A stretch of 46,838 nucleotides of DNA, taken from Bradyrhizobium sp. Its GTDB lineage: Bacteria; Pseudomonadota; Alphaproteobacteria; Rhizobiales; Xanthobacteraceae. The DNA is taken from positions 1 to 46,838 of the forward strand of contig NZ_JAUYAN010000250.1 of the NCBI RefSeq assembly GCF_030693485.1. Reading direction: 5' to 3'. Positions 1 through 46,838 of this stretch are shown in pieces. The position numbers were made by a program, and so were the translations under genes. Each line of letters opens with the position of its first letter. Positions within the stretch are counted from its first letter, which is position 1. The notes beneath the pieces were generated by a model, which ran no database searches, was not told the origin of the DNA, and was given only the letters and a program-made list of their open reading frames with translations.

Positions 1-361
<361 letters not shown>

Positions 362-390
362 TTACTCGCGATATTGCGACGATGAGCCTC

Positions 391-418
391 ATATAGGAGG
401 GGGGGTGGGGCCTGCAAG
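391..418 (-). promoter_or_regulatory. RpoH (sigma-32) type heat-shock promoter of dnaK
   Basis: Read on the minus strand, CTTG (418-415) is followed after exactly 17 bases by CCTATATGAG. This matches the alphaproteobacterial heat-shock promoter form CTTG-N17/18-CYTATNTNNG at every specified base. Transcription would start near 380 and give a leader of roughly 95 bases before dnaK. The spacer is a striking C-tract (G-tract on the plus strand). The match is seen directly; use by RpoH is inferred from the consensus and the downstream gene. Confidence 0.75.
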
Positions 419-695
419 GACCGGGCGCAACCTTAGCCCATGAAAACCCTGAGCTTTGGAAGATGGTGTCTCCGTGCGGGGCAGGCCGCCAGAGTCTGGT
501 CGTGCGGCCGGAACGGCCGCCAGGTCAGGGGGCTGGGGCGAAAAAGCGCTATTTCAGCCGCCGACCGGGAACGGAATCGCAGCCCTCCCTGTTGCCGCAG
601 CGCCAAAACCGCTAAAAGCTGACTATTCGAGGCCCGGCAAAGGGTCGCACCGGCCGACCATTGAACGGCCTCAATGCAAACCCAGTAGACCTTTC
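419..695. other. Divergent intergenic region between dnaK promoter and secreted protein gene
   Basis: About 280 bases separate the dnaK promoter from the next gene. An open frame runs through it in phase with the downstream gene, but its translation is rich in R, G and P, shows no domain and lies upstream of an obvious signal peptide, so I treat it as non-coding. No repeat, RNA or clear promoter was recognised. Confidence 0.5.
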
Positions 696-1631
696 ATGAT
701 GCTCATTCGACTGATCTTCGTGCTTGCCCTGCTGGTCCCGGCCATCGGCCCCGCGCTTGCCGCGGACCCGGTTTTTCCGCCGGGCATCAGGGTCGGCATC
801 ACGCCGCTGGTCGGGCTCAACCGCGCCAAAACCTTCGTCGGATTCGAGACCGAGGATCAGGGCGTCAAGGTGTTGCTGGCGGAGCTTCCAGCCGACGCCT
901 ACAGCGAAGTCATGAACGCCTTCAAGAACAATCCTGCGGGCGCCGGCGGCGTGAAGCCCGAGACCATCGAGACCGCGGCCGGCCTTGCCTATTACACCAT
1001 CGAAACCGGCAAGGATGGCACGACCAATGTACGGCGTTATTCGATGATCCTGCCGGGCGGCGCCTTCTCCGGCTATATCGCCGTGCAGGTTCCGGAAAAC
1101 GCCTCCAGAATCTATACCGACGACGCGGTGCGGCAGATGTTCGCCTCGGCGGCGGTACGAAAGGAAGTTCCGGTCGAGGAGCAGCTGGCGCAGATGCCCT
1201 TCAAGGTCATCGAATTTAGCGGTTTCAAGAATGTCCGCACGCTGGCCATTGGCGGGGCGATCGTCATCGCCGACAGCGACGAGAGCAGGGGTTTCGAGGC
1301 CGCCCCCTTCATGGTGGTCGGCATTGTCGGGGCGACGCCGACCCAGCCTGAGGATCGCGGACGTTTTGCCCAGCAGGCCGCGACCACTATTCCCGGCGTG
1401 CGCGAGGCCAGGATCACGATGTCGGAGCCGCTGCGCATCGACGGCATGCCGGGCTATGAAACCCGTATCGACGCGGTGAGCGGCAAGGACAACACCCCCG
1501 TTACCGTGGTGCAGTGGCTGCGCTTCGGCGGCCAGAATTCGTTGCGCATCATCGGCAGCGCGCCGCGCGAGGAATGGAGCAAGGCATTTCCGCGCTTCCG
1601 CGCCGTGCGCGACGGCATCCAGCCGCGCTGA
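696..1631 (+). CDS. Secreted protein of unknown function
   Basis: The product is 311 residues, starts MMLIRLIFVLALLVPAIG and has a typical cleavable Sec signal ending near ALAAD (residues 19-23), so it is probably periplasmic. The mature part is soluble, with no further membrane segment, no cysteine cluster and no catalytic motif that I recognise. The start at 696 was chosen because the signal peptide begins there; the open frame upstream to 456 is low-complexity. It is the first of several plus-strand genes lying between dnaK and grpE. No function can be assigned from sequence alone. Confidence 0.75.
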   Translation: MMLIRLIFVLALLVPAIGPALAADPVFPPGIRVGITPLVGLNRAKTFVGFETEDQGVKVLLAELPADAYSEVMNAFKNNPAGAGGVKPETIETAAGLAYYTIETGKDGTTNVRRYSMILPGGAFSGYIAVQVPENASRIYTDDAVRQMFASAAVRKEVPVEEQLAQMPFKVIEFSGFKNVRTLAIGGAIVIADSDESRGFEAAPFMVVGIVGATPTQPEDRGRFAQQAATTIPGVREARITMSEPLRIDGMPGYETRIDAVSGKDNTPVTVVQWLRFGGQNSLRIIGSAPREEWSKAFPRFRAVRDGIQPR

Positions 1632-1742
1632 ATCTTGCGCGATCTGCCGAAGATTCGTGCGCCCGCTGCGGCCTAAACCTGCTTTACGCTCCCCAAGCGA
1701 GGTGATTTGCTGGCGACAGCGTATCTTACAGGGAGATGTAGC

Positions 1743-2471
1743 ATGTTGGACCGAAGGCAAATTCTCGCAGGCTTAGGAATGGGCCTGGGCACGGCGGCGA
1801 TCGCCACCGTCTCTGCAAACCCGCTTTGGGCGGCAGCTTCGATCAAGCCCGATGCGGCTTCGGCGCTGCTGGTGATCGATGTCCAGAACTGCTTCCTGCC
1901 CGGCGGCAGCCTCGCCGTCAAAGACGGCGATCAGGTCGTTCCCGTGATCAATCGCATCGCCAAGGGTTTCGCCAATGTGGTGCTGACACAGGACTGGCAC
2001 ACGTCAGGCCACGTCTCGTTCGCAACCAGCCACGGCGGCAAGAAGCCGTTCGAGACCGTCGATCTCAAATACGGCAAGCAGGTGTTGTGGCCCGATCACT
2101 GCGTGCAGGGCACCGAGGGCGCGGCATTGTCGAAGGAGCTCGCGATTCCGCAGGCCGCGCTGATCATCCGCAAGGGATTCAACAAGGAAGTCGACAGCTA
2201 CTCCGCCTTCACCGAGGCCGACGGCAAGACCACGACCGGGCTCGCCGCCTATCTGAAGTCGCGCAAGATCAAGCGCCTGTTCCTGGCCGGATTGGCAACC
2301 GATTTCTGCGTTGCGTGGAGCGCGCTGGATGCGCGCAAGGCCGGATTCGAAACATCCGTGATCGAGGACGCCTGCCGCGGCATCGACACCCAGGGCTCCC
2401 TTGCAAAAGCCTGGGCGGATATGGCCAAGGCCGGCGTCAAACGGATTCAATCCGGCGATATCGTCGTCTAA
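1743..2471 (+). CDS. pncA: Nicotinamidase (PncA family) with Tat-type signal
   Basis: Isochorismatase-fold hydrolase of 242 residues that should deamidate nicotinamide to nicotinate for NAD salvage. Visible motifs: D46 in VIDVQNCFLPGG, the metal-binding stretch LTQDWHTSGH (D84, H86, H90), LWPDHCVQGT (116-124) and the catalytic cysteine C189 in GLATDFCVAW. The N-terminus has a twin-arginine-like pair (MLDRRQ) followed by a hydrophobic, alanine-rich stretch to about residue 32, so the enzyme is probably exported, unlike the cytoplasmic E. coli enzyme. A GGGAG site precedes the ATG at 1743. It ends 7 bases before an AraC-family gene, which suggests cotranscription. Confidence 0.88.
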   Translation: MLDRRQILAGLGMGLGTAAIATVSANPLWAAASIKPDAASALLVIDVQNCFLPGGSLAVKDGDQVVPVINRIAKGFANVVLTQDWHTSGHVSFATSHGGKKPFETVDLKYGKQVLWPDHCVQGTEGAALSKELAIPQAALIIRKGFNKEVDSYSAFTEADGKTTTGLAAYLKSRKIKRLFLAGLATDFCVAWSALDARKAGFETSVIEDACRGIDTQGSLAKAWADMAKAGVKRIQSGDIVV

Positions 2472-2478
2472 AAGCAGC

Positions 2479-3327
2479 ATGCCGGATTCTGCAGCTCCCG
2501 TCGCGTTCGAGATGGTCCGCCGCCTGCCGTCACAGCGGACCGCCGGACTTATCTCGGCCATCTCGGGCTATCGCGAGATGGCGGCTGGACGGTTTTCGCA
2601 GCGCGAGGCCGCACCGCTGGCGATTCCGCTGATCATCAGTTTTGGCACGCCGTTCACCATCGCGCTCGGCCGTGTACCCGATGCGGCCGACCGCCACAAC
2701 AGCTTCGCCGCGGGACTGTATGCCGGCGCCGTCTACATCGAATCCGACGGCGGCGCCGAATGCGTGCAGGTGGATTTCACGCCGCTCGGTGCCTTCAGGT
2801 TTTTCGGCGGCGCCGTCGGCAACCTCGCCGCCCGCATGATCGAGGTCGGTGACGTGCTCGGCGCCGACGGCACACGGCTGCGCGAGCGTCTCGGCGCGAC
2901 AGAAGGCTGGCAGCGCCGCTTCGATATCGTCGAGGAATTTGTCGCCGATCGCGCCAACCATTTGCCGTCCCCGGAACTGGAATTTGCCTGGCGCCTGCTG
3001 GCACGCCGCGGCGGCGGCATCCGGATCGCCACTTTGGCCGAGGAGATCGGCTGGAGCCGCAAGCATCTGGTCGAGCGATTTCGTCACCAGTTCGGTCTCG
3101 GCCCCAAATCGATTGCGCGCATGATGCGGTTCCATCTCGCCAGCGGCCTGGCACGAGCCGGAACGCCATCCGGCTGGGCCGGCATTGCAGCGGACAGCGG
3201 GTTTTCGGATCAGGCCCATCTGATCCGCGAATTCACCGCACTTGCCGGCGAGCCGCCGACCGCCAGGGCGCGGCGCATGGCGCTGACCGACAGCCGGCTG
3301 ACCCGCCTGCAACACGCGGAGTGGTAA
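2479..3327 (+). CDS. AraC-family transcriptional regulator
   Basis: The product is 282 residues. The C-terminal third (about 175-275) carries the two helix-turn-helix units of the AraC/XylS family: IRIATLAEEIGWSRKHLVERF, then GWAGIAADSGFSDQAHLIREF. The N-terminal half is a cupin-like sensing domain of unknown ligand. The ATG at 2479 lies 7 bases after the nicotinamidase stop. Its stop codon (3325-3327) falls within the open frame of the downstream VOC gene, so the three genes look like one transcription unit. The ligand cannot be read from the sequence. Confidence 0.87.
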   Translation: MPDSAAPVAFEMVRRLPSQRTAGLISAISGYREMAAGRFSQREAAPLAIPLIISFGTPFTIALGRVPDAADRHNSFAAGLYAGAVYIESDGGAECVQVDFTPLGAFRFFGGAVGNLAARMIEVGDVLGADGTRLRERLGATEGWQRRFDIVEEFVADRANHLPSPELEFAWRLLARRGGGIRIATLAEEIGWSRKHLVERFRHQFGLGPKSIARMMRFHLASGLARAGTPSGWAGIAADSGFSDQAHLIREFTALAGEPPTARARRMALTDSRLTRLQHAEW

Positions 3328-3398
3328 CAAATCTTCAAGCGGACAACGCCCGGCTTGCCGCATCATCGCGTGGACAGGCAACTCAGCAGGAGTTCTCC

Positions 3399-3836
3399 GT
3401 GACCGACATCAGCAACATCGAAGCGCCACGCCTCTATCCCACCCTTCGTTACAAGGACGCCGAGGCGATGATCCGCTGGTTGAAGGACGTCGTTGGTTTC
3501 ACCGAACGCGTCGTCTACCGCAACGACGACGGCGTGGTGCAGCGTGCCGAAGTCGCCTACGGGACTTCCATCCTGATGCTGGGCCAAAGCCGCGACGACG
3601 AATATGGCCGGCTGGTCGGCGACATCAACGGCCGCCGCACCGATTCGCTCTATGTCGCCGTCAACGATCCGGACGCGCTGTACGCCAAGGCGAAGGCCTC
3701 CGGCGCCAAAATCGAGATGGAGCTGCACAACACCGACTACGGCAGCCGCGATTTCGCCTGCCGCGATCCCGAAGGCAATCTCTGGAGTTTTGGGACCTAC
3801 TGGCCAAAGGTGAACGAGAAGCCGCTGGTGGGATAG
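3399..3836 (+). CDS. VOC-superfamily (glyoxalase/bleomycin-resistance-like) protein
   Basis: Small protein (145 residues) with two beta-alpha-beta-beta-beta half-domains typical of the vicinal oxygen chelate fold: LYPTLRYKDAEAMIRWL at the N-terminus and a terminal RDFACRDPEGNLWSFGTY with the conserved acidic residue near the end. Such proteins act as isomerases, dioxygenases or drug-binding proteins; the substrate is unknown. I chose GTG at 3399 because AGGAG lies 7 bases upstream. The same frame could begin at GTG 3321, overlapping the AraC gene, but that adds a non-conserved tail. An adjacent AraC regulator is a common arrangement for this type of VOC gene. Confidence 0.83.
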   Translation: MTDISNIEAPRLYPTLRYKDAEAMIRWLKDVVGFTERVVYRNDDGVVQRAEVAYGTSILMLGQSRDDEYGRLVGDINGRRTDSLYVAVNDPDALYAKAKASGAKIEMELHNTDYGSRDFACRDPEGNLWSFGTYWPKVNEKPLVG

Positions 3837-3997
3837 GCCGGGTCGGTCGGAACGATCGAGGCGCCGCCGGAAACGACCAGGTTCATCGGAATGAGGTGTG
3901 TTCGCCCGCCTGGCATTCATCTACAAGCACCCGGACCGAAGTCGATGGGCCAGCTAGGCCCGTTCGTGCGTACAGGAATGGGACAAGGGTAACGTTG

Positions 3998-4738
3998 GTG
4001 GCGGAGGACAAGGGAACCACAGAAAGTGACCGCTTGGCGGCCATCACGTTCGACATCCAGGGTACATGCGTCGATTTCTATCAACCGATCCTGCGCATCG
4101 GAGCCGCGGTCAATCGTAACAAGGGGTTATCGATCGACTGGGCGATGCTATCAGCCGATTGGCGCACTCTTTACCGGCAGGCGCTTGATGCGATCATCGA
4201 CGGTCGGCGGCCGTGGATGCGAGTTGACCGGATCTATCGCGAAGCCCTGGATGTCTTGCTGGAGAAACGTGGCCTTGGTGGCTTCTTCACTGCGCCCGAA
4301 CGTGATGAGCTAAACGCGGTTTGGACCAAACTGGACCCCTGGCCGGACTCCGTAGAGGGACTGACTCGCCTGCGAGGTCGTTTCACCACCTCGACGCTGT
4401 CCAATGCCGGAATGGCCGCAGTGGTCGCCGTGGTCAAACATGCAAATTTGCCCTTTGACGCAATACTGACGGCCGAGCTGGTTGAGACCTATAAGCCTGC
4501 GCCGGCAGTCTACCAGCTAGCGGTAGATTATCTCGGCTATCGGCCGGACCAGATTCTGATGGTTGCGTGCCATAAATATGATCTGAGAGCGGCCAAGGCT
4601 TTCGGCATGCGCACCGCTTTTGTTGCCCGGCCTCTCGAGTTTGGTCCTGATGCCACACCCGATATCGCGGCAGAGAGTTGGCTGGACTTTTGTGTCGACA
4701 GCTTCACTGCTCTCGCGGACAGGTTGAACGCGGTTTGA
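3998..4738 (+). CDS. HAD-superfamily hydrolase, haloacid dehalogenase type II-like
   Basis: Protein of about 246 residues with the four HAD motifs: nucleophile Asp in ITFDIQGT, Ser in TLSNAG, Lys in ETYKPAPAVY, and the acidic motif VACHKYD near the C-terminus. Overall layout matches L-2-haloacid dehalogenases, but the usual DxYGT is DIQGT here and the usual SSNAWD is ACHKYD, so the substrate may not be a haloacid. GTG at 3998 is preceded by AAGGG at 8 bases; a longer frame reaches 3896. GC content is visibly lower than in neighbouring genes, which hints at later acquisition. It ends 19 bases before the convergent grpE stop. Confidence 0.8.
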   Translation: MAEDKGTTESDRLAAITFDIQGTCVDFYQPILRIGAAVNRNKGLSIDWAMLSADWRTLYRQALDAIIDGRRPWMRVDRIYREALDVLLEKRGLGGFFTAPERDELNAVWTKLDPWPDSVEGLTRLRGRFTTSTLSNAGMAAVVAVVKHANLPFDAILTAELVETYKPAPAVYQLAVDYLGYRPDQILMVACHKYDLRAAKAFGMRTAFVARPLEFGPDATPDIAAESWLDFCVDSFTALADRLNAV

Positions 4739-4757
4739 TAACGCCGCTGTAAACGAT

Positions 4758-5363
4758 TCAGGTCGTGACGTCGGCACCCGGCGCCGCTTTCGCACCGCCC
4801 TTCGACACCGCGACCAGCGCCGGGCGCAGTACGCGCTCGCCGATGGTGTAGCCGGCCTGCACGACCTGCACCACGGTGCCCGCCGGCACCGACGTGTCGG
4901 GGACCTCGTACATCGCCTGCTGGAAATTCGGATCGAACTTCTCGCCCGCCGGATCGAATTTCTTGACGCCGTTCTTCTCCAGCGTGTTGAGCAGCGACCG
5001 CTCGGTCAGCTCGACGCCCTCGATCAGCGACTTCAGCCCGGGATCGGCATTGGCCTTGGCCTCGGCCGGCACCGCGTCGAGCGCACGCTGCAGATTGTCG
5101 GCGATATCGAGCACGTCGCGCGCGAAACCGGTGATGCCATAGGCCCGCGCGTCGGCCACTTCCTTCGCGGTACGCTTGCGCAGGTTTTCCATTTCCGCCA
5201 GCGTGCGCAGCATCTTGTCGCGGGTTTCGGCGAGTTCCCTGGTCAGGGCCTCAACCGAGCCTTCCTCGGGATCGTCGGGCATGATGTAGGGCTTGGAAAT
5301 CACGGGCTCGGCGGCCTTCGCCGGATCGGCCGGAATGTCCTTCTGCCCGTTGGGATCAGTCAT
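4758..5363 (-). CDS. grpE: Nucleotide exchange factor GrpE
   Basis: Co-chaperone that releases ADP from DnaK and resets its substrate cycle. The 201-residue protein has the expected acidic, disordered N-terminus, a long dimerisation helix (about 35-110, [20 protein letters not shown] then [11 protein letters not shown]) and the C-terminal beta domain with [14 protein letters not shown] and [19 protein letters not shown]. It follows hrcA on the same strand with a 111-base gap. dnaK, its usual next neighbour, lies 4.5 kb further on, beyond five plus-strand genes. Confidence 0.97.
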
Positions 5364-5474
5364 GGCTTGCCTTCTCGAAAAAATCGCTGGAACGAGGTCA
5401 GTGGGGGATTTGCTGGCCCGGATATCGTGCTTTAGGCGGGGAAAATCAAGCTCAACTACCCGATTTTGGCCGGA

Positions 5475-6563
5475 TCAGCCGCCCAGCATCCGGCTGACGA
5501 TGCGCGCCGCATAGTCCACCGTCGGGATCACACGGGCGTAGTTGAGCCTCGTCGGCCCGATCACGCCGAGAACGCCGACGATTTGCCCCGCGGCGTCGCT
5601 GTAGGGCGCGATGATGGTGGACGAACCCGACAGCGAAAACAGCTTGTTCTCCGAACCGATGAAGATCCGCACGCCTTCGGCCCGCTCGGCGCGGCCCAAC
5701 AGGTCGATCACGCCGCGCTTGGTCTCGAGATCGTCGAACAGCGACTTCACCCGCTCCAGATCTTCCAGCGCGTGCAGGTCTTCCAGGAGATTGGCGTGAC
5801 CGCGCACGATCAGCTGGCGGTCGTCGCTGGTGCCGCCGGACCAGCTCGCGATACCCGCCGATATCACCTTCTGGGTCAGCTGATCGAGTTCGTTGCGGTT
5901 CTGCGTCAGCGCGGTTTCCAGCTCAAGCCGCGCCTCGGCCAGGGTGCGCCCCCGGATCCGCGCATTGAGAAAATTGGTGGCCTCCACCAGCGCCGACGAG
6001 GGCACGCCCGACGGCAGCGTCAGCACGCGATTCTCGACCTGGCCGTCCTCGCTGACCAGCACGACCAGCGCCTTTTCCGGCTCGAGCCGCACGAATTCGA
6101 TGTGTTTCAGCCGCGAATTGGATTTTGCGGTCAGCACCACGGCCGCGGCCCGGGTCAGGCCGGACAGCCGGGTCAGGGCCTCGCCCAGTGCTGCCTCGAC
6201 CGATTGGGCCTTGCCGACGGAAGCGAGCTGGTTCTGGATCGACTCGCGCTCCGGTTCGGTCAGGTCGCCGACCTGCATCAGGGCATCGACGAAGAACCGC
6301 AGGCCGAGTTCCGTGGGCAACCGGCCGGCCGAGGTGTGCGGCGCATAGATCAGGCCGAGCTGCTCGAGGTCCGACATCACATTGCGGACCGAAGCCGGCG
6401 ACAGCGGCATCGCGATCAGGCGCGAAATGTTGCGGGAACCGACGGGTTCGCCGGTGGCGAGATAACTCTCGACGATTTGACGAAAAATGTCCCGCGAACG
6501 CTCGTTGAGCTGGGCAAGCCCGGCATGCGGAGCGATCAGGCCGATCGGATCGTGGTGGGCCAC
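5475..6563 (-). CDS. hrcA: Heat-inducible transcription repressor HrcA
   Basis: Repressor of class I heat-shock genes that binds CIRCE operators. The 362-residue protein has the N-terminal winged helix-turn-helix (about 18-95) including [17 protein letters not shown] and the family signature [10 protein letters not shown], then the GAF-like domain and dimerisation region to the C-terminus. It starts at GTG 6563 with AGGAG 8 bases upstream. No CIRCE element (TTAGCACTC-N9-GAGTGCTAA) is present in this window, so its targets, probably groESL, are elsewhere. It is divergent from rph. Confidence 0.96.
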
Positions 6564-6731
6564 AGAATACTCTCCTGAACTCAGCCTAATCTGTCTATCA
6601 CAGCAGCCGGAGACAAGCAGGTATTAGTCCCCATGTGGTGCCCGCAAAGGCCCAAAAGCCTTGCCGCTGCCGCTTCCCCCTCCTACAAGCACCGCGAGCC
6701 TGTCTTTGCCGGTTTTCTTGGAGGATTTCTC

Positions 6732-7445
6732 ATGCGGCCAAGCCGCCGTGCGCCCGATGAATTGCGCGCCGTGTCGCTGGAACGGGGCGTGGTCAAATAC
6801 GCCGAGGGTTCCTGCATGGTCAAATTCGGCGACACCCATGTGCTGGTGACGGCCACTTTGGAAGAGCGGCTGCCGCCATGGCTCAAGGGCCAGGGCCGCG
6901 GCTGGGTCACCGCCGAATACGGCATGCTGCCGCGGGCGACGCTGGAACGCACCCGCCGTGAGGCGGCCGCCGGCAAGCAGGGCGGACGCACCGTCGAAAT
7001 CCAGCGCCTGATCGGCCGCAGTCTACGCGCCGCCGTCGACCTCGAAGCGCTCGGCGAGCGCCAGATCACGGTGGATTGCGACGTCATCCAGGCCGATGGC
7101 GGCACCCGCACCGCCTCGATCACCGGCGCCTGGGTGGCTTTGGCCGACTGCATCTCCTGGATGAAGACCCGCAACATGATCAAGACCAACCCGCTGCGCG
7201 ACAATGTGGCGGCGATCTCCTGCGGTATCTATCAGGGCACCCCGGTGCTCGATCTGGATTACGCCGAGGATTCCGAGGCCGATACCGACGCCAATTTCGT
7301 CATGACCGGCGATGGCCGCATCATTGAGGTGCAGGGTACGGCCGAGAAGACGCCATTTTCGCAGGACGAGTTTTTGGCGTTGATGGCGCTGGCCCGCAGG
7401 GGCGTGACGCGGCTGGTGGATTTGCAGAAAATGGCCGTGGCGTGA
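6732..7445 (+). CDS. rph: Ribonuclease PH
   Basis: Phosphorolytic 3'-5' exoribonuclease that trims tRNA 3' ends. It is 237 residues, the usual family length. Visible conserved blocks are [12 protein letters not shown] at the start, [16 protein letters not shown] (85-100), and the active-site strand [20 protein letters not shown] (115-134). The ATG at 6732 is preceded by GGAGG at a good distance, so the longer frame from 6633 is not used. It heads the plus-strand set rph-rdgB-hemW, divergent from hrcA. Confidence 0.97.
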
Positions 7446-7481
7446 TTCCGGATCGCGGTCCGACTGGCGTAGACTGACAAC

Positions 7482-8117
7482 ATGCACCGTCGAATCACCG
7501 GCAAGCTCGTGATCGCAACCCACAATCCCGGCAAGCTCGCCGAGATGCGCGAACTGCTGGCGCCGCACGGCGTGGAGGCCGTCTCGGCCGGTGAACTCGG
7601 CCTCGGCGAGCCCGACGAGACCGGCGATACGTTTCGCGCCAATGCGGCCATCAAGGCCATCGCCGCGGCAAAGGCCGCGCAACTGCCGGCCTTCGCGGAC
7701 GATTCGGGATTGGTGGTCGAGGCGCTCGATGGCGCGCCCGGCATTCTCTCGGCGCGCTGGGCCGGACCGACCAGGGATTTCACCGCGGCGATGGCGCGGA
7801 TCGAGCGCCTGCTGCAGGAGCGCGGCGCCACCACGCCGGCGCAGCGCAGAGCGCATTTCGTTTCCGCGCTGTGCGTGGCCTGGCCCGACGATCATCTCGA
7901 AGAGGTCGAGGCGCGCGCCGACGGCACGCTGGTGTGGCCGCCGCGCGGCAACGCCGGGTTCGGTTACGATCCGGCATTTCTGCCCGACGGACACACGCGC
8001 ACCTTCGGCGAGATGACCAGTATCGAAAAGCACGGCCTGCCGCCGCTGGGCTTGGGCCTGTCGCACCGCGCCCGCGCCTTCGTCAAACTCGCGGAGATCT
8101 GCCTTGACCAGCGCTGA
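7482..8117 (+). CDS. rdgB: dITP/XTP pyrophosphatase (RdgB/HAM1 family)
   Basis: Hydrolyses non-canonical purine triphosphates (ITP, dITP, XTP) to monophosphates and keeps them out of nucleic acids. The 211-residue protein shows the nucleotide-binding start [25 protein letters not shown] (49-59), the metal-binding [17 protein letters not shown] (71-87), and a C-terminal block [10 protein letters not shown]. It lies 36 bases after rph, and its last 14 bases overlap the start of hemW, which suggests translational coupling. Confidence 0.95.
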
Positions 8118-9264
8118 CAGAGCAAAGGCCTTCGGCGTTTATGTGCACTGGCCGTTCTGCCTGTCGAAATGTCCGTATTGCGATTTCAACAGCCATGTCC
8201 GGCATGCGCCCATTGATGAAGAACGCTTTGCCAAGGCCTTCGCTCTCGAGATCGAAACCACCGCGGCGCGCGCGCCTGATCGTGAAGTCTCCTCGATCTT
8301 TCTCGGTGGCGGCACGCCGTCGCTGATGCAGCCGAAAACCGTCGGCGCCATTCTGGATGCGATCGGAAAGCACTGGCGCGTCGCGCCCGATGCCGAAGTT
8401 TCGCTCGAAGCCAATCCGACCAGCGTCGAGGCGACACGCTTTCGCGGCTACCGCGCCGCCGGCGTCAACCGGGTTTCGCTCGGCGTGCAGGCGCTGGACG
8501 ATGCCTCGCTGAAGGCGCTGGGACGTTTGCATACCGCGCGCGAGGCGCTCGACGCGGTCGCGATCGCGCGCGCCGCGTTCGACCGTTACTCGTTCGATTT
8601 GATTTACGCCCGCCCCGACCAGACCCCGCAAATGTGGACGGATGAACTGAAGCTGGCGATCTCGGAAGCCGCCGAACATCTGTCGCTCTATCAGCTCACC
8701 ATCGAAGAGGGCACGCCGTTTTTCGGCCTGCATGCCGCCGGCAAGCTGAAGACACCGGACGAAGCGGTGGCGCGCGCGCTCTACGACGTCACGCAGGAGG
8801 TCTGCGCGCGTGAGGGATTGCCGTCCTACGAGATTTCCAACCACGCCCGGCCGGGCGCGGAGTGCAAACATAACCTGGTCTACTGGCGCGGCGAGGAATA
8901 TGCCGGCATCGGTCCCGGCGCCCACGGCCGCCTCGATGTCGATGGCACGAGACACGCCATCGCCACCGAAAAGCGCCCCGAGGCGTGGCTGATGCGCGTC
9001 GAAGCCAATGGTCATGGCGTCGTGGTCGACGACGTCCTCAACAGCGAAGAGCGCGCCGACGAATTTTTGCTGATGGGGCTGCGGCTGGCGGAAGGCATCG
9101 ATCCCGAACGCTACGCGGCGTTGTCAGGCCGTACCCTCGATCCCGGCCGCATCGCGATCCTGCGCGAAGAAGGCGCCATCATCGTCGACGCCAACGGCCG
9201 GCTGCGGGTGACGCAGGCGGGATTTCCGGTGCTCGACGCCGTGGTGGCGGATTTGGCGGCGTAG
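8104..9264 (+). CDS. hemW: HemW, radical-SAM heme chaperone
   Basis: HemW (formerly called oxygen-independent coproporphyrinogen oxidase-like) binds heme and an iron-sulfur cluster and is thought to deliver heme to respiratory enzymes. The 386-residue protein has the radical-SAM cluster motif C19-x3-C23-x2-C26 in [14 protein letters not shown], the SAM-binding [10 protein letters not shown], and the C-terminal HemW domain ([20 protein letters not shown] onward). Translation begins at TTG 8104, inside the end of rdgB. The CxxxCxxC spacing with no further cysteine immediately after favours HemW over HemN, which has an extra cysteine there. Confidence 0.93.
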
Positions 9265-9275
9265 AAATATTTCCC

Positions 9276-9416
9276 CGTCGTCCCGGACAAGTGAGCGCAA
9301 GCGAACGCTGATCCGGGACCCATACACCGCGGCTTCTCGTTAAGGCAAAACCTCAGACGGTCTTTTCCAATAGTTTCCGCCGCGGCGTATGGGTGCCTGC
9401 GTTCGCAGGCACGACG
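9276..9416. repeat. Intergenic palindromic repeat, family D copy 1
   Basis: Imperfect palindrome of about 140 bases filling the gap between the convergent hemW and lipoprotein genes. The left arm starts CGTCGTCCCGGAC and contains GGGACCCATAC. The right arm contains GTATGGGTGCCTGCG and ends GGCACGACG. The same arms occur at 28551-28690. I recognise it as a common Bradyrhizobium intergenic repeat type. It may fold in RNA and serve as a two-way terminator here. Confidence 0.7.
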
Positions 9417-9419
9417 GTG

Positions 9420-10637
9420 CTACGCCCCGAAACTCTTCGGCGAGCCGGCGACGGTTGCGCTGCCGCCCGATCCCACCCTCATCACCGCGAGGCCGCGTTC
9501 ATTGGTGCCGTCGGAGCGGAACCGGAACAGGCCATCGATGCCGGCAAAGCCCGACGGATTGGTCAGCACTTCAGGTGAAAAACGCGCGCCGCCTTGTGTG
9601 CGCGCCAGTGCCGCGACCAGCGCCACTGCATCATAGGCAAGCGTCGCCGTGCGCACCGGATCGGCGCCGAATTTGGTGCGGTAACGTCCGGAGAAACTGC
9701 GGAAGCCGGCGGGATCCGGCGCGGCGTAAATTCCGCCTTGCAGCGCCGGGCTCGCGAACACCCGCGGATTGTCCCACAGACCGGTGCCGAGCAGCTGGAT
9801 GTTTTTCAGATTGGCCCCTGCCGCGGTCAGCGCGTCGGCGACCTGCACCACGGAGTCGCCATCATCGGCGATGAACAGCGCGTCGGCCGAACCGAGCGCC
9901 TGCGCCACGGTGCGCGCCGGCGTGGCGCGGTCGGCGCCGTATTTTTCGAATGCGACGATGCGCCCGTTGCGGCGGCCGACCGCCTGCTTGAACGCGGCCT
10001 CCACCACATTGCCATAGGCATTGTCGGGCAGCATGGCCGCGAACGAACGCTTGCCGGTGCTGGCGGCATATTCGACGATCCGGTTGACGTCCGATTCGGG
10101 CAGGAAACTGAGCAAATAGACGCCGCGGCCGGCGACGCTCGAATCGGTCGAGAACGCGATCACGGAGACGCCGCGGGCGCGCGTCAGCGCGGCGGTCGAC
10201 GGCACCGAACCCGCAAACAGCGGACCGAGAATGATCTCGGCGCCTTCGTCGAGCGCCTGCTGGGTTCCCTGGCTCGCGCCCTGCGGGCTGCCGCCGTCAT
10301 CCTTGATCAACAACTGGATATTGGGATTCTGGAACTCGGCCAGCGCCATCTCGGCGGCGTTCTTCATCGACTGCGCCGCGACGCCGGCATTGCCGGACGC
10401 CGACAGCGGCAGCACCAGCCCGACCTTGACCCCGCCGGTGCCGACGGCCTGCGGCTGCTGCGGCGGTCCCGCCGGACCGGCATCCGGGCCCGAACTGAAC
10501 GGATTGGAAATCGAGCCCATGCCGGCGCAGGCCCCGAGCAGGGGCGCGCCCAGAATCAGGCCGACCGCCGTCCGCCGGGTGGCTCCCGACGGCTGTAATC
10601 TGGAAGGCCAGGATTTGGGTTCGAGCGGCCCTACCAT
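9420..10637 (-). CDS. Periplasmic-binding-fold lipoprotein (penicillin-binding protein activator/LpoA-YraM like)
   Basis: Lipoprotein of 405 residues. The signal is MVGPLEPKSWPSRL then a hydrophobic stretch ending in the lipobox LLGAC, with C37 as the acylated residue. The rest (about 70-400) is a type I periplasmic-binding fold like Leu/Ile/Val receptors: KVGLVLPLSASGNAGVAAQS, EIILGPLFAGSV and a long C-terminal lobe. This group is annotated as penicillin-binding protein activator (LpoA N-terminal domain) or ABC substrate-binding protein. No permease gene is adjacent, and rsmI-yraN next door is the usual context of yraM/lpoA, so the former is more likely. A longer frame to 10820 is possible but would bury the signal peptide. 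Confidence 0.8.
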   Translation of the reverse strand: MVGPLEPKSWPSRLQPSGATRRTAVGLILGAPLLGACAGMGSISNPFSSGPDAGPAGPPQQPQAVGTGGVKVGLVLPLSASGNAGVAAQSMKNAAEMALAEFQNPNIQLLIKDDGGSPQGASQGTQQALDEGAEIILGPLFAGSVPSTAALTRARGVSVIAFSTDSSVAGRGVYLLSFLPESDVNRIVEYAASTGKRSFAAMLPDNAYGNVVEAAFKQAVGRRNGRIVAFEKYGADRATPARTVAQALGSADALFIADDGDSVVQVADALTAAGANLKNIQLLGTGLWDNPRVFASPALQGGIYAAPDPAGFRSFSGRYRTKFGADPVRTATLAYDAVALVAALARTQGGARFSPEVLTNPSGFAGIDGLFRFRSDGTNERGLAVMRVGSGGSATVAGSPKSFGA

Positions 10638-10863
10638 CGTATCTCTATCTCTTGACCGGCGGATTTCGCCGGTACTTCTGCCTCCTGATGACCAGGCGGG
10701 TGGATTCAGGCATATTGTCGACGAATAGTTAACCAAATCAAAAGGATTCTGTTCACCCTGACCGGCGCCGGGTTGAACAGCCATATGGGTGCGCGGCATG
10801 TCCCCGCCGCTGCAGCGCACCAGCCTTATGGCGTCCGCGCCGTCTCCCCTCTAGATTGGCATT

Positions 10864-11829
10864 ATGCGCCCAAAACCCGCGTCCATAAATACATCCGATG
10901 GCCCTGCAGATCCCGTAAGTCGCACATTTTCACTGGGCGGCCACGTCCTGACCGCGCCGAAGGCAGTTCCCGGCTTGCATCTCGTCGCGACCCCGATCGG
11001 CAATCTCGGCGACATCACTATCCGCGCGCTGGAAACCCTGGCCGGCGTCGATATCATCGCCTGCGAAGACACCCGCATGACGCGCCGGCTGACCGAGCGC
11101 TACGGCATTTCGGCACTGCTAAAACCCTATCACGAGCACAACGCCGCGCAGGCCCGCCCCGTCATCCTGCAGAAGCTGGCGCAGGGCGCCTCGATCGCGC
11201 TGGTCTCGGATGCCGGCACCCCCCTGATTTCCGATCCCGGTTTTAAACTCGTGCGCGAGGTCTGCGCCGCCGGCCATGCCGTGATCGCACTGCCCGGCCC
11301 CTCCTCGGTGCTGGCGGCGCTGTGCGTGGCGGCACTGCCCACCGACCGGTTTTTCTTCGAGGGCTTTTTGCCGTCGCGCGGCACCGCGCGTCGCGCGCGG
11401 CTGAATGAGCTGTCCCGGATCGACGCCACGCTGGTCATGTTCGACTCCGGCAACCGGGTGCAGGACACGCTGGCCGATCTCGCCGGCATCATGGGCACGC
11501 GCGATGCCGCGATCTGCCGCGAAATGACCAAACTGCATGAGGAGATTTTACGCGGGCCGGTGTCCGAACTCGCCGCTAAAGCCGACACGCTGGAGACCCG
11601 TGGCGAATTCGTGCTGGTGATCGGCCCGCCGGCGGCCCGCGCGTCAGTCATGACCGAGGAGGCGCTGGACGATATGCTGCGCGGCTCATTGCAGCGCGAC
11701 AGCGTCAAGGATGCGGTGGCGCATGCGGTCGAACTGTCCGGCCGGCCGCGCCGCGAAATCTATGCCCGCGCGCTCGAACTCGCCAAGGAGATGCAGCAGC
11801 AAGCGACGGACGACGATGGCGAAAACTGA
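10864..11829 (+). CDS. rsmI: 16S rRNA 2'-O-methyltransferase RsmI
   Basis: Methylates the ribose of C1402 in 16S rRNA. It is a tetrapyrrole-methylase-fold enzyme of 321 residues. Visible motifs: [17 protein letters not shown] (40-56), CEDTR (67-71), [15 protein letters not shown] (112-126) and [11 protein letters not shown], all typical of the RsmI/YraL family. The first 35 residues are a non-conserved extension; the ATG at 10864 is the only good start upstream of the core. It overlaps yraN by 14 bases and diverges from the lipoprotein gene. Confidence 0.95.
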
Positions 11830-12229
11830 CGGCGCAGCGCCGACCGACCGACCGGCAAAGGCCGCCTCGCCGGCGCGGGTCGCGGCGTTTCGCACCGGCC
11901 TGTCGGCGGAAGCGCGCGCCGGCGCCTGGCTGATGGCCAAAGGCTATCGCATCCTGGCAAAACGGTTTCGCACGCCCCATGGCGAGATCGACCTGGTGGC
12001 GCGCAAGCGCAATCTGGTGGCGTTCATCGAGGTCAAGGCGCGCGCCAGCCTGGACGAGGCCGCCTATGCGGTGACGCCGCGCCAGCAGGCCCGCATCATC
12101 GCCGCCGCCGAGGCCTGGCTGATGGCGCATCCCGAGCATGCGGAAATGGAGCTGCGTTTCGACGCCGTGCTGATTGCGCCGCGGCGCCTGCCGCGCCATC
12201 TGTTAGCGGCCTTCGACGCCAGCACCTGA
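11816..12229 (+). CDS. yraN: YraN/UPF0102-family putative endonuclease-like protein
   Basis: Small (137 residues) restriction-endonuclease-fold protein. The nuclease-like signature is complete: [21 protein letters not shown] with D59 and E72-V-K74 in the D-x(n)-ExK arrangement. In vivo function in the family is not settled. The ATG at 11816 overlaps the end of rsmI by 14 bases, so the pair is probably translationally coupled. gshB follows after 42 bases. The rsmI-yraN pairing is conserved in many proteobacteria. Confidence 0.9.
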
Positions 12230-12271
12230 CCCTTACCGAAACCAGCATCCCGCCAACCCCGGACCCCCTCA

Positions 12272-13213
12272 ATGAAACTGAACGTCGCCGTCCAGATGGA
12301 CCCCATCGCGCGCATCAACATCCGTGGCGATTCGACCTTTGCGCTGCTGCTGGAGGCGCAAAAGCGCGGCCACGCGCTGTCCTATTACACGCCCGAGAAA
12401 ATCTCGCTGCGCGGCGAGGAGGTGGTGGCGCCGGTGCAAACGCTGACCGTGCGCGACGAGGTCGGCGACCATTGCACGCTCGGTGAGCCCGAGCGCACGC
12501 CGCTGGCCTCGTTCGACGTTGTGCTGCTGCGGCAGGACCCGCCGTTCGATCTCGCCTACATCACCTCGACGCATCTGCTGGAACGCATCCATCCCAAAAC
12601 CCTGGTGGTCAACGATCCCGCCAGCGTGCGCAACGCGCCGGAAAAAGTCTTCGTGATGGATTTTCCGGAATTGATGCCGCCGACGCTGATCTCGCGCGAC
12701 CTCGACGAGATCAACGCGTTCCGCAGCGAGCACGGCGCCGTGGTGATGAAGCCGCTGCACGGCCATGGCGGCGCCGCGGTGTTTCGCGTCATGCCGCAGG
12801 ACATGAACTTCGGCTCGCTGTTCGACATGTTCTCGGTGACCTTCAGGGAGCCCTGGGTGATCCAGCGCTTCCTGCCCGAGGTCAGGCACGGCGACAAGCG
12901 CATCATCCTGGTCGACGGCGAATTCGCCGGCGCCGTCAACCGCGTGCCGGCGCCCGACGATCTGCGCTCCAACATGGTGCGCGGCGGCGCCGCGCAGGCC
13001 ACCGACCTCACCCCCCGCGAACGCGAGATCTGCGCCACGCTCGGCCCCAAACTGCGCGAGCGCGGCCTGCTGTTCGTCGGCATCGACGTCATCGACGGTT
13101 TTCTGACCGAGATCAACGTCACCTCCCCCACCGGCATCCGCGCCATCGCGCGGCTGGGCGGCCCGGATGTCGCGGCGAAGATCTGGGATGTGATCGAGAA
13201 GAAGCGGGGGTAA
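12272..13213 (+). CDS. gshB: Glutathione synthetase
   Basis: ATP-grasp ligase that joins gamma-glutamylcysteine and glycine, the last step of glutathione synthesis. It is 313 residues, the normal length. The prokaryotic GshB N-terminal domain begins [20 protein letters not shown]. The ATP-grasp part includes [16 protein letters not shown] (about 152-167), [19 protein letters not shown] and a terminal metal-binding [19 protein letters not shown]. It is the last gene of the rsmI-yraN-gshB run. Confidence 0.96.
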
Positions 13214-13280
13214 TCAGCGCTGTTGCGGCTACGCCGATCAGCCTAGCGTGCATCAGTCGAATCACGCGAGGAGAGGCCGC

Positions 13281-13592
13281 ATGGCTGACCATGAGAATCC
13301 GCAACCGGGCGCCGGTCTCGTCTACGAGGACACCGGTGCGGCGGCCTCGCTGGTCTATTTCGACATCGTGGGGGCCTACGGCATCATGCACGGCACCGTC
13401 GAGATCGAGCTTGCGACCCGCATTCTCGTTCCCGCGCCGAACGGCCTCACCGACGTCAAATTCCTGTCGTCCGGGCGGCTGCGCTGCAGCCCGACCGCCG
13501 CCGCCAATCTGCGCAACGCGCTCGACGCCGCGCTGAAGATGCTGGAGGCGCCGCAGCAGCCCGATCCGGTGGCGGCCTCGAAGATGAACTGA
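13281..13592 (+). CDS. Conserved hypothetical protein, 103 residues
   Basis: Small, acidic soluble protein that starts MADHENPQPGAGLVYED. No signal peptide, membrane segment or known motif is visible. The centre is beta-rich (LVYFDIVGAYGIMHGTVEIE) and the end forms one helix (AAANLRNALDAALKMLEAPQ). The ATG at 13281 has GAGGAGAG upstream; a longer frame from 13248 exists. It stands alone 67 bases after gshB. I do not recognise the family. Confidence 0.7.
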   Translation: MADHENPQPGAGLVYEDTGAAASLVYFDIVGAYGIMHGTVEIELATRILVPAPNGLTDVKFLSSGRLRCSPTAAANLRNALDAALKMLEAPQQPDPVAASKMN

Positions 13593-13665
13593 TGGTTCGA
13601 GCCGCGCTGCCGCGCTCTTCACCATGAGGAACCCTCCTCCTGCGGAGGCGCCCCGTCTCGAGGGA
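13590..13665. repeat. Possible remnant of a Bradyrhizobium-type intergenic repeat
   Basis: The stretch TGGTTCGAGCCGCGCT followed by CGCTCTTCACCATGAGG, then GCCCCGTCTCGAGGG, resembles a widespread Bradyrhizobium repeat (arms like CCTCATGGTGAGGAG and GTCTCGAACCATG). The left arm begins at the stop codon of the preceding gene. Identification rests on memory of the repeat type, not on a second full copy in this window. Confidence 0.4.
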
Positions 13666-13807
13666 TTGTTGCGCCTTCCAAAGGCCTATTTCGCTTGTCA
13701 CCACTTGCAGGCGGGTGCAACCTGAGCGGATGCCCGCTTTATCACGCGGACAGGTCAGTCCGGGGCTGCAACGCACAATTTCGATAAAAACAAACGGAGG
13801 ACAACGC

Positions 13808-14779
13808 ATGACATTGGATGTTTCGCGACGCTCCCTGCTCGCACTCGGCGCCGGCTTGGGCGCAACGGCCATGCTCGGCGGCAGCGCGCTGGCAAAGGCG
13901 CCGAAGCTCGGCACCCAGGCGCCCTATTTCCATCGCTTCAATTTCGGCGATGCCGAGGTCACCGTCGTCTCCGACGGCCCGCTGCCGCTTGGCGATCCCG
14001 GCGGCGCCTTCATCGGCGTGCCGAAGGAAGAGGTCAAGAAGATGCTGACCGACAACTTCCTGTCGCCTGACAATGTCGTGCTCGAACAGAACTCGCCGAT
14101 CGTCAACATGGGCGACAAGCTCGTCTTGTTCGACACCGGCATGGGCACCTCGAAGGCGTTCGGCCCGACTACCGGACGGCTGCAGAAGAGCATCGCCGAA
14201 TCCGGCATCAAGCCGGCGGATATCGATGCCATCGTCTGCTCGCATGCGCATATCGATCATATCGGCGGCATCGTCGGCGCCGACGACAAGCCGCTGTTTC
14301 CGAACGCGCAGGTCTATATCGCGCAGAGCGATTACGATTTCTGGACCGACGAGGGCAAGCTCGGCGGTCCCTTGAAGGATTTTGTGATCCACGCTCGCAA
14401 GAACCTGCTGCCGGTGAAGGACCGGCTGGTGTTCATCAAGGACGGCCAGGAGATCCTGCCGGGCATCCAGGCCATATCGGCGCCGGGACATACCGTCGGC
14501 CACACCGTGTTCATGGTGACCTCGAAAGGCAAATCGTTCTGCTTCCTCGGCGACCTCACCCACCACCAGGTGCTGCTGCTGGAAAAGCCGCGGATGGAGT
14601 TCGCCTACGACACCGACCCGAAGGCGGCGGCCAACACGCGGGTGAAGCTGCTGGACACGCTGGCGGCCAACAAGACGCCCGTGATGTCCTATCACTTCGC
14701 CTGGCCCGGCTATGGCCATGTGGTGAAGGCCGGCGACGGTTTTCGGTATATCGCCGAGCCGATGAACATGCAGCTGTAA
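13808..14779 (+). CDS. Tat-exported metallo-beta-lactamase-fold hydrolase
   Basis: Zinc hydrolase of 323 residues. The N-terminus MTLDVSRRSLLALGAGLG is a clear twin-arginine signal (R7-R8) that ends near ALAKA (about residue 30). The metal motif HAHIDH is at 146-151, followed by APGHTVGHT and FLGDLTHHQ, which supply further zinc ligands. The family covers lactonases, organophosphate hydrolases and others; the substrate is not predictable. ACGGAGG stands before ATG 13808, so the longer frame from 13715 is not used. A perfect hairpin follows the stop codon. Confidence 0.88.
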   Translation: MTLDVSRRSLLALGAGLGATAMLGGSALAKAPKLGTQAPYFHRFNFGDAEVTVVSDGPLPLGDPGGAFIGVPKEEVKKMLTDNFLSPDNVVLEQNSPIVNMGDKLVLFDTGMGTSKAFGPTTGRLQKSIAESGIKPADIDAIVCSHAHIDHIGGIVGADDKPLFPNAQVYIAQSDYDFWTDEGKLGGPLKDFVIHARKNLLPVKDRLVFIKDGQEILPGIQAISAPGHTVGHTVFMVTSKGKSFCFLGDLTHHQVLLLEKPRMEFAYDTDPKAAANTRVKLLDTLAANKTPVMSYHFAWPGYGHVVKAGDGFRYIAEPMNMQL

Positions 14780-14790
14780 GGAAATGCCGT

Positions 14791-14817
14791 CGGGGGTGGG
14801 CCAGTGGCCCACCCCCG
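14791..14817 (+). terminator. Perfect 13-bp hairpin after the hydrolase gene
   Basis: CGGGGGTGGGCCA and TGGCCCACCCCCG form a perfect 13-base-pair stem around a single-base apex (the real loop must be larger), 12 bases after the stop codon. No U-run follows, so it is a terminator-like or RNA-stabilising hairpin rather than a textbook intrinsic terminator. Confidence 0.5.
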
Positions 14818-14838
14818 CGTGGCGCCAACGAAAGACGC

Positions 14839-15186
14839 GTGGGCATGATCGGAGCCGCCACCGCACTTGTCGCGCTGTTGCTGACAGCCGAGTTCGGCTC
14901 CGAGAAGGTCGACGTCAAGGACCGCGGCGTCGTCGACCTCGCGACCTATGAATGCCGCGACACCCCGCGCAGCACGCTGATCCAGCGCGCCTGTTACGAC
15001 CGGACGCAGGCCAGCATGATCGTCGGCATCAAGGGCGCCTATCTCCAGTATTGCGATCTGTCGCCGGCGACGTTCGAGAGGCTGATGACCGCTCCATCGA
15101 TGGGGCAGTTTTTCGGGCAGAGTATAGCGGGGGCCGGTTCGGGTGGCCGGCATGACTGCGGGGTCAGGCGGGGGCTGGGATATTAG
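14839..15186 (+). CDS. Small exported KTSC-domain-like protein
   Basis: Protein of 115 residues from GTG 14839 (or 113 from ATG 14845). A hydrophobic N-terminus (ATALVALLLTAEF) suggests a signal peptide or anchor. The core YDRTQASMIVGIKGAYLQYCDLS then ATFERLMTAPSMGQFFGQSI resembles the KTSC domain, a small beta-alpha fold of unknown role. Four cysteines remain in the mature part, consistent with periplasmic disulfides. No ribosome site is strong for either start. Confidence 0.65.
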   Translation: MGMIGAATALVALLLTAEFGSEKVDVKDRGVVDLATYECRDTPRSTLIQRACYDRTQASMIVGIKGAYLQYCDLSPATFERLMTAPSMGQFFGQSIAGAGSGGRHDCGVRRGLGY

Positions 15187-15203
15187 GGCCTGCTTCACCG
15201 CAA

Positions 15204-16297
15204 TCAGTCATTAGAGCCCTTCGACTTCTTGGTTCGCTTCGGTTCTGGAAGGAGCTTCTCTTGTTGTTTCAGAAGCGCTAGCGCTGCATCTGCCTCAGCG
15301 TGCCGCACAGCTCTCCGCTTCTCATTGAATTGCTTGTACTCGTTTAGAGCGTGGGCCTTCGCTTTCGCCGCCTTTACTGTCCCTCCACCCCGAAGCACAT
15401 TTCGCCCCAGTGACTTCAATTGGGAATCCAGTAGAGTTTCGACTTCGAGCATCGTGCTTATTCGGCCCAAGTCTAGCTGATCTTCGAATATATCGAGTAA
15501 GATGGTCGTGAGCCGGTTGAGTTCTTTGATCTCCGATTCAACAAGATATTTTTTGCAACATCCGCGTCAGCCTGAGTAACCCTTTCGCCCCTCCACGTTC
15601 GCAACCCCATATTCTCATGGTCTGCGTTTGCGCGGCTCACGATCATTTCCGATGGCGTGTGCGTGGTAACTGCCCACATGAACTTCGCTTGGGTGTGTGC
15701 GTAGAATTCATGCCACTTCGTTGACTTCGGATCGTAGTCGCTGCACATCGCGCAAACGCTCCGAAGCTCGCGATAAACATTCGCTTCGTCGGAACGGATG
15801 TCGCGAATAATTTCGCGTAACTCTGCAACGCGGTCCCTGGCTTCCGGCGCCTTGAGTTGCTCTGCGTCAATGACGAAGCCTTTTGTCGCAAACTGAACGA
15901 GCTTGTCAGTAGCCCAGCGCCTGAACAGGGTCGCTTGGGATGATGACACCCGATAGCCAACTGAGATGATCATATCGAGGCTGTAGAGCGTGGCCGGGCG
16001 CCCTGTGGATAATTGCGCTTTTTGCAAAGAACTATCTTCTGAGAGTTCTCCCTCTTCTATTATGTTATTGATATGTCTAGATATTGTAGACACATCTCGG
16101 CCAAAAAGTTCTGCGATCTGGCTCTGAGTCATCCACAGGGTATCGCCATCGTACCGAAGTTCGATCCGGATGCCTTTTTCAGTTCCATAGATAAGCAGTC
16201 GGTCGCCGGTCGCGGCATCCTCTACCAAGTGCACAGGTTCTGTCGGGATGGGCTCATTTGCCGTCCAGATAGCACGATTCCGCCCTGCAAGATACAT
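15204..16297 (-). pseudogene. rhuM: RhuM-family protein gene, split by a -1 frameshift
   Basis: RhuM (virulence RhuM/DUF4062-neighbour family) proteins carry a KilA/phage-regulator-like N-terminus and are often found on mobile islands. The first frame (16297-15473) encodes the N-terminal part, including LWMTQSQIAELFGRDVSTIS, LDMIISVGYRVSS, FRRWATDKL, then MGLRTWRGERVTQADADVAKN. After that, the family sequence continues in the -1 frame (YLVESEIKELNR, then the 15204-15470 segment). The break is at the A6 run (T6 at 15549-15554 on plus). Restoring one base gives an intact protein of about 363 residues. GC is far below the flanks, implying recent import. It could be a true pseudogene, a sequencing error, or programmed slippage at A-AAA-AAT. 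Confidence 0.8.
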
Positions 16298-16361
16298 GTT
16301 CCCCTAATGTTCTTGCTCTCGTCCCCGGGTTCCGCTAGCTTCTCCCTCAGGAGAGGTCGGC

Positions 16362-17900
16362 ATGGTCCAGCGGGTTTCCACCGTAGCCTTTGAGGGGATC
16401 GAGGCCCGCGCGGTCGACGTGCAGGTGCAGGTCGCGCCCGGTTTGCCCGCTTTCGCCATTGTCGGGCTGCCGGACAAGGCGGTGTCCGAGGCCCGCGAAC
16501 GGGTCCGCTCGGCGCTGATCGCCTCCGGTCTGGCGCTGCCCGCCCGCCGCATCACCGTCAACCTCGCGCCCGCCGACGTGCCCAAGGAAGGCAGCCATTA
16601 TGATCTTCCGATCGCGCTCGGCCTGATGGCGGCGATCGGGGCGATCCCGCCGGACGCCCTGGGGGGCTTTACCGTGCTCGGCGAACTCGGGCTCGACGGA
16701 TCGATCGCGCCGGTCGCCGGCGTGCTGCCCGCGGCGATCGGCGCCAATTCGCGCGACGAGGGCCTGATCTGTCCCGCCGCCTGCGGCGCGGAGGCGGCCT
16801 GGGCCAGCCCCGATATCCAGATCGTGGCGGCGAGTTCGCTGATCCAGATCGCCAACCATTTTAAAGGCACGCAGGTGCTGTCGCGCCCGCAGCCCAGGGT
16901 GCACGAGGCCGAAATCAACCGGCTCGATTTGCGCGACATCAAGGGCCAGGAAAGCGCCAAGCGCGCGCTCGAGATCGCGGCGGCCGGCGGACATCACCTC
17001 TTGATGATCGGCTCGCCCGGCGCCGGCAAGTCGATGCTGGCGGCAAGGCTGCCCTCGATCCTGCCGCCGCTGTCGCCGTCCGAACTGCTGGAAGTTTCGA
17101 TGATCGCTTCCGTCGCCGGTGAGATCCGCGACGGCGCGCTGACGGCGCGGCGGCCGTTCCGCAGCCCGCATCATTCCGCCAGCATGGCGGCGCTGACCGG
17201 CGGCGGCATGCGCGCCAAACCCGGCGAGATCTCGCTGGCGCATCAGGGCGTGCTGTTCCTCGACGAATTGCCGGAGTTCGATGCCCGCGTGCTGGATTCG
17301 CTGCGCCAGCCGATGGAGAACGGCGAGGTCGCGGTTTCGCGCGCCAACCACCGCGTCACCTATCCCGCGCGCTTCATGCTGATCGCGGCGATGAACCCGT
17401 GCCGCTGCGGCCACGCCTACGAGCCCGGTTACGCCTGCAAGCGCGGACGGGTCGACCGTTGCACCGGAGATTACCAGGCACGCATCTCCGGCCCGCTGAT
17501 GGATCGTATCGATCTGCGCATCGAAGTGCCGGCGGTGACCGCCGCCGACCTGATCCTGCCGCCGCCGGCCGAAGGCTCGGCGGAAGTGGCCGCCCGCGTC
17601 GCCGCCGCGCGCGACATCCAGCTCGCGCGTTATGCCGCGGCCGGCCTGCCGAACATCCGCACCAATTCGGAAGCGCCGGCCTCGGTGCTCGAGCAGATCG
17701 CGCAGCCGGACGCTGCGGGCACCAAGCTGCTGCGCGATGCGTCGGAGACGATGCGGCTGTCGGCGCGCGGTTATCACCGCGTACTGCGCGTCGCCCGCAC
17801 GCTCGCCGACCTCGACGGATCCGACAAGATCGGCCGGCTGCATCTGGCCGAAGCGCTGTCCTATCGCGCGCTGGCGGAGGATCTGCGCAGCGCGGCGTGA
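16362..17900 (+). CDS. comM: YifB/ComM family Mg-chelatase-like AAA+ ATPase
   Basis: AAA+ ATPase of 512 residues. The family member ComM is a branch-migration helicase that helps integrate DNA during natural transformation. Domains in order: a Lon-protease-like N-terminal fold (PGLPAFAIVGLPDKAVSEAR), a linker, Walker A GSPGAGKS at about 217-224, Walker B GVLFLDELPEF, a cysteine-containing loop NPCRCGHAYEPGYACKRG, and a C-terminal lid. The ATG at 16362 has GGAGAGG just upstream. The adjacent rhuM remnant is on the opposite strand. Length and motifs are intact. Confidence 0.93.
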   Translation: MVQRVSTVAFEGIEARAVDVQVQVAPGLPAFAIVGLPDKAVSEARERVRSALIASGLALPARRITVNLAPADVPKEGSHYDLPIALGLMAAIGAIPPDALGGFTVLGELGLDGSIAPVAGVLPAAIGANSRDEGLICPAACGAEAAWASPDIQIVAASSLIQIANHFKGTQVLSRPQPRVHEAEINRLDLRDIKGQESAKRALEIAAAGGHHLLMIGSPGAGKSMLAARLPSILPPLSPSELLEVSMIASVAGEIRDGALTARRPFRSPHHSASMAALTGGGMRAKPGEISLAHQGVLFLDELPEFDARVLDSLRQPMENGEVAVSRANHRVTYPARFMLIAAMNPCRCGHAYEPGYACKRGRVDRCTGDYQARISGPLMDRIDLRIEVPAVTAADLILPPPAEGSAEVAARVAAARDIQLARYAAAGLPNIRTNSEAPASVLEQIAQPDAAGTKLLRDASETMRLSARGYHRVLRVARTLADLDGSDKIGRLHLAEALSYRALAEDLRSAA

Positions 17901-18042
17901 TGCCACAGACTCAATAAATGTTCCAGCGAACGTTTGCAGGGACGACCATGACGTGTTGAGCCCGTCAACCCCGTGGTAACGAGTTTTCTTTACACTCTGC
18001 CAACCATAAGCCGCAGCGGTTCGCGGGCTTGTCGGCGAGCGA

Positions 18043-18525
18043 GTGCGTATCATGCTGCGTTTGAAGATCCTGGCTTCGGCCGTTCCGTTGCTGGTTGCCG
18101 CCGTTTTGGCGCGCGGCGATTTCCTGCCCGGCGCGCGGCCCTGTCTGGCGATCGGCGAGGGTTCGGTCCAGCTCACCTCGCTGTCCTGGCAGGCGCAGTC
18201 GCACGTCAGCTTCACCCGCGATCCCTCCCTCGCCACCGTGCGGGTGCAACTCACCGACAATGCCGCCGCCGCCGATTTTGCCGTGCTCGACGATATCGAC
18301 AGCGCGGAAGCCCCCGCTTCACAAGGCTGCGAGGTCAACGCCGCCACCCGCTTCGTGGCGATCTCCGCCACATCAACAGTATCCGACCCCGTGATCTACC
18401 TGTCGCCGGACGGCCCCGCCGATTACCGGATTTATGTCAGTTCGAAGCACTTCTCGGCGCGCGATGCTGCCGCCCTGATCGTCGGCGCCAATGGCGCGCC
18501 ACGCCGGCTCGCTGCCGCGCTCTGA
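18043..18525 (+). CDS. Small exported protein of unknown function
   Basis: Protein of 160 residues from GTG 18043, or 157 from ATG 18052, with the hydrophobic start LRLKILASAVPLLVAAVLA typical of a Sec signal. The mature part contains SVQLTSLSWQAQSHVSFTRD, TVRVQLTDNAAAADFAVLDD and DPVIYLSPDGPADYRIYVSS, so it is beta-rich and soluble. Two cysteines remain. The gene ends about 130 bases before the histidine kinase start and may be cotranscribed with it, in which case it could be a periplasmic accessory protein of the sensor. That link is only positional. Confidence 0.72.
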   Translation: MRIMLRLKILASAVPLLVAAVLARGDFLPGARPCLAIGEGSVQLTSLSWQAQSHVSFTRDPSLATVRVQLTDNAAAADFAVLDDIDSAEAPASQGCEVNAATRFVAISATSTVSDPVIYLSPDGPADYRIYVSSKHFSARDAAALIVGANGAPRRLAAAL

Positions 18526-18658
18526 ATTTTCCTTAACTTTCCATAAACCACGTTCCGATCGGACGACGCCAGGCCATCCGGCCTCAAGCACTTCGCAAGG
18601 TCGCCGCGCCATCTTCAGCGCCGCGACAGATGCGGCGGTACAGCACCAGGGTCACGGC

Positions 18659-20920
18659 ATGAAGCGGCGGTTTTTCCGGATCAGGCTCCACATACGCCGC
18701 TTCGCCCGGCGCCATCCGTGGCTGACCTTCACCGTCCGCTCCTTCATGATCTTCTCGGCCGCTTTCGGCGGCGCCTATGGCTTCATCTCCGGCAGCCGGG
18801 TCGAGGGCTCCGGCTACGATCCCCACGCCTTCGCGATCGGCGCCAGCTTCCTGTTCGCGCTCGCCTGCCTCGCGCTCGCCACGCTGAGTTTCCGGCTGCG
18901 CTGGGTGCGGCAGACCATGCGCAAGATGGCGCTGCATAACGAAGCGATGGTCGACCGCAATTGGGAACTGCAGGAAGCCGAACAACGCGCCCGCAGCCTG
19001 TTCGAATCGCAGGGCGACCTGATCGTGCTGCGCGACGGCGACGGCCACATCACCTTCGCCAACGACGCCTGGTGCGAACTGGCCGAACTGCCGCGCGAAA
19101 AACTGGTCGGCAGCCGCTTTGCGCTCAACGTTCTGGAGCAGGGCGCCACTGCGATCGAGAGCAACGGCACCAGGATCCACGACCAGAAAATCGCGACCGC
19201 GCTCGGCCCGCGCTGGATCGCCTGGCGCGAAGGCCTGGTCCGCAGCGATGCCGGTCGACCAGCGGAGATGCAGAGCGTCGGCCGCGACGTCACCGACCGC
19301 ATCGAGACCGAGCGCGCGCTCGGCGAGGCGCGCGATCACGCCGACGCCGCCAACCGCGCCAAGTCGCGTTTCCTGGCGATGGCGTCGCATGAAATCCGCA
19401 CGCCGCTGAACGGCATCATCGGCATGAGCGGCCTGCTGCTGGATACGCCGTTGACGCCGGAGCAGGTGACCTATGCGAAGGCGGTGAAGACCTCGGGCGA
19501 CGCGCTGTTGTCGCTTATCGAGGAGCTTCTGGACTATTCCAAGATCGAGGCCGGCAAGATCGATCTCGAACACCGCCCGTTCGCGCTTTCGGCGCTGATC
19601 GAGGACATCACCGAACTGCTGGCGCCGCGGGCGCAGGCGCGGCAACTCGAGATCGCGGCCTATGTCGATGAGCGTCTTCCGATGGAAGTGATCGGCGACG
19701 CTGCGCGGCTGCGCCAGGTACTGCTCAATCTCGCCGGCAACGCGATCAAATTCACCTCGACCGGCGGCGTGGCGCTGATCGTCGAGCCCGGCCTGTGGCC
19801 CAATGAAATCAGTTTCCTGGTGCGCGACACCGGCATCGGCATTGCGCCCGAGGCGCGGCAGCGGATCTTCCGCGAGTTCGAGCAGGCCGACGAGCGCATC
19901 GCGCGCAGCTATGGCGGCACCGGCCTCGGCCTCAGCATCTCCGAGCGCATCGTCAAGCGCATGGGCGGGCGCATCACGCTGCAGAGCGAGCTTGGCAAAG
20001 GTTCGACCTTCGAAGTGTCGATTCCGCTCGCAGCCGCCGAAAGCAAGGCAAATGAGCAACCGGCCTTTGCCGCGCCGGACCTGACCGATCAATCGATCAT
20101 GCTGGTGACGCCGCAGAGCATCGAGGCTTCGCTGATCGCGCGGCGGCTGCAGCGCTGGGGCGGCCAGACCTGCATGATCTCGGATATCTCGGTGGCACAG
20201 GCGCTGCTGCCGGAACGGACCTGGCACGCCGTGCTGCTCGACCACGCCCTCGGCGCCAGCGAAGTCGCCGCGCTGGCCGAAGCCGCCCGCACCCATGCGA
20301 CGCAACGCATCGTGCTGTTCACGCCGGCCACCCGGCATGAACTGCAATCCTCCATTTCCACGGCTTTCACCGGCTATCTGATCAAGCCGCTGCGCGCCGC
20401 TTCGCTGGCAACCCGCCTGAGCATGGCGCCGGAAGTGACGGCGCCCGATCTGGCCGGCGATGCCCTGATCGATGCGCCTGACAATGTCGCGATGCCTTCC
20501 ATCGCGCCGGCGCCCGGGCTTTCAATCCTGGTGGCGGAAGACAACGAAATCAACGCGCTGTTGATGCGCTCATTGCTGACGCGCCTGGGGCACCATGCCG
20601 TCCTCACCACCGATGGCGAGGAGGCGCTGGAATCCTGGCTCGCCGCCAAATCCGCCGGCGCGCCCTATGACCTGGTGCTGATGGATATCCAGATGCCGCG
20701 GCTCGACGGCATCGAGACCACGCGGCGGATCCGCGCGCACGAGGCCGGCCAGCCGGGCCGGCAGACGCCGATCCTCGCGCTGACCGCAAATACGCTGGTG
20801 GAAGACCGCTACGCCTGCTTCGAGGCCGGCATGGATGGCTTTCTCATCAAGCCGCTCGACCGCGAAAAGCTCGCCGAGGCGCTGGCGGGCCTGGCGGCTT
20901 CGAGGCATCTCGCTGCGTAG
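18659..20920 (+). CDS. Hybrid sensor histidine kinase with PAS and two receiver domains
   Basis: Membrane sensor kinase of 753 residues. Order: two membrane helices (about 21-45 and 56-80) with a short periplasmic loop, a PAS domain (about 110-215), HisKA with H244 in MASHEIRTPLNGI, HATPase with GTGLGLSISERIVKRMGG, then a first receiver-like domain (about 480-590) that lacks the acidic pair at its start (IMLVTPQ), and a true receiver (ILVAEDNEI with phosphoacceptor D676 in LVLMDIQMPRLDG). No Hpt domain is present, so a separate phosphotransfer protein is expected. ATG 18659 was chosen because the upstream frame overlaps the previous gene. The signal sensed is unknown. Confidence 0.92.
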   Translation: MKRRFFRIRLHIRRFARRHPWLTFTVRSFMIFSAAFGGAYGFISGSRVEGSGYDPHAFAIGASFLFALACLALATLSFRLRWVRQTMRKMALHNEAMVDRNWELQEAEQRARSLFESQGDLIVLRDGDGHITFANDAWCELAELPREKLVGSRFALNVLEQGATAIESNGTRIHDQKIATALGPRWIAWREGLVRSDAGRPAEMQSVGRDVTDRIETERALGEARDHADAANRAKSRFLAMASHEIRTPLNGIIGMSGLLLDTPLTPEQVTYAKAVKTSGDALLSLIEELLDYSKIEAGKIDLEHRPFALSALIEDITELLAPRAQARQLEIAAYVDERLPMEVIGDAARLRQVLLNLAGNAIKFTSTGGVALIVEPGLWPNEISFLVRDTGIGIAPEARQRIFREFEQADERIARSYGGTGLGLSISERIVKRMGGRITLQSELGKGSTFEVSIPLAAAESKANEQPAFAAPDLTDQSIMLVTPQSIEASLIARRLQRWGGQTCMISDISVAQALLPERTWHAVLLDHALGASEVAALAEAARTHATQRIVLFTPATRHELQSSISTAFTGYLIKPLRAASLATRLSMAPEVTAPDLAGDALIDAPDNVAMPSIAPAPGLSILVAEDNEINALLMRSLLTRLGHHAVLTTDGEEALESWLAAKSAGAPYDLVLMDIQMPRLDGIETTRRIRAHEAGQPGRQTPILALTANTLVEDRYACFEAGMDGFLIKPLDREKLAEALAGLAASRHLAA

Positions 20921-20929
20921 TGCGTCGAC

Positions 20930-21886
20930 TCAAAGCCGCCGCAGCGCCACGGTTTCGACCACGTGATCGGCGCCCTTTTTCAGGATCAGCGTCGCCCGCG
21001 GCCGGGTCGGCAGGATGTTGTCTTCAAGGTTGGCGAGGTTGGTGCGCTCCCAGATCGCCAGCGCGGTGGCGGTGGCTTCCTCGTCGGACAGCAGCGCATA
21101 GCGATGGAAATACGATCGCGGGTCGGTAAACGCGGTGTCGCGCAGCGCCAGAAAGCGCCGGACGTACCAGTCGCGCAGCACCGGTTCGTCGGCGTCGATA
21201 TAGACCGAGAAATCGAAGAAGTCCGACACGACAGGAACCGCCTTGCCGTCGCGCGGCAGCCGTCCGGTCTGCAGGACATTGACGCCCTCGAAGATCAGGA
21301 TATCCGGACGGTCGACCTCGACCCATTGGTTCGGAACGATGTCGTAAGTCAGATGCGAGTAGACCGGCGCCCGCACCTGCCGCCGTCCCGCCTTGATGTC
21401 GCTGAGGAACGACAGCAGCGCCGGCAGGTCGTAGCTCTCCGGAAAGCCCTTCTTCTGCATCAGGCCCTGCCGTTCCAGCACCGCATTGGGGAACAGAAAG
21501 CCGTCGGTGGTCACGAGATCGACCTTGGGCCGCGGCGACCAGCGCGCCAGCAGGGCCTGCAGCACGCGCGCGGTGGTCGACTTGCCGACCGCGACCGATC
21601 CGGCGACGCCGATGATGTAGGGCACCTTGCGATCGCGGATGCCGAGGAATTGCCGTTGCGCCTGATAGAGCCGCAGCGTGGCGTCGACATAGATCGACAG
21701 CAGCCGCGACAGCGGCAGAAAGATGTCCTCGACCTCCTTCAAATCGAGGCGGTCATGCATCGAACGCAGCCGCTCGAACTCGCCCGGCTCCAGCGTCATC
21801 GGCGTATCGTCGCGCAGGCGCGCCCACTGCTCCCGCGAGAATATCCGGTATGGATTGTATTGTTGATCCGGTGCCCTGATGTCCAT
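20930..21886 (-). CDS. coaA: Pantothenate kinase, type I
   Basis: Phosphorylates pantothenate in the first step of coenzyme A synthesis. It is 318 residues, standard for type I CoaA. The P-loop [15 protein letters not shown] is at 93-107, followed by the family motif [15 protein letters not shown] and IFEGVNVLQ. It is the last gene of the histidine-operon string on the minus strand. Its stop is 9 bases from the convergent histidine kinase stop. coaE, the last CoA enzyme, lies 13 kb away in this window. Confidence 0.96.
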
Positions 21887-21929
21887 CAGCCGCCTCTAGC
21901 CTTGCCCTCGGTTTTAGTTGATCCGGCTG

Positions 21930-22256
21930 TTACGTGTCGCGCTTGCGCGCGGCCTTCTCTTCCAGTCCGGAGGTGCCGGCGCGCTGCGCCAGCGCGGCCT
22001 CGACCTCCTCGAACCGGACGTCGCGACATTTCAACAGCACCAGCAGGTGAAACAGCAGATCGGCGCTTTCGGCGATCAGGTGCTCGCGGTCATTCTCGAC
22101 CGCGGCGATCACGGTTTCCACCGCCTCCTCGCCAAGCTTCTTGGCGCAATGCTCGGCACCCTTGCTGAGGAGCTTGACGGTGTAGGACGTATCGCCCCCT
22201 GCCGCCGCACGGGTGTCGATGGTGGCAGCCAGATCATGAATCGTGAAACGCGACAT
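21930..22256 (-). CDS. hisE: Phosphoribosyl-ATP pyrophosphatase
   Basis: Second step of histidine synthesis: PR-ATP to PR-AMP. This is a stand-alone HisE of 108 residues, not fused to HisI. The MazG-like fold is shown by KLGEEAVETVIAAVENDREHL and ESADLLFHLLVLLK, which contain the acidic metal ligands. I prefer the ATG at 22256 (MSRFTIHDL), the conserved family start, over the longer frame at 22274. It is 79 bases downstream of hisF and 43 bases before coaA. Confidence 0.94.
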   Translation of the reverse strand: MSRFTIHDLAATIDTRAAAGGDTSYTVKLLSKGAEHCAKKLGEEAVETVIAAVENDREHLIAESADLLFHLLVLLKCRDVRFEEVEAALAQRAGTSGLEEKAARKRDT

Positions 22257-22335
22257 CAACTCAAACTCACGCACGCGCCACGGTATCCGGGCGCTTTCTC
22301 CCGGGGGGATGTAGCACTTCTGTCATAAGAAGTCG

Positions 22336-23112
22336 TCAGGGATCGAGCCGCATCGGCAGCCCGGCGCGCACCATGTGATCCTTGGCCTGGCGTATGGTGA
22401 ATTCCCCGAAGTGAAATATCGACGCCGCCAGCACCGCGGTCGCATGACCCTGCCGGATGCCCTCGACCAGATGATCGAGGTTGCCCACCCCGCCGGAGGC
22501 GATGACAGGAACCCGGATACTGTCGGCCACCGCCTGGGTCAGCGGCAGGTCGAACCCCTGCCTGGTGCCGTCCCGGTCCATCGACGTCAGCAGGATTTCG
22601 CCGGCGCCGAGCGAGACCACTTCCTGGGCATATTCGATCGCATCGATCCCGGTGGAATTGCGCCCGCCATGAGTGAAGATCTCCCAGCGCTCGCCCCCAC
22701 CGCCGCGCTTGACCCGCTTGGCGTCGATCGCCACCACGATGCACTGATCGCCGAATTTTTCCGCGGCTTCCTTGACGAATTCGCGGCGGCTGACGGCGGC
22801 GCTGTTGATCGACACCTTGTCAGCGCCGGATCGCAGCAGCATCTTGATGTCGTCGATGGTGCGCACCCCGCCGCCCACGGTCAGCGGCATGAAGCACGCT
22901 TCAGCGGTGCGGCGAACCACCTCCATCATGGTGCCGCGATTTTCGTGGGTCGCCGTAATGTCCAGAAAAGTCAGTTCGTCGGCGCCAGCGGCGTCATAGG
23001 CAATCGCCGCCTCGACGGGATCGCCGGCATCGCGCAGGTCGACGAAGTTGACGCCCTTGACCACGCGGCCATCCTTGACGTCGAGACAGGGAATCACGCG
23101 CACCTTGAACAT
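22336..23112 (-). CDS. hisF: Imidazole glycerol phosphate synthase, cyclase subunit
   Basis: HisF uses ammonia from HisH to cyclise PRFAR to imidazole glycerol phosphate and AICAR. The 258-residue TIM barrel starts [23 protein letters not shown], with the catalytic aspartates in CLDVKDG and in [10 protein letters not shown], and the phosphate site [13 protein letters not shown]. It lies 9 bases after hisA and 79 bases before hisE. Confidence 0.97.
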
Positions 23113-23121
23113 GGATCGCTC

Positions 23122-23862
23122 CTAGGCCGCGGCGCGCGCGCTGCGGATCAGCGCCAGCGCGGCGGCGGGGTCAAGACGGCCATCGTAGAGCGCACGGCCC
23201 GCGATCGCGCCGGCCAGTTTCCGCGCGCGCGGCGTCAGCAGCGCCTTGACGTCCTCGATCGAGGCAAAACCACCGGAGGCGATAACGGGGATGGAGATAC
23301 TTTCGGCAAGCTCGATGGTGGCGTCGAGATTGAGCCCCTTCAGCAGACCGTCGCGCGCGATATCGGTGAAGATGATCGCGGCGACACCGGCATCCTCGAA
23401 ACGCTGCGCGATTTCCAGCACGGTGACCTGCGAGGTCCGGGCCCAGCCTTCGACCGCTACCTTGCCGTCGCGCGCATCGAGACCGACCGCGACGCGGCCG
23501 GGGAATTTTTTCGCAGCCCCCTTCACCAGTTCGGGATCGCGCACCGCCGCGGTACCGATGATGACGCGGGTGACGCCCTTGCCGAGCCATGCTTCGACCG
23601 TGGCGATATCGCGAATCCCGCCGCCGAGCTGCACCGGCATGGTGACGGCCTTGAGCATCGATTCGACGGCAGCCGCGTTCATCGGCTTGCCGGCAAAGGC
23701 GCCGTCGAGGTCGACCACATGCAGATATTCGAACCCTTGCGCGGCAAAGCTCTGCGCCTGCGCCGCTGGTTCGAGGTTGAAGACGGTGACGCGCGCCATG
23801 TCGCCCTGCTCGAGGCGGACGCACTGGCCGTTCTTCAGGTCGATGGCGGGGAAAAGAATCAT
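23122..23862 (-). CDS. hisA: ProFAR isomerase
   Basis: TIM-barrel isomerase of 246 residues that converts ProFAR to PRFAR in histidine synthesis. It starts [21 protein letters not shown], with the catalytic Asp in AIDLK; the second is in FTDIARDG, and the C-terminal phosphate loop is VIASGGF. I chose ATG 23862 because the upstream frame to 23907 translates part of the preceding palindromic repeat. It is separated from hisH by a 208-base gap that contains a long palindrome. Confidence 0.96.
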
Positions 23863-23892
23863 GCAACGCCTTCTCGCAAGGACGCAGGTGAA

Positions 23893-24046
23893 CTCCCCTC
23901 CCCCCACGAAGTGGTGGGGAGGGGTCGGGGGTGGGGGGTGGCGCGGCGTTCACCGATGCTGCGGTCCTTGCCGAGACACCCCCCACCCCGCCGCCTTCGG
24001 CGTCGACCCTCCCCACCGCTCGCAAGGGCTCGCGGGGGGAGGGAAA
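23893..24046. repeat. Large CTCCC/GGGAG palindrome, copy A
   Basis: Palindrome of about 155 bases between hisH and hisA. The left arm begins CTCCCCTCCCCCCACG and reads GAGGGGTCGGGGGTGGGG. The right arm has CCCCCCACCCCGCCG, GTCGACCCTCCCCACC and ends GGGGGGAGGG. The related elements at 45417-45533 and 46590-46751 share the GAGGG-TCG and GTCGACCCTCCC parts. It lies inside the histidine operon and could affect mRNA processing between hisH and hisA. Confidence 0.7.
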
Positions 24047-24070
24047 AGGATGCCGCTGTCAGGAAAAGAA

Positions 24071-24721
24071 TCACGGCTTCCATCTCAAGAAGTTCGCAAT
24101 CAGGGCCAACCCGAAACGCTGGCTCTTCTCCGGGTGAAACTGGGTGCCGATCGCGGTGTCCCTGCCGACCATCGCCGTGACAGGCCCGCCATAATCGGCG
24201 CGCGCCAGCACTTCCGACTCGTTGGTGGCATTGAGGTGGTAGGAATGCACGAAATAGGCGTGACGGCCTTTCGGGCCGAGGGGCAATCGCTCAAGCACCG
24301 GGTGCTCCCGGACCATGTCGAGCGTGTTCCAGCCCATGTGCGGAATTTTCAGATTTTCTTCGCGCGGCACGATCTTTTCGACGTCGCCAGCGATCCAGTT
24401 CAAGCCGTCGGTGGTGACACGCTCCTTGCCGCGGGTCGCCATCAGCTGCATGCCGACGCAGATCCCGAAAAACGGACGCGCCTTGTCGCGCACCGCTTCG
24501 GTCATGGCCTGGATCATGCCGTCGAGCGCATCGAGACCCCCGCGGCAATCGGCGAACGCGCCAACCCCGGGCAGCACGATGCGATCGGCGCGGTACACGG
24601 TCTCGGGATCGCGGGTCACCACGATCTTTTCCGGCACATTCATGCTGCGCGCCGCGCGTTCGAACGCCTTCGCGGCCGAGTGCAGATTGCCGGAGCCGTA
24701 ATCGATGATGGCGACGCTCAC
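24071..24721 (-). CDS. hisH: Imidazole glycerol phosphate synthase, glutaminase subunit
   Basis: Class I glutamine amidotransferase of 216 residues that supplies ammonia to HisF. It starts at GTG 24721 with [14 protein letters not shown]. The nucleophile C88 is in [11 protein letters not shown], and the His-Glu pair is in the C-terminal QFHPEKSQ. The start codon overlaps the stop of the DUF2628 gene (GTGA), so the two are translationally coupled. The longer frame to 25309 is only a shadow of the upstream gene. Confidence 0.96.
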
Positions 24722-25248
24722 CGCGAACCTCCCGGTTCCGGAAACAATCCGATGATCTCGCTTCGCGGCAACGGCGGCGGCCGCGAAAACGGCTGGCCCG
24801 GAATATCCCGTGTCGGTGGCGGCCCGCCGCGCTCGATCGCCAGTTGATCGTTGACGAGCGAGCGCTGCTTGGCGGTCCAGCGATCGAAGAACCGCCGCTC
24901 CGCGGTTTCCCAATCCTCGGCCACCACGATGTCGAGATGGCGCCAGTTGCGCCGCGACAGGGTCCAGCGCCGCAGGCTCGCCGCTTCGAAGCCCATCAGC
25001 AGCGCCAGCAGGATGTCGACGAGCAGGATTGCGTTTCCGCCAACGCCGAGCGCCGACATTCCGAAGCCGACCGCGGTCATCACGATAATCCATCCGATCA
25101 GCGCCAGCCACAACCCATGCCAGAGCAGCCAGACCGGCCCCAGCAGGGCAGCCCAGAAATGAAAGCCGTCGCGAACAAAGGCGAACCTGTCGGCCGCCCG
25201 AACCTCCGCATCGTTTATTACTGGCGCATGAACCGTGTAGACCGGCAT
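24718..25248 (-). CDS. DUF2628 membrane protein in the histidine operon
   Basis: Membrane protein of 176 residues, start [20 protein letters not shown]. Two or three membrane helices occupy about 25-85 ([58 protein letters not shown]). The C-terminal half is cytoplasmic, with [21 protein letters not shown] and a proline-rich tail. Its stop overlaps the hisH start by four bases. This family sits between hisB and hisH in many Bradyrhizobium and Rhodopseudomonas genomes, but no role in histidine synthesis is known. A GGAGA site precedes ATG 25248. Confidence 0.87.
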
Positions 25249-25274
25249 CGCATCTCTCCGCCGAGAACCTTTGG

Positions 25275-25325
25275 TTTGGGCATGATCTTTTCGGAAAACC
25301 GGCTCCCACTTTTCCGGATCACGCT
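25275..25325. repeat. Short Rhizobiales repeat (GGCATGATC...AAACCGG type)
   Basis: The 51-base element runs TTTGGGCATGATCTTTTC, then GGAAAACCGG, then CCACTTTTCCGGATCACGC. It is an imperfect palindrome of a type dispersed in very many copies in Rhizobiales genomes. A relative with the core CGAACCGGTACCCACTT is at 29910-29961. It sits between hisB and the DUF2628 gene. Confidence 0.65.
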
Positions 25326-25331
25326 GGTAAA

Positions 25332-25925
25332 TCAGCCGCCGAGCTGACCCTTGGTGGACGGCACTTCGCCCGCGGCGCGCGGATCGATCGCGACAGCCGC
25401 ACGCAGCGCCCTCGCCAGACCCTTGAAGCAGGATTCGGCGATATGATGGCTGTTCTCGCCATATAGGGTCTCGACGTGCAAAGTCACGCCGGCATTGATC
25501 GCAAAGGCGTTGAACCATTCGCGGACCAGTTCGGTATCGAACGCACCGATCTTGTCGCGCGGAAACTCCACCTTGAACACCAGAAACGGACGGCCGGAAA
25601 TGTCGATCACGACCCGCGACAGCGTCTCGTCCATTGGCAGATGGACCCCGGCATAGCGGGTGATCCCGGCCATGTTGCCGAGCGCCTGCTTCACGGCCTG
25701 GCCGATCGCGATGCCGACATCTTCGGTCGTGTGATGGTCGTCGATGTGGAGATCGCCAACCGCCTTCACGGTCAAGTCGATGCGCGAATGCCGGGCCAGC
25801 AGATCGAGCATATGATCGAAAAAGCCGACCCCGGTCGCGACGTTGGACACGCCTGATCCGTCGAGGTTCACCGTTACCTCGATATCGGTTTCTTTGGTCT
25901 TGCGCTTGATGGTCGCCGTGCGCAT
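25332..25925 (-). CDS. hisB: Imidazoleglycerol-phosphate dehydratase
   Basis: Dehydrates imidazole glycerol phosphate to imidazole acetol phosphate. It is 197 residues, the monofunctional form without the phosphatase domain. The two manganese-binding motifs are visible: [17 protein letters not shown] (about 62-78) and [20 protein letters not shown] (about 150-169). It is the first gene of the minus-strand histidine run hisB, DUF2628, hisH, hisA, hisF, hisE, coaA and is divergent from hslV. Confidence 0.97.
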
Positions 25926-26055
25926 GAAAACTGCTTTCCTTTGGCCGAAAACGCGGCCCTTTTAACAGGCCGCTGCCGCCTTCGCTACTGCGGGATGGGC
26001 CGCGGGACGCCGAACTTCGCCCTATGGTGACCGAAATCACGCATCCAACGGCAGC

Positions 26056-26086
26056 GATTGTAACCGCACGCGCCAATCCCTAGATT
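26056..26086 (+). promoter_or_regulatory. Possible heat-shock type promoter of hslVU
   Basis: GATTGTAA at 26056-26063 is followed after about 14 bases by CCCTAGATTT, loosely matching the CTTGAAA-N(11-16)-CCCCATNT heat-shock form. The start would lie near 26092, about 15 bases before hslV. The fit is partial, so this is a suggestion. Confidence 0.3.
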
Positions 26087-26107
26087 TGGGCGAACACAGG
26101 GAATTCC

Positions 26108-26659
26108 ATGGAAGCATCACAATCCCAGTCGCCGGTCTGGCACGGCACCACCATTTTGACGGTCCGCAAGGGCGGCAAGGTGGTGATCGGCGGCGACGGC
26201 CAGGTCTCGATCGGCCAGACCATCATCAAGGGCAACGCCAAAAAAGTCCGCAAACTCGGCAAGGGCGACGTGATCGGCGGCTTTGCCGGCGCCACGGCCG
26301 ACGCCTTTACGCTGTTCGAGCGGCTGGAAAGCAAGCTCGAGCAATATCCTGGGCAATTGACCCGCGCCGCGGTCGAACTCGCCAAGGACTGGCGCACCGA
26401 CCGCTATCTGCGGCGGCTGGAAGCGATGATGATCGTCGCCGACAAGGATGTCTCGCTGGTCCTGACCGGCACGGGTGACGTGCTGGAGCCGGAAACCGGC
26501 GTGATGGCGATCGGATCCGGCGGCAACTACGCCCTGGCGGCCGCCCGCGCGTTGGTCGACTCCGACAGGGACGCCGAAACCATCGTGCGCCGGGCGCTCG
26601 ATATCGCCGCCGACATCTGCGTCTATACCAACCGCAATGTGACCCTCGAGACGCTTTAG
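26108..26659 (+). CDS. hslV: ATP-dependent protease peptidase subunit HslV
   Basis: Proteasome-like peptidase that forms the double hexamer core of the HslVU protease. The 183-residue protein has the mature N-terminal threonine pair in [12 protein letters not shown] (about T14, after a short propeptide), then [15 protein letters not shown] and the C-terminal [21 protein letters not shown] precedes ATG 26108. It lies upstream of its partner hslU, with a GNAT gene between them. Confidence 0.96.
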
Positions 26660-26674
26660 GGAACGCGGCCGGTC

Positions 26675-27160
26675 ATGGCTCCGCCTTACATTTTCCGTCC
26701 GATGATCGCGGCCGATCTTCCGCTGATCCGGCGCTGGCTCGCGTTGCCTCATGTCAGGGAATGGTGGGGCGATCCCGCGGAACAATACTCGTTGGTAAGC
26801 GGCGACCTCGACGAGCCGGCGATGGATCAATTCATCGTCTCGGTACCCGGCCGTCCGTTCGGTTACATCCAGTGCTACGACCTCACCGCATGGAATACAG
26901 GCATCGGACAACAACCCCCGGGCACGCGCGGCATCGATCAGTTCATCGGCGAGCCCGATATGATCGGATGCGGCCATGGCTCGGCTTTCATTCGCAGCTT
27001 CGTCGATGACCGGTTCAAGATCGGCGCGCCGCAGGTCGTGACCGACCCCGATCCGACCAACCACCGCGCCATCAGGGCATATGAAAACGCGGGTTTCATC
27101 AGGGACCGGCTGGTAGATACTACCGAAGGCGAGGCCCTGCTGATGGTGCGTAACCCATGA
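26675..27160 (+). CDS. GNAT-family N-acetyltransferase (AAC(6')-like)
   Basis: Acetyltransferase of 161 residues inserted between hslV and hslU. It has IFRPMIAADLPLIRRWLALP at the N-terminus (typical of the AAC(6')/RimJ-like group), FGYIQCYDL in the core, a GCGHGSAFIRSF acetyl-CoA region and DPTNHRAIRAYENAGF near the end. Resemblance to aminoglycoside 6'-acetyltransferases is at family level only, so a resistance role should not be assumed. It starts 15 bases after hslV and is followed by hslU after 77 bases. Confidence 0.87.
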   Translation: MAPPYIFRPMIAADLPLIRRWLALPHVREWWGDPAEQYSLVSGDLDEPAMDQFIVSVPGRPFGYIQCYDLTAWNTGIGQQPPGTRGIDQFIGEPDMIGCGHGSAFIRSFVDDRFKIGAPQVVTDPDPTNHRAIRAYENAGFIRDRLVDTTEGEALLMVRNP

Positions 27161-27237
27161 CGCTCCGGCGTGGCGCCGCCCCCGCCGATCATCCGATGCC
27201 GCTTGTGCCGGCCACCTTTTGAACCTAGCTAGGACCC

Positions 27238-28539
27238 ATGACCGACTTCTCTCCCCGTGAAATCGTTTCCGAACTCGACCGCTTCATCGTCGGCCAGGCC
27301 GACGCCAAGCGCGCGGTCTCCATCGCGCTGCGCAACCGCTGGCGGCGGCTGCAGCTCACCGGCCTGCTGCGCGAGGAAGTATTGCCGAAAAACATCCTGA
27401 TGATCGGGCCGACCGGTGTCGGCAAGACCGAGATCGCGCGGCGGCTGGCGAAACTGGCCGGCGCGCCGTTCATCAAGGTCGAAGCCACCAAATTCACCGA
27501 GGTCGGCTATGTCGGCCGAGACGTCGAGCAGATCATCCGCGACCTGGTCGAGGTCGCGATCGCGCAGACCCGCGAACGCAAGCGCAAGGATGTGCAGGCC
27601 CGCGCGCAGCTCGCCGCCGAGGAGCGCGTGCTCGATGCCCTGGTCGGCCCCGGCTCCGGCCCTTCGACGCGGGATTCGTTTCGCAGGAAGCTGCGCGCCG
27701 GCGAACTCAACGACAAGGAAATCGAGATCGAGACGCAATCTTCCGGCGGCGCCCCGATGTTCGAGATTCCCGGCATGCCCGGCGCGCAGCTGGGCGCGAT
27801 CTCGATCGGCGATATCTTCGGCAAGATGGGCGGACGGACCAAGACCCGCCGCCTGACGGTGGTGGATTCCCACGAGCTCCTGGTCAACGAGGAATCCGAC
27901 AAGCTGCTGGACAGCGATCAGCTGGTTCAGGAAGCGATTCATGCGGTCGAGAACAACGGCATCGTGTTTCTCGACGAGATCGACAAGATCTGCGTGCGCG
28001 ACGGCCGCACCGGCGGCGACGTTTCGCGCGAAGGCGTGCAGCGCGACCTGCTGCCGCTGATCGAAGGCACCACCGTCTCGACCAAGCACGGCGCGGTCAA
28101 GACCGACCACATCCTGTTCATCGCTTCAGGTGCGTTTCACATCGCCAAGCCGTCGGACCTGCTGCCGGAACTGCAGGGGCGGCTGCCGATCCGTGTCGAA
28201 CTGGAAGCACTGACCCGCGACGACATGCGACGCATCCTGACCGAGCCTGAAGCGTCGCTGATCAAGCAATATATCGCGCTGCTGCAGACCGAAGGCGTCA
28301 CGCTCGATATCACGCCCGACGCCATCGACGCGCTGGCCGATGTGGCCGTCGCGGTCAATTCCACCGTCGAGAATATCGGCGCACGGCGCCTGCAGACCGT
28401 GATGGAGCGGGTGCTCGACGAGATTTCCTTCGCCGCCCCCGACCGTCATGGCGAGACCATCCAGATCGACGCCGCCTATGTGCAGAAACATGTCGGCGAC
28501 CTCGCCAAGAACGCGGATCTGAGCCGGTTTATTTTGTAA
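27238..28539 (+). CDS. hslU: ATP-dependent protease ATPase subunit HslU
   Basis: AAA+ unfoldase that feeds substrates to HslV. It is 433 residues. Visible: [22 protein letters not shown], Walker [16 protein letters not shown] (about 60-74), Walker [13 protein letters not shown], the intermediate I-domain between them, and a C-terminal sensor region ending DLSRFIL. Length and motifs match functional HslU. A family D palindrome follows directly. Confidence 0.97.
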
Positions 28540-28550
28540 GCATCCATCAA

Positions 28551-28690
28551 TCGTCGTCCCTGCCTAGTGCGCAATTGCGCACGGGGCGCAGGGACCCATA
28601 ACCCCGGTCATCTCATGTAGATGACATATCTACCACCCAGCCTGACCGCGATGTCACGGCGTATGGACCCCGGCGTTCGCCGGGGCGACG
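28551..28690. repeat. Intergenic palindromic repeat, family D copy 2
   Basis: Second copy of the roughly 140-base element at 9276-9416. The left arm starts TCGTCGTCCCTGCC and has GCAGGGACCCATAA. The right arm has GGCGTATGGACCCCGG and ends CCGGGGCGACG. The outer arms are shared and the loops differ. It fills the gap between hslU and the membrane-protein gene. Confidence 0.7.
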
Positions 28691-28772
28691 CCGAATGTTA
28701 TCGCGGCATTGCACGCCGCATATCCGGCATGTGATAGTTCGCAGCGGATCGAACCGCTGTCTCGGGTGCCGA

Positions 28773-29909
28773 ATGAATCTGCGTTTGCGGGAAAATCCCT
28801 GGCGGCTGATGCTCGCGGTCAACATCGCCGTGCTGATCGGCGTCTTGCTCTACAAGCTGACGCGCGAGCCCTATGTTCCCTACATTCATCTGCTGGTCGA
28901 TTATCATTTCGGCTTTACAAAACGCGCACTGATCGGCGCGGGCGTCGCGTTGTTCTTCGACAAGGTGCCGGTGTGGCTGGTGTTCGCGCTATCAGGCGCG
29001 GTGTGGCTGATCACGCTCGCCTTGTTCGCAAAATTGTTCCGGCGCACCTTTGGCTTTGACGACGCGCACCTGCCGCTGTTCGTGTTCATGGCGGGATCGC
29101 CGTTCTTTCTGAAGAATTTCATGCACACGCTCGGCCACTTCGACATTTACGGCTGTGCTTTTGCGATCGGCTTGCTGCTGATCCCGGCGCGCTCGATCTG
29201 GTTCGTCCTGCTCGCCGCCGCCTCCTCGATGATCCTGATCCTGATCCACCACATCCACTTCCTGATGTACGTGCCGACCATCGCGGTCATCGTGGTGCTG
29301 CGCCATTACCTGAGGCGGCGGCCAACGCGATCGAGTGCGATCGCCGGCCTGACAGCATTGGTGGCCGTCGGCATTCTGTTCTTCGCCGCGCAGTTCCTAG
29401 GAACGATGTCGGTCCCGGCGGCAGAATTCATCGCCCGTCTGCAGGGCCGCATTGCCGACCCGTCGCAACAGGACCTGCTGCGCTACACCCATGCCTTTGG
29501 CCTTATATGGTATCAGCCGCTTTCCCAGGAGATACACGATACGTGGGAACGCATGCCGTCCAACCTGTTGGGCGTGCCGGTATTCGCACTGCTGATCTGG
29601 CTGCACGCCCCGCTCTGGAAATATTTCGCCGGGCTGATCCGGTCGCTCTCGGATCCGTTGCACCGCCGCATCGTTATCGCCGGCATCGTTGCCGTCAGCG
29701 CGGCCTATCTGGTGATGTTCGCGATCGTGTTCGATTATTCACGCTGGATTTCGAACTGGGCGGTCTGCATGTTCCTGATCCTGCATGCGGTCAAGACCTT
29801 GCCGGCTTCGAGCGAGGTGCCGATGATATCGAGCGATGATCGAAGGACCACCATTCTCGGCGCGATCGTGACGTTGATCCCGCGCGTCGGGATCGTGCGG
29901 CCGTTTTGA
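28773..29909 (+). CDS. Polytopic inner-membrane protein of unknown function
   Basis: Protein of 378 residues with about nine to ten predicted membrane helices. Short charged motifs recur in loops: YIHLLVDYHFGFTKRALIGA near the N-terminus, FLKNFMHTLGHFDIYGCAFA (about 115-134) and LRYTHAFGLIWYQPL. The conserved histidines and aspartate (HFDIYG) in a loop between helices recall lipid-linked glycosyltransferases of the GT-C type, but no signature is complete. I chose ATG 28773 (MNLRLRENPW); the frame opens at 28695. It stands alone between two repeats. Confidence 0.72.
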   Translation: MNLRLRENPWRLMLAVNIAVLIGVLLYKLTREPYVPYIHLLVDYHFGFTKRALIGAGVALFFDKVPVWLVFALSGAVWLITLALFAKLFRRTFGFDDAHLPLFVFMAGSPFFLKNFMHTLGHFDIYGCAFAIGLLLIPARSIWFVLLAAASSMILILIHHIHFLMYVPTIAVIVVLRHYLRRRPTRSSAIAGLTALVAVGILFFAAQFLGTMSVPAAEFIARLQGRIADPSQQDLLRYTHAFGLIWYQPLSQEIHDTWERMPSNLLGVPVFALLIWLHAPLWKYFAGLIRSLSDPLHRRIVIAGIVAVSAAYLVMFAIVFDYSRWISNWAVCMFLILHAVKTLPASSEVPMISSDDRRTTILGAIVTLIPRVGIVRPF

Positions 29910-29961
29910 TTTTGACGCGTTTTCTTTACGCGAACCGGTACCCACTTCGCTCGAAAACGCT
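29910..29961. repeat. Short Rhizobiales repeat (GCGTTTTC...CCGGTACCCACTT type)
   Basis: The element reads TTTGACGCGTTTTCTTTACG, then CGAACCGGTACCCACTTCGC, then TCGAAAACGCT. Its ends (GCGTTTTC and GAAAACGC) form an inverted repeat. I recognise it as a dispersed Rhizobiales palindrome; its core resembles the element at 25275-25325. It lies between two converging genes and could act as a terminator. Confidence 0.65.
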
Positions 29962-29966
29962 ACGGG

Positions 29967-30569
29967 TTAGATTCTCGATCGTCGTACCCGCACATACAGC
30001 GCGCCTTCGCCGCCATGGCCGATATGGGCTTCCTCGAAACCGACCACCAGCGAACGGAATTCGGGCAGGCTCAGCCATTGCGGCACCTGGCGGCGCAGCA
30101 CCCCGCGTTCGGATTCCGCGCCAATCTTGCCCTTGCCGGTGATGACGAGCACGAAGGTCAGGCCCTCACTGTGGGCGCGCTGCAGGAAGCCGAACAGCAC
30201 CCGATGGGCGCGGGTTTGCGTCATGCCGTGCAAATCGAGCCGCGCATCGATCTCCTTGCGTCCGCGCGACAGCTGCGAACGCTCGCGGCGCCCGAGCGGG
30301 GCCAGCGGCGGAGCGGTCGGCGGCAACGCGGGTCTGGCAACGCGCGGCAATTTAGCCGGTGGAAGCAGCTTCGGCGGGGTTGCGGGTTTTGCGGCGGCCG
30401 GCGTTGCGGGATCCGCGGGCGCAATCTGCGCCTTGGCGGCGCGGGCCCTTTTGCGCAGCGGTTTTGTCTGCTTGGCGACGCTCTCCCACAGCGTGCGCTC
30501 TTCCTCGCTCAGGCTGCGCCGGCGCCGCGGCGCTGCGGGCAGTTCCGGAATCGGGGGCGGACGTTTCAT
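29967..30569 (-). CDS. Smr-domain protein
   Basis: Protein of 200 residues, possibly a nuclease or RNA-binding protein of the MutS2-related Smr family. The N-terminus is a basic, proline- and alanine-rich linker (about 1-100, with LWESVAKQTKPLRKRARAAK). The C-terminal Smr domain carries LDLHGMTQTRAHRVLFGFL and the loop VITGKGKIGAESERGVLRRQVPQWL. The start ATG 30569 overlaps the mltA stop (ATGA), so translation is coupled. The longer frame to 31244 is a shadow of mltA. Confidence 0.88.
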   Translation of the reverse strand: MKRPPPIPELPAAPRRRRSLSEEERTLWESVAKQTKPLRKRARAAKAQIAPADPATPAAAKPATPPKLLPPAKLPRVARPALPPTAPPLAPLGRRERSQLSRGRKEIDARLDLHGMTQTRAHRVLFGFLQRAHSEGLTFVLVITGKGKIGAESERGVLRRQVPQWLSLPEFRSLVVGFEEAHIGHGGEGALYVRVRRSRI

Positions 30570-32146
30570 CGGCCGTGGCGGTGATGACGATGATGGCGGT
30601 CTCGATGGCGGCGCGTTTCGCGGCTCGGGGCGACATTCGGCCGCGCTTCCGGCAACGGCACGGGTTTGGCGATCTCGGCCGATGCGGTGGCCGCGGGAGC
30701 GACGGCGGCGGGAGGCTGTGCTGCAGCAGGTGCCGCACTTTTCGCAGCCGTCCCGTCCTGGGGCTGATCCTTCAGGGGATCGACCTGCGGAAACAGCTTT
30801 GCGATTTTCTCCGATGGCCGCGGGTCCGGTACCGGCATCTTGCGGCCCCTCGCCGAGGGATCGAGGCTGTTCGGGACCAGCATGACGAAGCGCGCATTGT
30901 GCCGGAACCGGCCCGATATTTTTCCGGCCTCGGCGCCGGCGCCGAAATAGAGATCGGCGCGCGCGGGACCGACGATCGCCGATCCGGTGTCCTGCGCGAT
31001 CATCAGCCGGCGGAACGGCGTCTTCGATTGTTCCGATTCGATCGGCAGTTCGCCCTCGATGAAGAACGGCGTGCCATAAACATGCAACGCCTTGTCGACC
31101 GCGATCGAGCGGCCCGGGCTCAGCGAAACACCCTGCGCGCCGACCGGTTCTTCGGCGGCGGAAAGATTCACTTCGCGAAAGAACACATAGGAGCGGTTCT
31201 GCCTGCGCAATTCGTTGGCGCCGTCGGGGTTCTGCTGCATCCACTCCCGGATCTTCTGCATCGACATCTGATCCCGGGGGATGATGTTGCGTTCGATCAG
31301 GATGCGGCCCACCGGCGTGTAGGAGAAGCCGTTATGCGCGTCGTAATTGATGCGGACGGTGGAGCCGTCCTCGAGGCGCACCCGCGCCGAGCCCTGGATC
31401 TGCGTGAACAGCAAATCGGTCTGGTTCTTCAGCCAGACGATTTCGAGGCCGCGGCCGGCAATCGCGCCGTCCTCGATCTCGGCGCGATCGTAATAGGGCA
31501 CGAGCTTGCGGCGGCCGATCTTGCGGAACACCTGGCCCTTGTTCGGCAAGCCCGCGTGGCTCTCCCTGGCGCCGCGGACGAATAGATTGGAAGGGCGGCG
31601 ATAGACCGGCACGGTGTAGATTTCGGTCTGGGTTCTGGATCCATCCAGGATGGGCTCATAGTAGCCGGTCACAAACCCTTCGGCTTCGCCAAGCCGCGAA
31701 ATTCGCAAGGCAAGGAAATGCTCTTCGAAGAACGTCTTGGCCCTGGCCGCGGTGTCAATTTCGAGCGCCCGGGCCGCCCGGCAGGGATCGCGCAGCGAGG
31801 TACCCAGCGCCTTCGGTTCGGCCGGAGGCTTGCGTTCCGCCACGATCGGCCTGCAGCTGATGCGAAACGCCTTGTAGGCGAGCAGATGATCGTCCTCGCG
31901 CCAGCCCAGGATATCGGCCCAGGCCACCGGCGCATATTGGCCGCCGCCGATTTCCAGCGGCGAGGCGAGCTGCGGATATGGCAGGGGACGGGCAGCGGGA
32001 AGATGCGGACGCGCGTGATGCGAAGCATGGGAACGATGCCCGGCGAACCCGCTCGATGGCGCCAGCGACAATACCGCAGCGGTCGCGCCGACCGCGACGG
32101 CATACCAGCCGGCGCCGCGCGCGTTATTGAGCGCTTCCCGTGCCAA
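30566..32146 (-). CDS. mltA: Membrane-bound lytic transglycosylase MltA
   Basis: Peptidoglycan hydrolase that cleaves the MurNAc-GlcNAc bond to give 1,6-anhydromuropeptides. From the likely TTG start at 32146 it is 526 residues. A signal or anchor covers about 12-30. The MltA barrel domain is at about 90-330 (GYYEPILDGSRTQTEIYTVP, FTQIQGSARVRLEDGS) and a 3D domain follows (MIAQDTGSAIVGPARADLYFG). The last 90 residues are an A/P-rich and histidine-rich tail. The open frame extends to 32239, but that part overlaps the Tim44-like gene. No lipobox is seen, so it is probably periplasmic or anchored. Confidence 0.88.
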   Translation of the reverse strand: MAREALNNARGAGWYAVAVGATAAVLSLAPSSGFAGHRSHASHHARPHLPAARPLPYPQLASPLEIGGGQYAPVAWADILGWREDDHLLAYKAFRISCRPIVAERKPPAEPKALGTSLRDPCRAARALEIDTAARAKTFFEEHFLALRISRLGEAEGFVTGYYEPILDGSRTQTEIYTVPVYRRPSNLFVRGARESHAGLPNKGQVFRKIGRRKLVPYYDRAEIEDGAIAGRGLEIVWLKNQTDLLFTQIQGSARVRLEDGSTVRINYDAHNGFSYTPVGRILIERNIIPRDQMSMQKIREWMQQNPDGANELRRQNRSYVFFREVNLSAAEEPVGAQGVSLSPGRSIAVDKALHVYGTPFFIEGELPIESEQSKTPFRRLMIAQDTGSAIVGPARADLYFGAGAEAGKISGRFRHNARFVMLVPNSLDPSARGRKMPVPDPRPSEKIAKLFPQVDPLKDQPQDGTAAKSAAPAAAQPPAAVAPAATASAEIAKPVPLPEARPNVAPSRETRRHRDRHHRHHRHGR

Positions 32147-32828
32147 CCAGCTTCCAGTTCGGATCGCGTGAGGTGATGTCGCGGGCGAAGGTCCAGACAT
32201 CGGTGATATCGGCGACCGTTTCGGCGCTGCCGTCGACAACCGTGCCGGCCTTGTCTCGGGTGGCCGTGATCATCTGCGACACGAAGCGAACGGTCAGCTG
32301 CGCCGCGCGGTCGCGGGCTTCCGCCCCGACGAGCTCGGCCTTGTCGATCGAGACGAAGCGCGTTTCCGTCCTCTGCTCGTGCTTCTCGCGATCCTTGATC
32401 ACCGCCTCGAAACTCTCATAGACCTCGGACGACAGCAGATCCTTCAGCGCGCGGCGGTCGCCATTGGCGAAAGCCAGCACGATCATCTCGTAGGCGCTCT
32501 TGGCGCCGCTGAGGAAATGCCGGGGATCGAACGAGGAATCCTGGGCGGCAATGGCGTCGAGGCCCTGCGCCAGCGGCGTGCCAGGTTCGGCCAGACCCTT
32601 CCAGCGGTCGGTCGGGGGGACCACATCCGCGGTCGGCGCCAGCGGCGCCTGGTCGATCACCGCGCCCGGGATCGGCACCACATTATTGTCCTGCGCGCCA
32701 TGCAGCACGTTGCGCGACGCGCGATCGAACGGCGGCCGCTCGTTTCCGGTGCGCTGTCCAAGAACGTTACGCAGGCGCAGGAAGATAAAGACCGCCAGCG
32801 CCAGGAAGATGATAGTGTAAATGTCCAC
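32124..32828 (-). CDS. Tim44/TimA-domain inner-membrane protein
   Basis: Protein of 234 residues with an N-terminal membrane helix (MDIYTIIFLALAVFIFLRLR, 1-20) and a soluble C-terminal Tim44-like domain (about 95-230, including MIVLAFANGDRRALKDLLSS then VYESFEAVIKDREK). Bacterial relatives include Caulobacter TimA; the mitochondrial relative is the import-motor tether. The bacterial function is not settled. It starts the tim44-mltA-smr run, overlaps mltA by about 23 bases, and is divergent from secB. Confidence 0.88.
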   Translation of the reverse strand: MDIYTIIFLALAVFIFLRLRNVLGQRTGNERPPFDRASRNVLHGAQDNNVVPIPGAVIDQAPLAPTADVVPPTDRWKGLAEPGTPLAQGLDAIAAQDSSFDPRHFLSGAKSAYEMIVLAFANGDRRALKDLLSSEVYESFEAVIKDREKHEQRTETRFVSIDKAELVGAEARDRAAQLTVRFVSQMITATRDKAGTVVDGSAETVADITDVWTFARDITSRDPNWKLVGTGSAQ

Positions 32829-33290
32829 GTCGCATTCGCTTTCTGGTCTGCACCGGGATTGGGCCGGTGGTAGAGCGTTTCGATCAGGAAACGGCAGAGA
32901 TTAAATCATGGATTGGGTCTGCAGCATGTAGGCACGAAACGGGGCCTGGCCAAGGCTCTTGCTAGCGAAGGCTCTTGCAAGCGAAGGCTCTTGCCTGTTG
33001 CCCTGACGGAATTGTAGCGCGTTTTTGCGGTGGGTGGAAACCCGATCATGTCCGGAAATGGCGCATATTCAACAATTTAGGCCCTCCCGCGGCGATCCGG
33101 CCTGGCTACCGGATGCCTGATCCCCCGAGCCGGCCGATCCCTTGGGGCGCCCCGGACGGCCGCAGGCGATGGTCGTCCTTGTGGACCAAGCCGCGGCTAT
33201 GATAGCCACTCGCCCCGACATCGGCCTTTTCATACGTCGCGAGCGAATTCAGACGTAAAACCCGCCCGCTCGGCTCCAGGAGAGATTTTC
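32829..33290. other. 462-base divergent intergenic region between tim44-like gene and secB
   Basis: No gene is supported here; the one open frame (32975-33202) has no domain and no ribosome site. It should hold promoters for both neighbours, but I saw no strong match. The notable content is a 16-base tandem repeat at 32952-32999. The half nearer secB is GC-rich with short inverted repeats. Confidence 0.6.
32952..32999. repeat. Three tandem copies of a 16-base unit
   Basis: The units are AAGGCTCTTGCTAGCG, AAGGCTCTTGCAAGCG and AAGGCTCTTGCCTGTT, with the first 11 bases identical in all three. The spacing of 16 bases is close to one and a half helical turns. The arrangement could bind a repressor or activator in the shared promoter region of secB and the tim44-like gene. 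Confidence 0.8.
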
Positions 33291-33779
33291 ATGACCAACG
33301 GCAATGGCACACCTCCCGAGGCGGCCGCTCCTCCCCAGTTGAACGTGTTGGCGCAGTATACCAAGGACTTGTCGTTCGAGAATCCGAACGCGCCGGCCTC
33401 GCTGGCGCCGCAGCAGCAGCAGCCCGCGATCAACATCCAGATCAACGTCAGCGCCAACAATATTGCCGAAAACGAGTTCGAAGTGACGCTTTCGGTCGAG
33501 GGCAAGGCCGAAAACGCCGGCAAGGTGATGTTCAGCTTCGATCTCGCCTATGCCGGCGTGTTCCGGATCATGAACGTACCGCAGGAAAACCTGCATCCGC
33601 TGGTCATGATCGAATGCCCGCGGCTGCTGTTCCCGTTCGCGCGCGAGATCATTGCGACCTCGGTGCGTGACGGCGGATTCCCTCCGCTGATGCTGGATCC
33701 GGTCGATTTCGTCGGTCTGTATCGCCAGAATCTGGAACGGCAGGCCGCGGCACAGGCCTCGCAGGCAAAGCCGAGCTAA
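33291..33779 (+). CDS. secB: Protein-export chaperone SecB
   Basis: Tetrameric chaperone that keeps preproteins unfolded and passes them to SecA. It is 162 residues with the typical alphaproteobacterial sequence: [39 protein letters not shown] and the C-terminal [20 protein letters not shown] then [20 protein letters not shown] lies before ATG 33291. It is convergent with dnaQ. Confidence 0.97.
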
Positions 33780-33800
33780 CGCGAACGGACCCGGTTCCCG

Positions 33801-34496
33801 TCAACCAGCCAGAAAATCGTTCCAGACCGGCTTGTCGCCCAGCGTGGCGACAAAAGCCCGATGGGCCGCGCGATCTTCATCGCTGACGCGCGGCGCGAGC
33901 GGCGCCTCGCGCATCCGCCGCGGCATTTCGCCGTACCCGCCGGCGCGCACATCGCGGCTCTCCGTTGCCAGGATCAGTTGCGACTGCCGGGCCCCGATCA
34001 GGTCGATATAGACCTCGGCCAACAGCTCGGCGTCGAGCAAGGCGCCGTGCTTGGTGCGGCGGGAATTGTCGATCGCATAGCGCGAGCAGAGATCGTCGAG
34101 CCGGTTCGACACCCCCGGATGCTTGCGGCGGGCCAGCAGCAGCGTGTCGACCAGCCGGTCGCGCGAAATGGCCGGCCGCTGGATGCGGTCGAGTTCGGCA
34201 TTGATGAAGCCGATATCGAACGACGCGTTGTGGATCACCAGCGGCGCATCGGCGATGAACTCCAGGAACTCGTCGACCACATGGGCGAAAAGCGGCTTGT
34301 CGGCAAGGAACTCGCTGGAAAGGCCGTGCACGGCGAAGGCTTCGGCCGGCATGGAACGTTCCGGATTGATGTGGCGGTGAAAGGTCTGTCCGGTCGGCAT
34401 GCAATTGATCATCTCGACACAGCCGATTTCAACCAGCCGGTCGCCGCGCAGCGGGTCGAGGCCGGTGGTTTCGGTATCGAGAACGATTTCGCGCAT
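33801..34496 (-). CDS. dnaQ: DNA polymerase III epsilon subunit, 3'-5' proofreading exonuclease
   Basis: Proofreading nuclease of the replicative polymerase, 231 residues. The DnaQ-fold motifs are complete: Exo I VLDTETTG (D7, E9), Exo II HNASFDIGFIN, and Exo III with HGALLDAELLAEVYIDL. It follows coaE on the minus strand after 24 bases, and is the last gene of the ppsR-maf-coaE-dnaQ run. Confidence 0.96.
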   Translation of the reverse strand: MREIVLDTETTGLDPLRGDRLVEIGCVEMINCMPTGQTFHRHINPERSMPAEAFAVHGLSSEFLADKPLFAHVVDEFLEFIADAPLVIHNASFDIGFINAELDRIQRPAISRDRLVDTLLLARRKHPGVSNRLDDLCSRYAIDNSRRTKHGALLDAELLAEVYIDLIGARQSQLILATESRDVRAGGYGEMPRRMREAPLAPRVSDEDRAAHRAFVATLGDKPVWNDFLAG

Positions 34497-34520
34497 GGGT
34501 CTGGTCCGGAAGGCGGCGAA

Positions 34521-35120
34521 TCAGCTGCGCCGTTGCGGCATTTTAGCAACCTGCTGCAGAATGTCGCGGATCTGGACCCGCACCGGGTCGAGACCGTCAG
34601 ATGTATCCACCACGAAATCCGCCCGCTTGCGCTTTTCGGCATCCGGCAGCTGACGCGCCAAAATGGAATCGAGCGCTTCGCTGGTCATGGTGCCCCGCGC
34701 CATGATTCGCGCGCGCTGGTTCTCCGGCGAGGTCGTCACCACCACCACCGCATCGACGCGTTTCTCGCCGCCGGTCTCATACAGCAAGGGCACGTCGACC
34801 ACCGCCACCGGTGCGCCGGCCCGCTCGGCATCTGCGAAGAACTTTTGCCGCGAGGCGCCCAGCATCGGGTGGACGATCTGCTCGAGCTGTTTCATGGCCG
34901 CGGGATCGTGCACGACGCGCGCCGACAATTTCGGACGATCGACCTTGCCGTCAACGGTGGTACCGGGAAATGCCGCTTCGATCGCCGGCGCCGCCTCGCC
35001 TTCATACAATTGGTGAACGGCCGCATCGGCGTCGTAGACCGGGACGCCGGCTTCCGCGAACAATTTCGCGGTGGTGGATTTGCCCATTCCGATCGAACCG
35101 GTCAGCCCAAGAATAATCAT
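34521..35120 (-). CDS. coaE: Dephospho-CoA kinase
   Basis: Phosphorylates dephospho-CoA, the last step of coenzyme A synthesis. It is 199 residues, usual length. Walker A is [16 protein letters not shown] (6-21), followed by [12 protein letters not shown] and [19 protein letters not shown]. It sits between maf (34-base gap) and dnaQ, the conserved order in Rhizobiales. aroE, often present in this run, is missing here. Confidence 0.96.
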
Positions 35121-35154
35121 TCAACGTTCGCCAATTTTTGTTCCCGGGAATTGT

Positions 35155-35763
35155 TCAGATGCCAAGCAGCCGCTCGTTGCGCAGAAACCCGAGCAAGGCC
35201 AGCAGTGGCAGTCCAAGGATGGTGAAGTGGTCGCCGTCGATGCGCTCGAACAGATGCACCCCCAGCCCTTCGAGCTGGTAGGCGCCGACGCTGGAGGTCA
35301 CCGCCTCTCCTGCCATATCCAGATAGGTCTGGATTTCAGCCCCGCTGAGCTGCCGCATGGTCATGCGTGCGATAGCGGTGTTTTCGAACATGATCTTGCC
35401 GTCGCGCGCGACCGCAACGGCGGAGTGCAGTTCATGAGTTCGGCCAGCTAGATCGCGTAGCTGCTCGCCGGCCGCGGTACGGCCGGCCGGCTTGCTGAAC
35501 AGCCTGGTCTCCAGCGCCAGGGTCTGATCGGCGCCGACGACATATTTTTCCGGCTGGCGTATCGACACGTCAAGCGCCTTCACGCGCGCAAGAAGCGCAG
35601 CTATTTCACCAGGCGCTGACAGGGCGGAGGATTGCTGCACGGCGCGCTCATCGATGTCGGCCGGAACGGCTTCGAAATGAATGCCGGCATTGGCCAGCAG
35701 CATCTGCCGCGTGCGGCTTTGCGACGCCAGGATCAACGGATCTTTGCCGCGCCACAGCGTCAT
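35155..35763 (-). CDS. maf: Maf/YceF-family nucleotide pyrophosphatase
   Basis: House-cleaning pyrophosphatase of the Maf fold, 202 residues. Visible: [15 protein letters not shown] at the N-terminus, the acidic motif [10 protein letters not shown] in place of the usual GADT stretch, and [19 protein letters not shown] near the C-terminus. In this subgroup the substrate may be m7GTP or another modified nucleotide. The start ATG 35763 overlaps the ppsR stop by four bases (ATGA). Confidence 0.9.
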
Positions 35764-36596
35764 TCGGAAATCCGCTGCCGTTGCCGGTCGGTGAACAGTT
35801 TCAGTATTGCAGCAGCCGTTTCTTCGATCGACCGCCGTGTCACGTCGAGCTGGGCCCAATTGAATCTCGCGCACAATTTCCGCGCGTAGGCGACCTCGTC
35901 GGTGACCGATTGCCGATCGATGTAGGTGTCATTGTCCCGGTCACCCATGCTTAACAGCCGGTTCTGCCGAACCTGAATGAGGCGTTCGGGCGTGGCGTGA
36001 AGACTGACCACCAGCGGCTTCTTCAACGTCTCCAGTTGATGCGGGATTGGAATGCCAGGGACCAGCGGCACATTGGCCGTGCGGATGCCGCGATTGGCGA
36101 GATAGATCGAGGTCGGTGTTTTCGAGGTGCGCGATACACCGACCAGGATCACCTCGGCTTCTTCCAGCCCTTCGACATGCTGACCGTCATCATGCATCAT
36201 CGTGTAATTCAGCGCATCGATGCGCTTGAAATATTCCGTGTTCAGGACGTGTTGGGCGCCGACTCGGCCGGTCGTGGCGGCGCCGAGATAGGCCTGAAAC
36301 AATTGCATCACCGGACCGATAATCGAAAGGCTCGGGATATTCATTTCCCTGCACTTGGCTTCCAGCCGGGCGACCAGATCCTTTTCCAGCAGGGTGAACA
36401 ACACGATTCCGGGAGCTTCCTCGATTTCATCGAGCACGCGATCGAGCTGCTTCTGGCTGCGCACCAGCGGATAGACATGTTCGACCGGCGTCACATTGGC
36501 GTATTGCGCGGCTACCGCACGCGCCACCGTGATCAGGGTCTCACCGGTCGAATCGGACACCAGATGAAGATGAAAATAATTGCCGGTCGTAGGCAC
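35760..36596 (-). CDS. ppsR: Pyruvate phosphate dikinase/PEP synthase regulatory protein
   Basis: Bifunctional kinase-pyrophosphorylase of the DUF299 family that controls PPDK or PEP synthase by phosphorylating a threonine. It is 278 residues. It starts [20 protein letters not shown]. The P-loop-like [18 protein letters not shown] is at 153-170 and a C-terminal [11 protein letters not shown] closes the protein. This gene flanks the chromosome origin in many Alphaproteobacteria. It reads away from the 483-base gap on its right. Confidence 0.95.
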
Positions 36597-37079
36597 CTAG
36601 ACCCCTGTGTATCCTGTGAATCGCTGTGGAGTTTACCTGAGAGAATCGAACACGAACCGGGCTGTCCGGGATAACCCGGCTTTTTCTGCACAGGCCTCCT
36701 GTTCGGGATAACTCCATGCGGTCGGTGCAATGATAGTGTGGTTATGTGGACTTGTCTCTTGATAAACCGTCCGTCAAGTCAGCCAAGCATATGAAACAGA
36801 TCATGATATCCGGCTTGTCAGGATGAGCGCGGGATATGTTGATGGATGTGAACAAGTGCTGACAACGTCGCGGTGGTTTTGCGCTGGCGCTAATCACAGC
36901 TACTTAGACTCAAACCTAAGATTCTAAACTAGGTTATTTAGAAAGGCTGGGGGTGAGGATATGTCTGCCGTCGAGCCAGGACCGCCCTCGTGCTAAGCCT
37001 GCTTCACCGCAACGCTGCGATCCGGTGACACGTTCCGGGGCTGCGGCGGAAATTTGCCAACCGGGGTTGAGACGTCGCG
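36597..37079. other. Candidate chromosomal replication origin (oriC)
   Basis: Gene-free 483 bases between divergent ppsR and hemJ. The AT-rich core at about 36900-36950 (TTAGACTCAAACCTAAGA, then AACTAGGTTATTTAG) is unlike the GC-rich surroundings. Four CcrM-type GANTC sites occur: 36618, 36643, 36907 and 36920. One-mismatch DnaA boxes are TTCTGCACA near 36684 and TGTGAACAA near 36847, plus weaker sites such as TGTGGTTAT near 36738; no perfect TTATCCACA is present. Genes on each side point away from the gap, and parA-parB with four parS lie within 8 kb. The origin near ppsR is known for Caulobacter and relatives; its use here is inferred. Confidence 0.6.
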
Positions 37080-37502
37080 ATGTACGAATGGATCAAGGCG
37101 CTGCATGTCATCGCGGTCATCTCGTGGATGGCTGGCATGCTCTATTTGCCGCGGCTGTTCATCTACCACTGCGACGCTGAGGTCGGATCGAAGCAGTCCG
37201 AGACGTTCAAGATCATGGAACGCCGGTTGCTGAAGGCAATCATCAATCCGGCGATGATCGTGACCTGGCTGGCCGGGCTATACCTCGCCTGGTCCGGTGG
37301 CTGGCTTTCCGCCGGCTGGTTCCACGGTAAATTGCTGCTGGTGCTGGTGCTGTCGGGCGTGCACGGGTTTTTCGTCCGACTGGTGAAGGATTTTGCTGCT
37401 GACAGGAATGTCAGGCGTCAGAAATTTTACCGTATTATCAATGAGGTACCAACCGTTCTGATGGTCGTCATCGTGATTCTCGTGATCGTTAAGCCGTTTT
37501 GA
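37080..37502 (+). CDS. hemJ: Protoporphyrinogen IX oxidase HemJ
   Basis: Integral membrane protein of 140 residues that oxidises protoporphyrinogen IX to protoporphyrin IX in heme synthesis. Four membrane helices are apparent. The conserved His of the first helix is H9 in WIKALHVIAVISWMAGMLY, followed by LPRLFIYH, and conserved residues in NPAMIVTWLAGLYLAW. It is the first rightward gene beyond the candidate origin. hemE, a frequent neighbour at this position in other Alphaproteobacteria, is not present between it and ppsR. Confidence 0.93.
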   Translation: MYEWIKALHVIAVISWMAGMLYLPRLFIYHCDAEVGSKQSETFKIMERRLLKAIINPAMIVTWLAGLYLAWSGGWLSAGWFHGKLLLVLVLSGVHGFFVRLVKDFAADRNVRRQKFYRIINEVPTVLMVVIVILVIVKPF

Positions 37503-37654
37503 GGGGTTTCGCCGTCAACATCCCGAACCGCGGGCCTGCTTGCGGAAGTCCGTCCGATTTTCTATATTGCTGAAATCCCACCCCACGCAGGCGGATGTGG
37601 TCGTGTTCCGGTTTTCCATCGAACCGGCCGCCGCATCAGGTTTGAAGCCTCACC

Positions 37655-37757
37655 GGCGCTTTCCTTGCTCAGACCTGCGGACCTTGCTTTTGCTCGCGTC
37701 CGCATTTTCTCAAAGCCTCCTCGCAACCCTCCCCCACGTTACTCCACAGGACCATCC
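37655..37757 (+). promoter_or_regulatory. C-rich, G-poor leader of rho (possible rut site)
   Basis: In the last 100 or so bases before rho, I counted about 44 C against 17 G on the coding strand, with runs such as CTTTCCTTGCTCAGACC and CAACCCTCCCCCACG. Unstructured C-rich RNA is what Rho loads on. In E. coli and others, rho is autogenously controlled by termination in its leader, so this is a candidate for the same control. Confidence 0.4.
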
Positions 37758-37759
37758 CA

Positions 37760-39025
37760 ATGCGGGAAATGAAACTTCAAGACCTCAAAGCCCAGACGCC
37801 GGCCGAGCTCGTCTCGTTCGCGGAGGAAAAGGGGGTCGAAAACGCCAGCACGATGCGCAAGCAGGAGCTGATGTTCGCCATTCTCACGCAGCTCGCGATC
37901 CAGGAAACCGACATCATCGGGGAGGGCGTCGTCGAGGTTCTCTCCGACGGTTTTGGCTTTTTGCGCTCGCCGGACGCCAATTATCTGCCGGGACCTGACG
38001 ATATCTACGTTTCGCCGTCGCAGATCCGTCGCTTCGGATTGCGCACCGGTGACACCATCGAAGGCCATATTCGCAGCCCGAAGGAAGGCGAGCGTTATTT
38101 CGCGCTGCTGAAGGTCAACACGCTGAATTTCGAGGACCCGGAGAAGTCCAAGCACAAGGTCAATTTCGACAATCTGACGCCGCTGTTTCCCGATCAGCGC
38201 TTCCGGCTCGAGCTCGAAGACCCCACCAGAAAGGACCTTTCTGCGCGGGTTATCGACATCGTCGCGCCGATCGGCAAGGGCCAGCGCGCCCTGATCGTGG
38301 CGCCGCCGCGCACCGGCAAGACCGTGCTGATGCAGAACATTGCGCACTCGATCACCGCCAATCACCCGGAATGCTATCTGATCGTGCTGCTGATCGATGA
38401 ACGTCCGGAGGAAGTCACGGACATGCAGCGTTCGGTGAAGGGCGAAGTGGTTTCCTCGACCTTCGACGAGCCGGCGGTTCGTCACGTCCAGGTCGCCGAG
38501 ATGGTCATCGAGAAGGCCAAGCGGCTGGTCGAGCACGGCCGCGACGTCGTGATCCTCCTGGACTCGATTACACGCCTGGGGCGCGCTTACAACACCGTGG
38601 TGCCCTCATCCGGCAAGGTGCTGACCGGCGGCGTCGACGCCAACGCGCTGCAGCGGCCCAAGCGCTTCTTCGGCGCCGCGCGCAACATCGAGGAGGGTGG
38701 TTCGCTCACCATCATCGCGACCGCGCTGGTCGATACCGGCAGCCGCATGGACGAGGTCATTTTCGAAGAGTTCAAGGGCACCGGCAATTCCGAACTGATT
38801 CTCGATCGCAAGGTCTCGGACAAGCGGACTTTCCCGGCGATCGACATTTCGCGTTCCGGCACCCGCAAGGAAGAGCTGATCACCGATCCGCAACTTCTGA
38901 AGAAAATGTACGTGCTGCGCCGGATCCTCAATCCGATGGGCACCATGGATGCGATCGACTTCCTGCTCGACAAGCTGCGCAACACCAAGAACAACGCGGA
39001 ATTCTTCGAGTCGATGAATACCTGA
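37760..39025 (+). CDS. rho: Transcription termination factor Rho
   Basis: Hexameric RNA-dependent helicase that terminates transcription. It is 421 residues, without the insertion found in some actinobacteria. The N-terminal RNA-binding domain has [20 protein letters not shown]; the ATPase domain has Walker [13 protein letters not shown] (about 180-191), Walker [17 protein letters not shown] and the Q/R-loop region [17 protein letters not shown] strong intrinsic terminator follows at 39048. The leader is C-rich. Confidence 0.97.
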
Positions 39026-39047
39026 TCGATCTGGCGGATCGCGAACG

Positions 39048-39079
39048 GGGCGTCCTCGCACAGGCGAGGGCGCCCTTTT
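39048..39079 (+). terminator. Intrinsic terminator downstream of rho
   Basis: GGGCGTCCTCG and CGAGGGCGCCC form an 11-base stem (one G-U pair) around a six-base loop CACAGG, followed by TTTT. It begins 23 bases after the rho stop. This is a textbook Rho-independent terminator. Confidence 0.8.
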
Positions 39080-39349
39080 CGATGCCACTGGGAGGGTTAT
39101 GCTGCGGTCCATGTTGCAGCATAACTGCGGCATGACGTGGCAACCGGTTCGCGGATGTCGTATTAAGATATTGAAGTAATGAGATATTTGGCATCTGCCG
39201 GGGTTGGCGGATATAATGCGTTGCAACAATTACGCTGCGGGAATGCTGCGGCCTACGATCCATCCCCCGCCCACTCGCCCCGGTTCGGGGGAAGCCAACG
39301 GCTGGCGGTAATAGCGTTGCCTTTTCAAGGGCTCCGGCACAAATAGGCG
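39080..39349 (+). promoter_or_regulatory. mnmE upstream region with a strong promoter and a 9-bp hairpin
   Basis: A 270-base gap. It has a sigma-70 promoter match: TTGGCA (39188-39193), 18-base spacer, and TATAAT (39212-39217), a perfect -10. Upstream is an AT-rich tract (TTAAGATATTGAAGTAATG) that could be an UP element. A 9-base perfect hairpin TTATGCTGC/GCAGCATAA with a 10-base loop lies at 39097-39124. The predicted transcript starts near 39224, giving a leader of about 125 bases before mnmE. Confidence 0.5.
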
Positions 39350-40702
39350 ATGCATCCGCGGGAACAGACGATTTTTGCCCTTTCGTCGGGCCGGCCGCCA
39401 AGCGCCATTGCTTTGGTGCGAGTCTCCGGGTCCCAGGCCGGTCCGGTTCTGACCGCTTTGGCCGGCAAGATTCCGGCGCCGCGGATGGCGACGCGGGTGC
39501 TGTTGCGGGATGTTGCGCAGCAGCCGATCGACGATGCGGTGGTGCTGTGGTTTCCGGGACCGGCCAGCGCGACTGGCGAGGATGTCGCGGAATTTCACGT
39601 TCACGGCGGCCGCGCGGTGCTGGCGGCGCTTTTCACGGCGCTTGCTGCTTTCGAGAATATCCGCGCCGCCGAGCCGGGTGAATTTACCCGTCGCGCCTTC
39701 GAGAACGGCAAGCTCGACCTCACCGAGGCCGAAGGTCTCGACGATCTGATTCATGCCGACACCGAGCGGCAACGCCGCCAGGCGCTGCGGCAGTTGAAGG
39801 GTCTGCTCGGCGACCGCGCGCGCGACTGGCGCGCCCAGATCATCGAGGCCTCGGCATTGATCGAAGCCGGGATCGATTTCTCCGACGAGGCTGACGTGCC
39901 GGCCGAACTGATCGCGCCGGCGCTGCTGAAAGTCGAAGCCTTGCTTGCGGAAATCGAAGAAGTCCTTGCGGCACAGGGCCGCAGTGAACGGCTGCGCGAC
40001 GGCCTGGTGGTCGCGATCGCGGGCCCGCCGAATGTCGGAAAATCGACGCTGATGAATTATCTGGCGCGGCGCGAGGTGGCGATCGTCTCGCCGCATGCCG
40101 GCACCACGCGCGACATCATCGAGGTGCAGCTCGATCTCGACGGCTATCCGGTGACGGTGATCGACACCGCCGGGATTCGCGAGACCGACGATCCGGTGGA
40201 GCAGGAGGGCGTCCGGCGCGCTCGCGCCCGTGCGGCCGAGGCCGACCTGGTGCTGTGGCTGGCCGATGCGCAGCCCCAGAAAATTCTATCCGGGGCCACT
40301 GCGCCGGTTTGGCTGGTGCGCAACAAGATTGATCTCGACTCGGATCCGGCCGTTGGGGCGCAAGCAAATCGGGGTGGGGGCCGGGGCGACGCTGCGGCCG
40401 AATTTCGGATCTCGGCCAGCCGGGGTGACGGGATGCCGGAACTGGTCGCGGCGGTGGTTGGATTCGCCCATGATTATTTCGGTTCGGACGACGGTGGATT
40501 GATCGGCAGGGCACGGCAGCGAAAATTGCTGAAGGAGACGGCGGCTTCGTTGCGGCGCAGTGTTGAGATCGTCGGCAACGGGGAGGAGCTTGCCGCCGAG
40601 GAGCTACGGGCTGCGGCCTATTCGGTGGGGCGGTTGCTCGGGCGGGTCGATGTCGAGGATATTCTCGACGTGATCTTCCGGGATTTTTGTATAGGGAAGT
40701 AA
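39350..40702 (+). CDS. mnmE: tRNA modification GTPase MnmE
   Basis: With MnmG, it adds the carboxymethylaminomethyl group to U34 of certain tRNAs. It is 450 residues. The N-terminal folate-binding domain ([20 protein letters not shown]), the helical domain, then the G domain inserted at about 218-375: G1 GPPNVGKST (225-233), G2 GTTRDI, G3 DTAG and G4 NKID. It ends in the diagnostic CIGK. mnmG follows after 159 bases that carry two parS sites. Confidence 0.97.
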
Positions 40703-40746
40703 GTAATATTTCTTTGTTCATTTCATGGAACGTGATGGAACTGGAT

Positions 40747-40762
40747 TGTTTCACGTGAAACA
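40747..40762. promoter_or_regulatory. parS: parS centromere site 1
   Basis: TGTTTCACGTGAAACA, a perfect 16-base match to the bacterial parS consensus, in the mnmE-mnmG gap. ParB binds it and loads CTP-clamps that spread along DNA. Confidence 0.95.
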
Positions 40763-40787
40763 ACGCCTTTTCGCCCTCCGGAACCGG

Positions 40788-40803
40788 TGTTTCACGTGAA
40801 ACA
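40788..40803. promoter_or_regulatory. parS: parS centromere site 2
   Basis: Second perfect TGTTTCACGTGAAACA, with its centre 41 bases from site 1. The two together are in the intergenic region upstream of mnmG. Confidence 0.95.
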
Positions 40804-40861
40804 GGCTCACGAGGCGAACTTACCACTTCCGGCTTTCGCCGCCCCGCGATAAAAGCCTCAC

Positions 40862-42745
40862 ATGAATATTTCGCCAGAAACGTTCGACGTCATCGTGGTC
40901 GGTGGCGGTCATGCCGGCTGCGAAGCCGCCGGCGCCGCTGCGCGTCTGGGCGCCCGGACGGCGATGGTGACCCATCGTTTTGCGACGATCGGCGCGATGT
41001 CCTGTAATCCCGCTATCGGCGGACTCGGCAAGGGTCACCTGGTACGCGAGGTCGATGCGCTGGACGGGCTGATGGGCCGGGTCGCCGACGCCGGCGGCAT
41101 CCAGTTTCGCATGCTCAATCGCCGCAAGGGACCGGCCGTTCGGGGGCCTCGCGCCCAGGCGGACCGCAAGCTTTATGCGGCTGCGATGCAGGCCGCCATC
41201 CGCGAGACGGCCAATCTGAGTGTGATCGAGGGCGAAGCCGACGAACTCGCCGTATCGGACGGCCGAGTCACCGGCATCCGGCTGATCGATGGCCGCGAGC
41301 TGTCTGCCGGCGCCGTTGTCATCACCACCGGCACCTTCCTGCGCGGCCTGATCCATCTCGGTGAAAAGAACTGGCCGGCCGGCCGCGTCGACGAAGCCCC
41401 GGCGCTGGGACTCTCCAAATCATTCGAACAGGCCGGCTTTACGCTCGGGCGGCTCAAGACCGGCACGCCGCCCCGGCTCGACGGGAGCACCATCGACTGG
41501 TCGGCTGTGGAGATGCAGTCCGGAGACGATCCGCCGGAGCCGTTCTCGGTGATGACTGACCGGATCACGACGCCGCAGATTCAGTGCGGGATCACCCGCA
41601 CCACGCCGGCGACGCATGAGGTGATACGAGCCAATGTGCATCGCTCGCCTATGTATTCCGGTCAGATCAAGAGCTCAGGGCCGCGCTATTGCCCCTCGAT
41701 CGAGGACAAGATCGTCCGGTTCGGCGACCGCGACGGGCATCAGATCTTTCTGGAGCCTGAAGGGCTCGACGACACCACGGTCTACCCCAACGGCATCTCG
41801 ACCTCGCTGCCGGAAGAGGTGCAGCTCGCGATCCTGGCGACGATCCCGGGTCTGGAGCGGGTCCGGATGGTCCGGCCGGGCTATGCGATCGAGTATGACC
41901 ATGTCGATCCCCGCGAACTCGACTCCACCCTGCAGACCCGGCGTTTGCCGGGGCTGTTCCTGGCGGGACAGATCAACGGCACCACGGGCTATGAGGAGGC
42001 GGCAGCGCAGGGCCTCGTTGCGGGTCTCAACGCCGCCTTGGCTGCCAGCGGCGCCGAACCGATCGTGTTCGACCGCGCCGATGGCTATCTCGGCGTCATG
42101 ATCGACGATCTCGTGACCCGCGGGATCACCGAGCCGTACCGGATGTTCACCTCGCGGGCAGAATACCGGCTGACGCTGCGGGCGGACAATGCGGACCAGC
42201 GCCTGACCGACAAGGGCATCACGCTGGGCTGCGTGGGGCAGGCCCGGTCGGTCCGTCACGGCGCGAAGATGGCCGCGCTGAACCATGCCAAGGCACTGAC
42301 AAAATCCCTGAGCATTACCCCCAATGAGGCAGGCAAGCATGGTTTGGCGCTCAACCGGGATGGCCAGCGCCGTTCGGCGTTCGAATTGCTGGCCTATCCC
42401 GAGATCGGCTGGACCGAGGTCCGCGGCATCTGGCCGGAGTTGTCGGCCATTGACCCAGCGATCGCCGTTCATCTCGAGATCGACGCCAAATACGACGTCT
42501 ATCTCAAGCGCCAGACCGCTGACGTCGATGCCTTCCGGCGCGACGAGGGACTGATCCTGGCGGATATCGATTACAGCCTGGTGCCGGGACTTTCCAACGA
42601 GGCCCGATCAAAACTCGAAGCCGCGCGCCCGCGAACGGTGGGGCAGGCCGGGCGAATTGATTCGATGACGCCGGCGGCGCTGGGTATCCTGGCGGCGTAT
42701 CTGCGGCGGGAAGCGCGAAAGAAACCGGCGGCGGCATCCGCATAG
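40862..42745 (+). CDS. mnmG: tRNA uridine-5-carboxymethylaminomethyl enzyme MnmG
   Basis: FAD-dependent partner of MnmE in tRNA wobble-uridine modification, 627 residues. The FAD-binding start is [20 protein letters not shown] (9-28). Further blocks: [40 protein letters not shown] with conserved cysteine, [34 protein letters not shown] and the C-terminal helical domain. parS sites lie on both sides. Confidence 0.97.
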
Positions 42746-42747
42746 AC

Positions 42748-42763
42748 CGTTTCACGTGAAACA
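42748..42763. promoter_or_regulatory. parS: parS centromere site 3
   Basis: CGTTTCACGTGAAACA, one mismatch from the consensus at the first base, 2 bases after the mnmG stop codon and 51 bases before rsmG. The palindromic core GTTTCACGTGAAAC is intact. Confidence 0.9.
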
Positions 42764-42814
42764 GGGCTTGGGCCAAACATTCCGACGTCCGTGCAACCGA
42801 AGACCCCCGACTAG

Positions 42815-43513
42815 ATGACCAAAGCAGCAAGCCAGACAAAATCTCCCATCCTCCCCGCCGACAAAGCGGCTGCGCTGGCGTTGACGCCCGTTTCACGTGA
42901 AACCGAGGTACGGCTGGATCGTTACGTCGCGCTGCTGCTGGAGTGGCAGGCCAAGACCAATCTGGTGGCGCCGTCGACGCTTCCCAATCTCTGGACCCGC
43001 CACATCGCCGATTCGCTGCAGCTGCTGGCCATCGCTCCGTCGGCCAGGGTCTGGGCCGACTTCGGCAGCGGTGGAGGTTTCCCCGGGGTGGTGCTGGCCT
43101 GCGCGCTGGCGGAGACGCCGGGCGCGATCATCCACCTGGTCGAGCGCAATGCCAAGAAGGCCGCGTTCCTTCGCGAGGCGCTGCGAGTTACCAACTCGCC
43201 CGGCCAGGTTCACCTCGCGGATATCGGGGATAGTGTGGATAGAATTGCCGGGCCGGTCGATTGCGTCACAGCCCGGGCGGTGGCTCCGCTACACCAGCTC
43301 ATCGGCTTTGCGGAGCCGCTGGTGAGACACGGCGCGAAGGCGCTCCTTCTCAAAGGCCAAGATGTAGAGGCTGAATTGACCGAAGCCACTAAATATTGGA
43401 ATATCAAGCCACATCTTCATTCCAGCCGCACCGGCGGACAAGGCTGGATCGTCGAGCTCGACCGGATCGAACGACGAAATCCATCCGCGACAGCAAATGG
43501 CGCCAGCGTATGA
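42815..43513 (+). CDS. rsmG: 16S rRNA m7G527 methyltransferase RsmG (GidB)
   Basis: Methylates N7 of G527 in 16S rRNA; loss causes low-level streptomycin resistance in other bacteria. It is 232 residues. SAM-binding motif I is WADFGSGGGFPGVVLACAL (about 80-98), with the substrate loop NLWTRHIADSLQLL before it. Its N-terminal codons contain a parS core at 42890-42903 that encodes VSRET (26-30). It overlaps parA by four bases (ATGA). Confidence 0.96.
   Translation: MTKAASQTKSPILPADKAAALALTPVSRETEVRLDRYVALLLEWQAKTNLVAPSTLPNLWTRHIADSLQLLAIAPSARVWADFGSGGGFPGVVLACALAETPGAIIHLVERNAKKAAFLREALRVTNSPGQVHLADIGDSVDRIAGPVDCVTARAVAPLHQLIGFAEPLVRHGAKALLLKGQDVEAELTEATKYWNIKPHLHSSRTGGQGWIVELDRIERRNPSATANGASV
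42890..42903. promoter_or_regulatory. parS: parS centromere site 4 inside rsmG
   Basis: GTTTCACGTGAAAC core inside the rsmG reading frame. The two outer bases differ from the full 16-base consensus (CG...CC). The frame reads VSRET. It is a likely but weaker parS. Confidence 0.8.
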
Positions 43514-44361
43514 CCGTAATAGATCAAATAGATCAAGAGGATAAGGCCAATCACCCGGCCGGCCATCCGCGCATCCTGGCGCTCGCCAACCAGAAGGGCG
43601 GCGTCGGCAAGACCACCACCGCGATCAACCTCGGCACCGCGCTCGCGGCCATCGGGGAGCGGGTGCTGATCGTCGACCTCGATCCGCAGGGCAACGCTTC
43701 CACCGGCCTCGGCATCGATCGCCGCAGCCGCAGCTGCTCGACCTATGACGTGCTGATCGGCGAGGCGCCGCTGCGCGACGCCGTGGTGCCGACCGCGGTG
43801 CCGCGCCTGCATATCGCGGCATCGACGATGGATCTTTCCGGCCTCGAGCTCGAACTCGGCGCGACCCGCGACCGCGCCTTCCGCCTGCGCGATGCGATCG
43901 CCGCCCTGAACACCGACGCCGCCCCCGATGCCGATTACAGCTATGTGCTGATCGATTGCCCGCCGTCGCTCAATCTTCTGACCGTCAATGCGATGGCGGC
44001 GTCGGATGCGATCCTGGTGCCGCTGCAATGCGAGTTCTTCGCGCTCGAAGGCCTGTCGCAATTGCTGCAGACGGTGGAGCAGGTGCGCTCGACCCTCAAT
44101 CCAAACCTGTCGATCCACGGCATCGTGCTGACCATGTTCGACTCGCGCAATAATCTGTCGAACCAGGTCGTCGCCGACGTCCGCCAGTTCATGGGCGCCA
44201 AGGTCTACAACACCATGATCCCGCGCAACGTGCGCATCTCCGAGGCGCCGTCCTACGGCAAGCCGGTGCTGGTTTACGATCTCAAATGCGTCGGCAGCGA
44301 AGCCTATCTCAAGCTAGCGACCGAAGTGATCCAGCGCGAGCGCGAGCTACGCACGCATTGA
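43510..44361 (+). CDS. parA: Chromosome partitioning ATPase ParA
   Basis: Deviant Walker-A ATPase that positions chromosome origins with ParB. It is 283 residues. The P-loop KGGVGKTTT is at 29-37, then VDLDPQGNASTGLGI, VLIDCPPSLNLLTVNAM and the ParA C-terminal NNLSNQVVADVRQFMGAK. I chose ATG 43510, whose overlap with the rsmG stop (ATGA) fits coupled translation; the frame is open upstream to 43396 only as a shadow of rsmG. A repeat separates it from parB. Confidence 0.96.
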   Translation: MTVIDQIDQEDKANHPAGHPRILALANQKGGVGKTTTAINLGTALAAIGERVLIVDLDPQGNASTGLGIDRRSRSCSTYDVLIGEAPLRDAVVPTAVPRLHIAASTMDLSGLELELGATRDRAFRLRDAIAALNTDAAPDADYSYVLIDCPPSLNLLTVNAMAASDAILVPLQCEFFALEGLSQLLQTVEQVRSTLNPNLSIHGIVLTMFDSRNNLSNQVVADVRQFMGAKVYNTMIPRNVRISEAPSYGKPVLVYDLKCVGSEAYLKLATEVIQRERELRTH

Positions 44362-44375
44362 GTTGGGCATCGCCC

Positions 44376-44470
44376 TTTGAGGCGCGCAAGAGCGCGCACC
44401 TCAGGGTGACGGCAACAGGCACAGCGTCATCCTGAGGTGCGAGGGGCAACGCCCCGAGCCTCGAAGGATG
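44376..44470. repeat. Intergenic repeat between parA and parB
   Basis: Inverted repeat of about 95 bases: ACCTCAGGGTGACGG pairs with CGTCATCCTGAGGTG, followed by GAGGGGCAACGCCCC and CCTCGAAGGATG. This is a dispersed Bradyrhizobium-type element. It lengthens the parA-parB gap to 165 bases and may reduce or process transcription between them. Confidence 0.65.
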
Positions 44471-44526
44471 AAAGAATCCAGGCGTCTAATTCCGGAGTGC
44501 GACGAGTGAATCCAAGGGAGCTGGCG

Positions 44527-45405
44527 ATGGCCGACGAAGCGCGTTCGCGACTGGGCCGCGGTCTTGCAAGTCTGATCGGGGATGTCGGCGGCGAGGCCGC
44601 GCATCTGGAGCGGCCGCGCTCGCAGCGCAAGGTGCCGATCGAATTCCTCAAACCCAATCCGCGCAATCCGCGCCGCAGCTTCTCCGATGCCGAACTCGGC
44701 GAGCTCTCGGATTCGATCAAGCAGCATGGCGTGATCCAGCCGATCGTGGTGCGTCCGGTCAAGGGCGCGCAGGATCGCTTTGAAATCATCGCCGGCGAAC
44801 GGCGCTGGCGCGCCTCGCAGATCGCCGGACTGCACGAAGTGCCGATCGTGCCGGTCGATGTCAGCGATTCCGACGCGCTCGAAATCGCGATCATCGAAAA
44901 CGTGCAGCGCGAGGATCTCAATGCGCTGGAAGAGGCGCAGGGCTATCACGCGCTGGCCAACGAGTTTAAGCGCACCCAGGACGAAATCGCAAAAATCGTC
45001 GGAAAGAGCCGCAGCCATGTCGCCAACATGATGCGGCTGACCAAGCTGCCTGACGGCGTGCAGGCCCTTATCGCCTCGGGCCAGCTGTCCGCGGGTCACG
45101 CGCGCGCGCTGATCGGCGTGCCCGATCCGGTGGCGGCGGCGAAGCGCATCGTCGAGGAAGGTCTCAACGTGCGCCAGGCCGAAGCGCTGGCGCATGTCGA
45201 GGGCGTGCCGGTGCGCAAACCGCAAAAGGCGCGTGGCGGCAAGGTCAAGGACCCCGACACGGTCACGCTTGAGAAGAGAGTCAGCGACATGCTGGGCCTG
45301 GCCGTCAGCATCAACCATCGCGATCCCGGCGGCACCGTGCAGATCCGCTACGGCGACCTCGACCAGCTCGACGAGATTTTAAGGCGGCTGGAGGCGACGG
45401 GGTAG
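44527..45405 (+). CDS. parB: Chromosome partitioning protein ParB
   Basis: DNA- and CTP-binding protein that spreads from parS. It is 292 residues. N-terminal ParA-contacting segment (MADEARSRLGRGLASLIG), CTP-binding region with GERRWRA (90-96) and IIENVQREDLNALEEAQGY, helix-turn-helix KIVGKSRSHVANMMRLTKLP, and a C-terminal dimerisation segment. ATG 44527 has AGGGAG upstream; the open frame to 44437 translates the repeat and is not used. Confidence 0.96.
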   Translation: MADEARSRLGRGLASLIGDVGGEAAHLERPRSQRKVPIEFLKPNPRNPRRSFSDAELGELSDSIKQHGVIQPIVVRPVKGAQDRFEIIAGERRWRASQIAGLHEVPIVPVDVSDSDALEIAIIENVQREDLNALEEAQGYHALANEFKRTQDEIAKIVGKSRSHVANMMRLTKLPDGVQALIASGQLSAGHARALIGVPDPVAAAKRIVEEGLNVRQAEALAHVEGVPVRKPQKARGGKVKDPDTVTLEKRVSDMLGLAVSINHRDPGGTVQIRYGDLDQLDEILRRLEATG

Positions 45406-45416
45406 GTAGCGTTCTT

Positions 45417-45533
45417 CTCCCTCTCCCGCTTGCGGGGGAGGGCCGGTGTGGGGGTGCTTCAACAGCCCGCGGTGCGGATGCATGCCCCCACCCGCGCGCT
45501 TCGCGCGCGACCTCCCCCGCAAGCGGGAGAGGT
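45417..45533. repeat. CTCCC/GGGAG palindrome, copy B
   Basis: Palindrome between convergent parB and holA. Left arm CTCCCTCTCCCGCTTGCGG, GGGAGGGCCGGTGTGGGGG; right arm CCCCCACCCGCGCG, CCTCCCCCGCAAGCGGGAG. Arms of at least 15 bases pair. The element could fold into a two-way terminator. It is a variant of the elements at 23893 and 46590. Confidence 0.7.
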
Positions 45534-45543
45534 GAAGATTAAC

Positions 45544-46572
45544 TCACCCCCGCCGCTTCGCATTGACCGCGATCGACATCAGCGCGCGCTGCGCGATCGC
45601 GGCGGCCAGCGTCGCCTGCTTGCGCGTCTCCAGCGCGGCGGTCGCGAGCTGTTCGATGATCCCGGCCAGCCGCGCCGTGCTGAGATTGCGCAGCGCGGCC
45701 TCGGCGCTCGGCTTCCTTGAAAAATGCAGCCGCGGGAATCCGCTGTCGAGCAAGCTCGATACCGGGGCGCCCTCGGCCACGGCGAGGCTGTTCTTGTGCA
45801 GCCACGCGGCATGGCGCTGCGCGGCTGAAATGATCATGCCGGGATAGGTGCCGGCCACCATGGCCTTGGCGAATTCGGTTTCCACCAGGTCCGGTTTTCC
45901 CGCGAAGGCGCCGTCGATGATCGGGTCGAGCTTGAGCTCGGAGGCGTCGGCGACCACCGCCATCACGTCGTCGAGCGTAACCTCGCGCGCGCCGTGCGCG
46001 TACAGCGCAAGCTTCTTCAGTTCGTTGCGCGAGGCCTGGCGGTCGCCGCCGAGCAGCGACATCAGGACCGCGCGGGCGTCGGCCGCGATGCCCAGGTTCG
46101 AAACCCGCAACTCGCTGTCGATCAATCGCGCGATCGCGCCGGCGTCGTCGGTATAGCAGGCGATCGCGACCGCGGTTTTGGCGCGCTCGCAGGCCTTGCG
46201 CAACGGCGATTCGGCCCGCAGCTCGCCGGCCTCGATCACGATGCGGCAGTCCTTCAGGGGCATATCGGCCAGCGTGTCGATTCCGCCGGCGAAACTGCGC
46301 GAGCCGGCGCGGACGCGAATGGCGCGGCGGCCGCCGAACATCGGTATGGTCATGGCTTCATCGACCAGCCGCGATGGCTCGGCGGAGAGCTCATCGCCAT
46401 CGAGCCGCACCAGCGAGAACGGATCGTCGGGGTCGTCGACTGCGGACGCCAGCAGCGCATCGGCCCGTTCGCGCACGAGGCCGGCATCGGGACCGTAAAG
46501 CAGGATGATGGGACGCGCCGGATCGGGCCGGGCGAGAAAAGCGTCGATCTCTCTTCCGCGAAGCGCGACCAT
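45544..46572 (-). CDS. holA: DNA polymerase III delta subunit
   Basis: Clamp-loader subunit that opens the beta clamp. It is 342 residues with PIILLYGPDAGLVRERADAL (about 20-39), a degenerate AAA+ P-loop as expected for delta, and PMFGGRRAIRVRAGS. The C-terminal helices contain RHAAWLHKNSLAVAEG. It follows lptE on the minus strand, the usual alphaproteobacterial order leuS-lptE-holA next to parB. Confidence 0.95.
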   Translation of the reverse strand: MVALRGREIDAFLARPDPARPIILLYGPDAGLVRERADALLASAVDDPDDPFSLVRLDGDELSAEPSRLVDEAMTIPMFGGRRAIRVRAGSRSFAGGIDTLADMPLKDCRIVIEAGELRAESPLRKACERAKTAVAIACYTDDAGAIARLIDSELRVSNLGIAADARAVLMSLLGGDRQASRNELKKLALYAHGAREVTLDDVMAVVADASELKLDPIIDGAFAGKPDLVETEFAKAMVAGTYPGMIISAAQRHAAWLHKNSLAVAEGAPVSSLLDSGFPRLHFSRKPSAEAALRNLSTARLAGIIEQLATAALETRKQATLAAAIAQRALMSIAVNAKRRG

Positions 46573-46589
46573 GGAGTGGGATCCAGCTT

Positions 46590-46751
46590 ACCCTCCCCTG
46601 GAGGGGGAGGGTCGGCTCACATGGAGCGTAGCGACATGTGAGACGGGGTGGGGTGATCTCTCAACGCGGGCACTGTGCGAGGGGAGAGACTTTCACCCCA
46701 CCCCGCCGCTCATTACATTCGCGTCGACCCTCCCCCTTCAGGGGAGGGTAA
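46590..46751. repeat. CTCCC/GGGAG palindrome, copy C
   Basis: Palindrome of 162 bases that fills most of the lptE-holA gap. Left arm TACCCTCCCCTGGAGGGGG then GAGGGTCGGCTCACATGG; the right arm has CACCCCACCCCGCCG then GTCGACCCTCCCCCTTCAGG. The outermost TACCCTCCCCT pairs with AGGGGAGGGTA. It has the same architecture as copy A. Confidence 0.7.
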
Positions 46752-46763
46752 AGTCTTCAGCCG

Positions 46764-46838
46764 TCAGCTACCCGCGACGAAGAACGACGCCAGCCGGGTC
46801 TGGATATTCTCCGCGATCTCCTGCGCGGCGCGGTCTTC
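46764..46838 (-). CDS. lptE: LPS-assembly lipoprotein LptE, 3' end
   Basis: Only the last 24 codons and the TGA stop (46766-46764) are in the window; they read EDRAAQEIAENIQTRLASFF then VAGS. This end matches alphaproteobacterial LptE, the outer-membrane partner of LptD in LPS export, and the position next to holA is the conserved one. The identification rests on a short tail plus context. Confidence 0.75.
   Translation of the reverse strand, partial: EDRAAQEIAENIQTRLASFFVAGS

Follow-up and report, generated by a model that had tools for sequence, protein, structure and literature searches.

The 483-bp gene-free gap between ppsR and hemJ, at positions 36597–37079 of the window (the whole stretch of 46,838 nucleotides analysed), is very probably the chromosomal replication origin (oriC) of the Bradyrhizobium genome from which the window comes and of its relatives. 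This reading is well supported by the nearness of the GC-skew minimum, a conserved architecture of boxes and core, the occurrence of one core per genome beside ppsR wherever the strict core pattern was found, and a bridge genome (G166) described below. The initial annotation had put forward a candidate chromosomal origin here, and its proposal is supported by a skew minimum within 5.4 kb in three of four chromosomes and by conservation of both the AT-rich core and the boxes. Bradyrhizobium is a major nitrogen-fixing symbiont in which ori and ter markers serve to study the cell cycle and the ploidy of bacteroids; our literature search, which covered titles and the beginnings of abstracts with most subscription journals outside its coverage, found no experimental mapping of an origin in the genus.

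The ppsR–hemJ gap and its conservation

The window is one contig (C257) of a 368-contig draft genome, and the nearest relatives of its ppsR, among the matches listed, are Bradyrhizobium MAGs and isolates. The gap had been annotated as a gene-free region at the switch between leftward and rightward genes, and its edges do coincide exactly with the GTG start of ppsR (minus strand, ending at 36596) and the ATG of hemJ (37080). PF03618 is presumably equivalent to DUF299/COG1806, and we take PF03653 to denote hemJ, the gene names given to the other Pfam families of the window being likewise our assumption. To the left, ppsR is followed by maf, coaE and dnaQ, and to the right hemJ is followed by rho, mnmE, mnmG, rsmG, parA and parB; rsmG and parA were named by sequence and position, and parB carries PF02195 and PF17762 and ends 8.3 kb from the gap. 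The GC content of the gap is 53%, compared with 64% for the window.

Table 1. Features of the proposed origin and its surroundings (positions in the window)
Feature	Position	Strand	Remarks
ppsR	35760–36596	−	Kinase-PPPase, PF03618 (Pfam 4.7e-90); left flank of the gap
hemJ	37080–37502	+	PF03653 (Pfam 1.6e-59); right-hand flank of the gap
Proposed oriC proper (conserved part of the gap)	36601–36972		Majority frequency averages 0.71 across 56 cluster representatives
Three weak DnaA-like 9-mers, GGATACACA, CGATTCACA, AACTCCACA	36606–36633	−	CACA conserved in 28, 53 and 54, respectively, of the 56 representatives
DnaA-like box B4, TTCTGCACA	36684–36692	+	CACA in 93/93 rows; at most one mismatch to TTATNCACA in 92/93
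Weak DnaA-like box B5, AAGTCCACA	36745–36753	−	CACA in 72/93 rows; commonest form AAATCCACA
DnaA-like box B6, TTGTTCACA	36847–36855	−	CACA in 91/93 rows; at most one mismatch to TTATNCACA in 87/93
AT-rich putative unwinding element	36891–36940		30% GC; the lowest-GC 50-mer of the gap begins at 36891
Core, TTAGACTCAAACCTAAGATTCTAA	36904–36927		Imperfect inverted pair TTAGANTC-N8-GANTCTAA with two GANTC sites
mnmE–mnmG (gidA) gap	40703–40861		Two parS palindromes at 40747 and 40788; likeliest place meant by the Ori-Finder rule

A DNA search with the gap found a match in 57 of 60 genomes of the genus, its own included, some matches covering only 30–100 bp. For alignment we used loci L002–L110 except L018 and L074, which have no hemJ match, together with the window, giving 108 gaps of 414–578 bp, 93 of them unique and falling into 56 clusters at 80% identity. 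Beyond the conserved part (Table 1), positions 36973–37079 are unconserved, with a mean majority frequency of 0.27 over the 56 cluster representatives when mostly-gap columns are set to zero. Six conserved blocks were delimited (36609–36632, 36675–36693, 36733–36766, 36841–36854, 36883–36939 and 36952–36964), a list that omits two stretches of 2 and 4 bases passing the same threshold. Conservation of the AT core and the boxes in close relatives had been set beforehand as a check on the proposal, and both are conserved.

DnaA-like boxes and the AT-rich core

As already annotated, no perfect TTATCCACA occurs in the window's gap (36597–37079), and the several boxes with one or two mismatches reported there are borne out as DnaA-like 9-mers: six differ from TTATCCACA at no more than two positions (1.15 expected; six were reached in 1 of 1000 simulations), and two lie within one mismatch of TTATNCACA against 0.32 expected (40 of 1000 simulations). 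These predicted near-DnaA boxes are enriched and conserved, none being perfect in the window. Perfect TTATCCACA was found in one and perfect TTATNCACA in eight of the 108 gaps, while domain IV of the genome's DnaA aligns without gaps to E. coli chain 1j1v through GGRDHTTVLHA; a wholly different DnaA box is therefore not expected, and the degenerate DnaA code suggested by the initial annotation fits these data. Box B4 has TTCTTCACA as its commonest form among relatives. The CACA-type boxes other than B4 and B6 are four in number and weaker, and the 9-mers at 36606–36633 mostly have two or three mismatches to TTATNCACA. Moreover, the TGTG/CACA tetramers of the window's gap are more often common to relatives than other tetramers (mean 0.65 versus 0.21, n = 8, Mann–Whitney p = 0.006), although two of the eight were found in no other cluster representative. 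Inspection of the gap by eye revealed no obvious DnaA-trio repeats.

The density of TTATNCACA-like 9-mers (at most one mismatch) sets this gap apart from its neighbours, being 4.90 per kb in ppsR–hemJ (79 sequences) versus 0.20 in hemJ–rho (78), 0.23 in rho–mnmE (74), 0.07 in mnmE–mnmG (73) and 0.00 in parA–parB (72); in the comparison with shuffles it was 4.94 against 0.48 per kb expected. The hemJ–rho gap is better conserved than ppsR–hemJ: across 72 aligned sequences, 94 of its 257 columns reach at least 95%. It was rejected as an origin on its low near-box density and on the appearance of its conserved blocks. By eye, the stretches at 37530–37690 and 37740–37759 resemble a promoter and a long rho leader; no Rfam match at the gathering threshold was obtained for this gap, and its consensus fold is weak.

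The AT-rich core placed at 36900–36950 by the initial annotation is confirmed, with the lowest-GC 50-mer of the gap starting slightly to the left (Table 1) and a GC content as low or lower in just 15 of the 46,788 50-mers of the window. Of 73 gaps, 59 hold ACTCAAACCT, and 57 of these have their AT minimum at the core. The element adjoins the DnaA-like boxes at a conserved position, as expected of an oriC with a putative unwinding site. Elsewhere in the window, the lowest-GC 50-mers lie at 40681–40733, across the end of mnmE and the poorly conserved start of the mnmE–mnmG gap, and the least stable 60-mer by nearest-neighbour energies lies at 16025–16084.

Four GANTC sites, where one or two were expected, had also been reported in the gap. 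The four sites are present (36618, 36643, 36907 and 36920), and an enrichment by count was rejected: 2.0 are expected, and 140 of 1000 first-order simulations also reach at least four. What counts is the conservation of two of the four within the core, where they are kept in 87 and 90 of the 93 unique gap rows, rather than the total number.

We then searched 149 genomes of the family, the window's own included, for the core pattern GANTCAAACCTNAGANTCTA with at most one mismatch, using the reversed pattern as control. It was found in 22 genomes from 8 of 47 genera (4 of the 7 sampled in the genus), in exactly one copy each; the reversed control had no match in any of the 149. All 22 cores lie 307–381 bp upstream of the ppsR start on the same contig, these distances being taken by hand. 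The strict pattern is absent from the other 127 genomes, which need not mean that they have no core, because variant cores occupy this alignment position in loci of Afipia and Rhodopseudomonas. For part of the family, the core offers a simple 20-base origin marker, and it makes tests of DnaA binding, methylation control and the minimal origin directly feasible.

Chromosome position and competing readings

Skew was analysed in four of the 15 single-contig genomes of the genus (G015, G054, G025 and G053), all complete Bradyrhizobium chromosomes, because the genome of the window is too fragmented; the skew of the window itself, too short and noisy (minimum at 30137), was discarded. Taken over about 400 kb, cumulative GC skew reaches its minimum at −0.4 kb (G015), +2.1 kb (G054) and −5.4 kb (G025) relative to the core. 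A minimum located elsewhere had been named beforehand as evidence against an origin here; it is within 5.4 kb of the gap in three of the four chromosomes and about 80 kb off in the fourth (G053, +79.9 kb), which has another dip, 7 counts shallower, 9.7 kb from the core. The displaced minimum of G053 (contig C1, 8,689–8,769 kb) perhaps reflects a rearrangement or insertion near the origin. In the 420 contiguous kb examined of G015 (7.84 Mb), the minimum is at 5,317,934, the gap at 5,317,425–5,317,900 and dnaA at 5,516,543, about 199 kb from the gap. In coarse sampling of this whole chromosome (20 samples of 20 kb), skew was positive on the arc from 5.46 Mb to 1.17 Mb with one exception and negative from 1.56 to 5.07 Mb with two, the sign changing at about 5.1–5.5 Mb and at the roughly opposite point of 1.2–1.6 Mb; in all, 3 of the 20 samples run counter to this pattern. 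Block permutations, which covered G015, G054, G053 and G078, reached the change-point statistic in 0 of 2000 cases in both G015 and G054 and, at the displaced point, in 2 of 2000 in G053. In G078, of another family, there was no skew minimum at ppsR and 380 of 2000 permutations reached the statistic; we treated its skew as uninformative evidence. As a check on the opposite pole, a dif pattern built on what we take to be the consensus had no match with at most one mismatch in 17 genomes. Skew thus supports the neighbourhood of the gap and speaks against dnaA, while the 4-kb separation from mnmE–mnmG is beyond its resolution.

That the origin adjoins dnaA, as in many other bacteria, can be given hardly any credence: although the contig begins within 400 bp of the dnaA match in 7 of the 17 complete genomes searched, and depositors therefore treat dnaA as the start, mean skew from the gap to the dnaA end is positive (about +0.015) in G015 and G054, with no minimum at dnaA. 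A published alternative lies much closer. Ori-Finder (2008) gives TGTTTCACG as the DnaA box of Bradyrhizobiaceae and places their origins next to gidA, the passage not stating on which side, and its predicted origins in ten genomes adjoin gidA at the GC-disparity switch and contain TGTTTCACGTGAAACA (PMC2275245). The Oligotropha OM5 genome paper describes a 150-nt origin containing four of these boxes (PMC3091675), and the Bradyrhizobium Lb8 paper also relied on Ori-Finder (PMC7020250). Ori-Finder 2022 is described as scoring lineage-specific indicator genes (PMC10225481), and its placement may already differ from the 2008 rule. Some DoriC origins are called wrong in a 2026 paper, Bradyrhizobium being unnamed in that passage (PMC13342612). 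The 150 nt of the OM5 origin would fit two palindromes in a short gap such as mnmE–mnmG. We take TGTTTCACGTGAAACA to be the parS palindrome and TGTTTCACG to be half of it. Perfect parS (GTTTCACGTGAAAC) occurs at 40748, 40789, 42749 and 42890, the only four copies in the draft genome, which agrees with the parA–parB genes and four parS sites that the initial annotation had noted nearby. Each of 18 genomes has 2–5 perfect copies, and 17 have all of them no farther than about 8 kb from the gap; in the other (G004) they are at the opposite end of the contig, next to the gap only if the chromosome is circular. GTTTCACGTGAAAC was present in 73 of 73 mnmE–mnmG gaps versus 0 of 73 ppsR–hemJ gaps, and the latter lack the combination on which Ori-Finder relies, a position next to gidA together with TGTTTCACGTGAAACA.

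We consider it improbable that the origin lies next to gidA, likeliest in the mnmE–mnmG gap, with TGTTTCACG as a species-specific DnaA box. The published proposal for ten genomes, with its GC-disparity switch and TGTTTCACGTGAAACA (PMC2275245), the overlap of the window's lowest-GC 50-mer (28%) with that gap and a skew resolution compatible with a point 4 kb away all favour it, but the motif has the form of a parS site with the ParB gene close by, near-DnaA boxes are far sparser there (0.07 versus 4.90 per kb), and DnaA domain IV looks canonical. Moreover, mnmE–mnmG is poorly conserved save for parS and a stretch before mnmG, and among 73 genomes its AT minimum undercuts that of ppsR–hemJ in 5, equals it in 3 and exceeds it in 65. 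The ppsR–hemJ gap shares with the Ori-Finder oriC the same 10-kb neighbourhood and lies near the same GC-disparity switch, but it differs in lying about 4 kb off; the ‘DnaA boxes’ of the published site appear to be parS halves, with almost no TTATNCACA-like boxes. A rule that sets the family oriC some 4 kb off and reads apparent ParB sites as DnaA boxes may have passed its error on to dependent predictions. Also improbable, in our view slightly more so, is that the gap is a promoter and leader region serving the divergent ppsR and hemJ genes, its conserved blocks being regulator sites with no origin. The gap does lie between divergent genes, the core is an imperfect inverted repeat such as a dimeric regulator would bind, and hemJ–rho shows that non-origin gaps in this neighbourhood can be strongly conserved. 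The core, however, goes with ppsR and not with hemJ, its partner gene in G166 being hemE; about 370 bp with DnaA-type boxes exceeds, in our judgement, the need of two promoters; and the skew minimum is near the gap in three of four genomes. Promoters and an origin may also share the gap.

Relation to the Caulobacter origin

In Caulobacter crescentus, the origin (Cori) has been mapped between hemE and CC0001, a COG1806/DUF299 gene (PMC1914354). Like Cori, the proposed Bradyrhizobium origin adjoins a COG1806/PF03618 gene (ppsR) and has an AT-rich stretch of about 40 bp and putative DnaA boxes; unlike Cori, it is without hemE as its other flank and has a core with paired GANTC, typical of its family. 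GANTC methylation sites presumably occur in Cori too, as in the Bradyrhizobium gap. The exact CtrA consensus TTAA-N7-TTAA was found in 0 of 108 gaps, and the IHF consensus WATCAANNNNTTR in 2 of 108, with none in the window even at one mismatch. Thus, the likeness to Caulobacter drawn by the initial annotation holds for the position beside COG1806 and does not extend to CtrA sites.

We infer DnaA binding, opening at the core and a role for methylation. DnaA would bind the two better boxes (36684–36692 and 36847–36855) and the surrounding weaker CACA-type boxes and oligomerise rightward to open the AT-rich core at 36891–36940, where the helicase would be loaded. Immediately after initiation, both GANTC sites of the core would be in the hemimethylated state, and CcrM-type methylation could therefore mark a newly fired origin, which ParB at parS, 4–6 kb to the right of the gap, would then segregate. 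The RAMA domain (PF18755), found among 14 control genomes only in Caulobacter, is matched once in the window's genome, and we take the protein for a CcrM-like methyltransferase. A bolder idea, unlikely as it stands, is that CtrA control was lost from the origins of the Bradyrhizobium family, which would instead be gated by a paired CcrM site in inverted arrangement (TTAGANTC-N8-GANTCTAA) within the unwinding element, with hemimethylation after firing, or a protein reading it, blocking re-initiation. If true, these origins would have a methylation switch of their own, different in kind from both CtrA control in Caulobacter and SeqA/GATC control in E. coli.

The hemE gene of the window's genome is on another contig (C28). 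A search of 28 family genomes placed hemE next to the core in one, G166 (contig C152, 9279–11506), a 66%-complete draft of a different genus with the core in its ppsR–hemE gap; the remaining 27 have hemE on a different contig or at least 1 Mb away. The ppsR-[core]-hemE order of G166 appears intermediate between the Caulobacter and Bradyrhizobium layouts. Outside the family, we examined 20 of 37 Hyphomicrobiales genomes with a ppsR match; for 3 of these loci tblastn did not locate the ppsR start, and the gap was counted from base 150. The order ppsR-gap-hemE-hemJ occurs in 19 of the 20, G077 having no hemE there. Because G166 keeps ppsR-[core]-hemE and 19 of 20 other-family genomes have this order, the ppsR–hemJ gap is best read as the old ppsR–hemE origin after hemE moved away, a layout suggesting that hemE departed and the origin remained with ppsR. 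A search for the Bradyrhizobium core with up to seven mismatches in 24 other-family sequences gave nothing except a marginal match at exactly seven in L187. The other-family gaps share the left flank and, but for hemE, the gene order of the Bradyrhizobium gap, and differ from it in the presence of hemE (19 of 20) and of perfect TTATCCACA (4 of 20). No near-DnaA box was found in 6 of the 20, yet taken together these gaps are likewise box-dense, with 5.02 per kb versus 0.65 in control gaps.
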